In this document: positions 1-64,000 of the stretch, one piece after another
How the letters are laid out: the number at the start of each line of letters is the position of its first letter
Position numbering within the stretch: position 1 is the first letter of the stretch
Assembly: GCA_028873595.1 (NCBI GenBank)
Contig: JAPPOV010000030.1
Coordinates: forward strand, 62,001-126,000
Length of the DNA: 64,000 nucleotides
DNA from: Gemmatimonadota bacterium
GTDB taxonomy: Bacteria > Gemmatimonadota > Gemmatimonadetes > Longimicrobiales > Gaopeijiaceae
Direction: 5' to 3'
The notes under the pieces: generated by a model
What the model saw: the letters and a program-made list of their open reading frames with translations, nothing else
Told to the model about the DNA's origin: nothing
Databases searched by the model: none
Translations under genes and position numbers: made by a program

Positions 1-520
1 GGTGGGCCTCGAACTTCGCCGCTCCCGCTTCGAAGCTCGCCATTTCCATGGGAACAGGATTCGGTTCTGAGATGGTGACCTGTGACTCTGAGGCTCCGGT
101 GCTCAGATCGAGATCCAGGAGCGCGAGTCCCGCGAGATCGATGTCAGCCTTCACAGCGCCGAACTCGAGGTCCAGCTCCATCGGGAGTCCCCGTGCCAGC
201 TCGAGATCCAGCTCCCCGGCCTCACGGTTGCGGACGCTCATGTTGCGGCCGACCGATTCCACCCCGATACGAAGACGGTCCCCCGAAAGCTCCGCGACGG
301 GTTCGAAGTGATCTTCGTCGTAGCGGAGGTTCATGCGGTACAGGAGTCCATTGTCCACCGAGCGCACTGTGAACCGGCCCGCTCCGTACTCCACGTGAAC
401 ACGAAGTTCGTCATTGCTCTCGAGCTGCTGGGACATGGTGACATCACGCCACTCCTGTCCCTCGCCCAGTGCCGGGGTCACCACCATTGCTGCCACCGCA
501 GCCATCATCACCTTCCGCAT
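1..520 (-). CDS. Secreted adhesin/toast-rack-like protein (partial, 3' end beyond window)
   Basis: The minus strand is open from an ATG at 520 to the window edge, about 173 codons, with no stop. The start is hydrophobic (MRKVMMAAVAAMVV then an ALG-type cleavage site), so a signal peptide is likely. The rest is rich in short alternating beta-strand patterns (ELRVHVEYGAGRFTVRS, LDLELARGLPMELDLEFGA, LDLDLSTGAS). This resembles the LiaF-like or DUF4097/toast-rack adhesin repeat family. It begins 17 bases after the stop of the bactofilin-like gene and is probably the last visible gene of the sigma/anti-sigma operon. The exact family is inferred from pattern only. Confidence 0.7.
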   Translation of the reverse strand, partial: MRKVMMAAVAAMVVTPALGEGQEWRDVTMSQQLESNDELRVHVEYGAGRFTVRSVDNGLLYRMNLRYDEDHFEPVAELSGDRLRIGVESVGRNMSVRNREAGELDLELARGLPMELDLEFGAVKADIDLAGLALLDLDLSTGASESQVTISEPNPVPMEMASFEAGAAKFEAH

Positions 521-537
521 CACACGCTCCCGTTCCC

Positions 538-2100
538 TTAGCCCCTCGGGGTGGAATCCCCCCCGATGTCCTCATCCAGATCCATCTGCGCGATGTCCGC
601 CCAGGCCGCGTCGGCATCGTGCGGGTAGTATTCTCTCCGCCGCCCGGCCCGGGTCAGGAGTACCGCACCGAACCCTATTTGCATTGCGAAGAAGGTCAGC
701 AGCCCGCCGATCACGAAGAGCAGGACGCTGAACACGCCCAGGAAGGGCACGATCGAGATCACGTGTCCGGCCAGGAAGGCGAATGTCAATCCAAGCAGCC
801 CGCCGAAGAGCGTGAAGATGGGGTTCGACTTCCGAATCCAGCCCGTCCAGGGCCAGTTGCTTTCCGCCAACCATTCACCGGCGTTCCGTGCGACCGCGAC
901 GTACCCGAGCAGCGCAGCCATGACAACGGCGACGGGGAAGAGAGGCAGCCACGCCACGGCAACCGGGATCCCGATGATCGAGATGGCCAGGGCGACCGCA
1001 CCGAGAAGCCAAACCGGGACCAGCAGGAGGCTGCCGGCGAAGCCCACCATGGCGGCCCGACCCGGCGCGCGACGTGCCGTTTCGGCGATCGCGTTCACGT
1101 TCTCACCCGCGAAGGCGAAGAAGCCGGCGCCGAGTAGCCCGAGGATGAAGACCATCAAGAGTTTTTCCAGGACCCCTCCGACACCGCGAATCACCGGACG
1201 GAACGGGGTCATGATCGAGAAGCTGTCGTCTTCGAACCGAGCGGCACTGCGCAGCTCATTGGCCAGATTCCGACGGATTTCGTCGCGGATCTCGTCTCGG
1301 AGTTCATCACGGAGCTCGCGTTCGATGTCGCGCTCTGTCTGGAGAACATCCACGATTCCGCCACGCACTTCACCATTGTTCCTCGTGATCCGGGCGTCCG
1401 CGATCCGGGCTTGACCTTGAATCACGCCGCCATCACGTACGTCGAGCGCGCCGCCGACGACCACGACGTTGCCACGAGCCTCACCTTCGACCCGGAGCGT
1501 GCCTTCGATCACGACCACGTTTCGATGTTCGATCTCATCGGCCTCGATGGTCACGTCTTCGTCCACGTGAATCCGAAACTCCTCATCCAGGCCCTCGAGG
1601 GCCTCCTCGAGAAGGCCGAGCCGCGACACGGACCCGATCAGCAGATGCATCAAGGACGGTTCGTCCCCGACAGAGATCGACTCGTCATCGTCGCTCAGGT
1701 TGACCTCCCTGATCGAGCCCTCGAGCGCATCATCGATCAGCTGGGCCGAACCGATGCCTTCGAGGTCGGATGGGATGGACCAGTCGACGAGCACCTCGGC
1801 GAGCGCCCCATTTTCGAGAACCATGGCCTGACCGAGAAGTCCTCGGAAGGCCTCGTGCAGTGCGTCACCCGGCTCATACTCACCGGATGGTTCCCCGTCG
1901 ATGTATACGATGCCGCCGTCGAAGATGATCTCGAGCACCGATCCATTGCCGAAGTGGAGTTCGAGCTCCGCACTGGACGAAGAAGCCGAGACGCTCTTCG
2001 TGACGATATCGCGAAATTGCCCGTCGGCGGCCGACGGAAGAACGAGGGCTGCAAAGCCCAGAGCCAGACCGGCTCTACGTAGCAGACGAAGCATTTCCAT
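538..2100 (-). CDS. Bactofilin-like (polymer-forming) domain membrane protein
   Basis: About 520 aa. The N-terminus (MEMLRLLRRAGLALGFAAL) looks like a signal peptide, cleaved near SAADG. A middle segment has regularly spaced short beta strands (VTIEADEIEHRNVVVIEGT, EARGNVVVVGGALDV) typical of the bactofilin/polymer-forming beta-helix. It is followed by a strongly charged helix with repeats of RDEIRDE and then about four hydrophobic segments in the C-terminal 200 residues. The start at 2100 was preferred to 2199 because the extra upstream residues are not signal-like; 2094 is an alternative. It overlaps the end of the anti-sigma gene by 26 bases, so co-translation is likely. A role in envelope-stress sensing or cell-surface scaffolding is inference. 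Confidence 0.72.
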   Translation of the reverse strand: MEMLRLLRRAGLALGFAALVLPSAADGQFRDIVTKSVSASSSSAELELHFGNGSVLEIIFDGGIVYIDGEPSGEYEPGDALHEAFRGLLGQAMVLENGALAEVLVDWSIPSDLEGIGSAQLIDDALEGSIREVNLSDDDESISVGDEPSLMHLLIGSVSRLGLLEEALEGLDEEFRIHVDEDVTIEADEIEHRNVVVIEGTLRVEGEARGNVVVVGGALDVRDGGVIQGQARIADARITRNNGEVRGGIVDVLQTERDIERELRDELRDEIRDEIRRNLANELRSAARFEDDSFSIMTPFRPVIRGVGGVLEKLLMVFILGLLGAGFFAFAGENVNAIAETARRAPGRAAMVGFAGSLLLVPVWLLGAVALAISIIGIPVAVAWLPLFPVAVVMAALLGYVAVARNAGEWLAESNWPWTGWIRKSNPIFTLFGGLLGLTFAFLAGHVISIVPFLGVFSVLLFVIGGLLTFFAMQIGFGAVLLTRAGRRREYYPHDADAAWADIAQMDLDEDIGGDSTPRG

Positions 2101-3271
2101 AGAGGGTTTTCCAGAGCAACCGGACGGCGAATGCGCTGGCAATTGTGTAGACGATGACGCCGCCAGCCACCAGGAGTGGTGCTGCGGCGAACATCTCAAA
2201 GAGACTCTCTGCCCCGAGGCTGCCGGCGTTCTCGAGGGCCGCAGTCGAAAGGGTGGTCACGGCGCCGGTCACCGCGTCGAAAACCTGCCACCAGGTGAAC
2301 GCGAGGAGGGATCCGATCGTGAGTGTCGGGTGCGAAAAGACTGCATATGCGATCAGCCCGACGATGACCATGGGTGTCACCGCGATACCGGCCAGGGCGG
2401 CGAGCGTCTGGCGTGTCTGCGGGACGAGGCGCCACGCCCAGGCGGCCGCACGGGACCACGGGCGTTGCGGTTCGATCGCTTTCTTGGCGTGACTCGCGGC
2501 CAGGGCCTCCATGACACGGTCACGGAAATGCTCGGACGGTGCGAGCCGTTCGAGTCCATTCAGTTGGGCCGAGACGGATCGCCACGCTTTGAGCTCCCTG
2601 GTGCACACGATGCAGTCTGCGACGTGCGCGTCGATGCGTGCCACCGCCCCTTGGGGCAGGGTTCCATCGACGAGGTCCTGCAGAAGCCCCATCGGAACGT
2701 GCTCCGGAGTCCGTCCTGCGAGCCCGGCGACTCTGGCGCGCAGTCGCGCGACCAGGGAGGGTGTCTCGGGAAGTCGGATTTCGGTCACGACTCGATCTGC
2801 GAACCCTTCTCCGGGCGTGAATGAAGGAAGCTCGTCCAGTCGACGCATGACTCCGAGCCAAGCATCCGCTTCCTGTGCGCAGTCGGCGCAGGCGGCGAGG
2901 TGTGCTTTGACGCGTTCGGCGCGCTGTGCCGCCAGGGAACCCTCGATGAAGTCCTGAAGGACGTCCGGGGCGACGTGGGCGTTCACCGTGAATTCTTCGA
3001 TCCGCCCCAGCACGCCGGCCCCGAGGGATACCGACTCGGGCACGTCCACCTGGGCCATCACACGGTCGTGGAAGCCTGCGTGCGGTCTGTGCGACGAAAG
3101 GCCTCCGAGGTTTTCGTAGAGCACGCGCCATCCATCGAGCTCGGCCGCGCACCGAGCACATGCGGCCAGATGCGCCTCGGCCGCCGATGCCTCCCGACGG
3201 GAGAGATCCCCGTCGAGAAACGCCTGCAACGTCTGGGCGCTCAGATGGCTGATGGTGTGGTCGTGCGTCAC
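2075..3271 (-). CDS. Anti-sigma factor with three tandem zinc-finger (ZAS/zf-HC2) modules
   Basis: 398 aa. Three copies of a roughly 90-residue unit are visible, each with an HxxxCxxC zinc motif: H34-C38-C41, H124-C128-C131 and H216-C220-C223. Each is preceded by LQxFLDGDL-like sequence and followed by a GFxDRVM-type tail. Zinc anti-sigma domains of this kind bind and hold ECF sigma factors. The C-terminal 130 residues contain about three hydrophobic helices, so the protein is probably anchored in the inner membrane with the fingers in the cytoplasm. It lies 143 bases downstream of an ECF sigma gene, its likely partner. Three modules in one chain is unusual; one is typical. Confidence 0.85.
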   Translation of the reverse strand: MTHDHTISHLSAQTLQAFLDGDLSRREASAAEAHLAACARCAAELDGWRVLYENLGGLSSHRPHAGFHDRVMAQVDVPESVSLGAGVLGRIEEFTVNAHVAPDVLQDFIEGSLAAQRAERVKAHLAACADCAQEADAWLGVMRRLDELPSFTPGEGFADRVVTEIRLPETPSLVARLRARVAGLAGRTPEHVPMGLLQDLVDGTLPQGAVARIDAHVADCIVCTRELKAWRSVSAQLNGLERLAPSEHFRDRVMEALAASHAKKAIEPQRPWSRAAAWAWRLVPQTRQTLAALAGIAVTPMVIVGLIAYAVFSHPTLTIGSLLAFTWWQVFDAVTGAVTTLSTAALENAGSLGAESLFEMFAAAPLLVAGGVIVYTIASAFAVRLLWKTLYGNASSAT

Positions 3272-3414
3272 AGTTCGACTCCAGTGGACGTCGTATGCCC
3301 CATCCTACGGGGCGGCTTCCCATCAAGTTTCAAAGGAAATGCTTGACCGCATCGCGCGACTGCAATGGCCGCAATCCCGCCTGGGCGCCGGACGATCAGC
3401 GTAGGTGCCATGCG

Positions 3415-4089
3415 TCACGAGGCCAGGTGAGAGAGAGATTCTCTGAGCTCACCCCGAGCCCGGTGGAGATAGGTTTTCACCGTACCCAGAGGGAGGTCCA
3501 TGATGTCGGCGATCTTGTCATATGCGTATCCCTCGACGTGCCGCAGCACGATGACCGTCCGATACTCTTCCCGAAGCCCGGCGATGGCCGTCTCGATCTG
3601 GCTGCCGAGTTCCCTGTGCTCGACGTACTCCGCCGGAGTTTCGTCGGTCGAGGCGATCACGACGCGACTCTGCGCCACCTCGTCCGCCGTAGTGGCGTGT
3701 GGCGACCCGTCGATCGACACCGTCTCGAGCTTGCGCTTGCGCAGGTAATCGATGGTGTGGTTGTTCGCGATCTTCAGGATCCAGTTACTGAACTTGTAGC
3801 TGGTCTTGTACGATCCGATCGCATTGAAGGCTCTGATGAACGCTTCCTGAGCGAGATCCTCGGCTCGAGTCCGATCCCGCACCATCCGGTAGATGAGCGA
3901 GAAGACCGGCCGCTCATAGCGCGTGAGCAGCTCTCTGAACGCCGGCTCGTGGCCGCGCGCCGCGTGTGTCGCAAGTTCTCGGTCGTCGAGGCTCGCGTAG
4001 TCGAGTGCGGCCAGAGGGTTCCCATCCTGCCTGGAGTTCGTCAGCCCGCTGGTGGCGGCTCGTGGCAGGGAAGCGGCTTCGGTACTCAT
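3415..4089 (-). CDS. RNA polymerase sigma factor, ECF (sigma-70 family)
   Basis: 224 aa. Region 2 lies at about residues 45-115 (FRELLTRYERPVFSLIYRMV, then DLAQEAFIRAFNAI and FSNWILKIANNHTIDYLRKRK). Region 4 is at about 165-215 (LREEYRTVIVLRHVEGYAYDKIADIMDLPLGTVKTYLHRA). That is the standard two-domain ECF layout, with an N-terminal extension of about 40 residues. It heads an operon with the zinc-finger anti-sigma factor. A TAGCTT-type promoter at 4206-4234 would give a leader of about 110 bases overlapping the divergent ubiE promoter region. The regulon is unknown. Confidence 0.93.
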   Translation of the reverse strand: MSTEAASLPRAATSGLTNSRQDGNPLAALDYASLDDRELATHAARGHEPAFRELLTRYERPVFSLIYRMVRDRTRAEDLAQEAFIRAFNAIGSYKTSYKFSNWILKIANNHTIDYLRKRKLETVSIDGSPHATTADEVAQSRVVIASTDETPAEYVEHRELGSQIETAIAGLREEYRTVIVLRHVEGYAYDKIADIMDLPLGTVKTYLHRARGELRESLSHLAS

Positions 4090-4134
4090 CGCTGGCCCCT
4101 ACGCACTGGGGGGTGCATAGGTTTCGGGCGGGCG

Positions 4135-4164
4135 TTGAGGGGCGTCGTCGCTTCCCGTTAGCTT
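4135..4164 (+). promoter_or_regulatory. Candidate promoter for ubiE/menG
   Basis: TTGAGG at 4135-4140, 18 bases, TAGCTT at 4159-4164, predicted start near 4171 and a leader of about 60 bases. It fits the recurring pattern seen before prs, the SRP RNA and tRNA-Gln. Confidence 0.5.
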
Positions 4165-4205
4165 TTCGGCCCCGCGTCGAGGCCGTCACCCTGTCGGACC
4201 CACGA

Positions 4206-4234
4206 AAGCTATGCGGGAGACCGAACCCTGTCAT
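4206..4234 (-). promoter_or_regulatory. Candidate promoter for the ECF sigma operon
   Basis: Read on the minus strand: ATGACA (4234-4229), 17 bases, TAGCTT (4211-4206). The -10 hexamer equals that of other promoters in this window. The -35 lies over the start codon of the divergent methyltransferase gene. Predicted start of transcription is near 4199. Confidence 0.45.
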
Positions 4235-4961
4235 GCAAGAAACTCCAGACGCCGCCCCCAAGGTCGGGGTAGAGCGCGAGAAGCAGGTCCAGCAGATCTT
4301 TTCGGAGATCGCGCCTCGATACGACCTGCTGAATCACGTTCTCAGTCTCAACATCGATCGAGCTTGGCGCCGCAGAGCCGTGAAGGAGCTCCGGTGGGAA
4401 TCAGCTCCGGCGGGTACCTTTCTCGATGCCTGTGCCGGAACCTACGATCTCGCCCTCGAGCTCGCCTCGAAGAAGGCCTTCGGCGGGGCGGTGATCGCGT
4501 CAGACTTTGCTCACCCGATGTTGGTCACGGGGGCGCCGAAGATCGGAGGCGCCGCCGTACGGCCGGTGTGCGGAGATTCGCTCGGGCTCCCGTTCGAGGC
4601 TGATACGTTCGATGGGGCTACGGTGGGCTTCGGAGTTCGGAACCTTTCCGACCTGGAGCGCGGGCTCGCGGAATTTCGGAGGGTACTCAAGCCCGGCCGA
4701 CGCCTGGTCGTCCTTGAGTTCACCACGCCGCCGAACACGATCGTGCGCGCGGGATATCTGTTCTACTTCCACAACATCCTTCCGCTGATCGGACGGATCG
4801 TATCTGGCCATCCGTGGGCGTACACGTACCTGCCGAAGTCGGTGGGGGAATTCCCTGGACCGTCGGAGTTCGGCACGCTGTTCGAGTCCGTCGGCTTCAC
4901 CGACGTGGGTTGGAAGCTTGTTTCGGGAGGGATCGCCGCGATTCACTGGGGGGCAGCCTGA
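4233..4961 (+). CDS. ubiE: Demethylmenaquinone/ubiquinone methyltransferase, UbiE/MenG family
   Basis: 242 aa. A SAM-dependent C-methyltransferase of the last steps of menaquinone (or ubiquinone) synthesis. Family signatures are clear: IAPRYDLLNHVLSLN near residue 27, GFGVRNLSDLERGLAEFRRV, and PLIGRIVSGHPWAYTYLP in the C-terminal half. SAM motif I reads DACAGTYDLALEL (residues 65-77); most family members have GTG or GTGD here, so Tyr at residue 71 is an oddity. The ATG at 4233 was chosen because it gives the usual length and N-terminus. It stands alone, flanked by minus-strand genes. Confidence 0.92.
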   Translation: MQETPDAAPKVGVEREKQVQQIFSEIAPRYDLLNHVLSLNIDRAWRRRAVKELRWESAPAGTFLDACAGTYDLALELASKKAFGGAVIASDFAHPMLVTGAPKIGGAAVRPVCGDSLGLPFEADTFDGATVGFGVRNLSDLERGLAEFRRVLKPGRRLVVLEFTTPPNTIVRAGYLFYFHNILPLIGRIVSGHPWAYTYLPKSVGEFPGPSEFGTLFESVGFTDVGWKLVSGGIAAIHWGAA

Positions 4962-4988
4962 CGCTGTCCGTGTCGTGGCCTCGCTTCG

Positions 4989-6455
4989 TCAGCGAACCTC
5001 GATCGTCGTTACCGGGCCGAGTGTCGCCAGAGCGTTCCGTCCGATTCGGTCTGGGTCACCCACGACGAGAATGGTCATCTCCTCCGGTCGGAGGTGTTCG
5101 GCGAAGACCGATTGAATCCCGGCGGGGGTGACGCTTTGCACTCCGCTCCAGTAACGCTCGAGCCAGTCTTCGGGCATGTCCTGTGCGAGGAAGTACATGC
5201 TCCGCGCAACGACCGAGCTCGGAGAATCGAAGTTGAAGACGAAGCCGTTCACGATCTGTGAAACCGTAGTCTCGAGTTCGTCTGCCGTTGGCTCTTCAAG
5301 GGTCAACCCCGACATCGTCTCCAGCACGATCTCGATTGCGGGGACAACGTTGTCAGGACGCGTTCGAGTCGTGGCACCGATCAGTCCTTCGTGCCGCCGA
5401 GGTGTCGTCCACAGAGACGCCGCAGAGTATGCGTAGCCTTCTTCGGTCCGAACCCGGCCGAGGAGTCGGCTCGAAAATCCTCCTCCCCCGAGGATCGCAT
5501 TCCCGATCATTGCCGAGAAGTATTCCGGATCGTCGCGAAGCCGGACGTCGGACGGGTGCGCCATCGCGATGACCGCCTGGTCCAGCTCCTTCTCGATGAG
5601 GAAGATGCCGCTGGCGCGACGAATCTCCGGGATCGGCGCGGCAGGGAGGGGCTCAGGACAGGATCTCAGACTCTCGAGGAACGGTCGCAGAAGCGATTCC
5701 AGCTCATCCTGAGCCACATCACCCGTGACCCCGAGGACCAGATTGTCTCGGCAGATGATGCGTGCATGGATCGTTCTGAAGTCGTCCTGCTCCAGTCGAT
5801 CCGTCGAGAGGTCCTGCTCGTCCATCTCCCATCCGACGGGGTGATCCCCGAAGAGCAACCGGTTGAGCTCCGAGTACGCGAGGCGTGCCGGATCGTCGAG
5901 ACGGCGAGCCACGCCCTCGAGCTGTCGAGTGCGCCACGCACCGATCTCCGTCGGATCGAAGGCTGGATTGACCAGCATGTCGCCCCAAAGCGACAGCCCG
6001 GTCGCGAGGTGCTCAGTGAGCGTGTTCAACGTGGAGGTCACGCTACCTCCGGCACTCCCGAAGGAAAGCTGGTACGCGTGATAAGCGATCTCTTCGTCCA
6101 CCTCGGAGGCCGAGCGGGATTCCGTTCCGCCGTAGCGCAGGAGGGCGGGCAATCCCATTGCCGCGGCATAGGTGTCCCGCGGGAAGAGGCCATAGCCCCC
6201 GCGGAAGTAGGCGCGCACCGTGACGAGCGGGAGCGAGCGGTCCTCTAGATGGAGCACATCGATGCCGGCGACTTCGACATGCCGAACATCAGGCTGTTCG
6301 AAGTCCAGTGGCTCGAATCGGAGTGCCTCGATCGCCGCCCGTCCCGACCGGACGCCGGTCGTCGTTTGGGAGGCCGCGATGGCCGGGATCACGCCATGGC
6401 TGGCAGCTGCGACGAAGATGAATCCTGCCACCGCTCGTATCCCTGGCCTGTTCAT
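4989..6455 (-). CDS. M16 family (insulinase-like) peptidase subunit, zinc site absent
   Basis: 488 aa with an N-terminal signal peptide (FIFVAAASHGVIPAIAAS). The fold resembles the M16 zinc-peptidase family (ESRSASEVDEEIAYHAYQLSFG, then a second half with FLIEKELDQAVIAMAHPS). The HxxEH zinc motif is replaced (LPALLRYGG), so this is the non-catalytic partner typical of two-subunit M16B proteases. Its ATG overlaps the stop of the catalytic subunit by four bases (ATGA), supporting a heteromeric envelope protease. Substrate is unknown. Confidence 0.9.
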   Translation of the reverse strand: MNRPGIRAVAGFIFVAAASHGVIPAIAASQTTTGVRSGRAAIEALRFEPLDFEQPDVRHVEVAGIDVLHLEDRSLPLVTVRAYFRGGYGLFPRDTYAAAMGLPALLRYGGTESRSASEVDEEIAYHAYQLSFGSAGGSVTSTLNTLTEHLATGLSLWGDMLVNPAFDPTEIGAWRTRQLEGVARRLDDPARLAYSELNRLLFGDHPVGWEMDEQDLSTDRLEQDDFRTIHARIICRDNLVLGVTGDVAQDELESLLRPFLESLRSCPEPLPAAPIPEIRRASGIFLIEKELDQAVIAMAHPSDVRLRDDPEYFSAMIGNAILGGGGFSSRLLGRVRTEEGYAYSAASLWTTPRRHEGLIGATTRTRPDNVVPAIEIVLETMSGLTLEEPTADELETTVSQIVNGFVFNFDSPSSVVARSMYFLAQDMPEDWLERYWSGVQSVTPAGIQSVFAEHLRPEEMTILVVGDPDRIGRNALATLGPVTTIEVR

Positions 6456-7981
6456 CGGGCGCCTGTCGAGCGCTGGAGGATGGCGACGGTCCGATTGGCG
6501 CGGGTCAGGTAGCGCCGGGCCACGTCACGTACGTCTGTTGCGGATACGGCCCGGAGTCGATCTGCGGAGTTGAACGTCGTCTTCCAGTCTCCGAACAGCG
6601 ATTCAGCGTCCGCGAGTTGGAAGGCGAGTCCCAGATTCGATTGGAGGCGTCGCACTCGACCGGCCTCGATCTGATTTCGCACTCGTTCGACTTCTACCGG
6701 ATCAGGACCGTGCTCCTGCAGACGATGAATCTCGTCGTAGATCGCATCTTCAATGTCTACGGTCGATGAGGTTTGCACGGGGGTCACGTCGATCTGAAAG
6801 AGCTGAGGGAAGCGACTTCCAGGACCTGTCGCCGAGAAGACGGAAGCCGCGATTTGATCTCTCGTTACCAGGCGACGATACAGGCGAGACGTCCGTCCTC
6901 CGGTCAGCACTGCGGACAGCATCGCGATCGCGGCTGCGTCCTCGTGGAGGGCGTCGGTCACGTGCCAGCCGATCCGCATGGCAGGCTCTGCGTCCCACTG
7001 GATCACAACGCGGCGCTCACTCGTTTGCGGGGGCTCAGCTGCTTCGACCTCCGGGGGCTGGAGGCCTGCGGGGATTGGCCCCAGATAGCGTCTTGCGAAG
7101 GTCTCGACCTGGTCTCGGTCGAAGCTGCCGACGACAGCGAGCACAGCATTGTTCGGGCCGTAGTAGTTCCGGTAGTAACGCTCTACGTCTCTTCTGCCGA
7201 GCCGTTCCAGGTCGGTCATCAGTCCCACGACCGGCTGACCGTAGGGGTGCTCTCTGAACGCTGCCGCCATGTGCCGCTCATACAGCGTACCTCCCGGACT
7301 GGCGTCCACCCGCATCCGGCGTTCCTCCATGACGACGTCCCGCTCGGAGTAGAACTCCCGAAAGACGGGGTGCGCCATGCGATCGGCTTCGAGAGCGAAG
7401 AAGAGTTCTATCCGGTTTGCGGGCAGTTCGACGAAGTAGGTCGTCGACTCGGACGACGTCGTTGCGTTCAGCCCCTGAGCTCCGGCCCTCGAAAGGATGC
7501 GATCGAATTCGTTACTCACGACCAGGCTTCGTGCTTCGTCCTCAAGGCGGTCGATCTCCATCCGCGCCCGCTCCATCTCGACCCTGTCGTCCGCGTCGGC
7601 TGCGGCTACGGCGGCATCGTGAAGGCGATCCATCTGTTCGAAGAGCGCCCGTTCCGCCTCGATGTCGGTCGTGCCGATCGACTCCGAACCCTTGAACAGC
7701 ATGTGCTCGAGCAGGTGTGCGACACCGGTTTCCCCGGGTTTCTCGTGCACGCCACCGATGGCGTATTGCATCACGAATGACACCGTGGGCGCTCCGGGTC
7801 GGGGCAGGAGAAGGACGCGCAGCCCATTGTCCAGGACGAGCTTCTCGACGTGAGGGAGCCCACCATCCCGTATTGCCCCGAGGGCCGCCGGGGTTTGGGA
7901 CTGGGCCTTGGCTCCGACCGGGGACAGGAGTGCCGCGACCACGAGCAGAGTGAGTGCGGGCTTCCGTCGACCGACTCTCAC
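6452..7981 (-). CDS. M16 family zinc peptidase, catalytic subunit
   Basis: About 509 aa, secreted (hydrophobic TLLVVAALLSPVGAKAQ). The inverted zinc motif HLLEH is at about residues 89-93, followed by MLFKGSE, and the downstream part carries the usual family sequence (TTSSESTTYFVELP and EERRMRVD). The GTG at 7981 overlaps the mutM stop as GTGA and was chosen for that reason; a GTG at 8005 is also possible. A long charged insertion with Ala, Asp and Glu follows the motif. The inactive homologue follows at 6455. Probably degrades peptides in the periplasm. Confidence 0.92.
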   Translation of the reverse strand: MRVGRRKPALTLLVVAALLSPVGAKAQSQTPAALGAIRDGGLPHVEKLVLDNGLRVLLLPRPGAPTVSFVMQYAIGGVHEKPGETGVAHLLEHMLFKGSESIGTTDIEAERALFEQMDRLHDAAVAAADADDRVEMERARMEIDRLEDEARSLVVSNEFDRILSRAGAQGLNATTSSESTTYFVELPANRIELFFALEADRMAHPVFREFYSERDVVMEERRMRVDASPGGTLYERHMAAAFREHPYGQPVVGLMTDLERLGRRDVERYYRNYYGPNNAVLAVVGSFDRDQVETFARRYLGPIPAGLQPPEVEAAEPPQTSERRVVIQWDAEPAMRIGWHVTDALHEDAAAIAMLSAVLTGGRTSRLYRRLVTRDQIAASVFSATGPGSRFPQLFQIDVTPVQTSSTVDIEDAIYDEIHRLQEHGPDPVEVERVRNQIEAGRVRRLQSNLGLAFQLADAESLFGDWKTTFNSADRLRAVSATDVRDVARRYLTRANRTVAILQRSTGAR

Positions 7982-8808
7982 GATCGGGGCTGACACGTCG
8001 GACACAGGAAGGCAGAGCGGTTCGAGAACACGACGCGTTCGATGATCGTGTCACACCGGTGGCATGGCGCACCGTCACGACCGTAGACGTAAAGCTTACG
8101 TCCGTATTCGCCCATCTCTCCCTCGGCGTTGCGGTAGTCCCGGATCGTTGTGCCGCCGGCGTCTATGGCCCCCTGAAGGACCTCACGGATCGCGCGGTGC
8201 AGAGCTCGTCCCCGCCCTTCGTCGAGCGAGGAGACCGGTGTACGCGGATCGATCCCTGCCAGAAAGAGCGCCTCAGCCGCGTAGATGTTCCCCACGCCCG
8301 CGATCTTCCGTTGATCGAGAAGCCAGGAACGCGCAGGGCTACGGGAGCGACCCAGGGCGTCCACGAGCTGCTCGGGCAGCCAGCCGTCGGACAAGGGTTC
8401 GGGGCCCATGGCGGCAGACCGCTCGGCGCGCGCGCTTGCGTCGAGGTGTTCGACGGATCCAAAGCGACGGACGTCGTCGAAGACCAATACGCCGCCATCG
8501 GCGAATCGGAAGCGTACCGCCGGATGTGTTGGGCGCCCAACTCCGCGCGGGGATGCCGGGAAGGGAAGGAGTCGCCCCGTCATGCCGAGGTTCACCCAGA
8601 TGACGGAGTCGTCGTCCAACTCCAGAATGACATTCTTTGCCCGCCTCGTTACATCGGCTACGGAGCGACCCCGCAGCCGGGGCGTGAAGCGACGCTTCGG
8701 CTCCCTCAGAATATCCGCCCTGATGACCTCGGCGCGGGTGATCGTCTTGCCGATCACTGTGGATTTGAGGCCACGGACGATCGTCTCAGCCTCCGGTAGC
8801 TCAGGCAT
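7978..8808 (-). CDS. mutM: Formamidopyrimidine-DNA glycosylase (Fpg/MutM)
   Basis: 276 aa. Base-excision repair enzyme that removes 8-oxoguanine and nicks the strand. The mature N-terminus PELPEAE (catalytic Pro2, Glu3, Glu6) is intact. The helix-two-turn-helix segment (QRKIAGVGNIYAAEALFLAGIDP) and a C-terminal zinc finger (CHRCDTIIERVVFSNRSAFLCPTC) are complete. It lies 20 bases after purD on the same strand and overlaps the following M16 gene, so it is likely part of a purD-mutM-M16-M16 transcript. Confidence 0.97.
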   Translation of the reverse strand: MPELPEAETIVRGLKSTVIGKTITRAEVIRADILREPKRRFTPRLRGRSVADVTRRAKNVILELDDDSVIWVNLGMTGRLLPFPASPRGVGRPTHPAVRFRFADGGVLVFDDVRRFGSVEHLDASARAERSAAMGPEPLSDGWLPEQLVDALGRSRSPARSWLLDQRKIAGVGNIYAAEALFLAGIDPRTPVSSLDEGRGRALHRAIREVLQGAIDAGGTTIRDYRNAEGEMGEYGRKLYVYGRDGAPCHRCDTIIERVVFSNRSAFLCPTCQPRS

Positions 8809-8828
8809 GGCTCAGGAGAGACCTCGCT

Positions 8829-10130
8829 TCACTCCTCGTCGGGGGCGGTGCGAGGATCGAGTCGCGCGCGCTCGCGCCAACCGATGTCGCTGCGGTAGAA
8901 CGCTCCTTCGAACTCGACACGGGCTGCGCCTGAGCGACTTGCGTTCGCCGCAGACGCAAACGTCTCCGCGATCGCGGTCACCGCGAGAACCCGCCCGCCC
9001 GATGTCACGAGGCCCTGTCCGGAGACGGAGGTTCCGGCATGAAAAACGATGAGGCCTTCCGATTCCAGATCCTCGGGGATCGTGATGCTCTTGCCCTTCT
9101 CGTAGCTCCCCGGGTATCCGCCGGACGCCAACACCGTCGTGACGGCAGCTCCGGGTCGGATCTCGGCGGTCACCCCGGCGAGAGAGCGTCCCTCGGCGAC
9201 GGTGAGCATGAGGTCGAGAAGAGATGAAGCCATGAGGGGCAGGACAACCTGCGTTTCAGGATCGCCGAAGCGGCAATTGAACTCGACGACCTTGAGTCCC
9301 GCCTCGGTGTTCATGAGGCCCGCATACAACAGGCCACGGAACGGTGCGCCGTCCCCCGCGAGCGCGGCGAGTGTCGGCGCGATCACCTGACTCGCGGCCT
9401 CCTCCATCACCTGAGGGGTTGCGATCGAAACCGGCGCATATGCGCCCATTCCACCAGTGTTGGGGCCGGTGTCGCCTTCACCCACGCGCTTGTGATCCTG
9501 GGATGGATGCAGCAGGACGAAGTCCTCTCCATCGCATACGGCGAAAACGGAAATCTCCTCGCCATCCATGAACTCTTCGATCACGATTTCCCGACCAGCC
9601 TCGCCGAAATTCATGTCGCCGAGCATCGACGCTACGGCGTCGATAGCGTCCTCGACGGTCATGCACACGACGGCCCCTTTTCCGGCAGCGAGGCCTGAGG
9701 CTTTCACGACGATCGGAGCTCCCTGTTCGCGTACCCAGGCCTCCGCGCTTGCCTGGTTCGAGAAGGTCCGGTGCTCTGCCGTCGGGATATTCGCACTCCG
9801 AAGGAGATCCTTCGCATACGCTTTGCTCGACTCGATGCGGGCCGCCGCCCGGCTCGGGCCGAAGACGGCAAGTCCGAGCGCCTCGAACCGGTCCGTGATC
9901 CCGGACGCGAGCGGCGCTTCCGGCCCAACCACGGTCAGGTCGACGCGGTTGGCGGCCGCCCACTCCGCGAGACCCTCCACGTCAGTCGGTGCGATGTCGA
10001 CGGATTGGCAGAGTGGAGCCATACCGCCGTTGGGTCGAGTCGCGAAGAATTCGGCGTCGGGAGCATCGCGCCGAAGCTTCCAGAGCAGGGCGTGTTCACG
10101 CCCACCGTTTCCCACGATGAGAATGCGCAT
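8829..10130 (-). CDS. purD: Phosphoribosylamine-glycine ligase (PurD)
   Basis: 433 aa, the normal length. ATP-grasp enzyme that joins glycine to phosphoribosylamine in purine synthesis. It starts with the N-domain signature ILIVGNGGREHALLWKL. The ATP-grasp loop VVKASGLAAGKG, the QDHKR and GPNTGGMGAY stretches, and FNCRFGDPETQ are all present. It appears to head the minus-strand operon; I saw no purine riboswitch in the short leader. Confidence 0.97.
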   Translation of the reverse strand: MRILIVGNGGREHALLWKLRRDAPDAEFFATRPNGGMAPLCQSVDIAPTDVEGLAEWAAANRVDLTVVGPEAPLASGITDRFEALGLAVFGPSRAAARIESSKAYAKDLLRSANIPTAEHRTFSNQASAEAWVREQGAPIVVKASGLAAGKGAVVCMTVEDAIDAVASMLGDMNFGEAGREIVIEEFMDGEEISVFAVCDGEDFVLLHPSQDHKRVGEGDTGPNTGGMGAYAPVSIATPQVMEEAASQVIAPTLAALAGDGAPFRGLLYAGLMNTEAGLKVVEFNCRFGDPETQVVLPLMASSLLDLMLTVAEGRSLAGVTAEIRPGAAVTTVLASGGYPGSYEKGKSITIPEDLESEGLIVFHAGTSVSGQGLVTSGGRVLAVTAIAETFASAANASRSGAARVEFEGAFYRSDIGWRERARLDPRTAPDEE

Positions 10131-10152
10131 GCGCGGAGTCTAGCTCGCACCG

Positions 10153-10188
10153 TTGGAAAGAAAAGGGGCGACTGAGACGGACTCGCCC
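10153..10188 (-). terminator. Candidate intrinsic terminator after the M48 protease gene
   Basis: On the minus strand GGGCGA and TCGCCC (10188-10183 and 10171-10166) form a stem around an 11-base loop, followed by CTTTTCTTT. It lies about 70 bases past the M48 stop and before purD. Confidence 0.5.
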
Positions 10189-10258
10189 GCTCCCTGCAGG
10201 GCGTCACTGAACCGGACGCGTGACACGCCCGCCCCTCGTCGCTCAGCGTAGGGTAGCG

Positions 10259-11272
10259 TTACTTCCGCAAGCCACCCAGGAAGTCTGATCCAGCTCGCTT
10301 CGCCGCGTCGGTAACCGAGTCCAGAAAATCCTTCGCTCCCTCTGCGTAGGCCGATGCCGCGGCCTTGAGGTCGTCTTGGTAGGCGGGGTCGGGCTCGCCG
10401 CGGCGAGTGTACTCGCCCCGCACGATCCGATCGTAGTCGCCGGACTCGATCCAGTCGCGTAACTCGGCGACTCGGAGTACGTGGAATGGGTGCGTCCGAC
10501 CGAGCACGTTCAGCACCTTGAATACCTGGTCGGCGACGTCGCCGCTCTCTCTGTATTCGTCTGCCTGGATAATGAATTCGGCCAGACTGGTCTCGTCCTC
10601 TGACGTGGGGCCCCCGGCCATCTTCAGCATGGCGCTCATCACAATCTCCGGGTCCTGCATGGCCAGCAGTCCGGCGCGATCGCAGGAGAGCTCCGACTTC
10701 CGGGACCATTCCAGAAGCCCGACCAGCACGGCACGGGCGGCGAGGCCCACGATCGGGAAGCCCATGTTGGCCAGATTGATCAGGAGCACGGTCATCGTCT
10801 TGTACAGCACGTGGTCACTCATGATGTGACCGATCTCATGCGCAATGACGTACTGGAGCTCCTCGTCCGTGAGGATGCTCCGGGTCCCTGAATTGATGAT
10901 GATGAACGGCTGATCCATGCCGTAGGCGCCTGCGTTCACCATGGGTGTCTGCGACATGAAGAGCGGATACTCCTCAGGCGCGTCCAATGTCCGAAGAGCT
11001 TCCTTGTAGAGCCGGTACACCTCCGGGAACTGATTCTCGGAGACGCGGACCGCATCTGCCTGGAAGGCGAGACGGACCGGTTTCTCGCCGAAGAAGCCGA
11101 AGACTTTCTTGAGGATGTCGTCGAAGACGGGAATACGCCGAAGCGCCTGGAGCGCGGCCTTGTCAGCCGGGTGCTCCCAGTTGTGTGGCGCGATGTCGGT
11201 CAGAATCCGTCTCGAACGCGTCTCGCCGCTGCGGTGTGACGCGCCTTCGGCTGTGCTCTGCTCGTCCGCCAT
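10259..11272 (-). CDS. M48 family zinc metalloprotease
   Basis: 337 aa. The zinc site HEIGH is at residues 145-149, with the distal glutamate probably in WSRKSELSCDRAGLLAM, the usual M48 arrangement. A hydrophobic stretch (MTVLLINLANMGFPIVGLAARAVLVGLL) lies between them. There is no clear signal peptide, so it is probably a membrane-associated or cytoplasmic protease. The C-terminal 60 residues are charged and helical (YQDDLKAAASAYAEGAKDFL). Substrate unknown; proteins of this type are often linked to envelope protein quality control. Confidence 0.9.
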   Translation of the reverse strand: MADEQSTAEGASHRSGETRSRRILTDIAPHNWEHPADKAALQALRRIPVFDDILKKVFGFFGEKPVRLAFQADAVRVSENQFPEVYRLYKEALRTLDAPEEYPLFMSQTPMVNAGAYGMDQPFIIINSGTRSILTDEELQYVIAHEIGHIMSDHVLYKTMTVLLINLANMGFPIVGLAARAVLVGLLEWSRKSELSCDRAGLLAMQDPEIVMSAMLKMAGGPTSEDETSLAEFIIQADEYRESGDVADQVFKVLNVLGRTHPFHVLRVAELRDWIESGDYDRIVRGEYTRRGEPDPAYQDDLKAAASAYAEGAKDFLDSVTDAAKRAGSDFLGGLRK

Positions 11273-11381
11273 GTCTTCGTCCTCGTTGCGTGTAGTCGCC
11301 TTCCCGGTCTTACGACACCCCGTTCACCCCGGTTTCACTACTCCGACACGGTGTCGCGGTTCGATCTCCTGCCGGCAGGGC

Positions 11382-12545
11382 TCACGCACCGAGCACCCGG
11401 TCGAGATCCGCGATGATGTCGTCGATATCTTCGATCCCCACGGAGAAGCGTACGAGGCCGGGGGTGATTCCCATTGCTTCGCGACGATCCTCCGGGACTG
11501 AGCCGTGCGTCATGAGTGCCGGAACATTGACGAGAGATTCGACGCCGCCGAGGCTCTCGGCGAGCGCGAAGATCTTCAGGTGCTCGGTCAGTGCCTTGGT
11601 TCGTTCAAGCGTGCCGACGTCGACCGACACCATGCCCGTGAATCCGCTCATCTGACGGGCTGCCAAATCGTGCTGCGCGTGCGAGGGGAGGCCCGGGTAG
11701 AGGACGCGGTCCACTTTCGAGTGGCCTTCGAGAAACTCGGCCACCGCCTGGCCGTTCTCGTTGTGACGCATCATGCGCACGTGGAGCGTCTTGATGCCTC
11801 GGAGCGTCAGAAAGCAGTCCATCGGTCCGGGCACGGCGCCCGACGACTTTCGGATGAAGTACAGTTCGTCGGCCAGGTCCGGGTCTCGGACGGCGACCAG
11901 GCCTCCAATGACGTCCGAGTGCCCGTTCACGTACTTCGTCGACGAGTGCATCGTGAAGTCCGCGCCCAGCTCGAGCGGACGCTGATTGAACGGCGAGGCG
12001 AACGTGTTGTCGACACACAGCAGGGCGTCATGCGCGTGCGCTAGATCGGCAACGGCGCGGATGTCGCACAGCTTCATCATCGGATTCGTCGGAGTTTCGA
12101 CGTGGACGAGCTTCGTATTCGGCTTCATCGCCGCGGCCACGGCATCCACGTCCTGCGCATCGACGTACGTGAACTCGATCCCCAGCCGGCTGAGCACGTG
12201 ATTGAACATGCGGGTCGTGCCGCCGTAGGTATTTTCCTCGCTTACCACGTGATCTCCGGCGGAAAGCCGCTTCACAATCGCTTCGATCGCTGCGAGTCCC
12301 GATGCGAACGCGATGCCGTGCGATCCGCTTTCGAGCGCAGCGATGCTGGCCTCCAGGGCCTCACGGGTCGGGTTGGCCGTTCGTCCGTAGTCGTAGGATC
12401 CCTCGCGCGGCTCACCGACAGCGGGCTGCACGTAGGTCGACGTCTGGAAGATCGGCGTCATGATGGCGCCCGTGGTCGGCTCGGGGTCTACGCCCGCGTG
12501 AATGGCCTTGGTGCCGAAGGAGAGATCGCTCGAGGCGTCGCTCAT
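11382..12545 (-). CDS. metB: PLP-dependent cystathionine gamma-synthase/lyase family enzyme
   Basis: 387 aa. Cys/Met metabolism PLP family. The Schiff-base lysine is K204 in MHSSTKYVNGHSDVIGG. Cofactor-contact stretches YDYGRTANPTR and SHGIAFASGLAA are present, and the end carries the usual RFSVGIEDIDDII. It acts in transsulfuration, either making cystathionine from an activated homoserine (MetB) or cleaving it (MetC/MccB); sequence inspection does not decide which. No SAM riboswitch fits in the 75-base upstream region, which holds a strong hairpin. Confidence 0.88.
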   Translation of the reverse strand: MSDASSDLSFGTKAIHAGVDPEPTTGAIMTPIFQTSTYVQPAVGEPREGSYDYGRTANPTREALEASIAALESGSHGIAFASGLAAIEAIVKRLSAGDHVVSEENTYGGTTRMFNHVLSRLGIEFTYVDAQDVDAVAAAMKPNTKLVHVETPTNPMMKLCDIRAVADLAHAHDALLCVDNTFASPFNQRPLELGADFTMHSSTKYVNGHSDVIGGLVAVRDPDLADELYFIRKSSGAVPGPMDCFLTLRGIKTLHVRMMRHNENGQAVAEFLEGHSKVDRVLYPGLPSHAQHDLAARQMSGFTGMVSVDVGTLERTKALTEHLKIFALAESLGGVESLVNVPALMTHGSVPEDRREAMGITPGLVRFSVGIEDIDDIIADLDRVLGA

Positions 12546-12567
12546 GGAGAGGTCCGGTGGGAGTGGG

Positions 12568-12593
12568 GGGCCGGAACGCGAGTTCGCCGGCCC
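12568..12593. repeat. Inverted repeat between metB and glmM
   Basis: GGGCCGG and AAC pair with GTT and CCGGCCC around a GCGA loop, leaving a two-base bulge. It lies in the divergent gap, ending about 22 bases before the metB start. It could be an operator or a leader hairpin for metB. Confidence 0.4.
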
Positions 12594-12716
12594 GGATGAG
12601 GGGCAAGATCGGGGATCACGTTGACGCGCACCACCCGTCTCCGCGAGAATCTTCCGGGTGCCGGCTCAGCGCCCGATCGACCGCGCAATTCCTCAACGAT
12701 TGAAGGATTCGGGACC

Positions 12717-14102
12717 GTGCCGATTCATCTCCCTGAAGGGCTCATGGTCAGTGTGTCCGGGGTGCGAGGCCGCGTCGGCGCGCCCCTGACTCCGGAACTC
12801 ATGTCCGGGATCGCCGCCGCGCTCGGTGCGCACCTCCGAGAGGTGGAAGAAGGGCGTACCGTCGTGCTTGGCCGGGACTCTCGCGTATCTGGCCCGATGT
12901 TCGCCCGGGCGGTCACGGCGGGGCTGCAGTCGGTGGGGTGCGACGTGATCGACGTCGGGGTGGTGCCCACACCTACGATCCTCATGGCAGTTCGACACCA
13001 CGGTGCGATTGGTGGTATCGGCGTGACGGCGAGCCACAACCCTGCAGAGTGGAACGCCCTGAAGCTCGTCTCCAGCGAGGGGATCTTTCTCGACGCGGAT
13101 CGTTCGGCCCGGTTTCGGGAGTACCTCGTCGAGCAGGATCCGCCGCGGGCGACTTGGGATGAGCTGGGGTGTGTGAGTACGGACGACGAGGCGTGGTCAC
13201 GGCATCTGGAGGCGATCCTGGACCTCCCACAGATCGACGTGGAGAAGATCCGGGACGCGAACCTCAAGGTGGCGGTCGATTGTGTGCATGGGGCGGGCGG
13301 GCCTGTGATCACTGAACTGCTCGAGCGCCTGGGATGCGAACTGGTGGGGATCGGGATGGAGCCGGACGGATGGTTCCCGCGCGATCCCGAGCCGACCGCA
13401 GCGAACCTCGCGGATCTCGGGCGACTCGTTTCGGAGTCGGGCGCAGCGATCGGCCTCGCCATCGATCCGGATGCGGATCGACTCTCCCTGGTGGACGAAT
13501 CAGGTCGGGCGATGGGTGAGGACCTCACGCTCGCACTCGGATGTGCTGCGGTGCTCGCCAGGACCCCTGGGCCGGTGGTGACGAACCTGTCCACGAGTGC
13601 AGTGGTCGAAGACGTCGCGAGGGCGTTTGATTCACGCCTCGTTCGCTCCCCGGTCGGCGAAGTGAACGTGGCTCGCCGGATGCAGGCCGAAGGCGCAGTC
13701 GTCGGAGGGGAAGGCAACGGAGGACTCATCCTTCCGGCGCTGCACCACACGCGCGACGCGCCGCTGGCATCTGCGCTCATACTCCAGCACCTTGCAGAGG
13801 AGGGTTTGACCCCGTCGGAAGCTGCCGATCGCTGGCCCAGGTACGAGATCGTGAAAGAGAAGATCTCGTTCCCGAGGGAGGCGCTTCAGGACGGGTACTC
13901 AGCCCTTGAGGCGGATCTCGCCGCAGACTCGCGGGACGAGTCGGACGGATTGCGCCTCGCGTGGAAGGACAAGGGGGCGTGGCTTCACGTTCGGCCCTCC
14001 GGGACCGAGCCGGTTGTTCGGCTCATCGCGGAGGCGCCGAGCCGGGACGTTGCGCAGGAACTGGTCGATCGGGCAGGCAGGCTGCTCAATGGCGTCGCCT
14101 GA
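12717..14102 (+). CDS. glmM: Phosphoglucosamine mutase (GlmM)
   Basis: 461 aa. Converts glucosamine-6-phosphate to glucosamine-1-phosphate for peptidoglycan and LPS precursors. Catalytic phosphoserine is S106 in the TASHNP motif. The metal loop IDPDADRLSLVDE, the sugar loop GEGNGG and the phosphate loop RPSGTEPVVRLIAE are all present. The start is taken as the GTG at 12717, with AAGGA nine bases upstream; a longer reading from 12621 adds a non-homologous-looking head. It is followed 33 bases later by glmS, so the two steps of the pathway are co-encoded. Confidence 0.94.
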   Translation: MPIHLPEGLMVSVSGVRGRVGAPLTPELMSGIAAALGAHLREVEEGRTVVLGRDSRVSGPMFARAVTAGLQSVGCDVIDVGVVPTPTILMAVRHHGAIGGIGVTASHNPAEWNALKLVSSEGIFLDADRSARFREYLVEQDPPRATWDELGCVSTDDEAWSRHLEAILDLPQIDVEKIRDANLKVAVDCVHGAGGPVITELLERLGCELVGIGMEPDGWFPRDPEPTAANLADLGRLVSESGAAIGLAIDPDADRLSLVDESGRAMGEDLTLALGCAAVLARTPGPVVTNLSTSAVVEDVARAFDSRLVRSPVGEVNVARRMQAEGAVVGGEGNGGLILPALHHTRDAPLASALILQHLAEEGLTPSEAADRWPRYEIVKEKISFPREALQDGYSALEADLAADSRDESDGLRLAWKDKGAWLHVRPSGTEPVVRLIAEAPSRDVAQELVDRAGRLLNGVA

Positions 14103-14135
14103 CGCTGTCTCGGCACTCAGAGGAGATATCCCTTT

Positions 14136-15971
14136 ATGTGTGGCATCGTCGGATACGTAGGTCCCCGAGAGGCGACTCCCATCCTTATCACGGGGCTCAA
14201 ACGCCTCGAGTATCGCGGGTATGACTCCGCCGGCGTCGCCCTCTTGAACGGGGCCGGTGTAAAGGTCGTGAAGAAGCCCGGCAAGATTCGGGTGCTGGAG
14301 GAAGCGATCGGGGCCACCCCCCATCACGCGACATGTGGTATCGCGCATACGCGATGGGCGACCCACGGTGCACCGAACGAGTCGAACGCGCACCCTCACA
14401 CGTCGAACGACGGTGAGATCGCGATCGTCCACAACGGTATCATCGAAAACGCGGACGTTCTTCGCACTCAACTCTCTGCGGAGGGCTACGTCTTTAAATC
14501 CGAGACGGATACGGAAGTCGTCGTGCACCTGATCGACTTTCTGTGGCAGGATGGCGAGCCGATGGAGCGTGCCGTCGCAGCTGCTCTCCGTCAGGTGGAT
14601 GGCGCGTACGGAATCGCGGTCGTTTCTACTCGAGACCCGAACAAGATCGTCGTGGCGCGTCACGGGAGCCCACTGCTGATCGGTGTGGGAAAGGATGGGG
14701 AGATGCTCGCGGGATCCGACGCCGCGGCAGTCATCGAGGCAACGCGCGACGTGGTCTATCTCGACGACGGGGACTACGCCGTCCTCACACCGGACGGATA
14801 CCGGACGTATCACCTCGAAGGCCATGAGGTCGACCGCAGCGTCCACGAAGTGACGTGGGACCTCGATTCGATCGAGAAGGGCGGTTTCGAGCACTTCATG
14901 CTCAAGGAGATTTTCGAGCAACCGTCGAGTATCGCGGATGTGATGCGTGGCCGCCTTCTTCCAGACGAGGGGAACGCTCGCCTTGGCGGAATCCTGGAGC
15001 ACCAATTCGATCTGGGTCGCGTGCAGCGAGTCGTCATCACCGCCTGCGGGACGAGCTGGCACGCTGGGCTCGTTGGCGAATACATGATCGAGGAACTCGC
15101 GAAGATCCCGGTCAAAGTCGAGTACGCCTCGGAATTCCGTTATCGAAACCCGGTTCTGGAAGACGGGACCCTGACCCTGGCGATCAGCCAGTCGGGTGAG
15201 ACCGCGGACACACTCGCGGCGCTCAAGGAATCAGAGCAGCGGGGCCTCACCACGATGGGCATCGTGAATGCGGTGGGCTCGACGATTGCCCGAGAGACGG
15301 ATTTTGGAATCTATCTGCACGCGGGCCCGGAGATCGGTGTCGCGTCGACGAAGGCGTTCACCAGTCAGCTCGTCGCGCTTTCACTCTTCACGCTGTTCAT
15401 GGCGCGCGGACGCAATATGTCTGCCGCTCAGGGGCTTGAGCTCGTCCAGCACCTCGAGGTCCTTCCGGAGCAGATCCAGGAGGTCCTCAAGCTCAACGAC
15501 GAGATCGAGGATCTCGCCCGAAGCTACAAGGACGCGCAGAATTTCCTGTATCTGGGTCGCGGGTATCAGTTTCCGGTCGCGCTCGAGGGGGCGCTCAAGC
15601 TCAAGGAGGTCAGCTACATTCACGCGGAGGGGTATCCTGCCGCGGAGATGAAGCACGGGCCGATCGCGCTCATCGACGAAGACATGCCCGTCGTCGTGCT
15701 CGCGCCGCGGGATCCGATCTACGCGAAGGTCGTCTCGAACATCGAGGAGGTGAAAGCTCGTGCGGGGCGGATTATCGCGATCGTGTCCGACGACGCTCCC
15801 GAGCTGCAGGGCAAGGTGGACCACATGATCAAGGTGCCCCACACGCTTCCGCACCTCTTGCCTGTCCTCACCACGATCCCGCTCCAGCTGCTCGCCTACC
15901 ACATCGCGGTCATGCGCGGCGCCGACGTCGATCAGCCGCGGAATCTCGCGAAGTCGGTAACGGTGGAGTAG
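14136..15971 (+). CDS. glmS: Glutamine-fructose-6-phosphate aminotransferase (GlmS)
   Basis: 611 aa, normal length. Makes glucosamine-6-phosphate from fructose-6-phosphate and glutamine. The glutaminase domain begins with the catalytic Cys2 (MCGIVGYVG). Two SIS domains follow from about residue 285 (VITACGTSWHAGLVGEYMIEELAKI; GRGYQFPVALEGALKLKEVSYIHAEGYPAAEMKHGPIALID). The C-terminus RNLAKSVTVE is the standard ending that closes the active site. Only 33 bases separate it from glmM, too few for a glmS ribozyme. Confidence 0.98.
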   Translation: MCGIVGYVGPREATPILITGLKRLEYRGYDSAGVALLNGAGVKVVKKPGKIRVLEEAIGATPHHATCGIAHTRWATHGAPNESNAHPHTSNDGEIAIVHNGIIENADVLRTQLSAEGYVFKSETDTEVVVHLIDFLWQDGEPMERAVAAALRQVDGAYGIAVVSTRDPNKIVVARHGSPLLIGVGKDGEMLAGSDAAAVIEATRDVVYLDDGDYAVLTPDGYRTYHLEGHEVDRSVHEVTWDLDSIEKGGFEHFMLKEIFEQPSSIADVMRGRLLPDEGNARLGGILEHQFDLGRVQRVVITACGTSWHAGLVGEYMIEELAKIPVKVEYASEFRYRNPVLEDGTLTLAISQSGETADTLAALKESEQRGLTTMGIVNAVGSTIARETDFGIYLHAGPEIGVASTKAFTSQLVALSLFTLFMARGRNMSAAQGLELVQHLEVLPEQIQEVLKLNDEIEDLARSYKDAQNFLYLGRGYQFPVALEGALKLKEVSYIHAEGYPAAEMKHGPIALIDEDMPVVVLAPRDPIYAKVVSNIEEVKARAGRIIAIVSDDAPELQGKVDHMIKVPHTLPHLLPVLTTIPLQLLAYHIAVMRGADVDQPRNLAKSVTVE

Positions 15972-16017
15972 AGAGAATCAGTCTTCACGATTGCTGAGGT
16001 CACCGGGAGTGAGCCGA

Positions 16018-16494
16018 GTGAGCAGTGTCAAGTCGAACATTGAGGGATGGGCACGCAAGCTCACGGGAGTCCGATCACGAATCGATCAAACGAAGAGCGC
16101 AGCCAGGAACAGCCTGGTTGTAAACACTGCGTACTGGCTCTTGGTGGTTTTCGTGTGGTGGCCGCTCAAGTTCAGCTTCTTGTTCCTGTACTACGTCCTG
16201 GTATGGCCCGTTCTCAAGATCCTTGGGTCCTCAACGTCCATGAGTCTCCCCGAATCTCCGGGTCGAAACACCCGTCAGACACCCTCGCAAGACCGACCGA
16301 AACCTTCTCGACAGCGAGTCAAGATTCAGGTCTTTCGACAACAGGTCTGGGAAGATGCCTCAGGCGCGATAACGGATTCGGACCGGTCAGGAAACTACAT
16401 TGCGCTCTACATGGGCCGGATCAAGGCGCAAAATGGGGGGTGCCGAGTCAGAGCTATCGATATGGATACGGGTTCAATCGTCGACACCGCTTAA
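16018..16494 (+). CDS. Small membrane protein of unknown function
   Basis: About 158 aa. A long hydrophobic stretch (VVNTAYWLLVVFVWWPLKFS and FLFLYYVLVWPVLKIL, residues 35-70) could form two membrane helices. A basic, Pro/Ser-rich linker and a soluble C-terminal part (IQVFRQQVWEDASG, IALYMGRIKAQNGGCRVRAIDM) follow. The GTG at 16018 has GGGAG eight bases upstream; a TTG at 15991 is also open. Base composition is visibly less GC-rich than the neighbours. I do not recognise the family. It lies between glmS and dtd. Confidence 0.6.
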   Translation: MSSVKSNIEGWARKLTGVRSRIDQTKSAARNSLVVNTAYWLLVVFVWWPLKFSFLFLYYVLVWPVLKILGSSTSMSLPESPGRNTRQTPSQDRPKPSRQRVKIQVFRQQVWEDASGAITDSDRSGNYIALYMGRIKAQNGGCRVRAIDMDTGSIVDTA

Positions 16495-16599
16495 CACCTT
16501 TCATCGCACGTGCGCCGCAAGAACACGAGAGCGCTTCCCCTCACTCGGTGAGCGACACGTGAAGCGAGCCGTTCGAAAAGGGGTGAGGAGGCATTCGTT

Positions 16600-17040
16600 G
16601 TGCGCGTAGTCCTTCAGCGGGTGAGCCGGGCGAACGTACGCGTAGAGGGAGAGGTCGTTGGCCGTGTTCGGCGAGGTTATGTCCTCCTCGTCGGCTTCAC
16701 GCCGGGTGACGACGTCCAAGCGCTTACGTGGATGGCGGAGAAGATCGTCGCCCTTCGCGTCTTTCCGGACGACGAGGGGAAGATGAATCTCTCGCTCGAG
16801 GACGTCGGAGGCGATCTCCTGATCGTGAGCCAATTCACGCTGTACGGCGACACGCGAAAGGGACGGCGACCGAGCTTCGTCAACGCTGCCGATCCCTCGA
16901 TCGCCGTGCCTCTGTACGAGAGATTCGTGACCGAACTGCGTGCACGTTGCAGGGGCTCGGTCGAGACCGGAACCTTCGGTGCGGCCATGGAGGTGGATCT
17001 CGTGAATGACGGTCCCGTGACGCTGGTACTCGAGCGATGA
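16600..17040 (+). CDS. dtd: D-aminoacyl-tRNA deacylase (Dtd)
   Basis: 146 aa, normal length. Removes D-amino acids wrongly attached to tRNA. Both active-site signatures are present: SQFTLYGDTRKGRRPSF in the middle and the C-terminal NDGPVTLVLE. A GTG start at 16600 is preceded by GAGGAGG. The stop overlaps the maf start as ATGA. Confidence 0.96.
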   Translation: MRVVLQRVSRANVRVEGEVVGRVRRGYVLLVGFTPGDDVQALTWMAEKIVALRVFPDDEGKMNLSLEDVGGDLLIVSQFTLYGDTRKGRRPSFVNAADPSIAVPLYERFVTELRARCRGSVETGTFGAAMEVDLVNDGPVTLVLER

Positions 17041-17654
17041 CGGATGGGGCAGGCGGGTTCCGCTTCATTCTGGCGTCGCAGTCTCCCCGCAGAGCAGATG
17101 TCCTCCACCAACTTGGCCTCGTACCTGAGGTGCGGCCGGCCGATGTCGACGAGTCGTACCTGGAGGGAGAGACTCCGCGCGAGCACGTGGAGCGGCTCGC
17201 CCGATCAAAAGCCGAGGCCGTATTCCAGCGAGAGGGGGGTGCCCTTGTCGTCGGCGGCGACACGGTCGTCATGCACGACGGAGGCGTGCTCGTGAAACCG
17301 ATCGATGAAGAGTCCGCGATCGAGATGGTGGCTGCCCTGTCCGGCACTCGCCACGCGGTGCATAGCGGGATTGCGCTTGCCGGGCCGCACGGCATCGTGA
17401 GTTCCGTCGCCACGGCCACCGTTCAGATGCGCACGTACGACCGTGCCACCGCCGCAGCCTACGTCGCCACGGGCGAACCCATGGACAAAGCGGGCGGGTA
17501 CGGAATTCAGGGGCTCGGCGCGGCGTTGGTCGACTCGATCGACGGGGACTACTATGCGGTTGTCGGCTTTCCCGTGACCGCCTTTCTGGGTCTGCTGGAG
17601 GACGCCGGTTTCCGATACGACTTCGGAGCGATCACGCCCCACTCCACGGAGTAG
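17037..17654 (+). CDS. maf: Maf family nucleotide pyrophosphatase
   Basis: 205 aa. House-cleaning nucleoside triphosphate pyrophosphatase (dTTP/UTP or m7GTP type), linked to septum control. It has the N-terminal ILASQSPRRADVLHQLGL, the DVDE segment, GGDTVV, and DKAGGYGIQGLGAALVDSIDGDYYAVVGFP. It is translationally coupled to dtd and followed four bases later by glpK. Confidence 0.95.
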   Translation: MTDGAGGFRFILASQSPRRADVLHQLGLVPEVRPADVDESYLEGETPREHVERLARSKAEAVFQREGGALVVGGDTVVMHDGGVLVKPIDEESAIEMVAALSGTRHAVHSGIALAGPHGIVSSVATATVQMRTYDRATAAAYVATGEPMDKAGGYGIQGLGAALVDSIDGDYYAVVGFPVTAFLGLLEDAGFRYDFGAITPHSTE

Positions 17655-17658
17655 CCTC

Positions 17659-19155
17659 ATGGCTGTCCCCGCCGTCCTCTCCATCGATCAGGGAACGACG
17701 GGCAGTACCTGCCTCGTCGTCGGTGCCGATGGTCGCGTGCTCGGTCGCTCTTACTCCGAGTTTACGCAGCATTTCCCTCGTCCGGGTTGGGTAGAGCATG
17801 ACGCGACCGAGATTTGGGACGTGACGTGTGCTGTAGCTCGAGAGGCACTCGAGTCCGCATCCGGTGCCGAGGTCCGATCGGTGGGACTCACCAACCAGCG
17901 CGAGACCGTCGTCCTCTGGGATCGCGAGACGTTGGAGCCGGTACACCGAGCGATCGTGTGGCAGGATCGTCGAACGCAGCCGCTCTGCCGAGCGCTCAAG
18001 GATGCTGGCCATGAGGACGAGGTTCGCCGTCGTTCGGGTCTCGTCCTCGATCCATACTTCTCCGGGACCAAGATCGCGTGGCTTCTCGAGTCGGATCCGG
18101 ATCTTCGGTCGAGAGCTGAAGGGGGTACACTGGCAGTCGGCACCGTCGACTCGTGGCTGATCGCACGCCTCACGAACGGTGCCGCCCACGTTACCGATCC
18201 AACCAACGCGTCGCGCACTCTCCTCTTCAACCTGGGCGACGCTTCATGGGACGATTGGGCGCTCGATCTGCTCGGAGTCCCTGGGGCCCTTCTCCCGGAG
18301 ATCCGTCCCAGCTCGGGCGACTTCGGGACGACCGCGGGTGAACACCTCGGCATCGAGGTTCCGATTCAAGGTGTCGCCGGTGACCAACAGGCTGCGCTCT
18401 TCGGACAGGGTTGCTGGACATCCGGTCTGGCCAAGAACACGTACGGGACGGGGGCGTTCCTGCTCCTTCACACCGGAGACACTCCGGTGGTATCAGAGCA
18501 CGGTCTCCTCACCACGGCTGCATGTGATGCCACCGGCGGACTCTCCTACGCACTCGAGGGTTCCGTCTTCATTGCAGGAGCCGCCATACAATGGCTGCGT
18601 GACGAGCTGGGGCTCGTGTCCTCGGCTGCTGACTCCGAAGCGATGGCGTCGTCTCTGGAGGACAACGGTGGCGTCTATTTCGTGCCGGGCTTCGTTGGGC
18701 TCGGAGCCCCACATTGGGAGGCCGATGCGAGAGGCGCGTTGTTTGGTCTGACCCGTGGCACGTCTTCCGCCCATATCGTACGAGCTGCGCTCGAAGCCAT
18801 GGCGTACGGGACGACCGAGGTACTGCGGGCGATGGAGGCCGATTCGGGGGTTGAAACGGCAGAGCTCCGGGTAGATGGAGGGGCATCCCTGAACGACTGG
18901 CTGATGCAGTTCCAGGCAGATGTGACGGACGTGCCGGTGCGGCGCCCGCCGATCGTGGAGACAACCGCGCTCGGTGCGGCGGGCCTCGCCGGGCTCGCTG
19001 CAGGCGTCTGGTCGAGTGCAGACGACTTTCTCGGCGCGCAGGGCGAGGCCAGTCGCTTCGAGCCCGGACCGAGAGGCCCGAAACGAAGGGTTGCGATGCA
19101 AGGATGGAACCGTGCGGTGCGGGCGTCGCTCGCATGGGCTAGAGATCAGGGCTAA
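17659..19155 (+). CDS. glpK: Glycerol kinase (GlpK), FGGY family
   Basis: 498 aa, normal length. Phosphorylates glycerol to glycerol-3-phosphate. The N-terminus LSIDQGTTGSTCLVVGADG is the ATP phosphate-binding loop. The substrate region NQRETVVLWDRETLEPVHRAIVWQDRRT and the FGGY signatures (GDQQAALFGQGCW; KNTYGTGAFLL; LRVDGGASLNDWLMQFQADV) are all present. It follows maf directly, with no glpF or glpD in the window, so regulation by glycerol is not evident from context. Confidence 0.96.
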   Translation: MAVPAVLSIDQGTTGSTCLVVGADGRVLGRSYSEFTQHFPRPGWVEHDATEIWDVTCAVAREALESASGAEVRSVGLTNQRETVVLWDRETLEPVHRAIVWQDRRTQPLCRALKDAGHEDEVRRRSGLVLDPYFSGTKIAWLLESDPDLRSRAEGGTLAVGTVDSWLIARLTNGAAHVTDPTNASRTLLFNLGDASWDDWALDLLGVPGALLPEIRPSSGDFGTTAGEHLGIEVPIQGVAGDQQAALFGQGCWTSGLAKNTYGTGAFLLLHTGDTPVVSEHGLLTTAACDATGGLSYALEGSVFIAGAAIQWLRDELGLVSSAADSEAMASSLEDNGGVYFVPGFVGLGAPHWEADARGALFGLTRGTSSAHIVRAALEAMAYGTTEVLRAMEADSGVETAELRVDGGASLNDWLMQFQADVTDVPVRRPPIVETTALGAAGLAGLAAGVWSSADDFLGAQGEASRFEPGPRGPKRRVAMQGWNRAVRASLAWARDQG

Positions 19156-19185
19156 CTCCCTGAGTTGTAGGGGGTTTCCCGGACT

Positions 19186-19214
19186 TTTCGCAGGAACGCA
19201 AAGCAGGCTAGATT
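19186..19214 (+). promoter_or_regulatory. Candidate promoter for the ccm operon
   Basis: TTTCGC at 19186-19191, 17 bases, TAGATT at 19209-19214, with predicted start near 19221 and ccmE beginning at 19254. A weaker match to the window's recurring pattern. Confidence 0.35.
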
Positions 19215-19253
19215 GCTCTGTTGTTCCGCACGACCGAGTTCGGAGAGCGCGGC

Positions 19254-19685
19254 ATGAAGAAGAATGGACGGTTCATGGTCGGCCTCGTCGGCGTTGCCGC
19301 CGTCGTGACCTATCTGATTTGGACTGGCGTCAGCGAGACGATGGTCTACTACATGACTCCCGTGGAGCTGCTCGAGAAGGTCGAGAAAGACCCGACCTTT
19401 CACGAGGTGGGCGTGAAAGTCGGTGGGATGGTCGTTCCGGGCACGTATTCACGCGGCGAGGGGGAGCTCCTCCACGTCTTCACTGTCCACGACCTGGTCG
19501 ACGAATCGACGACGTTTGTCGTGGAATACCGCGACGCGTTGCCCGACACGTTCACCGACAAGAGTGAAGTCGTGCTCGAAGGGAGGTTGCGCGCCGACGG
19601 AGTGTTCGAAGCGACGACGCTTCTGACCAAATGTGGCAGCCGCTATGAGGCGTCTCCCGAGGAGTTGGCAAGGACCAGCTCGTGA
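19254..19685 (+). CDS. ccmE: Cytochrome c maturation heme chaperone CcmE, CxxxY type
   Basis: 143 aa. Periplasmic heme chaperone anchored by one N-terminal helix (residues 8-24), with the OB-fold body (VGVKVGGMVVPGTYSRGEG; VFTVHDLVDE; VVLEGRLRADGVFEATTLLTKC). The residue that binds heme covalently is His in the E. coli HxxxY motif, but here the motif is Cys127-Gly-Ser-Arg-Tyr131. CxxxY variants are known from Desulfovibrio and archaea. The ATG at 19254 has GGAG upstream; a TTG at 19221 is less likely. It overlaps ccmF as GTGA and is first in the operon. Confidence 0.93.
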   Translation: MKKNGRFMVGLVGVAAVVTYLIWTGVSETMVYYMTPVELLEKVEKDPTFHEVGVKVGGMVVPGTYSRGEGELLHVFTVHDLVDESTTFVVEYRDALPDTFTDKSEVVLEGRLRADGVFEATTLLTKCGSRYEASPEELARTSS

Positions 19686-21742
19686 CCATTCTCGGGGAGT
19701 TTGCTCTCTGGATCTCCCTGCCCGTAGCCGTGTGGGGGGTGGTGCTTGGGTTCGCAGGGGGACGCTCGCAGCGTGGCGACCTCGTGCTCAGCGCCGAGCG
19801 GAGCATCTATGCGGTTTTCGGGCTGCTCGTCATTGCGTGCCTGGGTGTCGGGGCGGCCTTTCTGGGTGACCGGTTCGAGTACTGGTACATCGCGAACTAC
19901 TCGAACACGAATCTGGAGCTCTTCTACAAGGTGACCGGCCTCTGGGCCGGTCAGAGAGGATCGCTCCTGTTCTGGGCGGTGCTCGTGGCTCTGTTCGGCG
20001 TGATTACGGTGATCACCAACCGGAACAAGAATCGTGAGTTCATGCCGTATGTGGCTGGTGTGCTGCAGACGATCCTGTTGTTCTTCATTGTTGTCCTGCT
20101 CTTCGCCGATGTGAATCCGTTTGAGCGGCTCGCGTTTACGCCGGCAGATGGCCGCGGGTTGAACCCGCAGCTTCAGAACTACTGGATGACGATCCATCCC
20201 CCGACGCTGTACCTCGGCTTCACCGCGTTCACCATCCCGTTCGCCTTCGCCGTGGCCGCGTTGCTGAATGGACGCCTGGATGCACGCTGGATTCAGCTGA
20301 CTCGTCGGTGGATCCTCACGAGCTGGCTCTTCCTTTCCGTCGGCATCGTCTTCGGAATGCGTTGGGCGTACGAAGAGCTCGGGTGGGGCGGTTACTGGTT
20401 CTGGGATCCGGTGGAAAACGCATCCCTGCTCCCGTGGCTCACAGCTACGGCGTTCCTGCACTCGATTCAGATTCAGGAAAACAGGGGGATGCTGAAGGTC
20501 TGGAACATGTCGCTCGTGCTCCTGACGTTCCTGCTCACGATCTTCGCGACGTTCCTGACGCGCTCGGGCCTTATCGAGTCCGTGCATTCCTTCGCGCAGG
20601 AGCTCAAGATCGCCTACATCTTTCTGAGCTTCATGGGAGCGGTGCTCGCACTTTCGGTCGTCCTGATTCTGTACCGGCTGCCGGAGCTCCGTTCGGAGAA
20701 TCAGATCGAGTCCTTCGTCTCACGAGAGTCGGCGTTCCTCTTCAACAATCTGCTTCTGCTGGGTGCGGCATTCTCGGTCATGTGGGGTACAATGTTCCCA
20801 CTGATTTCCGAGGGCTTCACCGGCCAGGAGATCTCGGTCGGTCCTCCGTTTTTCGAAAAGGTCAACTTCCCGATCGGGCTGGTGCTGCTGGCCCTCGTCG
20901 GTATCGGGCCGGTCATCGCCTGGCGGCGCGCGACCAAGAGGAACCTGCAGAAGAATTTCACCATTCCGGTGACCGTGGGCGCAGTGACGGGGATCGTGCT
21001 CTTTGCGCTCGGGGCGCGTCATGAGCTATCGCTCGTGACGTGGAGTATCTCCGCCTTTGTCCTGACGATCATCGGCACCGAGTTCTGGAAGGGGACGCGG
21101 TCCCGGGCGCGGATCGAAGGCGAGGGATATGCACTCGCCTTCTTCCACCTGATTACCCGCAACCGACGCCGGTGGGGTGGCTACACCGTACATGTCGGCT
21201 TCGTACTCATGGTCATCGGGTTCGCCGGTGCCGGCTACAACATGGACAGCCGCTTCAACGTGGAGCCTGGCGATATCGTGGAGGTCGAGTCGCCGTTCGG
21301 TCATACCTACGAGCTGACATACGAAGGCCTGTCCATGTCGATCGGTCGTGGGGAGCGAAACCTTCTCTGGCAGGCCATCGCAACCGTCTCGGTGCGTCAG
21401 GATGGAGTGCCCAAGGGTGTCCTCACGACCGAGAAGCGTCAGTACACGAACCGCGATACCCAACCCATGACCGAGGTAGGCATCCGCTCGATCATTCAGG
21501 AGGATCTTTACCTGATCCTCTCCGCGATGAACGACACGGGCGGAGCTCTCCGAAACGACCCAGGTGCACAGGGCATCGACCTTCAGGTCCTGATCAAGCC
21601 GCTCGTCAACTGGATCTGGATCGGGTGTCTCTTCATCGCGCTTGGAACCGTAATCGCGCTTTGGCCGAGCGTGGATCGGACGCGGTTGGCTCGAGAGAAA
21701 GCAGTGGGCTCCACGGAGTCCGCCGCGGCGGGGGCAGACTGA
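19682..21742 (+). CDS. ccmF: Cytochrome c heme lyase subunit CcmF
   Basis: 686 aa, with many membrane helices. Transfers heme to apocytochrome c. The conserved tryptophan-rich (WWD) heme-handling region is WGGYWFWDPVENASLLPWL. Conserved histidines lie in MTIHPPTLYLGF and in the FLTRSGLIESVHSFA segment. The C-terminal periplasmic part ends with a last helix (WIWIGCLFIALGTVIALWPS). Translationally coupled to ccmE. Confidence 0.96.
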   Translation: MTILGEFALWISLPVAVWGVVLGFAGGRSQRGDLVLSAERSIYAVFGLLVIACLGVGAAFLGDRFEYWYIANYSNTNLELFYKVTGLWAGQRGSLLFWAVLVALFGVITVITNRNKNREFMPYVAGVLQTILLFFIVVLLFADVNPFERLAFTPADGRGLNPQLQNYWMTIHPPTLYLGFTAFTIPFAFAVAALLNGRLDARWIQLTRRWILTSWLFLSVGIVFGMRWAYEELGWGGYWFWDPVENASLLPWLTATAFLHSIQIQENRGMLKVWNMSLVLLTFLLTIFATFLTRSGLIESVHSFAQELKIAYIFLSFMGAVLALSVVLILYRLPELRSENQIESFVSRESAFLFNNLLLLGAAFSVMWGTMFPLISEGFTGQEISVGPPFFEKVNFPIGLVLLALVGIGPVIAWRRATKRNLQKNFTIPVTVGAVTGIVLFALGARHELSLVTWSISAFVLTIIGTEFWKGTRSRARIEGEGYALAFFHLITRNRRRWGGYTVHVGFVLMVIGFAGAGYNMDSRFNVEPGDIVEVESPFGHTYELTYEGLSMSIGRGERNLLWQAIATVSVRQDGVPKGVLTTEKRQYTNRDTQPMTEVGIRSIIQEDLYLILSAMNDTGGALRNDPGAQGIDLQVLIKPLVNWIWIGCLFIALGTVIALWPSVDRTRLAREKAVGSTESAAAGAD

Positions 21743-21761
21743 GTCCGCCGGGATCCCTCGG

Positions 21762-22193
21762 ATGACTCTGTACGTCGGGGTCGCGCTCGTCGCCGCCGCG
21801 GTGGTGCTTTTCATCCTCCAGCCGGTTGTGAAAGGGATTCATGCGTCACTTGAGCGCGATGACGACGAGCTGACGGAGACAGAGGCCCGAAAGCGTGTGG
21901 CGCTCCTTGCGCTCCGTGACGTCGAATACGACTTCCTCTCGGGAAAGCTCGACGAGCAGGACTACCGTTCCCTCAAGAGCGAGCTGACGGCTGAGGCACT
22001 CGCAGCACTCGAAGCGGATGACGCGTCCAGGGCCGATCACGGATCTGACCAGGAAATCGAAGCTGAAATCGCCCGGCTTCGGACGGGGCTCAAGGTGGGT
22101 GCACGCTGCTTATCGTGTGGATATACAAACGCTCACGGTAGCCGGTTCTGCTCGGCGTGTGGACACGCGCTGACGGACGCTGTCGCAGGGTGA
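21762..22193 (+). CDS. CcmI-like membrane protein with C-terminal zinc ribbon
   Basis: 143 aa. One N-terminal membrane helix (VGVALVAAAVVLFILQPVV) is followed by a charged helical part with the LLALRDVEYDFLSGKLDEQDYRSL segment. That segment resembles the N-terminal domain of CcmI (LRDLEFDR..GKL...DY). The C-terminal 25 residues form a double CxxC zinc ribbon (CLSCGYTNAHGSRFCSACG). It lies between ccmF and ccmA and overlaps ccmA as GTGA. The zinc ribbon is not part of classic CcmI, so function is inferred from position. Confidence 0.75.
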   Translation: MTLYVGVALVAAAVVLFILQPVVKGIHASLERDDDELTETEARKRVALLALRDVEYDFLSGKLDEQDYRSLKSELTAEALAALEADDASRADHGSDQEIEAEIARLRTGLKVGARCLSCGYTNAHGSRFCSACGHALTDAVAG

Positions 22194-22978
22194 CCGACGT
22201 CGTGTCGCCCGCAGAGGACACGCTCGGCGCCGAGGAAGGAGATCGGCTCGATTCCAACCTTTTCGGGAGTGTGGTGCTCGAGGCGGACGGACTACGTCGT
22301 GAATACGGGCCGGTGATCGCGGTGGACGGTATCGATCTCTCGCTGGCCGAGGGAGAATTCCTGACCATCTTCGGACCGAATGGGGCGGGGAAGTCGTCGC
22401 TGCTCGGCATGCTGGCAGGGGCCATGCGACCGACCGCTGGGATCGTCCGTGTACGTGGACAGGAACTCGCGTTCTCCGACACCGGCTGGCGACACCGCAT
22501 CGGGATGCTGTCGCACCGGGGCTTTCTCTACGGTCGGCTCACCGCAGAGGAGAACCTCCGCTTCTACGGAAAGCTCTTCGGGCTCGTCGACCTCGAAGAA
22601 CGTATCCCTGCCCGCCTCGACCAGGTCGGACTCGGAGCGCGTGCCCGGTTCCAGGCGAGGCAGTTGTCGCACGGCATGCGGCAGCGATTGTCGCTTGCTC
22701 GAGCGCTCCTCCACGATCCCGACGTCGTCCTGCTCGACGAGCCCTACACGGGACTTGACCCTTCTGCCGCAGGCGTACTGCGCGGTGTGCTGGAAGAACT
22801 CAAGGACGGACGCCGCACGGTCGTGATGGTGACGCACAACCTGCGCGAGGGACTGGAGATGGCCACGCGAGTCGCGATCCAGGTTGCCGGTCGCTTCGCA
22901 TGGCATGGGCGGATTGAGTCGGTGGATCGAGAGGATTTCGAGCGCCACTACCACGAGGTTGTGGAGGCACGAGCGTGA
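22190..22978 (+). CDS. ccmA: Heme exporter ATP-binding protein CcmA (ABC ATPase)
   Basis: 262 aa. ABC ATPase of the CcmAB complex, which drives release of holo-CcmE. Walker A is GPNGAGKSS, the signature is LSHGMRQRLSLARALLHDP, and Walker B is VVLLDEPYTGLDP. The GTG at 22190 overlaps the previous stop (GTGA) and was preferred to an upstream in-frame start at 22157. An N-terminal extension of about 35 residues precedes the ABC core. It overlaps ccmB as GTGA. Confidence 0.93.
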   Translation: MTDVVSPAEDTLGAEEGDRLDSNLFGSVVLEADGLRREYGPVIAVDGIDLSLAEGEFLTIFGPNGAGKSSLLGMLAGAMRPTAGIVRVRGQELAFSDTGWRHRIGMLSHRGFLYGRLTAEENLRFYGKLFGLVDLEERIPARLDQVGLGARARFQARQLSHGMRQRLSLARALLHDPDVVLLDEPYTGLDPSAAGVLRGVLEELKDGRRTVVMVTHNLREGLEMATRVAIQVAGRFAWHGRIESVDREDFERHYHEVVEARA

Positions 22979-23655
22979 ACACGTATCTGACCCAGATGTG
23001 GGCGATCATCTGGAAGGACCTTATTCTCGAAATTCGTTCTCGCGAACGGATCGCGGCGATGGGAGCGTTCGCCGTGCTCGCTGGGGTGCTTTTCAATTTT
23101 TCGATCGACACGACGACGACGAGGCCCCAGGACGTTGCAGCGGGCCTGATCTGGATGACCCTCGTTTTTGGGGGACTCCTTGGTGTCGGCCGTACCTTCC
23201 ACCTTGAGTCGCAGGACGGTGCGCTTCAGGGAGTGCTCATGTCACCGGCACCCAAGGATGCGGTCTTTCTCGCGAAGACAGCGGCCAATTTCGCGCTTCT
23301 CTATGCGGTGTCGCTCCTCGTGCTGGGTGTCTTCGGACTCTTTTTCGGTGTCGGTCCTGGACAGAATCTCGGATGGGTCGTTCTGGTGCTGGGTGTGGGC
23401 TCGCTCGGCTTCGTTGCCCTGGGGACACTCTTCGCCGCGGTCTCGACGGGAACGAGTATGGGTGAGACACTGCTCCCAGTGCTGGTCTTCCCCCTTCTTG
23501 TTCCCATGGTGATTTACGGTGCCGGTGCGACGACCTGGTTGATGAACGGTCGGCCCTTTGTGGAAGTCGAGGGTAACGTCAGAATGCTGGGTGCGTTCGC
23601 GCTGGCCGCCGTCGCGGCCGGGGCCGTGCTCTTTCGATACGTGGTGGAGGATTGA
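22975..23655 (+). CDS. ccmB: Heme exporter membrane protein CcmB
   Basis: 226 aa with six apparent membrane helices. Family hallmarks are IIWKDLILEIRSRERI at the N-terminus, FGGLLGVGRTFHLESQDGALQGVLMSP in the middle, and TLLPVLVFPLLVPMVIYGA near residue 170. It forms the membrane part of the ABC transporter with CcmA and is coupled to both neighbours by short overlaps. Confidence 0.94.
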   Translation: MNTYLTQMWAIIWKDLILEIRSRERIAAMGAFAVLAGVLFNFSIDTTTTRPQDVAAGLIWMTLVFGGLLGVGRTFHLESQDGALQGVLMSPAPKDAVFLAKTAANFALLYAVSLLVLGVFGLFFGVGPGQNLGWVVLVLGVGSLGFVALGTLFAAVSTGTSMGETLLPVLVFPLLVPMVIYGAGATTWLMNGRPFVEVEGNVRMLGAFALAAVAAGAVLFRYVVED

Positions 23656-24344
23656 TGTCGACGGCAGGAATGAGACGAGGTGGAACCGCGCTGGTGGTTC
23701 TCGGTCTCCTCGGGCTGATCGCCCTGTACTGGATGGCCTTCTTCTGGGTCTCCACCGAGGTGAACCAGGGCGTGGTTCAGCGCATCTTCTACGTCCACGT
23801 ACCGGCTGCATGGACGAGTTTTCTCGCGATCGGCTTCGCTGCGCTTGCCAGTGGGATGTACCTGTGGCTGAGGGATGACCGACTCGACCGTGCAGCGCTT
23901 TGTGCGATCGAGGGTGGGCTGGTCTTCGCTACTCTGGTCCTCACGACCGGTCCCCTGTGGGGAAAGATCGCCTGGGGAACGTACTGGACGTGGGAGCCGA
24001 GGTTGACCCTCACCTTGCTGCTCTGGTTCATCTTCGTCGGGTACTTCATGGTCCGAAACTCGACGGAGGACCCGGAAAAAGGGAAACGGTTCGCGGCCGT
24101 GGTCGCGATCGTCGGCGCCATGGACATCCCGTTCATTCATCTCAGCGTCATCTGGTTTCGCTCGCTCCACCCCGAGCCCGTGGTCGCGAAGCCCGATGGC
24201 CCGACACTCCCCGGAGACATGCTCGCCACGTTGCTTTTCGGCGTACTCGTCTTCTCTCTTCTTTTTTTCGGCCTCTTCCTCTTCCGCTATGCGGTGGAAG
24301 GGCTGCGCGCGGAAGCCGACCTGCGCGCGCGCTCTGTCGCCTGA
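23655..24344 (+). CDS. ccmC: Heme exporter protein CcmC
   Basis: 229 aa with six apparent membrane helices. CcmC loads heme onto CcmE. The heme-ligand histidines are seen in FYVHVPAAWTSF and in FIHLSVIWFRSLHP. The tryptophan-rich loop reads WGTYWTWEPRLTL, with Glu where most CcmC proteins have Asp (WxWD). The ATG at 23655 shares one base with the ccmB stop (TGATG). Confidence 0.94.
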   Translation: MSTAGMRRGGTALVVLGLLGLIALYWMAFFWVSTEVNQGVVQRIFYVHVPAAWTSFLAIGFAALASGMYLWLRDDRLDRAALCAIEGGLVFATLVLTTGPLWGKIAWGTYWTWEPRLTLTLLLWFIFVGYFMVRNSTEDPEKGKRFAAVVAIVGAMDIPFIHLSVIWFRSLHPEPVVAKPDGPTLPGDMLATLLFGVLVFSLLFFGLFLFRYAVEGLRAEADLRARSVA

Positions 24345-24359
24345 CTCGACCGAACCATC

Positions 24360-24599
24360 ATGAAGAACTCCACGATTCGCGCGGTTGCACTCTCGTTGGC
24401 CGCGCTCGCCATCATGGCCGTCCGAGGTGTAGCACAGGAGTCTGCGGCCATGCCGCAAGCGAGTGCGCTGGCCGAGCAGAATCTGCGGCCGTATTGGCAC
24501 GTCTTTGCCGCATACGCACTTGTCATCGTTCTCATCGGTGGATGGGCTGTCTCGATCGCACGCCGGCTGAGGGCGATCGAAGATCGTCTGGCCGATTGA
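24360..24599 (+). CDS. ccmD: CcmD-like small membrane protein
   Basis: 79 aa. An N-terminal signal-like stretch is followed by one helix (YWHVFAAYALVIVLIGGWAVSIARRLRAIEDRL), the pattern of CcmD, which releases holo-CcmE from CcmC. Its position directly after ccmC supports this. The cleavable leader (IMAVRGVAQ) is longer than in classic CcmD. Confidence 0.7.
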   Translation: MKNSTIRAVALSLAALAIMAVRGVAQESAAMPQASALAEQNLRPYWHVFAAYALVIVLIGGWAVSIARRLRAIEDRLAD

Positions 24600-24624
24600 T
24601 CATCCGGGCCACGACCAGGGTCCG

Positions 24625-26241
24625 ATGATTCGGCTTGCGTGTCTCGTGGTGGTCGTTTTTTCGATGACCGCGACCCACTCGGCTGCTCAGACACCGACCA
24701 TGCCGAGCACGCTTCGATACGGGTCGGGGTTACTCGATGTCCCGGTCTCGAGTGTGCTTCCCCATCTGAACGTGACGGCCACGTTCTCCGGGTTCTGGAA
24801 CTCCCTGGGGCGACGGATCGAGATCGACGAATCCGGCCAGCCGTCCGGGTTCGGGCCCGCACGGAGTGACTTCTTCGGCGATTTCTCGACAGCCGTCGGG
24901 CTCTTCGACCGTGCCGAGGCCGGGGTCACCATCCAGTCGTTGAACGATGCTGCCGAGGGTGGTGACCTATGGGGACTCTTCGGACGGGTTCGCTTGTGGG
25001 AACCTGTCGACCAGGGGCTTGGGTTGGCTGTGGGGGGGCGGTATCTCACATCGCCCAACTACACAGGGCCTGGCGTTGGTGGAGCGGTTCAGTACGCACC
25101 TGGCCGACTCGGCTTTCCGGATGAACGCCTGCGGAGGGAATACACGAACGCTGATGGACTGCATACCAACCTGAGCCTTTATGGAGTCGCGACCGCGTAT
25201 CTGCGAGGGTATGACGGCGGCGTCCTGCCCAAGAACGACATGACGTTCTCGTTAGGGTACGGTGGAGGCCTTTTCGGGGCCGGTGGAGGACTCGATTTCT
25301 ACGCCCCGGGGACCAACAGCGGGTGGTTCCTGGGCTCGGCGATCCATATGGCCGCCGGTGAGCGCTCCCAGCTTACCATCATGGCCGAACACAACGGCAT
25401 TGACGTGAATCTCGGTGCCCAGTTCGACTGGGACGGGGTGCGCATCGGGGTCCATGGGTTGGCATTGAACCACGAGTGGCCGACAGACGGGCAGTTCTCC
25501 GAGTATCAGAAGCCGAAGTTCGGCTTTACGCTCTCGGCGGCAGTCTGTCCCAGGGAACCAGGCTTGCGCTGTCGCCCACGGGGAATGAGACGGGTCGAGC
25601 CGGACACGATCTACATACCGCCCCCACCACCAGACACAATCATCGTCGAGGACGCGTCTTCGGGATCGGTCTTGGCGGTTGGAGATCCCGCCTCGATGTG
25701 TCTGTCGACGGGGCAGAACGTCTCCATTGAGGTGACGGCCGCAGGAGACACTCTGGTCGGGTCGCCTCCCGTGTCGATTCGGTCACTTCGGCCGGCGATG
25801 ACCTTCTCGGGGAGCTATGCGGGTGCGGCATTCTGGTATCTGGACGACGAAGTGATCGTCTTCGAGGGTGGCGACTTCGGAAAATCCGAAGACCTGTTCC
25901 CCGTAGACTGTGGTCAGATCCTGCGTGTTGGGGTGTATCGGGGAGTTCCCGTGTTCGCCGTCGTCAATGCGAGTCGGCCGCTCGACGTGATCTTCATTCC
26001 GGTTCGCCCGGGAGTCTGGCATCGCTACGAACGCGGTCTGCGCCGCTCGCCGAGTTCGTTTCCACTGACGTGTGCCAGGTGCCAGCGAGGCCGGTGTCAG
26101 ACTCCCAAGAGTGCGGCGGGGACATCGTCGATCGTGTCGATATCCCTTCGGGGTGGGAGCATCGCGACGCTCAGCCCTGCCTCGTGGAGTCGGTTGAGTG
26201 TGCGACGAAGCACGAGCTCCGTACTCCACGGAATCGCGTGA
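24625..26241 (+). CDS. Secreted, probably outer-membrane protein of unknown function
   Basis: Up to 538 aa. Signal peptide (IRLACLVVVVFSMTATHSAAQ), then about 300 residues of glycine-rich alternating strands (VGGRYLTSPN, FSLGYGGGLFGAGGGLDFY) that suggest a beta-barrel. A proline linker (IYIPPPPPDTIIVE) leads to a C-terminal globular part (LFPVDCGQILRVGVYRGVPVFAVV and VRPGVWHRYERGLR). The last 48 codons (26098-26241) run antisense through the 3' end of the glycosyltransferase gene and look like read-through into a non-homologous frame. I do not recognise the family. It follows ccmD by 25 bases. Confidence 0.72.
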   Translation: MIRLACLVVVVFSMTATHSAAQTPTMPSTLRYGSGLLDVPVSSVLPHLNVTATFSGFWNSLGRRIEIDESGQPSGFGPARSDFFGDFSTAVGLFDRAEAGVTIQSLNDAAEGGDLWGLFGRVRLWEPVDQGLGLAVGGRYLTSPNYTGPGVGGAVQYAPGRLGFPDERLRREYTNADGLHTNLSLYGVATAYLRGYDGGVLPKNDMTFSLGYGGGLFGAGGGLDFYAPGTNSGWFLGSAIHMAAGERSQLTIMAEHNGIDVNLGAQFDWDGVRIGVHGLALNHEWPTDGQFSEYQKPKFGFTLSAAVCPREPGLRCRPRGMRRVEPDTIYIPPPPPDTIIVEDASSGSVLAVGDPASMCLSTGQNVSIEVTAAGDTLVGSPPVSIRSLRPAMTFSGSYAGAAFWYLDDEVIVFEGGDFGKSEDLFPVDCGQILRVGVYRGVPVFAVVNASRPLDVIFIPVRPGVWHRYERGLRRSPSSFPLTCARCQRGRCQTPKSAAGTSSIVSISLRGGSIATLSPASWSRLSVRRSTSSVLHGIA

Positions 26242-27449
26242 AAGATCTCCGGATGGGGCCGGCTCATACCGATGAGGTAATATCCGCCATCCGTCGCGGG
26301 ACCGATCACCACGTCGTGGTGGTCGAGGGCTTCGAAAGCCGCGCCGAGGAGGGCGGTGTCGAGGTCCAGGATGTCGGTACCGACCACGCATACGCGGTCT
26401 GCCGACAGGAGCGCTTCGTCGATTGCAGCGATCATGCGCGCACCGAGATCGCCGGCGGTCTGTCCGCGATAGCCGACGCCCTCCCCGAGCCACCGCTTCA
26501 CGGCGGCAAGAGAGTCATGGTCGGGAGGCTCGACATGAACGGTCGTGGACCAGGGCCCGTCTCGCAGGGCATCGACGGTTTGTCGGCCCAGCGCACGGTA
26601 GATCCGTGTTGCGTGCTCAGCTCCCAGATCAGCGGCCAGGCGTGTCTTCACTCGCCCCTCGACCGGCGCTTTCGCAAAGACGACGACATTGAGCGTGCCG
26701 GGGCGACGGCCCGTGTAGGCGCGGTGTGGAGTCGACACGACTCGTGGGTCCGGGCGCTCGGGGCGGTAGCGTGCGCTCAGGGCAGCCGGGTCCGCCCCCA
26801 GTCGGAAGGCCACGATGAGTACGAGGTTTCGGAGCCCCGCACGGACGGGCCCCTCCCGACGGTATCGACGACCGCTGGTCACGAGCTCGGCGTCAAGAGC
26901 GAGACGTCGCCCATGGCGTGCGAGGCGGTCGATAACCTCGACGTCTTCCATGATCGGCCAGTCGGGGAACCCGCCGACGTGGTCGTAGAGGGTACGAGAG
27001 ACGATCAGCCCCTGGTCGCCATATGGCATACCGAGCAGACGTTCGCGGATCCGCTGACCGAACTCTATGAAGCGATAGAAGGCCCCGCGGGTGTCGAAAG
27101 TGAGTCGAAAGTGGGCGTACGTTCGGGCTGGTGCGGTCTCGACAAAGCGGTCTAGCGCTGCCGCGGCGTTCCCCCCCATGCGTGTATCCGCATGCAGGAA
27201 CACGAGCCACGGTTTCGTCGCTGCCCGAGCTCCCGCCCGGAGCTGGCGACCCCGGCCCGGCGGGCCAGACACGACGACCGCGCCTGCGGCGCGGGCGATG
27301 TCGAGGGTCCCGTCGACAGACCCTCCGTCACTGACGACGATTTCGTCCACACGCGAAACGGCATGAAGATCGTCGAGGAGTTGCGGAAGCTCCGCCGCCT
27401 CGTTCAGCGTCGGGATGATGACGGAGCAGGTGAGCGCGGATCCTGTCAC
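26097..27449 (-). CDS. Fused glycosyltransferase: GT2 (TIGR04283-like) plus DUF2064 (TIGR04282-like)
   Basis: About 450 aa in two domains. Residues 1-220 are a family 2 glycosyltransferase (CSVIIPTLNEAAELPQLL, EIVVSDGGSVDGTLD, LVFLHADTRM, MPYGDQGLIVSR). Residues 245-450 are a DUF2064 transferase (LNVVVFAKAPVEGRVKTRL, VVGTDILDLDTALLGAAFEAL, VIGPATDGGYYLIGMSRPHPEIF). These are usually two adjacent genes; NCBI names both after arsenosugar biosynthesis, but no ArsM or ArsS is in this window. The GTG at 27449 overlaps the upstream DUF547 fragment as GTGA; another GTG is at 27467. Substrate unknown. Confidence 0.88.
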   Translation of the reverse strand: MTGSALTCSVIIPTLNEAAELPQLLDDLHAVSRVDEIVVSDGGSVDGTLDIARAAGAVVVSGPPGRGRQLRAGARAATKPWLVFLHADTRMGGNAAAALDRFVETAPARTYAHFRLTFDTRGAFYRFIEFGQRIRERLLGMPYGDQGLIVSRTLYDHVGGFPDWPIMEDVEVIDRLARHGRRLALDAELVTSGRRYRREGPVRAGLRNLVLIVAFRLGADPAALSARYRPERPDPRVVSTPHRAYTGRRPGTLNVVVFAKAPVEGRVKTRLAADLGAEHATRIYRALGRQTVDALRDGPWSTTVHVEPPDHDSLAAVKRWLGEGVGYRGQTAGDLGARMIAAIDEALLSADRVCVVGTDILDLDTALLGAAFEALDHHDVVIGPATDGGYYLIGMSRPHPEIFHAIPWSTELVLRRTLNRLHEAGLSVAMLPPRRDIDTIDDVPAALLGV

Positions 27450-27613
27450 GACCCCTGGTCGTTCCACGTCCAGTCGTATTCGAAGAACTCGATCCGGGGT
27501 TCAGGAACCGAGGTTACGGCGGCAGCCTCGTCGGACAGGTAGGGTGCAAAGAAGGCCCGAAGACCGTCCACGCTACCAAAGTCGTCCTTGAACGAATCCA
27601 GAACCTGGTTCAT
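27446..27613 (-). pseudogene. C-terminal fragment of a frameshifted DUF547 gene
   Basis: A 55-codon frame (MNQVLDSFKDDFGSVDGLRAFF through RIEFFEYDWTWND) matches the conserved end of DUF547 proteins (S.IF.WF..DFGG..GL..FL.PYL...YDW.LN). It overlaps the end of the preceding reading frame as ATGA, so the DUF547 domain is split over two frames. One inserted or two deleted bases near 27612 would reconnect them. The GTGA junction to the glycosyltransferase is intact, suggesting recent decay or a sequence error. Confidence 0.65.
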
Positions 27614-28689
27614 GAGAACGACCCCGGCTCGACGACGAAGTGCTCAGGCGTCGACCCCCGGCTCTCGACGGCGCGTTCGAGCGGAGCGTCGACCATGTTC
27701 GGTTCATGCCCCTCGCGCCTCAACACTGGACAACCTGGGGCCGTGCAGTTGACCGCGAAGTGGATGCGCGGTTCGCCCATCGGCCGGATGATCGAGTGCT
27801 CGATCTCGTCCTGCGATCGGTCGGCTCCAGCGATGTATGCGTCCAGGGTGGCTAGTTCGGCAACAACGGTGGAGTCGTCGACTGCAGGTTGCGCCTCGAC
27901 CTGAGAGAGCACGGTTGAGAAGACGCCGTGTGGAGATAGCGACGGGCCCTCTGACATCGACGGGGATGTCGCCATGACAAGAGCGCACAGGGTCGTGGTA
28001 CCCGGGATACCGGCACGGATGCGACGAGCAATGCTGGGAAGAAAGCTGAGTAGAATCAGTAGGCCTCCGTAGAGCAGCACGCGCAGAAGGGCCTCTCGTG
28101 ATGCCTCCTGTGACCCGGCCAGAAGGGCGTCGGCGAACATCGTGTAGACGACCGTACCGGGAAAGATTCCGATCGCGGTCGCGGCCGCGTAGGTGGACCA
28201 TCCGATCGATGTCAGGCCCGACCCGAAGTTCAAAGCATTAAAGGGAACGGCGGGGATGAGCCGTAGCGTCAGCAGCCCGCGGAAGCCATGGTTCAGCGTG
28301 GCTTGATCGAGCGCCTCGAGCCGATTTCCGGCCAGGCGTCTGAGTCCATCCCGCCCGAGAAAGCGACCGATACCGAAGGCCGCGTTTGCGCCGATGTTCG
28401 CCCCTATCGTGGTGTAGATCGTTCCGCCCACGGCACCGAAGATCGCGCCCCCGGCCAGGGTCAGGATCGACCCTGGAATCGCGAGCGTTGTCGCAGCGGC
28501 ATAGATCGCGATGTACAGCAGTGGCGCCGAAGGCGAGCCGCGGAGCCACTTGATCGCCGCCCCGACGCCGTCGCGGCCGAGGTAGTCACCGATGGGGGTG
28601 AATGCAGCGATGGCGGCGCCGGCTCCGAGCAGGGCGACGAGGACGCCAAGACGCGTCAGCGCTCCACGAGTGCCGTTTACGGCAGCCAT
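27610..28689 (-). CDS. TVP38/TMEM64 membrane protein fused in frame to a truncated DUF547 remnant
   Basis: About 359 aa. Residues 1-225 are a TVP38/TMEM64 (SNARE-associated) membrane protein with the family core ALAIPGSILTLAGGAIFGAVGG, GRFLGRDGL and RLIPAVPFNALNFGSGLT. From about residue 228 the chain runs into a signal-peptide-like stretch (TTTLCALVMATSPS) and DUF547-like sequence (DEIEHSIIRPMGEPRIHFAVNCTAPGCPVLRRE). The usual middle block with AFWINAYNA is missing. This looks like a TVP38 gene that has lost its stop and reads into a decayed DUF547 gene. It overlaps the reductase gene by 13 bases. Confidence 0.78.
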   Translation of the reverse strand: MAAVNGTRGALTRLGVLVALLGAGAAIAAFTPIGDYLGRDGVGAAIKWLRGSPSAPLLYIAIYAAATTLAIPGSILTLAGGAIFGAVGGTIYTTIGANIGANAAFGIGRFLGRDGLRRLAGNRLEALDQATLNHGFRGLLTLRLIPAVPFNALNFGSGLTSIGWSTYAAATAIGIFPGTVVYTMFADALLAGSQEASREALLRVLLYGGLLILLSFLPSIARRIRAGIPGTTTLCALVMATSPSMSEGPSLSPHGVFSTVLSQVEAQPAVDDSTVVAELATLDAYIAGADRSQDEIEHSIIRPMGEPRIHFAVNCTAPGCPVLRREGHEPNMVDAPLERAVESRGSTPEHFVVEPGSFS

Positions 28690-30092
28690 GAGATCACCTT
28701 CTTGAGCACACGCCCCCCCGTGCCCTCGAGACGAAGCTTCTGATATTCGGTGGCGGCACGCTTCACCCCTTCGACCAGCGTCGGGTAGGGAAAGATCGTA
28801 TTGGTGACATGTGTCAGCCTCAATCCATGTGTTTTCGCGAGCACGATGGGCATGATCAATTCTCCGGCGTGGGCGCCCAGGATGGTCGCACCGAGAATCC
28901 TCCCTTTCTTGTCGGCTGAGATCTTCACGACACCGCGGCCCACGCCATCGACGATGGCGCGATCCAGATCGTCCAACTCGTACGAAAAAGTCCTCCCGCC
29001 TTGGGCCTCCGCTTCGATTTGCGACATGCCTACATGGGCGATCTCGGGGTCCGTGAACGTGACCCACGGAACGTTGTCGTACCGTACGTGCGTCGACCCG
29101 GGGAGCAGGGCGTTACGGAGCACCGCTTTGGCCTGCTGGTCGGCGACGTGGGTGAACTGAAGCCCACCCGTGACGTCGCCGGCGGCCCAGATGTTGCGCG
29201 AAGTCGTACGCATGGCCGAATCGACGTCGACAGCCCCATCGATGACCCGCACGCCTGCGTGATCGAGTCCCAGTCCGTCGAGGAATGGCCGGCGTCCGGT
29301 CGCCACGAAGATCTCGTCCGTTAGCAGACGCTCTCCGGCGCTTGTGTGAAGCACTTTGCCCTCGGGGCTTCGCTCGATCGCGTCGACGTGCTCTCCCAGG
29401 CGCATGTGCAGGCCTTCCGCCTCGAGCATCGCCCGAAGTCGATCCGCGATGTCTCGGTCCTCTTTCGGCAAGATGCGATCTGCTATCTCGACGACGGTTA
29501 CGGTCGCGCCGAGGCGAGACATGACTTGGGCCATTTCCAAGCCGATTGGGCCCGCTCCCAGTACAGTGACCCGATCGGGAAGGTGCTCTGCCTCGAAGAG
29601 AGAGTGATGGTCCAGATACCCGATCTCTTCGAGCCCGGGGATCGGAGGCGCAACCGGCGCGGCACCTGTGGCGATGACGATACGTTTCGCCTTGAGGATC
29701 CCAATACCCTCGACCTCGACCTCCCGGTTGGAGAGAAAGCGGGCTGCCCCGAAATGGACGTCCACGCCCATGTCGCGAAAACGCTGTGGGTCGTCGTGGT
29801 GTTCGACGACCCCGCGGGCCCTCCGCATCCGGGTCATGACCTCGGCGAAGGCGTGCTTCGGCGCCACTGCGGTGAGGCCGAGACGGTCGGCATCGCGCAT
29901 CGCGTGCGCGACTTTCGCCGAGGCGATCAGGGCCTTGGAAGGCACGCAACCTGTCCAGAGGCAGTCTCCGCCGAGGGCGCTCTTCTCCACGATCGCGCTC
30001 CGAACACCCAGGTAGGCGCCACCGGCTGCGGACACCAGTCCAGCCGTCCCCCCGCCGATGGACAATAGATCGTATTCCTCGTGGTGCTTCAT
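28677..30092 (-). CDS. FAD-dependent pyridine nucleotide-disulfide oxidoreductase (mercuric reductase/dihydrolipoamide dehydrogenase type)
   Basis: 471 aa. FAD-binding loop LLSIGGGTAGLVSA is followed by the redox disulfide GGDCLWTGCVPSKALI, the NAD(P) loop VLGAGPIGLEMAQVMSRLG and FVATGRRP. The C-terminal dimer domain ends with HVTNTIFPYPTLVEGVKRAA. NCBI often calls such proteins mercuric reductase, but there is no N-terminal HMA domain and no C-terminal CC pair, so mercury reduction is not supported. The ATG at 30092 has GGAG upstream and replaces a longer reading from 30326. It heads the TVP38-DUF547-glycosyltransferase operon. Confidence 0.9.
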   Translation of the reverse strand: MKHHEEYDLLSIGGGTAGLVSAAGGAYLGVRSAIVEKSALGGDCLWTGCVPSKALIASAKVAHAMRDADRLGLTAVAPKHAFAEVMTRMRRARGVVEHHDDPQRFRDMGVDVHFGAARFLSNREVEVEGIGILKAKRIVIATGAAPVAPPIPGLEEIGYLDHHSLFEAEHLPDRVTVLGAGPIGLEMAQVMSRLGATVTVVEIADRILPKEDRDIADRLRAMLEAEGLHMRLGEHVDAIERSPEGKVLHTSAGERLLTDEIFVATGRRPFLDGLGLDHAGVRVIDGAVDVDSAMRTTSRNIWAAGDVTGGLQFTHVADQQAKAVLRNALLPGSTHVRYDNVPWVTFTDPEIAHVGMSQIEAEAQGGRTFSYELDDLDRAIVDGVGRGVVKISADKKGRILGATILGAHAGELIMPIVLAKTHGLRLTHVTNTIFPYPTLVEGVKRAATEYQKLRLEGTGGRVLKKVISWLP

Positions 30093-30208
30093 GCCGACTC
30101 CGACAGGGTTGTCTCGCTCCGGGACAGAATATGCCAGCGATTGTGCCAGTTCCCGGTGACCCATGCCAGTCCGCGTACCGGATGACACGACGCCGGCCCC
30201 AAATGGCA

Positions 30209-30237
30209 TTCCGGTGTGGCATGCCCCGGGGTAGCTT
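30209..30237 (+). promoter_or_regulatory. Candidate promoter for recA
   Basis: TTCCGG at 30209-30214, 17 bases, TAGCTT at 30232-30237; predicted start near 30244 and a leader of about 97 bases. I found no recognisable LexA box. Two GTACTTT copies at 30264-30270 and 30290-30296 lie in the leader. Confidence 0.4.
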
Positions 30238-30340
30238 GCTGCGTCCCGAAATGGCGAAATGACGTACTTTCGCTTTCTCTTCGGGTGTGGTACTTTGCGA
30301 TTCAATGCTCGAATCAGGGCAGCCACGGAACGGAGGCGAG

Positions 30341-31453
<1,113 letters not shown>

Positions 31454-31530
31454 TTCTGGCCCGAGTTCGTGCCAGGGCTACGTTGAGCGTTTCGCCTCGA
31501 CGAGAGTCGTCGCCATCTGAATGAGGTATG

Positions 31531-31570
31531 GGCTCCGGACGACAGATTCGTCCGGGGCTCTTATCTTTCG
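31531..31570 (+). terminator. Candidate intrinsic terminator after recA
   Basis: A 12-pair stem, 31531-31542 with 31548-31559 (core CCGGACGA/TCGTCCGG), and a CAGAT loop, followed by CTTATCTTT. It lies about 80 bases after the recA stop and 70 before alaS. Confidence 0.6.
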
Positions 31571-31641
31571 CCCCTGTGGCCCGTATCTCGCCGACGGGCT
31601 AACGACCCGAGTACCGTGAACGGCGTCTGCCGATTGTACCC

Positions 31642-34284
31642 ATGAAGATCGACGAAATCCGAAGCCGCTTCCTCGAGTTTTTCGAGGAACGAGACCACGC
31701 CGTCAAACCTTCGTCTTCGCTGGTCCCGGCGGACGATCCGACGTTGCTCTTTACGAACGCGGGCATGGTGCAGTTCAAGAAGGTCTTTCTCGGTCAGGAA
31801 GACATCGGCGTCGTCCGTGCAGCGACATCGCAGAAGTGCGTACGAGCGGGAGGAAAACACAACGACCTTGAGGAAGTCGGTCGGACCACTCGGCACCACA
31901 CCTTCTTCGAGATGCTCGGGAACTTCTCGTTCGGTGACTACTTCAAGCGCGACGCGATTCGATATGCATACGAGCTTCTCACCGAGGTCTATGGCTTAGA
32001 TCCGGAGCGTGTGTATGCGACAGTGCACCACTCCGACGACGAGGCTGCGGATCTCTGGCTGAACGAGATCGGCCTTCCGCCCGAGCGTGTCTATCGTCTC
32101 GGGGACAAGGACAACTTCTGGCAGATGGCGGACACCGGCCCTTGTGGTCCGTGTTCCGAACTGCACTACGATCTTCGGGAGGTTCCTGCACCGGTCGCGA
32201 GTACCGAAGAATTCGTCGAACTGAACGACGCGGGTACGATCATCGAGTTGTGGAACCTCGTGTTCATGCAGTTCGATCGGGACGCTGAAGGGACGCTTCA
32301 CCCACTTCCCGCGCCGTGCGTTGACACGGGTGCCGGGCTCGAGCGGATTGCAGCGGTTCTGCAGGGCGCCGACTCGAACTACCACACCGACGTTTTCGCC
32401 CCACTTCTCGACCGCGTGGCGGAGCTGGTCGATCGACCGTACGAGTGGAACACTGAGGCGGGTGTGAGCTACCGAGTGCTCGCCGACCATGCTCGCGCGG
32501 TCGGGTTTCTGCTCTCGGACGGTGTGTATCCGTCGAACGAAGGACGAGGATACGTCCTAAGGCGGATCCTGCGACGCGGAGCGCGACATGCCTGGCTCCT
32601 GGGCCGTCGAGAGCCGACGCTGGTGGGGGTCGTCGACGCCGTCATCGAATCGATGAGCGGCGTCTACCCCGAGTTGGCCGAGCGGCGGGATCACATCATC
32701 GATGCGGCGCGCGCTGAGGAAGAGCGATTCCTCGCCACGATTGAGGGCGGGCTGGATCGCTTCAATGAACTGGCGGACGCCGAATCTGGGGTGATACCGG
32801 GTGACGAGGCGTTCAAACTCTACGATACCTTCGGGTTTCCGATTGACCTGACACAGTTGATGGCCGATGAGAAGGGTGTTCGGGTGGACGTGGTCGGGTT
32901 TGAAGCCGCGCTCGAGGAACAGCGCGCTCGCTCACGGGCGGATCGGGCTTCCAGCGGTGTCGAGAACGACGAAGCCGCGGACGCGGAGAGCTGGACATCG
33001 CTTTCCCGCGGCCCCCAGACCTTCGTTGGATATCGGGTTCTGGAAGCGGACACGGATGTCGTCAGTTGGAAACCGATCGAAGATGGCGTCGGCTTGTTGC
33101 TGGAAGAGAACCCGTTCTATGTGGAGAGCGGTGGCCAAGTCTCTGATGGTGGATCTGTGCAGGGTGACGGATGGACCCTGACAGTAGCCCGCGTGGCGAA
33201 GGTACCGGCTGGTGTGGCCGTCTTTGGCCCTGTCGAGGGGAATTTCCCGCAGGATGCTGCGGTGATTCGGGCGTGTGCGACGGTCCCCGCCGACGTGCGG
33301 AGTGACACGGTTCGAAACCACACGGCGACCCACTTGCTCCACGCCGCCTTGAGATCGGTCCTGGGGGACCATGTCGTCCAGCGGGGGTCGCTGGTCGCGC
33401 CCGAGCGGCTTCGGTTCGACTTCGCCCATACGGCGCCGTTGACCGAGGAAGAGAAGGCCGAAGTCGAGCGGATCGTGAACGAGGGAGTTTGGGGTAACCA
33501 CCCCGTCGAGATCGACCTCCGATCCTACGACGATGCGGTCGCTGCGGGTGCGATGGCACTCTTCGGCGAGAAGTACGCCGACGAGGTCCGTGTGGTGAAC
33601 ATCCCGGGTGTCAGTATGGAGCTGTGTGGTGGGACACACGTCTCGGCTACAGGAGATATCGGCCTTTTTCGGATCGTGGGCGAGTCGGGTGTGGCCGCGG
33701 GTGTGCGGCGGATCGAGGCGCTCACCGGGCGTGGTGCCTATGCCTACTTCGAGGGTCGCGAGAAAGAGCTGGGGAAGGCCGCCGAGGTGCTAAAGACCCA
33801 GCCCGACAACCTTGCCCGGCGAGTCGAGCAGCTCCTTCAAGAGAAGGCTGAGATGGAGCGGCTTCTCGATGAGGTGAGAGCACAGGGCGGTGGTGGCGAA
33901 GACGTCGCGATACACGAAACGATCGAGATTGCGGGGAGTGACAGCGCGTCATACCGAGGGGTGCGTCTGCGGGCGCGTGACCTTGATGACGCCCGGAAGT
34001 GGGGAGACGCGTTCCTGCGAGACGGGAAGAGTGGGGTCGCCGTCCTGGCCGCAGAGATGCCGGGTGGAAAGCGGGCACTCTTCGCGTTCGTGACCGATGA
34101 CATGATTTCGCGCGGGGTGCGGGCCGATGCGGTCGTGCGGGAGGTTGCTTCCGTGGTGGGAGGGCGTGGCGGCGGGCGCCCCCATATGGCCCAGGCTGGG
34201 GTCGAGAACCCTTCGCGTCTGGACGAGGCTCTGGCGTTCGGCGCGGAGACGGTGAAGGCTCTCTTGGCTGGGGCACAGGCGTGA
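31642..34284 (+). CDS. alaS: Alanine-tRNA ligase (AlaS)
   Basis: 880 aa, full length. Class II catalytic domain at the N-terminus (RSRFLEFFEERDHAVKPSSSLVP; KCVRAGGKHNDLEEVGRTTRHHTFFEMLGNFSFGDYFK). The editing domain carries HTATHLLHAALRSVLGDHV and the distal CGGTHVSATGDIG zinc-like site. The C-terminal DHHA1 domain ends GRGGGRPHMAQAGV. The stop overlaps the next small gene as GTGA. Confidence 0.98.
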   Translation: MKIDEIRSRFLEFFEERDHAVKPSSSLVPADDPTLLFTNAGMVQFKKVFLGQEDIGVVRAATSQKCVRAGGKHNDLEEVGRTTRHHTFFEMLGNFSFGDYFKRDAIRYAYELLTEVYGLDPERVYATVHHSDDEAADLWLNEIGLPPERVYRLGDKDNFWQMADTGPCGPCSELHYDLREVPAPVASTEEFVELNDAGTIIELWNLVFMQFDRDAEGTLHPLPAPCVDTGAGLERIAAVLQGADSNYHTDVFAPLLDRVAELVDRPYEWNTEAGVSYRVLADHARAVGFLLSDGVYPSNEGRGYVLRRILRRGARHAWLLGRREPTLVGVVDAVIESMSGVYPELAERRDHIIDAARAEEERFLATIEGGLDRFNELADAESGVIPGDEAFKLYDTFGFPIDLTQLMADEKGVRVDVVGFEAALEEQRARSRADRASSGVENDEAADAESWTSLSRGPQTFVGYRVLEADTDVVSWKPIEDGVGLLLEENPFYVESGGQVSDGGSVQGDGWTLTVARVAKVPAGVAVFGPVEGNFPQDAAVIRACATVPADVRSDTVRNHTATHLLHAALRSVLGDHVVQRGSLVAPERLRFDFAHTAPLTEEEKAEVERIVNEGVWGNHPVEIDLRSYDDAVAAGAMALFGEKYADEVRVVNIPGVSMELCGGTHVSATGDIGLFRIVGESGVAAGVRRIEALTGRGAYAYFEGREKELGKAAEVLKTQPDNLARRVEQLLQEKAEMERLLDEVRAQGGGGEDVAIHETIEIAGSDSASYRGVRLRARDLDDARKWGDAFLRDGKSGVAVLAAEMPGGKRALFAFVTDDMISRGVRADAVVREVASVVGGRGGGRPHMAQAGVENPSRLDEALAFGAETVKALLAGAQA

Positions 34285-34577
34285 CCAACTTCGGTTGGCT
34301 GGAGGCCCGACGTCCTCGTCCTCCTGAGGATCTGTTGGCGCGGCTGCACGATGTGGCCGGTTCGGTGCCTGAGCGCTCGCTTTCTTCCGATGCCTTCGTG
34401 AGTTCAGTGAGGGGCGCGTTGGCGCGTGCCCTCAGTCAGCCTGGGCGCGTGCGAGATGCTGCGTTCGATCTTCTCGTTGTGGACGCATGGGTGACGTATG
34501 CCTGTGAGGCCGCCCTCGAGGGAGACGATCCCGACGCAGTCCTCGACGGACTGATCTCGATCGGGAGGGACGCGTGA
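34281..34577 (+). CDS. Small protein of unknown function
   Basis: 98 aa, mostly helical by eye, with no membrane segment and no cysteine motif (one cysteine). It overlaps both alaS and the PHP gene as GTGA, so it is firmly within the translated operon even though I do not recognise the family. Sequence such as VRDAAFDLLVVDAWVTYACEAAL and an acidic C-terminus (GDDPDAVLDGLISIGRDA) are its most distinct parts. Confidence 0.65.
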   Translation: MTNFGWLEARRPRPPEDLLARLHDVAGSVPERSLSSDAFVSSVRGALARALSQPGRVRDAAFDLLVVDAWVTYACEAALEGDDPDAVLDGLISIGRDA

Positions 34578-35419
34578 CCCTCGATGACTCCATGTCACTC
34601 GTGGATATCCACAGTCATCTCGTTCCTGGCGTAGACGACGGGGCGCGACACGTCCCTGGTGTACTGAACGCCATCGAACGCATGACCCACGCGGGGATAC
34701 GGCGTGTGGTGACGACACCTCACATTGATGCCAGCCTGGTACTCACACCCGAACGACTCGAGGCGCGGCTCGACGGAGTCACTCAGGCCTGGGAGCAGGC
34801 CCGAAGCGCGATCCGCGAAGAGTTCCCGGAGGTTGAATACCTTCGAGGACATGAAGTGCTCATCGACATACCCGAGCCGGATCTCTCGGACTCGCGCCTG
34901 CGGCTGACTGGAACCTCTTTCGTCCTCATAGAATGGCCCCGACTACAGGTTCCCCCTGGGACACCCAGAGTCGTTCGCCACATCTGCGATCAGGGGTACC
35001 GCCCGATTATCGCTCATCCCGAGCGGTATGCTGGCATGATGCACAAGACGGAGCTGCCGCATCAGTGGAAGGAAGCTGGGGCGCGGCTCCAGGTGAACTA
35101 TGGTTCTCTCGCAGGTCGATACGGGTCCGAGGCACAGGCGGTGGCGTGGCGCATCCTTGGACTCGGGCTGGCCGACTACCTGGCGTCGGACTTTCACGGT
35201 CAGTCGCGCCTCAAGATCTACAAGAAAGAGACTTGGGCCGAGCTTGAAGAGCGCGGAGGACAGGAGGCGCTCGATCTTCTCTTCCGCGTGAACCCGGCAC
35301 GGGTTCTGGAGGATGTCGAGCCGTTACCGGTGCCGGCGGTGTCGGCACCCTCGCCGCTTCTCCAGCGTCTGCGAGGCATGATCGTTCGGCGTGAGCGCTC
35401 GATGGAGCGACAGGGTTGA
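34574..35419 (+). CDS. PHP-type tyrosine-protein phosphatase (CpsB/CapC-like)
   Basis: 281 aa. Starts with the PHP metal site DIHSHLVPGVDDGA (D11, H13, H15). It continues with VVTTPHID, YLRGHEVLIDI, IIAHPERY and ASDFHG, the metal-binding blocks of CpsB/YwqE manganese phosphatases, which act on tyrosine kinases controlling polysaccharide export. No capsule genes are nearby; the partner kinase is not in the window. The GTG at 34574 overlaps the previous stop; an ATG at 34592 is possible. Confidence 0.88.
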   Translation: MTLDDSMSLVDIHSHLVPGVDDGARHVPGVLNAIERMTHAGIRRVVTTPHIDASLVLTPERLEARLDGVTQAWEQARSAIREEFPEVEYLRGHEVLIDIPEPDLSDSRLRLTGTSFVLIEWPRLQVPPGTPRVVRHICDQGYRPIIAHPERYAGMMHKTELPHQWKEAGARLQVNYGSLAGRYGSEAQAVAWRILGLGLADYLASDFHGQSRLKIYKKETWAELEERGGQEALDLLFRVNPARVLEDVEPLPVPAVSAPSPLLQRLRGMIVRRERSMERQG

Positions 35420-36006
35420 TTCAGGCTGAGCACCTTCGGGCGCATTTCACCGAGCATTCGCGTGTCGTCGAGGATACGGCAGCCGGGCTCATCGACCAGA
35501 TCGAGCAGTATGCCTCGTGGGTCGCGGACACGATTGCGTCCGGCGGGCGTCTCTTTCTTTGCGGCAACGGGGGAGGGGCTGCAGGCGCGCAGCACCTGGC
35601 GGCTGAGTTCGTGGTGCGCTTCGCCCGAGCCCGCCGGGCTCTTGCGGCGATTGCGCTGACGACGGACGCGTCGGTTCTGACCGCAGCCGGAAACGACCTC
35701 GGGTTTGAGCATGTCTTCGCCCGTCAGGTTGAGGCGCTGGCGTCGGCCGGTGACATTCTTATCCTGCATTCGACCAGTGGTGATTCGCCGAATCTTCTGG
35801 TTGCAGCCGACGCGGCACGAGCCCGAGATGTTCGCAGTATCGGACTTCTGGCCCGGGGTGGAGGAGCGCTCCTGGAGAAGGTTGATCTTCCCCTGGTCGT
35901 GCCAACGGACTCCACCGCGCGCGCGCAGGAGCTCCACCTGCTCATAGGGCACATCGTGTGCGACGTCGTCGAGGCCTCGCTCAATTCCATTCCGGACACC
36001 GCTTAG
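35416..36006 (+). CDS. gmhA: SIS-domain phosphoheptose isomerase-like protein (GmhA family)
   Basis: 196 aa, one SIS domain. Signature blocks are GGRLFLCGNGGGAAGAQHLAAEFVVRF, LTTDASVLTAAGNDLGFEHVFARQVEAL, LILHSTSGDSPNLLVAADAAR and the C-terminal QELHLLIGHIVCDVVE. These match GmhA, which converts sedoheptulose-7-phosphate to heptose-7-phosphate for LPS core. DiaA-type DNA-initiation proteins share the fold, so the sugar role is inferred. TTG start overlapping the PHP gene as TTGA. Confidence 0.85.
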   Translation: MIQAEHLRAHFTEHSRVVEDTAAGLIDQIEQYASWVADTIASGGRLFLCGNGGGAAGAQHLAAEFVVRFARARRALAAIALTTDASVLTAAGNDLGFEHVFARQVEALASAGDILILHSTSGDSPNLLVAADAARARDVRSIGLLARGGGALLEKVDLPLVVPTDSTARAQELHLLIGHIVCDVVEASLNSIPDTA

Positions 36007-36018
36007 GACGGGATTATC

Positions 36019-36783
36019 GTGGATCCATTGATCGATCTGAGAGGAAGGAACGCCATCATCACCGGTGGCTGTCGGGGTGTGGGCCGCGCGGTCGCGCTTC
36101 AGCTTGCCCAGGTGGGCGCCAACGTAGGGATCGGTTTCCGGTCACGAGTCGACGACGCCGAAGCAGTCGTCGAAGAGTGTCGGGCGCTGGGCGTCCAGGC
36201 GTGGGCACACGGCGGAGACCTTGCCGATCCGGCCGAGGCTGAGGCGCTATTCGCGCGAGGCGATGTGGAGTTCGAAGGGCTCGACATCTTCGTCGGTAAC
36301 CACGGGATTTGGCCTCCGGAAGACGAGCCCGTCGCGGAGCTCTCCAATGAACGATGGCATCGGACGATCGACGCCAACCTCCACTCCATCTTCTACGCCT
36401 GCCGGGCGGCGGCTGGTCGCCTTCGTGACCACGGGCGGGTCGTGCTCGTCAGTAGCACGGCCGGGCAGCGTGGAGAAGCGTTCCATGCCGACTACGCGGC
36501 CACGAAAGGTGCGTTGATCTCTATGGTGAAGGGCTTCTGTGTCGAGCTGGCGCCGAGGGGTATCACAGTCAACTCGGTCGCACCGGGCTGGATCGATACG
36601 GAGATGGCTGCGATCGCGTTCGAGGGTGGAGAGCGTGAGCGGATCATGGGGACGATTCCGATCGGCCGAATCGCCACGGCCACAGATGTGGCAGGCCCGA
36701 TCGTCTTCCTCTGCTCCGAGCTCGCGCGACACATCACGGGCGAGATCGTGAATGTCAACGGTGGGGCCGTGCTTCCGGGATGA
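36019..36783 (+). CDS. Short-chain dehydrogenase/reductase (FabG-like)
   Basis: 254 aa. NAD(P) loop TGGCRGVG (residues 15-22), VGNHG in place of NNAG, catalytic Ser145 or 146 (VVLVSSTAG), Tyr159 and Lys163 (YAATK), and the PGWIDTEM loop. The C-terminus [16 protein letters not shown] is typical of classical SDRs. Substrate is not determined by sequence; the neighbouring SIS and PHP genes hint at sugar metabolism. GTG start. It overlaps the cca gene by four bases. Confidence 0.9.
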   Translation: MDPLIDLRGRNAIITGGCRGVGRAVALQLAQVGANVGIGFRSRVDDAEAVVEECRALGVQAWAHGGDLADPAEAEALFARGDVEFEGLDIFVGNHGIWPPEDEPVAELSNERWHRTIDANLHSIFYACRAAAGRLRDHGRVVLVSSTAGQRGEAFHADYAATKGALISMVKGFCVELAPRGITVNSVAPGWIDTEMAAIAFEGGERERIMGTIPIGRIATATDVAGPIVFLCSELARHITGEIVNVNGGAVLPG

Positions 36784-38063
36784 GTGACGTTCGTCCGATC
36801 GCGCCGGGTGCGGTCCGGTGGATCGCTCGAACCCTCGAAGACGCCGGCTATGAGACATGGGCGGTCGGCGGCGCGGTGCGTGACGCACTGCTTGGGCGAC
36901 CATCGGTAGACTGGGATCTCGCAACGAGAGCGACCCCGAAGCAGGTTCGGCGGACCTTTCGAAGAACGGTCCCTATCGGGGTTGAGCACGGTACGGTCGG
37001 CGTACTGGCACGCGACGGCATCATGTACGAAGTGACCACGTTCCGAAGAGATGTCGAGACAGACGGGCGGCACGCTGTGGTGGAATTCGCCGAGCGTATC
37101 GAAGAGGACCTCTCGAGGCGGGACTTCACCATCAATGCGATCGCGTGGCACCCGCTGCGAGACCAACTCTACGATCCATTCGGGGGTGGTGCGGATCTGA
37201 ACACCCGTACGCTGAGGACCGTGGGGGCGGCGGCGGACCGTTTCCGCGAGGACTATCTGCGCATCCTTCGGGCTGTACGGTTTGCCGGCCGGTTCGACCT
37301 CCAGATCGAGGACACCACCTGGGCGGAGCTTACGGCACTGACCGAATATCTACCAACGCTCTCGCCGGAGCGCATTCGGGAAGAACTGATGAAGGTGCTC
37401 TCTGCCGACGCTCGCCCGAGTCGAGCGCTCGGCCTGTACCGCGACGCAGGGATCAATACGGTGCTCTACCCGGAGATCGACGAGCTCGCAGACTCACACT
37501 GGGAGAAGGCCGTGAAGATCGTGGAGGCACTCCCCGTGAACCGACCCATGCTTCGTCTTGGAGCGCTTCTTCGTCCTGTCGACGAAGCCTCGGCCGCTGC
37601 GTTTCTCGTACGGCTGCGCCTGTCGAATGCCGATACTGATGCGGTGGCGCATCTGTCTGGTGCCCCTGAGCTGCCTCCACCGACTCCCGAAGAGGAAGTA
37701 CAACGACGTTGGCTGAGTCGTCATGGAGGCCAGGTCATGAAAGGAGTGGCCCGGCTGGACCTCGCTGCCGCTCGCGCCGGGTGTGCGGACCGCTCGTCCA
37801 CGGAGGTTGTGGAGGCGTGGCGCGCGATGAGAGCCGTACTTCGGTCGTGTCCGCCTCTCGTGGTCGGTGATTTGGCGATCGACGGGCGCGACCTGATCGC
37901 CCTCGGGCTGAAGCCTGGTCCGGTCTTCCGAGACGTTCTGCAGCAGCTGCTGGACTGGGTTCTGGGAGATCCGAGCCGAAATGAGAGGGACGGACTTCTG
38001 CTGCGGGCTGAAGAGGTAACACGTCGGCTCGACTCGGGCAGGCATTCAGAAGGACGATCCTGA
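36780..38063 (+). CDS. cca: CCA tRNA nucleotidyltransferase / poly(A) polymerase family
   Basis: 427 aa. Class II nucleotidyltransferase head: [27 protein letters not shown] (catalytic DxD), [34 protein letters not shown] and [12 protein letters not shown]. The C-terminal part is helical. The tRNA-Gln gene here does not encode CCA, so such an enzyme is needed to mature it. It abuts rarA with TGATG. Confidence 0.93.
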
Positions 38064-39439
38064 TGACCGACCTGGACCTGTTCGGTAGAGAGTCAGAGGA
38101 AGAGGCGGGTGATGGGATCCTCGGTACGGGCGGGCCTGACGCGGGGTCTGACGGTGTCGATCCGAACGCTCCGCTCGCCGCTCGCATGCGCCCTCGCACG
38201 CTCGACGACTTCCAGGGCCAGGAGCAGCTGCTGGGGCAGGGGAAAGCGATTCGCGCCATGCTTGATGGTGGTAAGGTCGCGAGCATGATCCTGTGGGGGC
38301 CACCGGGTAGCGGAAAGACCACGCTCGCGCGCATCATCGCGGATATGTCGGGAACGACCTTCGTGCCGTTCAGCGCGGTCACCGAAGGTGTCGCTCGGGT
38401 CCGGGAGATCATCGCCGAAGCAGGGACGCGCCGCCGGGCCACTGGGCGTCAGACGATTCTCTTCGCGGACGAGATCCACCGCTTCAACAAGGCTCAGCAG
38501 GACGCGTTCCTGCCACACGTTGAGGCCGGCACGATCATCCTTGTCGGTGCGACAACCGAGAACCCGTCGTTCGAGATCGTCCGCCCACTTCTTTCCCGTG
38601 CGCCGGTATACGTGCTCGAGGCGCTCAGCGCCCGAGCGATTCGCTCGATTCTGGATCAGGCGATGGCCGATTCTCGAGGCCTTGCGTCGATGGAAGTGAC
38701 GGGTGACGACGACGCGCTGAACTTCATCGCAGAGGCCGCAGACGGAGATGCGCGCCGCGCGCTGGGTGTACTCGAGGCGGCGGCGCACCTTGCCGGGACA
38801 GGGGGGATCGTGAACGAGGACGTGGCGCGCGAGGCCCTCCAGCATCGATACGCTGCGTACGACAAGAGTGGTGAAGAGCACTACAACCTCATCTCTGCCC
38901 TCCACAAGTCCGTGCGGGGATCGGATCCGGATGCCGCACTGTACTGGCTGGCTCGGATGCTGGAGGGTGGAGAAGATCCGCTCTATGTGGCGCGGCGGTT
39001 GGTGCGTATGGCGACCGAGGACATCGGTCTGGCGGATCCCGCTGCCCTCGGACACGCCGTTGCGGCAAGGGATGCTTATCACTTCCTCGGTGCCCCCGAG
39101 GGAGAACTCGCGCTTGCGCAGGCCACGGTCTACCTGGCGACCGCCCCGAAGTCCAATCGAGTGTACGGGGCGTGGAAGGCAGCTCGCAGGCGGGCGCGGG
39201 AGACCCCGGCGGCGGGTGTCCCGCTACACATTCGAAACGCGCCCACATCGCTCATGAAGGACCTCGGATATGGGCAGGGCTACCAGTACGACCCGGCGCT
39301 TGAAGATGGCGTCTCCGACCAGGCGTACCTGCCGAACGAAGTGGCGGGTTCACGCTTCTACGAGCCGGGTGACTTCGGCTTCGAGAAGACCATTGCAGAG
39401 CGGTTGAGATGGTGGGGAGAGCGGCGGAAGAAGGGCTGA
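38063..39439 (+). CDS. rarA: Replication-associated recombination protein RarA (MgsA), AAA+ ATPase
   Basis: 458 aa. Clamp-loader-like ATPase acting at stalled forks. Walker [10 protein letters not shown], Walker [23 protein letters not shown], sensor [10 protein letters not shown], and the RarA-specific C-terminal tetramer domain ([52 protein letters not shown]). The N-terminal 40 residues form a Gly/Asp-rich extension before [16 protein letters not shown]. Confidence 0.96.
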
Positions 39440-39511
39440 TCCGGGACTGTGTGGCTGCCCTGACCTTGGGTATTCTTCGGGCGTCCCCACGGTGGTCTGA
39501 ACTCTGGGGTC

Positions 39512-39517
39512 GGAGGT
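39512..39517 (+). promoter_or_regulatory. Ribosome binding site for the hflX non-canonical start
   Basis: GGAGGT, a near-perfect Shine-Dalgarno, six bases before ATC (39524). No ATG, GTG or TTG exists in this frame between the upstream stop at 39461 and 39569. Confidence 0.5.
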
Positions 39518-39523
39518 AATCGG

Positions 39524-40825
39524 ATCCCCACGCAACTCATTGATCTGCGGACGCCCGTCGACCGGGCGGTGCTCGTCGGAGCGCCGTCTCGTTCGGAGGC
39601 ACGCGACGTCGCGAATGAACACCTTGACGAGCTGGCTCGCCTGACCGACACGGCGGGCGGCGAGGTCGTTGGGTCACTGGTGCAGCGACTCGATTCGCCT
39701 CATCCGCGGTACTACCTGGGAGAGGGTAAGGCGAGGTCCCTGGGGGAGCTCGTCGCGGAGCGGGAAGCGAATCTCGTCATCTTTGACGAGGAGCTCAGTC
39801 CCGCCCAGGGCAAGAATCTCGAGGAGCTCATCAAGGTTCGTGTGATGGACCGCTCTGAACTCATCCTCGACATTTTCGCGACCCGTGCCCAGTCGAGTGA
39901 GGCGCGGATGCAGGTCGAGCTGGCCCAGCTGGAGTACCTGCTTCCCCGTCTGCGCCGTATGTGGAACCACCTCTCCCGAATCCGTGGCGGTATCGGTTTG
40001 CGTGGTCCGGGGGAGACGCAGCTGGAAACCGACCGGCGGCTCATCGGAACCCGGATTGGTGATCTCAGGCGTAAGCTCCGAGACGTGGCGAAAGCTCGAG
40101 CGGTCCAGCGAAAATCTCGGGCAGGACTGTTTCGGGTCGCACTCGTGGGCTACACGAACGCCGGAAAGTCGTCACTCCTCAGGGCGCTGTCCGGTGCGGA
40201 CCTCTTTGTCGAGGATCGACTCTTCGCCACGCTCGACTCGGCGACGAGGAACGTCGATCTCGAGGGTGGTTACGAAGCGCTCGTTACGGATACCGTCGGA
40301 TTCATTCGCAAGCTGCCACATCACCTCGTCGCGTCGTTCCGCTCCACGCTGGAGGAAGCGGGGGAGGCGGATGTCCTTCTTCACGTGATCGACGCCTCAC
40401 ACCCCGATTGGGAAGAACAACGGCAGGTCGTCCTGGAGGTACTCGAGGACCTGGCGCTCGACGATCGAGAGAAGATCCTGGTCTTCAATAAGACGGATCG
40501 GATTAGCGAGGTAGAGCGAGAGTCGCTCCAGCGCCGGATTCGCGCGCTGGAAACGACCCCTGCGGTCTTCGTAAGCGCCCACCAGGCGGACTCGCTGGAG
40601 GCGTTGAAGGAAACGCTCCGTGCGCGAATCCGAAACCGGCTCGCATCTGTGACCGTCCGCATCCCGTATGCGGACGGTGAGGCGATTGCAGCGGTGTACC
40701 GTGAAGGAGAGGTTGTCCACCGGGTGGACGAAGCGATGGACGTGCGGCTCACGGCGCGCCTTCCGCGTGGCGTGGTGGGCCGGCTTGCGTCTCGTGCGGG
40801 AATCGAAATCGAGGAGGTCGCATGA
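39524..40825 (+). CDS. hflX: Ribosome-associated GTPase HflX (apparent ATC start)
   Basis: 433 aa from the proposed start. HflX N-domain (YYLGEGKARSLGEL; FDEELSPAQGKNLEE), then GGIGLRGPGETQLETDRRLI, then the GTPase domain with GYTNAGKSS (G1), DTVGFIRKLPHHLVASFRSTLEE (G3) and FNKTD (G4). The first canonical in-frame start is the GTG at 39569, which lacks a ribosome site and cuts off the usual family head. The frame continues upstream as TQLIDLRTPVDRA, and a strong GGAGGT at 39512-39517 sits six bases before an ATC at 39524. An AUC start, or a mutated ATG, is inferred. Confidence 0.9.
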   Translation: MPTQLIDLRTPVDRAVLVGAPSRSEARDVANEHLDELARLTDTAGGEVVGSLVQRLDSPHPRYYLGEGKARSLGELVAEREANLVIFDEELSPAQGKNLEELIKVRVMDRSELILDIFATRAQSSEARMQVELAQLEYLLPRLRRMWNHLSRIRGGIGLRGPGETQLETDRRLIGTRIGDLRRKLRDVAKARAVQRKSRAGLFRVALVGYTNAGKSSLLRALSGADLFVEDRLFATLDSATRNVDLEGGYEALVTDTVGFIRKLPHHLVASFRSTLEEAGEADVLLHVIDASHPDWEEQRQVVLEVLEDLALDDREKILVFNKTDRISEVERESLQRRIRALETTPAVFVSAHQADSLEALKETLRARIRNRLASVTVRIPYADGEAIAAVYREGEVVHRVDEAMDVRLTARLPRGVVGRLASRAGIEIEEVA

Positions 40826-41715
40826 GTCTCGGGCCGGTCGTAATCATCGGGCCCGGCCGGATGGGCCGCACGCTCGCCGGCGCGTTCATCGAGAGCGGAG
40901 CGTTTCGGGAGGTGGTGGTGGCGGGGCGCCAGGCGACCGCCCCGTACGAGCCCGCATGGGATGGGCACGCCCGGTATGTATTCGGTCTGGAACGCCCTCT
41001 GCCCGGTACCCTGGCTGTTCTCCTCGCGGTTCCAGAAGCACATGTGCCTGAAGTGGCGCACTCGCTGGCTGCATTGGGCCCTGCACCGGACGGATGCTCG
41101 GTCTTTCACCTTTCCGGGGCATTACCCACCGACGTCCTCGAACCTCTGTATCACGCGGGATACGCGGTCGGTGCCCTGCACCCACTTCTGGCCGTGACGG
41201 ACCCGACGGTCGGTGAGCTTTGCATCGGTGATGCCTGGTTTTCCGTGACGGGAGCTCCGGATGTCGTCTCGGTCGCTCGCATGCTCACGAATTCCATCGG
41301 GTGCAGGCTCATCGCCGTACCGGCCGCCCGTCGTTCGACCTATCACGCTGCCGCGGTGCTGGCGAGCACGATGATGCTGCCACTGCTCGCGAGGGCGGTG
41401 GAGCTCATGCAGCGAGCGGGTGTCGACGGGGATCAGGGACTCGCTGCACTCATCCCGCTGGTTCGCAGCACGCTTGATTCGATCGAAGCGGGAGGCGTGC
41501 CGGATGCCAGCCGCGGCCCCATTGCATGCGGGGACGTCGATACTGTAGCGCTTCACCTGAGAGCTCTGGACCATGATCAGGCTCACCTTTACGCCACGCT
41601 CGGAGCGGAGACGCTCGAGCTTTCCAAGGGTGGCCTGGATCGCGAAATCTACGAAGCCCTGAACGACCTATTCAGCCGAGTGCTCAAACTCGAGACCACA
41701 GGAACAGGCTACTGA
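40822..41715 (+). CDS. Rossmann-like / DUF2520 domain protein
   Basis: 297 aa. N-terminal Rossmann loop [21 protein letters not shown] and the HPLLAV segment ([14 protein letters not shown]), followed by a DUF2520 C-terminal helical domain ([47 protein letters not shown]). These proteins look like small oxidoreductases of the 6-phosphogluconate dehydrogenase type and are often encoded near pantothenate genes; substrate unknown. It overlaps hflX by four bases. Confidence 0.85.
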
Positions 41716-41716
41716 T

Positions 41717-42445
41717 ATGCGTTTGTACGTGAACATCGATCACATCGCGACTGTTCGGCAGGCGCGGATGACGGACGAACCGGATCCTGTGCGGGCGGCT
41801 GTCCTCGCCGAACTGGGTGGAGCAGATGGGCTCACGGTCCACCTGCGCGAAGACCGACGTCATATCCAGGACCGTGATGTCGATCTTCTGATGGAAACGG
41901 CCCGCACTCCGATCAATCTCGAGGTCGCCGCGTCCGAGGACATGATCACTCTGGCGTGCGCGTGGCGGCCGGCTCAGGTGACACTCGTTCCGGAAAAAAG
42001 GGAAGAGGTCACGACAGAAGGGGGCCTCGCCCTCGGCGCGGAGAGCCAGCGCGGCCCGTTAGCGGAGGCGATTCACCGGCTGCAGGACGTCGGGATTCGA
42101 ACGTCACTCTTCATCGATCCGGACGAAGCGGCGATCCACGTATCCGCCGACCTTGGCGTGGAAGCGGTGGAACTGCACACCGGTGAATTTGCGAACACGG
42201 CCGGTGCGGCGCGCGTCGCTCAATTGGCCCGGCTTGCGGATGCCGCCGCATTGGCCCGGTCGTGCGGGCTGGCCGCTCACGCGGGCCACGGACTAACCTA
42301 CCAGAACGTGGCACCCGTGGCGGCGATTCCCGAACTCGAAGAGCTCAACATCGGACATTCGATCATCTCGCGGGCGGTATTCGTGGGACTCGAGCGAGCT
42401 GTAAGCGAGATGGCGCACATTCTGCGACGGGAACGACCGTCGTGA
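41717..42445 (+). CDS. pdxJ: Pyridoxine 5'-phosphate synthase (PdxJ)
   Basis: 242 aa, normal length. Last step of deoxyxylulose-dependent vitamin B6 synthesis. [13 protein letters not shown] at the N-terminus, [15 protein letters not shown], the catalytic-region [17 protein letters not shown], and [39 protein letters not shown] are all intact. One base after the DUF2520 gene and coupled to the next gene by GTGA. Confidence 0.97.
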
Positions 42446-43509
42446 AGAACGCAGGAAAAGCGGCGGTCGGCCTCCTGGTCACCGTCTTCCTTCTCTGGTT
42501 CGTGCTCAAGGACGTCGACTTCGGCGAGGTACTCGCGAACATCGCGACAGGGAACATGTGGTTGCTGGCGGCCTCCGTGTTCGTCGCGACGTTCGGCTTC
42601 CTCATCCGGGCGTTACGCTGGCACGTACTGCTCGCGCCGGTGCTTCCCGAGAGTCGTCTCCGCTCCAGGTTTGCAGGCGTCTCCATCGGGTTCATGGCGA
42701 ACAACATCCTGCCCGCGCGGATGGGTGAGTTCGCACGTCCGTATGCGTTCAGTCGCCTCGAGCCGATCAGCATCACGGCGGCGTTTGGAAGTCTTGTGGT
42801 CGAACGCTTCATGGACGGCGTGATTCTCCTGCTTTTTCTCATCATCCCCGTCTATACCCCGGCGTTTCCGGAGGTGGCCGCCCTCCTCGAGGGCGGTGGC
42901 CTGGCAATCTTTCAGGGAGCCGTCGCACTCGTGTTCGGGGTGCTTTTCGCGCTCATACTGATGGCCACGCTGCCTCGACAATTCCTGGCGGTTGCGCGGT
43001 TCTTCGTGAGCTTCCTTCCCGGTGGCTGGGCAGGGCGCATCGTCGAGCTTCTCGAAGGTCTTCTCGATTCGATGGCGATCATGCGTGACCCGAAGCTTCT
43101 CGCACTGGGATTCGCGTGGTCGCTCTTCTTCTGGACCTGGCACGGCCTCTCGTTCTGGCTGGGAATGCTTGCGTTCGGTATCGATACCGGCTGGTTCTCC
43201 GCCATGTTCACGGAGGCGGTTGTGGGCTTCGGTGTGGCGCTCCCATCCGCTCCAGGGTTCTTCGGCACGTTCCACGCCTCGGCGAACTTCGCTCTGACGA
43301 CGGTCTACGGAGTCTCCGAGGCGCAGTCACTCGCGTTCGCCTTCGCCTACCACTTCGGTGGCTGGATCCCGATTACGGCGATCGGCCTGTGGTACACGTG
43401 GAAACTGGGTCTCTCTCTGAGCGACATCGGATCTGCCGACGACCAGGTTCATGAAGCTCAGGAAGAGGCGACGTGGGGCGAGGGGCGTGCCGAGACCGAT
43501 GCCGACTGA
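42442..43509 (+). CDS. YbhN/lysylphosphatidylglycerol synthase-type flippase-like membrane protein
   Basis: About 355 aa with eight or nine hydrophobic helices. Family blocks are [59 protein letters not shown] and [28 protein letters not shown]. This is the UPF0104/AglD-like family, which includes the flippase half of MprF; the lipid handled is unknown. GTG start coupled to pdxJ. The acidic C-terminal tail overlaps ispE by 11 bases. Confidence 0.88.
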
Positions 43510-44425
43510 CGTGCGCGGGGTGGCCCGCACGCTGGCTCCGGCAAAGGTGAATCTCGCCCTCTATGTCGGCCCGAAGCGCCTGGACGGATTTCACGAGCTT
43601 GTGACGATCTTTCAGGCGATTTCTCTTGCCGATGAAGTCGAGGTCGAGGTGATGGCCCCGGCAAGAGAGGGGCAGGCGGATGAGGCGATCCGGCTGATCG
43701 TAGAAGGTCCCGATCTTGGTCCGGTCGAGGAGAACCTTGCGTGGCGGGCAGCACAGGCGTTCGCCGTAGAGGCTCGTTTGGACCGGCCCGTTTCGATTCG
43801 TCTCCGGAAGACGATCCCTGCGGGTGCCGGCCTCGGAGGCGGGTCGTCCGATGCCGCGGCCGTGTTGCGGTGCCTCGCGTACCTGACCGACTTCGACGAC
43901 GCACCAAGGTTGACTGAGATCGCGGCAGGACTCGGGTCGGATGTGGCGTTTTTCCTCGGATCGTCTCCTACCGCGATCGGACGGGGGCGTGGTGAGCAGA
44001 TCCAACCAGTCGAAGCTTTGCCGTCCAGACCGATCGCGGTTGCATTGCCACCGGTACACGTAGCGACGGGCCCCGCTTACCGGGCCCTGGACGCCTCTCG
44101 AGTCGACCACGAAACGGTTCAGCTACCGGGTATGGGTGCCGTGGTGTCATGGAACGGCCTGCTCGGTGAGGGGGGGGTAAACGACTTCGAGGCGATCGTA
44201 GCCGAGCGTCACGAGCCGGTCGCGAAGTCACTTGCTGCGATGCGAAGCGCCGGAGCCGCGTTCGCCATGCTCTCGGGCAGCGGTGCGGCCTCGTTCGCTC
44301 TCTTCGACGAATCCGTTGATGCGGTCAGGGCCGAGGCGTGGTGCGATGGTCTGTCGAATTCTCTCGGTTGGTCGATCGTTCCGTGCACCACTCTGGAGCA
44401 CATGCCGGAGGTCATTTCGATGTGA
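43499..44425 (+). CDS. ispE: 4-diphosphocytidyl-2-C-methyl-D-erythritol kinase (IspE)
   Basis: 308 aa. GHMP kinase of the MEP isoprenoid pathway. N-terminus APAKVNLALYVGPKRLDGFHEL, ATP loop PAGAGLGGGSSDAAAVLRCL, and C-terminal MLSGSGAASFALF. The ATG at 43499 was preferred to 43451 for length. An eight-G run at about 44170-44177 lies inside the coding frame. The tRNA-Gln gene follows 66 bases after the stop. Confidence 0.95.
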   Translation: MPTDVRGVARTLAPAKVNLALYVGPKRLDGFHELVTIFQAISLADEVEVEVMAPAREGQADEAIRLIVEGPDLGPVEENLAWRAAQAFAVEARLDRPVSIRLRKTIPAGAGLGGGSSDAAAVLRCLAYLTDFDDAPRLTEIAAGLGSDVAFFLGSSPTAIGRGRGEQIQPVEALPSRPIAVALPPVHVATGPAYRALDASRVDHETVQLPGMGAVVSWNGLLGEGGVNDFEAIVAERHEPVAKSLAAMRSAGAAFAMLSGSGAASFALFDESVDAVRAEAWCDGLSNSLGWSIVPCTTLEHMPEVISM

Positions 44426-44453
44426 TTCGATCGGTGCGCGTCTACGTGAGGGG

Positions 44454-44483
44454 TTGAGGCGCGCTTGGAGGTTCTGATAGCAT
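44454..44483 (+). promoter_or_regulatory. Candidate promoter for tRNA-Gln
   Basis: TTGAGG at 44454-44459, 18 bases, TAGCAT at 44478-44483. The tRNA begins at 44492, the expected distance for a start with a very short or absent leader. Confidence 0.55.
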
Positions 44484-44491
44484 TCGGTCGC

Positions 44492-44562
44492 TGGCCCGTC
44501 GTCTAATGGCAAGACCCCGGTCTTTGGAACCGGTAATGGTGGTTCGAATCCACCCGGGCCAA
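44492..44562 (+). tRNA. tRNA-Gln (anticodon UUG)
   Basis: A complete 71-base cloverleaf. The acceptor stem TGGCCCG pairs with CGGGCCA. The D-stem is GTC/GAC, the anticodon stem is CCGGT/ACCGG with loop CTTTGGA (anticodon TTG at 44524-44526), and the T-stem is GGTGG/CCACC with loop TTCGAAT. U1-A72 and discriminator A fit glutamine tRNAs. CCA is not encoded. Confidence 0.96.
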
Positions 44563-44571
44563 TCATCATGC

Positions 44572-44601
44572 TTCGCCTCCCGAGGGGGCGCCTCGTAGCT
44601 T
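44572..44601 (+). promoter_or_regulatory. Candidate promoter giving a leaderless message
   Basis: TTCGCC at 44572-44577, 18 bases, TAGCTT at 44596-44601, then only six bases to the ATG at 44608. No Shine-Dalgarno precedes the ATG, as expected for a leaderless transcript. Confidence 0.4.
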
Positions 44602-44607
44602 GTCGAC

Positions 44608-46422
44608 ATGATGGGGTCGTTCGCTTTCTCGTTCGTCGTGGTGTCGTCCTGTGTAGGAGCCTGGCATTCCTGCCCCCGGCCGGGCACACTGCCTCGGCCG
44701 AACTACGAGTCGGCAGTTGTCGTGAACGACACGATCGATGTCGATCGTGTGGTCTCCGCTGCGCGTGCAGCACAGGCGAGCTTCGAACGCCGTCGAATCC
44801 GCTACCTGCCGATCAATCTGGACAGCTTCGGCGGTGACTGCGATGAGATCATCGGACGTATCTGTACGACGTACTCGGAGGGCGAATGGTATCCCGTTCC
44901 GGAGGACGATGAGATCGTCAGGCTGCGGACTCGGCTCCTTCAGCGGCTGGACTCCATGCAGATCCTCGCCCCTGAGAGCGACTGGATCCTCGGCCAGCGG
45001 GTCTGGTACCGCGCGGAGGCCGGGGATGCCGAAGAAGCACTGTCTGTCGCGACCCAGTGTGGCGGAGCGCGACCGTGGTGGTGTCAGGCGTTGAGGGGCT
45101 TCGCCCTCCAGGGGCTCGGAGAATACCACGGCGCACTGCGTGCCTTCGAAGCGGCCCTGGAAGGGATGGATCCAGAACAGGCGATGACGTGGCGTGTGCC
45201 TCGCTGGTCGGTCGATTCGAAAGCTCGCGAGCTTCTCGACGCCGTGGCGGAGCAGCCGGCCGTGCGCCAGGCTCTGATCGACCGGATTTGGACGTTGGCC
45301 GATCCACTCTACCTCGCGCCGGGCAACGATCGCCTCACGGAACACTATGCGCGCTGGACGGCGTCAGCTATGCGATCGGGCGCGCGAAACCCATTCCTTC
45401 TTCCATGGGGGAGTGATCTGGAACAACTCACGGTTCGCAACGGGTGGGAAATGGGCTGGGAACGACGTCCCAGGCGTGGATTCGTTCCAGACGATGACGC
45501 GGTCGGCCATCAGCACCCTGAAGGACGGGATTTCATGCCACCGGGTGCAGCTCTGGAGCGCCCGGCCGAAATCTCGGTGGACCACCTGCGAGCCGACCGA
45601 ACGTCGCCACGCAGTCTCTATGCGCCGGTGTACGCCCCCGTTCTGTTGCCAATGGAGGGTCAGGTCGCGCTCTTTCCGCGTGGAGAGGAAACCGTGGTCG
45701 TCGCGACGTACTTCTTGCCCGAGGACACTACGTTCCACGCTGAGCACGGCCACCCGCTCCCCTGGATGGAGCATGGCCCCTACGCCGACACTCCTGATCA
45801 GGTGGGGCTCTTCGCGTTGCAGCCGGATGGGAGCTCGATCGAGCGCGCTGTGCGAAGCGGAAGCACGGACGGGACGCTGATGGTGACGGTTCCAACGGGC
45901 CCATTGATCATTTCGGCCGAGAGTTGGGCTCCGGGACGACGCCGGGCTGGCCGTGTCCGTATCGGGCGACCCGAACGAAGGGCTCTGGAGGATTTGGCCA
46001 CACTGTCGGACCTGCTCTTGCTCACTCCGGCCACGTACGACCCCAAACGCCTCGAGGAGGTGCTGACCCATGCGCTGCCGCGAGCCGAGGTCCGACGGCA
46101 TCAGCCGTTCGCGATTGCCTGGGAGGTCGCAGGGCTCGGCTTCCGGGCGGAGACGCTACGCTTCCGGGTTTCGGTCGAGCGAACCGATCGGAGCGTCCTC
46201 AGTCGCATTGGCGGATTCCTTGGGCTGTCCGATCGACCACAACCGCTCGAGTTGTCGTGGTCGGAGCCGTCGCCGGATCGCCCCGGCCATGACTTCCACT
46301 ATCTCGTGCTCGATCTCCCGCCGCTCGACCCCGGCAGGTATGAGGTCCGCCTCGCCTTGAGCACCGCAGACCGATCGGATGCAGTGACTGCGGCGGGCTT
46401 CCGGGTCCTCGACTCGCGTTGA
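44608..46422 (+). CDS. Large secreted protein of unknown function
   Basis: 604 aa. Begins with a short hydrophobic stretch (FAFSFVVVSSCVGA), probably a signal or lipoprotein-like leader. The first half is helical, with TPR-like wording (AEAGDAEEALSVATQ, WWCQALRGFALQGLGEYHGALRAFEAALEG). The section LTEHYARWTASAMR to VRNGWEMGWERRPRRG recalls the region around the GWxTD motif of secreted proteins, but the motif is not exact. The C-terminal third has beta-rich sequence (FRVSVERTDRSVLSRIGGFLGL; YEVRLALSTADR). Function unknown. No Shine-Dalgarno; probably leaderless. Confidence 0.75.
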   Translation: MMGSFAFSFVVVSSCVGAWHSCPRPGTLPRPNYESAVVVNDTIDVDRVVSAARAAQASFERRRIRYLPINLDSFGGDCDEIIGRICTTYSEGEWYPVPEDDEIVRLRTRLLQRLDSMQILAPESDWILGQRVWYRAEAGDAEEALSVATQCGGARPWWCQALRGFALQGLGEYHGALRAFEAALEGMDPEQAMTWRVPRWSVDSKARELLDAVAEQPAVRQALIDRIWTLADPLYLAPGNDRLTEHYARWTASAMRSGARNPFLLPWGSDLEQLTVRNGWEMGWERRPRRGFVPDDDAVGHQHPEGRDFMPPGAALERPAEISVDHLRADRTSPRSLYAPVYAPVLLPMEGQVALFPRGEETVVVATYFLPEDTTFHAEHGHPLPWMEHGPYADTPDQVGLFALQPDGSSIERAVRSGSTDGTLMVTVPTGPLIISAESWAPGRRRAGRVRIGRPERRALEDLATLSDLLLLTPATYDPKRLEEVLTHALPRAEVRRHQPFAIAWEVAGLGFRAETLRFRVSVERTDRSVLSRIGGFLGLSDRPQPLELSWSEPSPDRPGHDFHYLVLDLPPLDPGRYEVRLALSTADRSDAVTAAGFRVLDSR

Positions 46423-46447
46423 CCCCCCACGGGGGCTTTTCTAGCTT
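46419..46447 (+). promoter_or_regulatory. Candidate promoter for prs
   Basis: TTGACC at 46419-46424, 17 bases, TAGCTT at 46442-46447. The same two hexamers with the same spacing precede the SRP RNA. Predicted start near 46454; prs begins at 46489. Confidence 0.6.
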
Positions 46448-46488
46448 GTCAAGCTGCTGTCTCGCGCGTCACGGAATCGAAACCCCTC

Positions 46489-47454
46489 ATGGACGACACC
46501 TACAGACGGGGCCCGCTCCTCCTTCTGGCGGGTCGGGCGAATCGGCCCCTCGCCTCCGAGATCGGGGAAATCATCGGGAAGTCTCCGGATGGCGCCACCA
46601 TCAAGCAGTTCGCTGATGGTGAGCTTTTCGCGCGGATCGACCGGAATGCTCGTGGCCGGGACGTGTACATCGTCCAGTCCACGAACGCTCCAGCAGACAA
46701 CATCATGGAGCTGCTACTTCTGATCGATGCAGCCCGCCGCGCCAGTGCTGCTCGCGTCACGGCGGTGCTCCCGTACTTCGGTTACGGTCGGCAGGACCGA
46801 AAGGACCAGCCGCGTGTCGCCATCGGTGCAAAGCTCGTCGCGAATCTGATCGTCGCAGCAGGAGCAGACCGCGTCGTGTCGATCGACTTCCATCAGCACC
46901 AGATCCAGGGCTTCTTCGATATACCCGTGGATCACCTGTATGCCGCGCCAGTCCTCACCAAGTATTTTCGCGACAAGCAACTTGAGGACCTCGTTATCGT
47001 CGCGCCGGACGTGGGTTCGGCGAAGATGGCGCGAGGCTTCGCGAAACGACTCGGGGGCAGCTTCGCCATCATCGACAAGCGTCGCCCCAAGGCGAACATG
47101 TCCGAGGTGATCAACGTCGTCGGTGACGTCGACGGGATGAACTGCCTTCTGGTCGACGATATGGTCGACACCGCGGGCACACTGTCGAACGCGGTCGTCG
47201 CGCTCAAGGAGCGTGGAGCGCGGGCTGTCTTTGCTGCCGCAACTCACGCATTGTTCTCGGGCCCTGCCGGCGAACGGCTGAGTTCTGCCCCACTCGAAGA
47301 AATGGTGGTGACCAACACCATCTTCATCCCCGAGGAAAAGCGGTTTGAGAACCTGCAGATCCTCTCGGTCGCCGACCTGCTCGCGAAAGCGATCAATCAT
47401 GTGCACTCGAACGAGTCGGTAAGCCAGCTCTTCGAGATGCTTCCTGAAAACTGA
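46489..47454 (+). CDS. prs: Ribose-phosphate pyrophosphokinase (Prs)
   Basis: 321 aa. Makes PRPP from ribose-5-phosphate and ATP. The flexible ATP loop region is PYFGYGRQDRKDQPRVAIGAKLVANL, with DFHQHQIQGFFDIPVDHL and the PRPP motif CLLVDDMVDTAGTLSNA. Family members usually read DRKDxPRxPI; here it is QPRVAI. It is followed by a strong hairpin and then rplY. Confidence 0.97.
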   Translation: MDDTYRRGPLLLLAGRANRPLASEIGEIIGKSPDGATIKQFADGELFARIDRNARGRDVYIVQSTNAPADNIMELLLLIDAARRASAARVTAVLPYFGYGRQDRKDQPRVAIGAKLVANLIVAAGADRVVSIDFHQHQIQGFFDIPVDHLYAAPVLTKYFRDKQLEDLVIVAPDVGSAKMARGFAKRLGGSFAIIDKRRPKANMSEVINVVGDVDGMNCLLVDDMVDTAGTLSNAVVALKERGARAVFAAATHALFSGPAGERLSSAPLEEMVVTNTIFIPEEKRFENLQILSVADLLAKAINHVHSNESVSQLFEMLPEN

Positions 47455-47460
47455 GGGAAA

Positions 47461-47490
47461 GGGCCTCGGGATCGCCCGAGGGCCGATAAT
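47461..47490 (+). terminator. Hairpin between prs and rplY
   Basis: 47462-47470 pairs with 47475-47484 (GGCCTCGGG against CCCGAGGGCC) around ATCG, with one bulged G. The following bases, GATAATC, are only weakly T-rich, so it may be a partial terminator or attenuator before rplY. Confidence 0.4.
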
Positions 47491-47505
47491 CAGAGGAAAC
47501 CACTG

Positions 47506-48144
47506 ATGTCTGACACGAAGTTGAAAGCAGCCCTCCGCGAGGGCACCGGAAAAGGCGTTGCCCGAAAAATGCGTGAGGCCGGACAGACGCCCGCGGTACT
47601 GTACGGAGGTGACGAAAGCACGGTTCATCTGGCGCTCGATACGCATGACGCGCACTACCTCTTCCACAACATCTCTGTCGACAACACGATCGTCGATCTT
47701 CACGTGGAAGGTGAGAAGGAGCCGGTTCAGGCGCTCGTGCGGGAGATTCAGACACATCCATGGAAGGCAACGCTGCTCCACGTGGACTTTCTTCGGATTC
47801 AGAAGGGAGTTGCCGTCGATGTCGAGGTGCCGCTGCACTTGATGGGTACGCCGGAGGGCGTTCGCCTCGGTGGGGGGAAGCTCGAGCAGATCATCTACGA
47901 CCTGCCGCTGCGGTGCGTCCCATCCAAGATTCCGGAGGTCATCGAAGTCGACGTCAGCGGACTCGATGTCGGCGAGGTCCTCCACATCTCGGACATCTCG
48001 TTCGACGAGGGAATCGAGGTCACTGTCGCTCAGGAGCGGACGATCTGCTCGGTTGCTGCACCGAAAGGGCCAGCGGACGATGAGCCCGAGGAGGCGGAGG
48101 AAGTCGAAACACCTGCCGAGGATTCCGAGGCAGGCGAGGGCTGA
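47506..48144 (+). CDS. rplY: 50S ribosomal protein L25 (CTC form)
   Basis: 212 aa. L25 N-domain binding 5S rRNA (LKAALREGTGKGVARKMREAGQTPAVLYGG; LVREIQTHPWKATLLHVDFLRI) plus the C-terminal TL5/CTC domain (VPLHLMGTPEGVRLGGGKLEQIIYDLPLRCVPSKIPEVIEVDVSGLDVGEVLHISDI). It ends in a very acidic tail of about 30 residues (DDEPEEAEEVETPAEDSEAGEG). Followed by pth, the usual gene order. Confidence 0.96.
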   Translation: MSDTKLKAALREGTGKGVARKMREAGQTPAVLYGGDESTVHLALDTHDAHYLFHNISVDNTIVDLHVEGEKEPVQALVREIQTHPWKATLLHVDFLRIQKGVAVDVEVPLHLMGTPEGVRLGGGKLEQIIYDLPLRCVPSKIPEVIEVDVSGLDVGEVLHISDISFDEGIEVTVAQERTICSVAAPKGPADDEPEEAEEVETPAEDSEAGEG

Positions 48145-48168
48145 CGACTCTGCTGAGCGGGCTGCGGC

Positions 48169-48732
48169 ATGAAGATCGTGCTCGGGCTGGGCAATCCCGG
48201 GCCCGAATACGATGACACTCGGCACAATGTCGGGTGGTGGGTGCTGGACCGACTGGCATACGATTGGGACTTCGGTCCCTTTCGCAGGGTCGGGAAGGCC
48301 TTCGTGAGTGAAGGGTCGGTCGGCGGTATCGAGGTTCGCCTCATGAAACCGACGACGTTCATGAACCGAAGTGGGCTCGCTTTGCGACCCGTGAAGGTGA
48401 TGCAGGACTTCGATCTGGAAGAGGATCTCCTGGTCGTGGTAGACGATACGGCGCTCGATGTGGGACGCGTTCGCTTCCGTCCGGGAGGTGGGGCGGGCGG
48501 ACACAACGGGCTGAAGTCTGTGTCGGGGGCGCTACAGTCGAACGATTACGCTCGGCTGAGAATCGGGGTGGGGAAGAAGCCCGATGGGGAAGACCTGTCG
48601 GCCTGGGTCCTCGCGACGATGCCCGAAGAAGATGAGGAGGTGGTCGTCGGACTGCTCCCGGAGCTGTCCGAGGCTGTGCGGGTGTGGCTGGGTGAGGGTA
48701 CGGAAGCGGCGATGAACCGCTTCAACCGATAG
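48169..48732 (+). CDS. pth: Peptidyl-tRNA hydrolase (Pth)
   Basis: 187 aa, normal length. Recycles stalled peptidyl-tRNA. Catalytic His in [67 protein letters not shown] and RLRIGVGKK are all present. It lies 24 bases after rplY in the same unit. Confidence 0.97.
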
Positions 48733-48778
48733 ATCACGAACAGTTCACAGAACGACGGACCAGAGGAAAACCCATTCA

Positions 48779-50815
<2,037 letters not shown>

Positions 50816-50939
50816 CCGAGTCGGAGCCTCGCGCCGATTGCGGCGTGGCACGGACATAGCAAGGAGCGGGTGGCCGGCCGGATAGGTTGGCCACCCGCAC
50901 GTACATTAAGACCCAACAGATCCCGCGGGAGCTCAATCG

Positions 50940-52139
50940 ATGTCCAAGGAAGCCAACTTCGAGAACGCGCTGGCCTTTGCCGCCGACCTTATTCGAATTC
51001 CGGGGCTTCCCGGCGAAGAAGGGGATGTCGCTCGACGCGTGAAGGAAGAAATGGAGGCGTTGGGCCTGGAGGACATCCGGGTGGATGAAGCCGGGAACGT
51101 GATCGGTGTCGCTCCGGGGCGTGGAGATGCGCCCTCGGCGCTCCTGAACAGCCATATGGACGTAGTGGCGGAAGGGGATCATGAAGAGTGGGAAGTGCCT
51201 CCCTTCTCCGGTGAGGTCCGTGATGGGTTTCTGCACGGTCGCGGCGCCATGGACATCAAGGGCCCGCTCGCACTTCAGACGTATGCCGCGGCTTCGATGA
51301 TCGGTGAGGCGCCCGGTGATGTGATCGTTGCCCATACCGTGCTCGAGGAGCGAGGAGGCTTGGGCATGAAACACCTGCTCGAGTCCCGGTCGGTCGACCC
51401 GGGGGTCGTCGTGATCGGAGAGGCCACGCACGGTGACGTTTGCACGGGACATAGAGGCCGGGCGGAAGTCGAGGTCGCGATCAGCGGGCTTGCGGGCCAT
51501 GCCAGCGTGCCGTCGCGAGCGCACAACGCGCTGGACTTGCTCGGAGACGTACTCGCAGGTATTCGAGATCTGGCTGAGGACCAGCCGGCCGATCCTGTGC
51601 TGGGCCGATCGAGTCTGATCGCGACCATGGTTGACGTCTTACCCGAGAGCCGAAACGTCATACCGGACTCCGCCGTGGTTACGATCGACTGGCGGATCCT
51701 GCCGGGCAGTGACGATGAGATGCTCATGAATCGCGTCCGTGACGCGATTTCTGCCCGGATCCCGAAGACGCCCGAGGGTCTGACGTGGGAGGTCCGGATG
51801 GCCATGGAACGCCAGCGCACCTACACGGGGCTGGTTGAAGACCGGAACCTCCTCACCCCAGGCTTTCTCATGGCTGCGGACGACCCAATGATCCTGGCGG
51901 CTGCCGAAGCCGTGGGCCGAAGGGATGGTGAGGGGCCGGCAACGATTCGCCCGTGGAAGTTTGCTACGGACGGCGGTTGGTCGTGCGGTGTCCACGGGAT
52001 TCCGACGGTCGGATTCGCACCGGGCGAAGAGCGCTTTGCGCACACCAATCGGGAGCGCATGGATGTGGACGAAGCGCGGTGGGGCTTCGAACGGTACCCT
52101 CTTCTCATCGCGGCCGTACAGAAGTCCCTGGCCGTGTAA
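50940..52139 (+). CDS. M20 family metallopeptidase/deacetylase
   Basis: 399 aa. Two-zinc M20 hydrolase. Metal ligands lie in LLNSHMDVV and [10 protein letters not shown], with the catalytic Glu in VLEERGG, a further ligand in GEATHGD, and the final His in [15 protein letters not shown]. The dimerisation domain contains [16 protein letters not shown]. It resembles YgeY/ArgE/DapE-type enzymes; the substrate cannot be chosen by inspection. It stands alone between hppA and the S6-S18 operon. Confidence 0.9.
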
Positions 52140-52148
52140 CGGAGCCGC

Positions 52149-52177
52149 TTCCGCCCCGTATCGTGATCCACTAGCTT
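52149..52177 (+). promoter_or_regulatory. Candidate promoter for the rpsF-rpsR operon
   Basis: TTCCGC at 52149-52154, 17 bases, TAGCTT at 52172-52177. The predicted leader of about 115 bases can fold (GGACC pairs with GGTCC around 52225-52255). It might carry an S6:S18 autoregulatory structure, which I could not confirm. Confidence 0.45.
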
Positions 52178-52298
52178 TTGCGCCGCTCCGTGAACGACGG
52201 GGCAAAACATCCATCCCGCTCCGTCGGGGACCTGCGCCGCTTTCGGGGTCCTGACAACGATGGGGCCCGTAACCACTCACGGACCGAGGGAACCGAAG

Positions 52299-52952
52299 AT
52301 GCGGCTCTACGAGGTTGTGTACATTCTGGACGCCGCGCTCGACGAGAGCGCTGCGACTGCGAAGCTCGAGAAGTTTCATGAGCTCGCAACTGCGCACGGC
52401 GGAGAGGTCACCGCCGTTGACCACTGGGGCGGGCGGCAGCTCGCCTACCCCATCAACAAACAGTCCGTCGGCTATTACGTCGTCGCACAGTTCACCGCGG
52501 TGGCCGAGGCTCTGCCCGAGTTCGAGCGTCTGCTCAAGCTCGATGAGGAAGTGCTCCGCTATCTGCTCGTCATCAACGAGGGCGAGCCTACGAGCGGTGC
52601 CTCCATTCTGGCCGACGCGCCTGCGCGCGCGCCGAGCGAAGACGAGGACGACGACGAAGAAGAGGATGAAGCCATCGCTGCTGATGGCGAGGAAGAACCG
52701 CGGGATCCCACGAGCCCTCCGCCGGAGTTCAGTGGCGCCCGCGGGCGTCGCCGTCGGATGGAAGGGCCGCGTGTCGTCATCCTGAACTACAAGGACGTCG
52801 AGACGCTTTCCCACTTCATCACGGAGCAGGGAAAGATCCTTCCGAAGCGGACCACCAAGGTCACCGCTCGCTTCCAGCGTGAGCTTGGGTCGGCGGTGAA
52901 GCGTGCTCGTTTCCTGGCGCTGCTTCCGTATATGCGCCGCCAGGACGGCTGA
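52299..52952 (+). CDS. rpsF-rpsR: Fused ribosomal protein bS6-bS18
   Basis: 217 aa in one uninterrupted frame. Residues 1-95 are bS6 ([44 protein letters not shown]). Residues 96-156 are a low-complexity linker with an Asp/Glu run (residues 113-124) and an Arg cluster (148-153). Residues 157-217 are a complete bS18 core ([36 protein letters not shown]). The two proteins normally come from separate genes and form a pair on the 30S platform. An internal ATG at 52758 has no Shine-Dalgarno. The ATG at 52299 with GAGGG upstream was chosen over 52260. Followed by DUF2232 and rplI. Confidence 0.9.
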
Positions 52953-52972
52953 GGCCGTCTCCCCGTGACGCG

Positions 52973-53911
52973 ATGACGACCGAGGCAACCGTGGCCAAGG
53001 GCGAAGGAACTGGCTGGAGACGTGCCCTGGCGCTGTTTGTGCTCCTGGTGCTGACGTCGCTGGTTCCTGCCGGAATGCTCGTGGGTGTCCCTCTTCTGAT
53101 ACTCATCGGGTTGGGCGGTATCCGGAACGCAGGGCTGTTGGTTGCGACGGTCGTGGCCATGTTCGTGGTCTTGTCTGGTCAACGTGATCCACTGTGGTAT
53201 GCGGAGCGCGGTTGGGCGGTCATGCTCGGTGGATTCTTTGCGGCCACGACGCTGCTCGCACCGCGGTGGCGGCTGACGTCCCGAGCTCTTGCGGCCGTAG
53301 GTGGATCGGTGGGCGGCGCCACTGCGTTCTATGTCATGCGCAGCGGCGCTTGGTCGAATCTGGATTGGAGCGTAAGCGACCGGTTGGGTGCGATTCTGGG
53401 CAACTTCCTTTACGCATTGGACGTCGTGCGCGAAGGTCAGACCGTGTCACCCGCATTCGTCGCGGCGGTTTACCGCACGATCGAACTGCAGGCCGCAGTC
53501 TTCCCTGCCGTCGTAGCGCTCGAGTCGATGGCAGCGCTCGGCATCGCGTGGTGGCTGTACCGTCGTCTTGTGTTCAGGGACGATGAAGGGCTGGCGTCTG
53601 TGCGTCAGTTCGCGTTCAACGACCACCTCGTCTGGGTCCTCATCGCCGGCCTTCTACTCGTCGTGACGGGTGTGAGTGACGGTGCTGTACGGGTCGGGGC
53701 GAACCTGGCAGTCTTCATGACGGCGCTGTACGCCCTGCGAGGAGCGGGTGTCGTCGTTTTCGTCAACCGGGGGCTCTCGCTCTTCGGTGCATTGATGTTC
53801 GTTCTGGGAGTCCTGTTCGCCGCGCCCCTCGTGGTCGGCTTCGCAGCGCTCCTGGGCATCGCAGATACTTGGCTCGATCTCCGCGCTCGCGCGGAGGCGA
53901 TAGCCGGATAG
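52973..53911 (+). CDS. DUF2232 (YybS-like) membrane protein
   Basis: 312 aa with about eight membrane helices. Its place between the S6/S18 gene and rplI is the classic position of YybS-type DUF2232 proteins. C-terminal blocks NDHLVWVLIAGLLLVVTG and VFVNRGLSLFGALMFVLGVL fit the family pattern. Function unknown. Confidence 0.82.
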   Translation: MTTEATVAKGEGTGWRRALALFVLLVLTSLVPAGMLVGVPLLILIGLGGIRNAGLLVATVVAMFVVLSGQRDPLWYAERGWAVMLGGFFAATTLLAPRWRLTSRALAAVGGSVGGATAFYVMRSGAWSNLDWSVSDRLGAILGNFLYALDVVREGQTVSPAFVAAVYRTIELQAAVFPAVVALESMAALGIAWWLYRRLVFRDDEGLASVRQFAFNDHLVWVLIAGLLLVVTGVSDGAVRVGANLAVFMTALYALRGAGVVVFVNRGLSLFGALMFVLGVLFAAPLVVGFAALLGIADTWLDLRARAEAIAG

Positions 53912-53929
53912 GCATCTACTGGAGGAATC

Positions 53930-54385
53930 ATGAAGCTCATTCTCAAGCAGTCCGTCCCGAACCTCGGTGAGGTTGGTCAGGTTGTGACCGTCAAGCCCGG
54001 TTACGGACGGAACTACCTGATCCCGCACGGACTCGCGTACGTCGCGAGCGCGGAAAATCTCGCCCGAATCGAAGCCGAGCAGGCGAAGGCCAAAGAGACC
54101 GCGCGTCGGGACTTCCTCGAGGCGCGGCGCCGTGCCTCGCAGCTCGAGGGTCTCTACTTGTCATTCAGCGAGAACGCGGGCGAAGATGGTCAGCTCTTCG
54201 GCTCTGTGACCGCAGCCGACATCACGGAACAGGTCAACGCCAGCGACATCGATTTCGAACTCGACAGGAAAGCTGTTCAGCTCGAGGATGTGATCAAGAT
54301 GGTCGGCGAGACCCAGGTTCCGATCAGACTCCACGCCGACGTCACCATCGAGATCACGGTGAACGTGGAGTCAGCGGAGGGCTGA
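53930..54385 (+). CDS. rplI: 50S ribosomal protein L9
   Basis: 151 aa, normal length. N-domain KLILKQSVPNLGEVGQVVTVKPGYGRNYLIPHGLA, long connecting helix (ARIEAEQAKAKETARRDFLEARRRA), and C-domain (LFGSVTAADITEQV; PIRLHADVTIEITVNVES). It follows GGAGG with good spacing. Confidence 0.98.
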   Translation: MKLILKQSVPNLGEVGQVVTVKPGYGRNYLIPHGLAYVASAENLARIEAEQAKAKETARRDFLEARRRASQLEGLYLSFSENAGEDGQLFGSVTAADITEQVNASDIDFELDRKAVQLEDVIKMVGETQVPIRLHADVTIEITVNVESAEG

Positions 54386-54395
54386 TCCGCCGACC

Positions 54396-54767
54396 ATGCA
54401 CGGGTTGATGACCGATCCGACCGAGTTTCCGGTCGAAGTGCGGCGTGCCGCTGAGCTGGCACTGGAGCGTAAGGCTCACGACGTCGTGATTCTCGACCTG
54501 AGGGGTATCTCGACTGCGACCGATTACTTCGTCATCGCAGGCGGGACTTCGGACGTACAGGTCAAGGCAATCGCCGAGCACGTCCTCGACGAGTTGAAGA
54601 AGGAAAGCGTCCGCCCCGAGCACCTGGAAGGACTGCGGGGCGGACGATGGGTCCTGCTGGATTATGTGGACTTCGTCGTCCACGTACTTCACCCCCAGGC
54701 AAGGGACTTCTATCAACTCGAGAACCTCTGGGGAGACGCACCCCGGTGGGAGGCTCCAGAAGCCTGA
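54396..54767 (+). CDS. rsfS: Ribosomal silencing factor RsfS
   Basis: 123 aa. Binds L14 on the 50S subunit and blocks subunit joining in starvation. Core sequence is DVVILDLRGISTATDYFVIAGGTSDVQVKAIAEHVLDELKKE, followed by GGRWVLLDYVDFVVHVLHPQARDFYQLENLW, diagnostic of the family. An ATG at 54408 is an alternative start. Confidence 0.96.
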   Translation: MHGLMTDPTEFPVEVRRAAELALERKAHDVVILDLRGISTATDYFVIAGGTSDVQVKAIAEHVLDELKKESVRPEHLEGLRGGRWVLLDYVDFVVHVLHPQARDFYQLENLWGDAPRWEAPEA

Positions 54768-54885
54768 ACTTCCTTTCCGCACCTGCGGTACGTCTCTACA
54801 TTGCTGCGTTCGCATTACGCGGCGCCCGTCCTCACCGAATTGGCCCCGCCGGGGCTCCACGTCCAGCCTGAATACACGCTCGCAC

Positions 54886-55599
54886 ATGGCCGAACTCCCA
54901 ACTTTGCAGCCGCTGGACGACGTACGCGTTCCTGTGGCCGGGGGAGCAGGTGGTGGACGTGTCGTAGCTCTGGTCGCATCGGAAAGCGCCAGGCGAGAGG
55001 GATGGGCCCCTGGCGCTGCCCACGCACTCGTGGCCCGTTGGGCGTCCGAGGGGCATCGGATGATGCTTGCGGATGGCGGTCTGGATTACCCGTCCCTGCA
55101 TGGTCCCAGGGACATCCAGAACCGCGAGGGCCTCGTCGATGCGGTGCTCCATGGAGCCTCCGTGAGTCGAGTCTCACGCCCGGTCGACGGCTACTTCCTG
55201 ATCACGACCGGAACGCCGGTCGCGAGTGGGATGGCGGTCGTTCGCGATGCCCGCTGGCACCGGCTCACCGCCGGGATGGCCGGGGCAGGTGTGACACTCG
55301 TCCTCTATCTGCTCGACGGGGAACCGTGCACTCCGGCGTTCCTCGGCTCTGCGTCCGACATCATCGTCCTCGGTACCGAAGGTGAGACTCCGACGGCCAT
55401 CCGGGATCTGGATCCGCTGGTACGTGCCGTCACACGGCCGGCCATGGTGGATTCTCCCGTCGGGGTGGATGCCGTCGCCACCCGTGTGTCCGATCCGCCC
55501 GAGAAGAAGGGCGGTCGGGGGCGCACTGTGTGGTTCATCTTGCTCGCGATTATCGTCGCGGTGCTCCTCGGTTGGTTCCTGTCGACGGGGATGGGATGA
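54886..55599 (+). CDS. Tail-anchored protein of unknown function upstream of smc
   Basis: 237 aa. Residues 1-210 look like an alpha/beta fold with ParA/BY-kinase-like wording (VVALVASESARREGWAPGAAHALVARWASEGHRMMLADGG). No Walker A lysine motif is visible, so ATP binding is doubtful. The C-terminus is one hydrophobic helix of about 20 residues (VWFILLAIIVAVLLGWFL) with four residues after it, suggesting a tail-anchored membrane protein facing the cytoplasm. It overlaps smc as ATGA. I do not recognise the family. Confidence 0.72.
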   Translation: MAELPTLQPLDDVRVPVAGGAGGGRVVALVASESARREGWAPGAAHALVARWASEGHRMMLADGGLDYPSLHGPRDIQNREGLVDAVLHGASVSRVSRPVDGYFLITTGTPVASGMAVVRDARWHRLTAGMAGAGVTLVLYLLDGEPCTPAFLGSASDIIVLGTEGETPTAIRDLDPLVRAVTRPAMVDSPVGVDAVATRVSDPPEKKGGRGRTVWFILLAIIVAVLLGWFLSTGMG

Positions 55600-58500
55600 G
55601 ACTCAAGTCACTGAAGGTTCAGGGCTTCAAGTCCTTCGCCGACAACACGACGGTCGAGTTCCACGAAGGGATCACCGCGGTCGTAGGTCCGAATGGATGT
55701 GGCAAGTCCAACATCTCTGATGCCATCCGCTGGGTGCTTGGAGAGCAGCGGCCTACCGCGATCCGTGGCGCCAAGATGGAAGAGGCGATCTTTCAGGGTT
55801 CGGTAAATCGCAGGCCTGTCAATCGCGGTTCGGTCTCCTTGACCGTTACGAACGAAGACGGGGCGCTTCCGATCGCGTTCGAAGAGGTCGAGATCGGTCG
55901 TCAGGTGTTCCGGGACGGCGGTAGCGAGTACTCGATCAACCGCTCGACCGTCCGGCTCAAGGACATCGTCGAGCTGTATCGTGACACCGGACTGGGTGCC
56001 AACGCGTACGCGATGATCGAGCAGCGTATGGTGGACGCCATCCTCTCGAACAGGAACGAGGAGCGTCGAGGCCTCTTCGAGGAAGCGGCGGGAATCGGAA
56101 AGTACAAGGACCGTCGGAAGGCTGCGACGCGCAGGCTTGAGCGGGCCGAGATGGACCTGCAGCGCCTCGAAGACGTGATCGCCGAAGTACAGACGAAGGT
56201 GCGGTCCCTCGCCCGCCAGAAGGGAAAGGCTCAACGGTACACCGAGTACCGCCAGCGCCGTCTCGATGTCGAGGTCGAAGTGGTTCGGCATCAGCTGGAG
56301 ACGCTGACTAAGCGGTTGGAGGCCGTCACTGGAGACCTGTCCGGAGATGTCCAGACCGAGCAGGGCATGGTGGCTGAGCTCGCTTCTGCAGAGGCAGAGT
56401 ACGAGTCGCTGAGGCTGCGTGAGGTAGACGCGGAGAAGGAGCGTGTCGCGGCAGCGGGCGTACTTGAAGGCGTGCGTGAGCAGCTGGTTCGCTGGGAACG
56501 CGACCTGGCGGTGGCGGACGAGCGTGCGGTGTACGCAGATCGGCGTCTGGCCCAGATCGACCAGGAGCGTGCAGAGGCCCGAGGCCGAGTCGCGGCTCTC
56601 GAAAAGGATCAGACCGAGTTGACCGTGAGTCGGGATCGAATCGGTACAGAACTCTCGCGAATCAAGACGGTCGCGGCCGATCGAGCAGCAGATGCAGAAA
56701 AGGTTCGTGCCCGCCTCGAAGAGGCTCGCGGTGTGTTCGAGGGAGTGGAGGCTCGTGGTCGAGATATCGCGCGTCGGGTTGCTCAGCTCGAAGGCGACGC
56801 AGATGCATCGCACGCGCAGGAGCAGGAACTCGCCCGTCGGCTCGAGCAGGTAACGTCCGAGTTGAATTCGACGGCCGATACGCTGTCCGATCTGGAATCT
56901 CAGGGGGACCTCTTTTCGGGTCGACTCGACGACCTGGCGGAATCTCTGGAGACCGCGAGATCCGAGGCGGCCCGGAGGGTAAAGGAGCTCGAAGACGCGC
57001 GGGCGGCGTTCGAGATCGCACGGAACCAGCGCAGGAGCTCGGCAGATCGCCTCGCGTCGCTGACGGCTCGGCGAGACGCCCTCGAGGGGCTGGCCCGGGG
57101 TCGGGAGGGCATGGAGCCCGTCGTCAAGGCCGTGCTGGAGGCCTCGATCAACGGCCTGGTCGGTGTGGTGTCCGACTTCATCGACGCCGACGAGGGCGCG
57201 ACATCGGCGGTGGAAGCCTATCTCGGGCCGCTGACGACTGCGGTTGTGGTCGAGGATGCGGCGGCTCTGGACCGCACCCTCGAGTGGTTCGGATCGTCCT
57301 GGAAGGGAGGGGGTGGCCTGATCGTCCTTCCGCTCGACCGGGTGCCGAGCGGTTCAGGACCGTCTGACTCAGGACTTCTCGACCGGATCTCAGTCTCTGG
57401 CCCGGGCGCAACTTGGGTTGTGGCGCTGCTCGACGGTGTGGGTACCCCCGAAACCTCCGCCGAGGTTACGGTCACCGAGCGCGGTGGTGTGGTCAGGGTC
57501 GGAAACCCTTCTGGTGGCTCCGGTGTGCTCGAGCGGAAAGAACGCCTCAAGCGTGTCGTCGCTGAGTCTGAGGAAGCTGAAGCCGCCAGCGCGCAAGCAC
57601 GCGTAGCGGCTGAAGTTGCGGAGCAAGCGCTCCACGCAGCGGAGAAGGCGCTCGAGACCAGCCGCGCTGAACTCAGGGCGGCCGAGGACGAGCACCGAAA
57701 GGTCCACGGAGACCTCGAAGCCCAGACCGACCATCGGGGACGGATGGACCGGCTCCGTGATGAACTGGCTCGCCAGGTGGAGGGGACGCGTGCGGCTCGA
57801 ACACGGGCTGTCGAGCGAGCGCGTGAGGCCCGAGAGGATCGAGGGGTCCTGCTGGAGCAGGAAACGGGACTTCAGGCTGAGCGCGACAGCGCCCGAGGGG
57901 CCGTGGAGGCGGTCCAGGAAGAGTGGGAAACTGCGCGAGCGGAAGAAGCTCGTCTGGCTGTTGACGTGGCCCGCCTCGAGGGGGACGTGTCCCGCATCAC
58001 GGATCGCCTGGACAACATCATGGCGTCCAGGGACCAGGCGGACAGTCGGGTGGAGAACCTCGCGGCCGAGGAAACCGGTCTGAGAGAGGAACAGGCGCAG
58101 GCCCGTGCACTCCGCGCAGATGGGGATGCGGCGACCGAGCGTCTCTTCAGAGAGCGGACACAGGCCGAGACCGAGGTTCAGAAACGGGACGAGGCGTTGC
58201 AGGCGATCTCCGACGCGCTCGCGACGTCGGAGCGTCGCGTCCGTGAGGCTCGGACCCAGGAGCGTGCTGTGTCGGATCGGCGTCACGCTCTCGAACTGGA
58301 AAAGCAGGAACTGAGTGGGCGGATCGCGCGGATCCGCGAGCGTCTGGAGGGGGAGTGGAGCCGTCCGCTCGAGACGCTGTTGAGCGAGGCTCAGCCGGTG
58401 GAGGGCGAGCCGGAGGAACTTGAGCGGGAGCTCGAGGACCTCGTGGTGGCGCTCGAGCGGATTGGCCCGGTGAACATGCTCGCTGTCGAAGAGCACGAGG

Positions 58501-59081
58501 AGGAGAGTGCCCGTCTGGAGTTCCTTACGGAGCAGCGTGCCGACCTGGTCGAGGCTCGCAACGATCTGCGCTCTGCCATCCGCGAGATCAACAAGACCGC
58601 CACGGACCTGTTCAGTGACACGTTCGAGAAGATCCGCGAGAACTTCAGGAAGACGTTCGTGCGTCTCTTCGAGGGTGGGGAAGCTGACCTGTGGCTTCAG
58701 GATCCGGACGATCCGCTCGAGTCCCCGATCGAGATCCACGCCTCACCGCGGGGTAAGAAGACACAGCGGATCGATCTTCTCTCCGGAGGGGAACGGGCTC
58801 TTACGTCGCTGTCGCTGCTCTTTGGGATCTACCTAGTCAAGCCGAGCCCATTCTGTGTGCTCGACGAGGTCGATGCGCCCCTGGACGAAGCGAACATCGG
58901 CCGCTTCATACGGCTCCTGCAGGAGTTCAGTGAGCAGACCCAGTTCGTTGTGATTACACACAATCCTCGCACAATCGAAGCGGCGGACTGGATTTACGGT
59001 GTCACGATGGAGGAGCCTGGCGTCAGTACGGTTGTGGGCGTGAAGCTCGAGGAAGCTCTTCAGGCCGCTGGGTCGGTCTGA
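55596..59081 (+). CDS. smc: Chromosome segregation protein SMC
   Basis: 1161 aa. Condensin ATPase. N-terminal Walker A GPNGCGKSN (residues 31-39), two coiled-coil arms, hinge at about 510-610 (LVGVVSDFIDADEGATSAVEAYLGPLTTAVVVEDA), ABC signature LLSGGERALTSLSLL near 1061, and Walker B VLDEVDAPLDE near 1088. The hinge is followed by a Gly/Ser-rich segment. The ATG at 55596 overlaps the upstream gene (ATGA). scpA and scpB are not in this window. Confidence 0.98.
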   Translation: MRLKSLKVQGFKSFADNTTVEFHEGITAVVGPNGCGKSNISDAIRWVLGEQRPTAIRGAKMEEAIFQGSVNRRPVNRGSVSLTVTNEDGALPIAFEEVEIGRQVFRDGGSEYSINRSTVRLKDIVELYRDTGLGANAYAMIEQRMVDAILSNRNEERRGLFEEAAGIGKYKDRRKAATRRLERAEMDLQRLEDVIAEVQTKVRSLARQKGKAQRYTEYRQRRLDVEVEVVRHQLETLTKRLEAVTGDLSGDVQTEQGMVAELASAEAEYESLRLREVDAEKERVAAAGVLEGVREQLVRWERDLAVADERAVYADRRLAQIDQERAEARGRVAALEKDQTELTVSRDRIGTELSRIKTVAADRAADAEKVRARLEEARGVFEGVEARGRDIARRVAQLEGDADASHAQEQELARRLEQVTSELNSTADTLSDLESQGDLFSGRLDDLAESLETARSEAARRVKELEDARAAFEIARNQRRSSADRLASLTARRDALEGLARGREGMEPVVKAVLEASINGLVGVVSDFIDADEGATSAVEAYLGPLTTAVVVEDAAALDRTLEWFGSSWKGGGGLIVLPLDRVPSGSGPSDSGLLDRISVSGPGATWVVALLDGVGTPETSAEVTVTERGGVVRVGNPSGGSGVLERKERLKRVVAESEEAEAASAQARVAAEVAEQALHAAEKALETSRAELRAAEDEHRKVHGDLEAQTDHRGRMDRLRDELARQVEGTRAARTRAVERAREAREDRGVLLEQETGLQAERDSARGAVEAVQEEWETARAEEARLAVDVARLEGDVSRITDRLDNIMASRDQADSRVENLAAEETGLREEQAQARALRADGDAATERLFRERTQAETEVQKRDEALQAISDALATSERRVREARTQERAVSDRRHALELEKQELSGRIARIRERLEGEWSRPLETLLSEAQPVEGEPEELERELEDLVVALERIGPVNMLAVEEHEEESARLEFLTEQRADLVEARNDLRSAIREINKTATDLFSDTFEKIRENFRKTFVRLFEGGEADLWLQDPDDPLESPIEIHASPRGKKTQRIDLLSGGERALTSLSLLFGIYLVKPSPFCVLDEVDAPLDEANIGRFIRLLQEFSEQTQFVVITHNPRTIEAADWIYGVTMEEPGVSTVVGVKLEEALQAAGSV

Positions 59082-59164
59082 CCCCGTACCCTCTCGTCTC
59101 GGTGGAACCTGCGCTCAAGCGCGTGTAAACTTCAGGGCTTTCGCCCATTGAATGGTTCGGTCTC

Positions 59165-60211
59165 ATGCTCGTCGTCATGAAGCACAACGCCTCCGAGGAA
59201 GACATCTCGGGAGTAGTCGGCACCATCAAGGAGATGGGGTACGACGCGCGTCCGATCCCGGGAGGACCGCGCACGGCGGTCGGATTGGTCGGAAACGATG
59301 GCAGGGCGGATGCCGGTCGACTCCAGGGGCTTTCCGGCGTTCTCGAGGTCATTCCGGTCACTCAGGCCTACAAGCAGGTCTCACGGGAGTGGCGCGAGGA
59401 GGACACTCTGGTCACGCTTCCGAACGGAACGGTGATTGGAGGGCGAGACTTGGTGATGATGGCCGGCCCGTGCGCGGTCGAGGGTGAGCGCCAGATCATC
59501 GAGGTCGCCCATGTCGTCCGTGAGATGGGGGCCACAATCTTGCGTGGCGGAGCGTTCAAGCCACGAACCTCGCCATACTCGTTCCAGGGGCTCGGCCTCG
59601 ATGGCCTGAGGTTCCTGGCTCGTGCGCGTGAAGAGAGCGGCATGGTTGTGGTCACGGAGGCGCTGGACCCGGACGGCGTGGATCTTGTTGCGGAATATGC
59701 CGATATCATCCAGATCGGCGCCCGAAACATGCAGAATTACCCCCTTCTGCGGAGAGCCGGTCGCAGCGGAAAGCCGGTGCTCCTGAAGCGGGGTATGGCC
59801 GCGACGATCGAAGAGTGGCTGCTCGCCGCAGAATACCTTCTCGCCGAAGGCAACCACGATGTGATTCTTTGCGAACGGGGTGTGCGCAGCTTCGCCAAAC
59901 ACACGCGGAACCTACTCGATCTGGCAGCGATCCCCGTCGTGAGGTCCCTGTCGCATCTTCCGATCATCGTGGATCCCAGCCATGGCACCGGGCTGCGTTC
60001 CAAGGTGATTCCGATGGGGCGCGCTGCCGTCGCCGCGGGTGCGGATGGCCTGATGATCGAGGTTCACCTCGATCCACCGCACGCAATGTCCGACGGTGCA
60101 CAGTCACTGTATCCAGAGCAGTTCGGCGAGCTCATGGATCAAATCCGGGTCATTGCGAAGGCGATCGGTCGTGATGTGACCGCCCCGCTAGAGGCGGTCT
60201 CCCCCGTCTGA
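59165..60211 (+). CDS. aroF: 3-deoxy-7-phosphoheptulonate (DAHP) synthase, type I-beta with N-terminal FL/ACT-like domain
   Basis: 348 aa. First step of the shikimate pathway. Residues 1-70 form the regulatory ferredoxin-like domain seen in the Thermotoga-type enzyme ([30 protein letters not shown]). The barrel follows, with metal and substrate sites [74 protein letters not shown] and [14 protein letters not shown] weak promoter (TGGAAC, 17 bases, TAAACT at 59126-59131) lies upstream. Confidence 0.96.
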
Positions 60212-60228
60212 CGTCGAGTGCCTCCTGT

Positions 60229-60657
60229 TCACGGGAGGGGACGGGGGCGCCAGGCGTCTTCGATGTGCTCGCAGCGGACCACGTGCCCTGCGTTGATCTC
60301 GATGGCGACCACGTCGAAGCGGACGTCCAGGTCGTGGGGAGCGATGTTACTCAGATAGGCGAGCGCCACCGCCTCGATCTCCCGACGTTTCCTCACGGTA
60401 ACGGCCTCTTCAGGCGCCCCCCAGCCTCGTCCAGAACGTGTCTTCACCTCTACGAAGGCAAGAGTGCTTGCACGCCGACCGATGACATCAATTTCCCGAC
60501 GGCCGAGTCGATAGCCGTGTTCGAGGATACGCCATCCGCGGGACCGTAGGAATTGCATTGCGATGGCTTCGCCTCGGTTCCCCAGCGCGTGGGGCGGATG
60601 GTCTGGCAGGGAGTCGTCCATATGCGAAGCATCGGGCGCGTCCTCCGCCTGATCCAT
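60229..60657 (-). CDS. UPF0102 endonuclease-like protein YraN
   Basis: 142 aa. UPF0102 signature: GNRGEAIAMQFLRSRGWRILEHGYRLGRREIDVIGRRASTLAFVEVKTRSG, including the E-I-D and E-V-K residues of a nuclease-like fold. The ATG at 60657 has GGAA upstream and was preferred to the longer reading from 60876, which would run through the SRP RNA promoter and gene. Convergent with the DAHP synthase gene. Confidence 0.9.
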   Translation of the reverse strand: MDQAEDAPDASHMDDSLPDHPPHALGNRGEAIAMQFLRSRGWRILEHGYRLGRREIDVIGRRASTLAFVEVKTRSGRGWGAPEEAVTVRKRREIEAVALAYLSNIAPHDLDVRFDVVAIEINAGHVVRCEHIEDAWRPRPLP

Positions 60658-60691
60658 GCCTGTTTCCGACGTTTCGAGGGACCGCGACTCG

Positions 60692-60720
60692 TTGACCTGG
60701 TACGGGGGCCCGGGTAGCTT
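60692..60720 (+). promoter_or_regulatory. Candidate promoter for the SRP RNA
   Basis: TTGACC at 60692-60697, 17 bases, TAGCTT at 60715-60720. The predicted start at about 60727 coincides exactly with the 5' base of the RNA stem. Confidence 0.65.
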
Positions 60721-60726
60721 CCCGAC

Positions 60727-60824
60727 TGCCCCAGGTCCGCAGGGCGAAAGCTCACGAACTCCGCCAGGACCCCGCAGGTAGCAACGGTAAGTGCGGTGAT
60801 CGTCGCTGCGGGTTGCCTGGGGCA
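60727..60824 (+). ncRNA. ffs: Bacterial small signal recognition particle RNA (4.5S type)
   Basis: About 98 bases. The outer stem TGCCCCAGG pairs with CCTGGGGCA and then CCGCAG with CTGCGG. Inside, CCGCCAGGACC and AGGTAGCAACGG hold the Ffh-binding element: CAGG on one side and AGCA on the other, with an A-T, C-G, C-G stem between. The apical loop is CCGCA (60772-60776) where nearly all bacterial SRP RNAs have GGAA. Its position just before dnaX-ybaB-recR matches Bacillus, where scr precedes dnaX. ATTTTG follows the stem as a short terminator tail. Confidence 0.8.
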
Positions 60825-60865
60825 ATTTTGATTCAGGCTCGACTTTAACGCCGGTCGCCAAAGAA

Positions 60866-62614
60866 TTGAGCCACAAGGCCTTAGCGCGAAAGCATCGACC
60901 TCGCTCCTTCTCGGAGGTGGCGACCCAGGAGCACGTCTCCGAAACGCTTCGAAGGGCTGTTGCGACTGATCGCGTTGGTCATGCCTATCTCTTCTGCGGT
61001 CCGCGGGGTGTGGGAAAGACCACGCTGGCCCGCGTACTCGCCATGGCACTCAACTGTCCCAAGCGTACGGACGGGGGCGAGCCGTGCGGCGAGTGCGAGT
61101 CGTGCACGCGGATCTGGGGCGGGCACACGGCCTTGGACGTTGTCGAGATCGATGCCGCGTCCAACCGTGGTGTCGATGACGCCCGGGATCTTCGTGAACG
61201 GGCGATGTACGCCCCCTCTGCCGAGGGGCGCACGAAGGTCTACATCGTCGACGAGGCCCACATGCTCACGCGGGAGGCATGGAACGCTCTCCTGAAGATC
61301 CTCGAGGAGCCGCCCCCACGCGTCATCTTCGTCTTCGCAACGACCGAGCCCCAGAAGATCCAGCAGGCTGCAGCCCCGATTCTATCCCGGTGCCAGCGCT
61401 TCGACTTCCGACGCATCGGGGTGCTCGACATCGTTGCGCGCCTCTCGATCGTCCTGGCCGAAGAGGGGGCCCAGGCACCGGAGGACGCCCTGAGGATCAT
61501 CGCCAGAAAGGCGGACGGGGGGATGCGTGACGCTCTTTCGCTTCTCGACCAGGTCATCTCGCTGACGGGTGGGGAGATCGACCTCGACTCGGTGCGGCGT
61601 GTTCTGGGCCTCGTCGAGGACGAGCGGTACCTCGAGCTCGTCGATGTACTCCGCGACAGTCGTCACGATGCGGTCTTCGGACTCGTTCAAAGCCTGGTGG
61701 ACGAGGGCTATGATCTGGTCGAGTTCTACCACGGCCTTCTGGACGTGCTTCGGACCATGCTGCGGTTGAGGTTGTCCCCGGATGCCGACGTCGACGTTCA
61801 GGAAGACATCCGGACGCAGTTATCAGAGCGCGCCTCGGCCTTCGCTCCCGGTGACCTCGTCCGCATGCTCTCCGCTGCCGCCGACCTCGAAAGTCGGGGC
61901 TCTCTTCGCCGCAGTCCGAACCCCCGCCTACCCATCGAGATGCTCCTGCTGCGTATGAGCTTCCTCGATCGAACCGTCGCACTGGAAGAGCTCATCGGGG
62001 CTCTGGGTGGCGCGCCTCCGTCGAATGGAGGGGCCGGATCCGCCGGATCGAACGGGGGGGCTGGGACGTCCGGGCCTCCCGCAAGTGGTTCGGTTCCAGG
62101 GAATGCGACTTCGAGTGCTTCCGACCCCGAGTCGACGACGGCCGCATCGGCGTCCCCGGAAGAACCGGTCGAGCCGAAGGCTTCCGAGGCGCTCGAGGCC
62201 GTTGCCCGAGAAGAGCCCACGAACCCCGAGCCCGTCGTACCCACCGAGGACATCCGGGAAGCGTGGCGCCGCTGGCTCGACTCCGGACGAGGCATGCCAC
62301 CGGGGCTCAGCCCGTTTCTTCACTCGGCTGCCGTGTCGGAAGACGATACCGGGGCACTCGTGATTACGCCGCTGCCAGGTCCGGCGGTGGACCGGCTTGG
62401 GCAGGCCACGGTGATCGAGGCAATCCGAGAAGGGATGACTCCGTTTCTGGGGCGCCGCCCGGTGTTGCGCGTGGATGCTCCGAACAGCGATCGGGCACGC
62501 CCCGATCGCATTAGCCGGGAGGAAGTTCACGCGGATACGCTGAAGGCCCTGTATCGCCAGGAACCGCGTCTCGAACGGGCGGTAGAAGAACTCGATCTGG
62601 AACTCATGGAGTAA
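60866..62614 (+). CDS. dnaX: DNA polymerase III subunit gamma/tau (DnaX)
   Basis: 582 aa. Clamp-loader ATPase. KHRPRSFSEVATQEHVSETLRRAV, Walker A GPRGVGKTTLARVLA, a zinc site with CPKRTDGGEPCGECESC, Walker B VYIVDEAHMLTREAWNALLKILEEPP, and the sensor region ATTEPQKIQ. A Gly/Ser/Ala/Pro-rich linker at about 375-460 leads to a C-terminal tau-like domain. The start is TTG at 60866, without a clear Shine-Dalgarno. I saw no A-rich slippery site, so a separate gamma product is not predicted. Confidence 0.96.
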   Translation: MSHKALARKHRPRSFSEVATQEHVSETLRRAVATDRVGHAYLFCGPRGVGKTTLARVLAMALNCPKRTDGGEPCGECESCTRIWGGHTALDVVEIDAASNRGVDDARDLRERAMYAPSAEGRTKVYIVDEAHMLTREAWNALLKILEEPPPRVIFVFATTEPQKIQQAAAPILSRCQRFDFRRIGVLDIVARLSIVLAEEGAQAPEDALRIIARKADGGMRDALSLLDQVISLTGGEIDLDSVRRVLGLVEDERYLELVDVLRDSRHDAVFGLVQSLVDEGYDLVEFYHGLLDVLRTMLRLRLSPDADVDVQEDIRTQLSERASAFAPGDLVRMLSAAADLESRGSLRRSPNPRLPIEMLLLRMSFLDRTVALEELIGALGGAPPSNGGAGSAGSNGGAGTSGPPASGSVPGNATSSASDPESTTAASASPEEPVEPKASEALEAVAREEPTNPEPVVPTEDIREAWRRWLDSGRGMPPGLSPFLHSAAVSEDDTGALVITPLPGPAVDRLGQATVIEAIREGMTPFLGRRPVLRVDAPNSDRARPDRISREEVHADTLKALYRQEPRLERAVEELDLELME

Positions 62615-62623
62615 GGTGCGGGA

Positions 62624-62950
62624 ATGACGGACCTCTCTCAGCTCATGCAACTCAGTCAGAAGCTTCAGGCGAGAATGGCGGAGCTACAGGAGAATCTCGA
62701 GTCGACGTCCGTTTCCGCGTCGTCCGGTGGCGGCATGGTCACGGTAACGGTCGACGGAAGAGGGCATGCCAAACGAGTTCAGATCGATCCAACCTGTGTG
62801 GACTCACGAGATGTAGAAATGCTCGAAGACCTCGTCTTGGCCGCGATCAGCGAAGCGCAGAACAAGGCTCAGAACGAATATGAAGCGGAGATGCGGAAGG
62901 CCACGGGTGGACTTCCGATGAACATCCCGGGTCTGCCCAAGCTCTTCTGA
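62624..62950 (+). CDS. Nucleoid-associated protein, YbaB/EbfC family
   Basis: 108 aa. Small DNA-binding protein. LMQLSQKLQARMAELQENLES, then SASSGGGMVTVTVDGRGHAKRVQIDP and the helix LEDLVLAAISEAQNKAQNEYEAEM, ending GGLPMNIPGLPKLF. The order dnaX-ybaB-recR is widely conserved. Confidence 0.97.
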   Translation: MTDLSQLMQLSQKLQARMAELQENLESTSVSASSGGGMVTVTVDGRGHAKRVQIDPTCVDSRDVEMLEDLVLAAISEAQNKAQNEYEAEMRKATGGLPMNIPGLPKLF

Positions 62951-62960
62951 CGCGCGCGCC

Positions 62961-63554
62961 ATGTCGGCGATTGATCGTCTTTCCGACGAGTTCTCCCGTC
63001 TCCCGGGAATCGGCTCGAAGACCGCTCTGCGTCTTGTCCACCACCTCATGAAGGCATCGAAGGACGACACACGGCGTCTGGCTCGTGCTCTGGTGGATGT
63101 GGCGGACAAAGTGCGCGCCTGTGACGTATGCGGGAACTTCTCCGAGCACGATCTTTGTGAGATCTGCTCGAACCCGCGACGCGACGTGTCCGTGCTTTGC
63201 GTGGTGGAAGAAGCCTACGAAGTCGGTGCCATCGAGCGTACCGGACAGTTTCGTGGGCTTTTCCACGTTCTTGGCGGACGCCTCTCTCCCCTGGACGGGA
63301 TCGGGCCGGACGAACTCAACGTTGCGACACTCTTGCGGCGGATTGACGGATCGAGGGGTGAGATCCGGGAAGTGATCATCGCGACGAACGCGAGTGTAGA
63401 AGGGGAGGCGACGTCCGTGTTCCTGGAACAGGAGATCAGCCCTATGGGGCCGCGCGTTACGCGCCTCGCCCGCGGGATTCCGGTGGGCAGTGATCTGGAA
63501 TACGTTGATGGAACGACGATCGCGCAGGCGTTGGCTGGCCGACGGGAAATGTGA
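62961..63554 (+). CDS. recR: Recombination mediator protein RecR
   Basis: 197 aa, normal length. Helix-hairpin-helix start (LSDEFSRLPGIGSKTALRLVHHL), the four-cysteine zinc finger CDVCGNFSEHDLCEICSNP, and the Toprim domain (VLCVVEEAYEVGAIERTGQFRGLFHVLGGRLSPLDGIGP). Works with RecF/RecO in gap repair. Confidence 0.98.
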   Translation: MSAIDRLSDEFSRLPGIGSKTALRLVHHLMKASKDDTRRLARALVDVADKVRACDVCGNFSEHDLCEICSNPRRDVSVLCVVEEAYEVGAIERTGQFRGLFHVLGGRLSPLDGIGPDELNVATLLRRIDGSRGEIREVIIATNASVEGEATSVFLEQEISPMGPRVTRLARGIPVGSDLEYVDGTTIAQALAGRREM

Positions 63555-63556
63555 AC

Positions 63557-63871
63557 ATGGACAGGAGTCTGAAGACCGCAGGGTTAACGGTGCTCGCGGC
63601 CGCGGCCGCGGGGGCGATCGCAGCCATGATCATTCGTGGTCAGATCACCCGGCACCAGCGCGACCTGTTTTCGCCACGGGCCTTTCAGAGGCTCGCTGCG
63701 TTGGGGCATATCAGCCGAGAGCCGGCGTCGGTGGATCTGATTCGACTCCTGCTCGACTTCATCTCCTGGGAGCCGAGGCAGATGCTCCGCGATCGTGCTC
63801 AGGCGGTCGTGGATCGCATGCTCGACGATGTAGAGCGGTTGGGGATCGAAGCTCGAGCGAATTCCGCCTGA
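63557..63871 (+). CDS. Small membrane-anchored protein of unknown function
   Basis: About 104 aa. One N-terminal hydrophobic helix (AGLTVLAAAAAGAIAAMIIRG) is followed by a charged helical part (LFSPRAFQRLAALGHISREPASVDLIRLLLDFI). It follows recR directly; the ATG at 63557 has GGGAA upstream, and a GTG at 63551 overlaps the recR stop. I do not recognise the family. Confidence 0.65.
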   Translation: MDRSLKTAGLTVLAAAAAGAIAAMIIRGQITRHQRDLFSPRAFQRLAALGHISREPASVDLIRLLLDFISWEPRQMLRDRAQAVVDRMLDDVERLGIEARANSA

Positions 63872-64000
63872 CTCGGGGGAACCTTGCCCCTCTAGGCGGG
63901 CATGCCGAAGTTACGTGCCGAAGCCCATTCATGGGTGTCGAGCGCCGTGCTCCCTGCTTCTGGCGCGTGCCCCAACCCGTTGAGCGACTGAGAGATCCTG
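63872..64000. other. Right-edge intergenic sequence
   Basis: 129 bases after the last gene. I see no reading frame, tRNA or clear terminator here. Confidence 0.5.

Follow-up and report, generated by a model that had tools for sequence, protein, structure and literature searches.

A single open reading frame carries bS6 and bS18

The window, by which we mean the whole stretch of 64,000 nucleotides that was analyzed, contains on its forward strand, at 52299-52952, a single frame of 217 codons. Positions 52299-52949 encode 217 amino acids without a stop, and the calculated mass of the fused chain is 24.3 kDa. The chain is laid out as a bS6 domain (residues 4-91), a linker of about 69 residues, and a bS18 domain (residues 161-209). 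The bS6 domain was matched by Pfam Ribosomal_S6 (PF01250; E = 9e-28, 96.7 bits, profile positions 2-89 of 90) and by NCBIfam TIGR00166 (87.3 bits, against a cut-off of 42.9). The bS18 domain was matched by Pfam Ribosomal_S18 (PF01084; E = 8e-21, 74.3 bits, profile positions 4-52 of 52) and by NCBIfam TIGR00165 (73.7 bits, against a cut-off of 38.75; profile positions 14-69 of 70). The proposal from an earlier note on this DNA, that bS6, a linker, and bS18 share one open frame, is therefore borne out. Downstream, Pfam identified a DUF2232 membrane protein, bL9, and RsfS. The features of the locus are as follows.

52215..52291, + strand: 5' leader (covariation, 36 family members)
52299..52571, + strand: bS6 domain, residues 1-91, start ATG at 52299 (PF01250, TIGR00166; ATG start in 105 of 109 fused relatives)
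52572..52715, + strand: end of the bS6 tail and acidic low-complexity linker, residues 92-139 (net charge -17; length varies among relatives; pN/pS 0.48 for residues 105-139)
52716..52769, + strand: conserved 18-residue linker motif, residues 140-157 (near-invariant in 106 proteins; pN/pS 0.046)
52758..52760, + strand: internal in-frame ATG (Met154), not conserved and without a Shine-Dalgarno sequence (residue counts in 109 fused relatives)
52770..52952, + strand: bS18 core, residues 158-217, and stop codon; Cys/His metal ligands absent (PF01084, TIGR00165, alignment)
52973..53911, + strand: DUF2232 membrane protein, downstream neighbor (PF09991)
53930..54385, + strand: bL9 (rplI), downstream neighbor (PF03948, PF01281)

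One part of the initial description needed adjustment. The bS18 had been called complete; its core is, but the usual N-terminus, with its Met, basic residues, and CxxC, is absent, and the linker motif is found there instead. The linker comprises an acidic stretch (48 residues) followed by an Arg-bearing motif of 18 residues.

The host genome (3.23 Mb in 52 contigs) is 94.6% complete. A profile search of it gave one S6 match and one S18 match, both at 52299-52952, so the second rpsR for which the earlier note had advised searching was not found at this completeness; the sole S18 match is the fused gene. In an AlphaFold model of the chain, bS6 was predicted with confidence, bS18 fairly well, and the linker as disordered; with a pTM of 0.48, the arrangement and interface of the domains are not fixed by the model. 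The top Foldseek matches for the model were bS6 chains of solved ribosomes.

The fusion is widespread in one family

The protein was used as a query against 395 genomes of the phylum and 121 genomes of the host's family, and the loci were then read individually. The same arrangement recurs: 109 loci in the host's family encode both proteins in one frame without a stop, including loci in single-contig genomes such as L049, one contig of 4,224,903 bases. Clearly separate rpsF and rpsR genes were found in only two genomes of the family, G404 and G405. In two other sampled families of the same order, the genes are separate in 29 of 29 classifiable genomes (18/18 and 11/11), and another family of the class, sampled with 8 genomes, has stops between the bS6 and bS18 genes at all readable loci. 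Across the rest of the phylum, a stop lies between the genes in the single matches listed outside the host's family, the split matches having been read only in part; outside the phylum, about 70 loci were checked, 68 of them from Pseudomonadota, and all have separate genes.

Several loci called for individual judgment. L094 and L101 (G381) were considered as unfused and rejected: apart from an N gap within the linker of the former and a single frameshift, probably a sequence error, in that of the latter, both genes are fused. L101 comes from a metagenome-assembled genome, and its sister, L110, is intact. L117 and L118, which are cut by contig ends, and L116 (G421), which is too divergent, were left out of the fused and separate counts. 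L255 (G159), from a family other than the host's, was rejected as an independent fusion, as there are stops between its genes and the equal open-frame lengths are misleading. No family genome with a match has more than one S18, except G337, which has two partial matches on two contigs, one of them at a contig start.

On a tree of the bS6 and bS18 cores (142 rows), which was built from few columns by a quick search, one change suffices to explain the fusion (SH-aLRT 99). The sequences from G404 and G405 (L092 and L093) group with the separate-gene sequences. Both genomes have been placed in the fused family, yet they have separate genes and metal ligands, and the tree groups them with another family; on these sequences, the limits of the fused family may need revision. 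Judged from the loci compared here, the fusion is real, old, and nearly fixed in one family, and apparently of single origin, with vertical inheritance since then. The author of the earlier note knew of no natural bS6-bS18 fusion, and we found no description of one in the open-access literature, while databases may annotate such chains automatically. The fusion is likely to have gone undescribed until now, and its linker motif is unreported.

One fused locus, L176, lies in MPMR01, a bin of the BD2-11 clade that is labeled Pseudomonadota/Gammaproteobacteria; its sequence places the bin in the Gemmatimonadota family. The BD2-11 group of Gemmatimonadota has a cultured marine member, Gaopeijia maritima DH-78T (PMC11651109). 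A finished isolate genome, from a cultured species, very probably carries the fusion, the consequences of which would then be directly testable.

The linker contains a motif under strong selection

Counted from residue 92, the linker ranges from 58 to 200 residues among fused relatives; at 58 residues or more, it should be long enough for any plausible geometry of bS6 and bS18. The longest, in L112 (G070), is rich in Ala, Gly, and Asp and not in runs of Asp and Glu. The end of the linker, by comparison, is near-invariant in 106 proteins, with the consensus [SG]PPEFSGxRGRRRRx[ED]GP, a motif absent from the aligned separate bS18 proteins. Over 71 related pairs, which share ancestry so that the values are descriptive, pN/pS was 0.48 for the acidic part, 0.046 for the motif, 0.07 for the bS18 core, and 0.17 for bS6. 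By this codon-level measure, purifying selection on the motif is at least as strong as that on bS18. Given the conservation of the motif and its low pN/pS relative to that of the acidic part, the linker is translated, and a portion of it has a specific role. PPEF is missing from three fused sisters, L089-L091, in which the Arg cluster and the DGP are retained; the PPEF half of the motif is therefore not indispensable.

Fused bS18 has lost its metal ligands

Ligands of the CxxC/CxxH type mark the zinc-binding, or C+, form of bS18 (PMC9976891). In the separate proteins of this order, a CxxC precedes the YKD and a CxxH follows further on; the fused bS18 has neither. The CxxC is present in 30 of 31 separate relatives versus 0 of 109 fused ones, and the Cys and His of the second site in 30 of 31 versus 0 of the 99 fused sequences with a readable pattern. 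The separate relatives are thus of the C+ type, while the fused form, without a CxxC near the N-terminus or a second ligand pair in the core, is ligand-free like C- forms. C- proteins described elsewhere are separate, and often second copies for zinc shortage (PMC9976891), whereas here a single bS18 is present, ligand-free and part of a fusion. Mitoribosomal proteins with the bS18 fold bind zinc or, in the case of bS18m, a [2Fe-2S] cluster that connects the protein to bS6m (PMC9731571). The mammalian mitoribosome resembles the present case in that bS6 and bS18 are joined beyond non-covalent contact; it differs in that the connection there runs through a metal cluster bound where bS18 has its metal site, while here it is made by a peptide and the metal site is lost. 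The gene fusion and the loss of the metal site map to the same branch, and their order and cause are inseparable. The linker peptide may compensate for the lost site.

One chain or two

In all likelihood, judging from the sequences, the product of the gene is one chain of about 24 kDa, a covalently tethered bS6:bS18 heterodimer. The alternative that an internal start provides some or most of the bS18, with the fusion only apparent, would draw on the ATG at 52758, where Met is found in 33 of the 109 fused relatives. The remainder have His (32), Val (22), Ile (18), or other residues (4), so this ATG, which indeed lacks a Shine-Dalgarno sequence as the earlier note had remarked, is also not conserved. 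In the separate relatives, bS18 starts about one codon past the bS6 stop, and the start has a Shine-Dalgarno match of at least 4 bases in 30 of 31. A start-type codon with a 4-base match near bS18 occurs in 16 of 107 fused genes, matches that may be chance. Against such starts, the 25 residues preceding the bS18 core are free of ATG, GTG, and TTG codons in 44 of 107 fused genes, the single-contig genome L049 has no start-type codon across residues 92-155, and the motif upstream of bS18 is under protein-level selection. Because starts are rare or absent near the fused bS18 and Met154 is not conserved, internal initiation is very unlikely as the family's general mode of making bS18, and the alternative as a whole is very improbable.

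An assembly or sequencing error that deleted a stop between adjacent rpsF and rpsR genes, which the earlier note had named as a possible refutation, has a negligible chance of being correct. The host genome is in 52 contigs, and the frameshift of L101 and the N gap of L094 fall at the same place; however, 109 family loci agree on the stop-free frame, single-contig genomes among them, and codon-level selection on the linker motif is strong. It is improbable, too, that the chain is a precursor, made whole and then cut, most likely beside RGRRRR, into a bS6 with an acidic tail and a bS18. The motif would then be a cleavage site; it is short, very conserved, and immediately before bS18, and a stretch like RGRRRR could be cut. 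Proteases trim the ends of ribosomal proteins in other bacteria, as Prp does with bL27 in Firmicutes. Yet the residue after RRRR varies (Met, His, Val, or Ile), the conserved stretch of about 18 residues extends on both sides of it and exceeds what a cut site needs, and L089-L091 are without PPEF. The family-wide open frame, the single-copy bS18, the non-conserved internal Met, the codon selection on the motif, and the single-contig genome agree with the original reading of the gene as a true fusion.

In the separate relatives L092, L093, L119-L136, and L149-L159, Glu codons of the acidic tail (GAGGAGG) double as the rpsR Shine-Dalgarno sequence, so that the bS6 tail in these relatives has both a coding and a regulatory role.

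A structured leader precedes the gene

Upstream of the gene lies a leader of the form CCCGCUCCG...CGGGGCCCGU...ACGGwCCnnGGGA. Among 36 family members, it can form two hairpins (52218-52226/52258-52266 and 52267-52270/52279-52282 in the window) within a short outer helix (52215-52217/52288-52290). Pairing and covariation exceeded those of all 500 shuffles and all slid controls, the support from covariation coming from one helix while the other two hardly vary. An invariant CC (52284-52285), followed by G or A, stands between hairpin and outer helix, and a Shine-Dalgarno-like GAGGG (52286-52290) lies inside the outer helix. A search of Rfam for models of the leader gave chance matches only.

In the known bS6:bS18 operator, a structured RNA ahead of rpsF, a bulge between stem and hairpin holds a conserved CCG (PMC10931766). 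By analogy, the invariant CC resembles the conserved cytosines of that operator (PMC4647458; PMC10931766), which makes the leader a candidate bS6:bS18 operator for Gemmatimonadota, to which the fusion protein would bind. Since the separate genes of G404 and G405 have this pattern upstream as well, the leader is probably older than the fusion.

A proposed model: a tethered heterodimer

In E. coli, the bS6:bS18 heterodimer assembles before rRNA is bound, and the two proteins jointly repress rpsF (PMC4647458). Compared with the separate rpsF and rpsR genes of E. coli and B. subtilis, whose products form a heterodimer on the 30S platform (PMC4647458), the locus described here has both folds, the gene order, the downstream bL9, and a structured leader in common; it differs in encoding one chain, with no start of its own for bS18 and with the linker motif replacing the bS18 N-terminus.

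We propose that the ancestor had rpsF and rpsR about one codon apart, with Glu codons of the acidic bS6 tail serving as the rpsR Shine-Dalgarno sequence. Loss of the stop would have joined the genes and turned the acidic tail into a flexible linker, and the metal-binding N-terminus of bS18 would have given way to PPEFSGxRGRRRRx[ED]GP. This motif probably docks on rRNA or the platform, holding bS18 without metal. Once folded, the two domains would pair with each other in the same chain and associate with the 30S central domain that carries uS15; the pairing step would change from bimolecular to intramolecular, and supply would plausibly be fixed at 1:1, as the earlier note had suggested. Excess protein would bind its own leader, the outer helix covering the Shine-Dalgarno sequence, and translation would be repressed. 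The family would thus offer a natural experiment in 30S assembly, with bS6:bS18 pairing intramolecular and the ratio set by the gene, in which the metal site of bS18 is lost and a conserved linker motif gained along with the fusion, and in which a single protein is left that may regulate its own message.

With the fusion, bS6 also loses its free C-terminus, the site of extension by RimK in other bacteria (PMC7343187, PMC10931766). The RimK-extended protein and the fused chain both have an acidic stretch after the bS6 fold; here, by contrast, the stretch is internal, no bS6 C-terminus is free, and RimK was not found by profile search of the host genome (94.6% complete), in which the sole match to the RimK profile was rejected as a D-alanine--D-alanine ligase. 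With the bS6 C-terminus buried in the linker, RimK would have no end to extend.

In Bacteroidia, bS21, bS18, and bS6 contact the anti-Shine-Dalgarno region (PMC9976891). We suggest, tentatively, that the 30S platform of this lineage uses a covalent bS6-bS18, in which the new motif takes over the place and task of the metal-binding N-terminus of bS18, possibly contacting the 3' region of 16S rRNA near bS21 and so affecting initiation. A bS21 is present in the host genome.

Follow-up and report, generated by a model that had tools for sequence, protein, structure and literature searches.

A five-base apical loop in the small SRP RNA of the phylum Gemmatimonadota

SRP RNA is taken to recruit FtsY through an apical tetraloop that hardly departs from GGAA/GNRA, and tetraloops of the UMAC/UNAC type are known GNRA mimics. 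FtsY recognises the loop together with the two adjacent CC-GG pairs (PMC11404819), which in Escherichia coli are contacted by a basic patch of the protein (PMC11404819; PMC6059433). GNRA-like loops of five bases, in which one base is looped out, are known from solved structures, including phage boxB RNAs and crRNA examples (PMC12550061). In the chloroplast SRP RNA of Physcomitrella patens, which is otherwise recognisable, the apical loop is also larger than a tetraloop, and its 10 nt lower the affinity for SRP54 (PMC5115805). The RNA described here shares the enlarged loop, but its insertion is of a single base, the loop sequence differs from that of P. patens and the RNA-binding motif of the Ffh M domain is unaltered.

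This RNA is encoded in the window, the whole 64,000-nt stretch of a Gemmatimonadota bacterium contig that was analysed, at positions 60727..60824 of the + strand. The 98-nt hairpin is assigned to ffs, the gene for the small (4.5S-type) SRP RNA, by its match to RF00169, its fold, its status as the sole match in the genome and the presence of phylum-wide orthologues at the equivalent position. Infernal aligned window positions 60729-60825 with positions 1-97 of RF00169, a full-length match (E = 4.1e-6, 38.3 bits). Because this score is 1.7 bits below the gathering score of 40 bits, a default Rfam scan omits the gene. Orthologues with the same CCGCA loop score above the cut-off (L082, 45.0 bits; L084, 43.6 bits), so the slightly low value is no sign of a false locus. 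The minimum free energy (MFE) structure is a single stable hairpin (-50.2 kcal/mol, z -3.0) that ends in a 3-bp apical helix and a 5-nt loop. Compensatory support for the stem comes from two-sided changes in 11 of 20 consensus pairs of the ffs alignment; RNAalifold leaves out the apical helix, as rows with four-base and five-base loops are out of register at the tip.

Upstream of ffs is the divergent yraN/UPF0102 gene (60229..60657, - strand, start approximate), and downstream is dnaX (60866..62614, + strand, identified with Pfam), encoding DNA polymerase III gamma/tau, then ybaB and recR. The initial annotation had proposed an SRP RNA from the stem, the CAGG/AGCA loop and the site before dnaX; the RF00169 match, the fold and the orthologues upstream of dnaX bear this out. 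The cognate protein partners are encoded elsewhere in the source genome, FtsY at G000:C16:34081-34893 and Ffh on G000:C42. A second ffs with a GGAA loop, which the annotation had raised as possible counter-evidence, was looked for in this genome (94.6% complete); no further ffs was found at E ≤ 10, and the tetraloop-length pattern had no match, that is, no GGAA-bearing copy. Window 60727-60824 is thus the only detectable SRP RNA gene of the genome.

The tip of the window RNA reads CAGG-ACC-CCGCA-GGU-AGCA. The symmetric internal loop for the Ffh M domain is present, with CAGG on the 5' strand (60765..60768, +) and AGCA on the 3' strand (60780..60783, +), both identified by sequence and RF00169 and both invariant in the alignment. 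Beyond it, ACC (60769..60771, +) pairs with GGU (60777..60779, +) to form the apical helix, which encloses the pentaloop CCGCA (60772..60776, +). The GGAA/GNRA tetraloop, which is typical of RF00169 without defining it, is absent. The five-base loop reported in the initial annotation is confirmed by the sequence, by the RF00169 alignment, which places the extra base as an insertion in the apical loop, and by the MFE fold, and the same loop recurs in the tally of relatives. In addition, C60764 (+) and its partner A60784 form a C/A pair in place of the usual U/G beside the symmetric loop. Among 117 related loci, this position is U/G in 110 and C/A in seven, the window RNA included, with no mixed combination; one C/G combination was seen outside this set, in genome G398, in the tetraloop-pattern search. 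The window RNA therefore resembles the E. coli 4.5S RNA in its full-length RF00169 match, CAGG/AGCA loop, hairpin size, single copy and association with Ffh and FtsY, and differs from it in having CCGCA rather than GGAA and C/A rather than U/G.

A putative promoter precedes the gene, with a -35 element TTGACC (60692..60697, +) and a -10 element TAGCTT (60715..60720, +). This box, TTGACC-N17-TAGCTT, went uncalled in a strict consensus promoter scan. Boxes of the form TTGANN-N15-19-TANNNT lie upstream of 67 of the 117 related ffs genes, and the commonest form is the one found in the window. The promoter proposed earlier is thus located and conserved, and its -10 element ends 6 nt before 60727, a spacing consistent with a transcription start at the first base of the RNA. 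An assembly error or a pseudogene, to which the score just under the Rfam cut-off might point, is scarcely credible as the source of the unusual loop. Four independent genomes carry an identical loop in a near-identical RNA (L002, L003, L020 and L036), which refutes it, and the compensatory stem changes and the conserved promoter box also speak against it.

All results were computed from assemblies, mostly metagenomic. Among these, the five-base loop is a phylum-wide trait, not a local oddity or specific to the source genome. Loops of the form N-Y-G-N-A/C (NYGNM) were matched in 236 of the 395 Gemmatimonadota genomes and in 87 of 138 genera. These are minimum counts, since the strict pattern used, CGYCAGGRCC-NYGNM-GGYAGCARCGS, fixes the flanking pairs; the search patterns also fixed part of the loop rule as stated. 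This alignment of loops across relatives, suggested in the initial annotation, gave the variants CCGCA, CCGAA, UCGCC, UUGCC, GUGCA, GUGAA, CCGCC, CUGCA, CUGCC and UCGAC. Nearly all readable tips had five bases, both in 80 named Gemmatimonadota loci found by a DnaX search and in loci from 146 genomes of the order. No report of an SRP RNA pentaloop was found in the open literature, outside which most subscription papers lie.

Tetraloops are also present in the phylum. GGAA is found in the basal families f8, f10 and f11, including all six f11 genomes. Elsewhere, GAAA occurs in several genera of family f5, GGAA or GGCA in genus g67, GAGA in g95 and g102, UAAC or UAGC in g64, and GCAC once, in G398; many other matches to the tetraloop-length pattern were due to chance and had no paired tip. 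A purpose-built model, R1, found no ffs in 10 searched genomes of family f3, and RF00169 gave weak matches of 22-26 bits in two of its genomes (L310 in G006 and L311 in G012), both with the tip CAGG-GCC-CCGCA-GGC-AGCA. These f3 genes are divergent and lie directly upstream of a tRNA-like sequence, not before dnaX.

The sequence of the pentaloop varies at positions 1, 2, 4 and 5. Among the 117 loci, whose loops were extracted with an open pattern, every one of the 113 pentaloops fits NYGNM, and position 3 is G without exception. Their first and last bases are C..A (55 loci), U..C (35) or G..A (23), and those of the four tetraloops are G..A. Tetraloop forms in the phylum are mostly GNRA, or else UAAC/UAGC, and the GCAC loop of G398 breaks the end-pair rule. 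No UUCG loop was seen among the phylum loops read. The apical helix is similarly constrained: the first pair varies among A-U, G-C and C-G, both partners changing together, the second never departs from C-G, and the two CC-GG pairs adjoining the loop are C-G in all 117 loci. In all informative pairs, U1 and C5 changed together in one direction, but independent pairs were few and a sign test was not significant.

A constant G3 and ends of the C..A, U..C or G..A type are the features expected if a GNRA-like fold were kept with one extra base. In such a fold of N1-Y2-G3-N4-M5, the first and last bases would form a sheared-type pair (G/A, C/A, U/C or C/C), G3 would fill the place of the purine R of GNRA and the extra base would be extruded from the loop. 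Such a turn would still offer the basic patch of FtsY the backbone and flanking C-G pairs that it meets in E. coli. End pairs of the C/A, U/C and C/C types are less well documented than G/A. The resemblance to the solved GNRA-like pentaloops of phage boxB and crRNA extends to the five bases, the purine at position 3, the sheared-capable ends and an extrudable base (PMC12550061); unlike these, the Gemmatimonadota loops usually begin with C or U rather than G, and their fold is predicted from sequence. Likewise, the UNAC/UMAC tetraloops share U..C ends with the UCGCC and UUGCC pentaloops and with the UAAC loops of g64, but have four bases where the pentaloops have five. Taking the locus and its relatives as a whole, we consider it likely that the window RNA is an ordinary, functional small SRP RNA of this Gemmatimonadota bacterium, whose pentaloop folds in a GNRA-like manner with one base extruded, preserving the FtsY tether.

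Comparison of the protein partners is in keeping with a preserved tether. Four FtsY residues, K399, W343, V403 and N302, are the same in all 77 Gemmatimonadota proteins compared. R402 occurs in 49 of 49 pentaloop genomes and in 24 of 28 with tetraloops, and the basic patch, at positions 399, 402, 405, 406 and 407, has four or more basic residues in 48 of 49 pentaloop genomes; these residues may also serve RNA contacts at the distal site, and their conservation is therefore no proof that the apical contact persists. The RNA-binding motif of the Ffh M domain, SRR-R-(I/V)-A-x-G-S-G, is intact in genomes with either loop size.

It had been suggested in the initial annotation, which proposed this inspection of Ffh and FtsY, that the altered loop might point to FtsY contacts that had evolved along with it. 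On such an explanation, the pentaloop would have a fold of its own and touch FtsY in a way peculiar to the lineage, perhaps through the extra base, and loop and receptor would have changed together. The looped-out base of solved pentaloops does often touch protein (PMC12550061). In FtsY, residue 366 is D or N in all 49 pentaloop genomes but variable in tetraloop genomes, and K gives way to R at position 406. A column scan of FtsY and Ffh, however, found no column that separates five-base from four-base loops, and the loop itself varies at four of its positions. Aspartate at position 366 (46 of 49 pentaloop versus 15 of 28 tetraloop genomes) is also the E. coli residue, so that nothing new is gained; a new contact would be expected to show the opposite trend, and shared ancestry confounds the comparison. 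Loop size has also changed repeatedly while the contact residues K399, V403 and W343 stayed fixed. With contact residues unchanged and no separating column, co-evolution is unsupported, not disproved, and we regard it as unlikely.

The size changes were traced on a joint FtsY and Ffh tree of 80 rows from genomes with known loops, built by a quick method and with many weakly supported forks; at least 11 changes are required. On this tree, GGAA is the loop of f11, the outgroup class, and of f8 and f10, which branch early. The pattern fits best with a single gain of the pentaloop, the direction from tetraloop to pentaloop being inferred from the outgroup, with repeated returns to GAAA, GAGA, GGAA, UAAC or UAGC. 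The apical tetraloop would thus have grown by one base early in the main radiation of the phylum.

Several sister lineages have no detectable Ffh or FtsY. These are genus g8 (five genomes: G041, G056, G077, G103 and G113), genus g11 (three: G057, G061 and G130), family f9 (seven: G257, G259, G262, G276, G311, G364 and G391) and genera g88 (G204) and g106 (G250 and G299); four of the f9 assemblies are single contigs (G257, G262, G276 and G364). TIGR00959 at E ≤ 1e-40 gave no match in the tested genomes of this group, and seven other genomes in the same search were positive. With PF00448 at E ≤ 0.01, matches were mostly short P-loop scraps, compared with SRP GTPases at E < 1e-65 in the comparison genomes; one match in G391 (2.0e-19) has an FlhF-like look. 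The weak PF00448 matches were rejected as SRP GTPases, their motifs, read by eye, resembling those of ArsA-, ABC-, PilT- and CysC-type ATPases. In g8 and g11, ORFs of about 341 aa encode an ArsA-type-looking ATPase (L345, L348, L351 and L357). SecY is present in 20 of 20 genomes tested and YidC in 16 of 17 tested genomes of the SRP-less lineages. An extended YidC tail as compensation was discounted, the tails being 12-21 aa in SRP-less and 11-32 aa in SRP-bearing genomes.

No credible SRP RNA was found in most of the genomes without Ffh and FtsY. At four g8 loci, a decayed ffs relic lies upstream of dnaX (L014:2325-2460, L015:2324-2460, L032:2325-2460 and L064:2320-2460); it can be aligned to the intact sister L013, and CAGG and AGCA are gone. 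L013 itself (genome G421) has a normal tip with the loop CCGUA, though its genome has neither Ffh nor FtsY, and its ffs match is identical to that of G041, which also keeps an ffs with a normal tip. Nothing ffs-like was recognisable upstream of dnaX at L046 and L047. G113 has one SRP-like core with GGAA (L308, G113:C54:28081-28123), beside a pyrD-like gene near a contig end, which is probably on a contaminant contig.

The SRP-less genomes are 82-95% complete. Any one of them alone would prove nothing, but missing data are unlikely to account for a result on which the genomes agree. Gene absence holds at the thresholds used, and from it an apparent repeated loss of the SRP pathway is inferred, in Gemmatimonadota with genomes of 2-5 Mb. 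Absence of SRP has been reported for Parcubacteria (PMC4508563); no such report for Gemmatimonadota was found in the open literature.

These absences, together with the diversity of loops within the phylum, could be taken to mean that recruitment of FtsY has ceased to depend on the RNA tip, whose loop drifts under weak constraint as SRP becomes dispensable. This is improbable, given the adherence of all 113 pentaloops to one rule with a constant G3, the lack of UUCG and the retained basic patch of FtsY. It is also doubtful, if conceivable, that Gemmatimonadota loosened the RNA-mediated step of SRP and that this tolerance of loop changes accompanied the disappearance, more than once, of RNA, Ffh and FtsY together from several lineages with 2-5 Mb genomes, in which membrane insertion would proceed via SecY and YidC.

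A phylum of pentaloops, with returns to tetraloops on unchanged receptor contacts, amounts to a natural mutagenesis of the contact between SRP RNA and FtsY. This suggests that FtsY may need the backbone shape and the C-G pairs rather than the base sequence. In practice, covariance models and annotators tuned to tetraloops can under-score ffs genes of this kind. The absence of SRP in sister lineages, if true in cultured strains, would provide a natural system for SRP-free targeting of membrane proteins.
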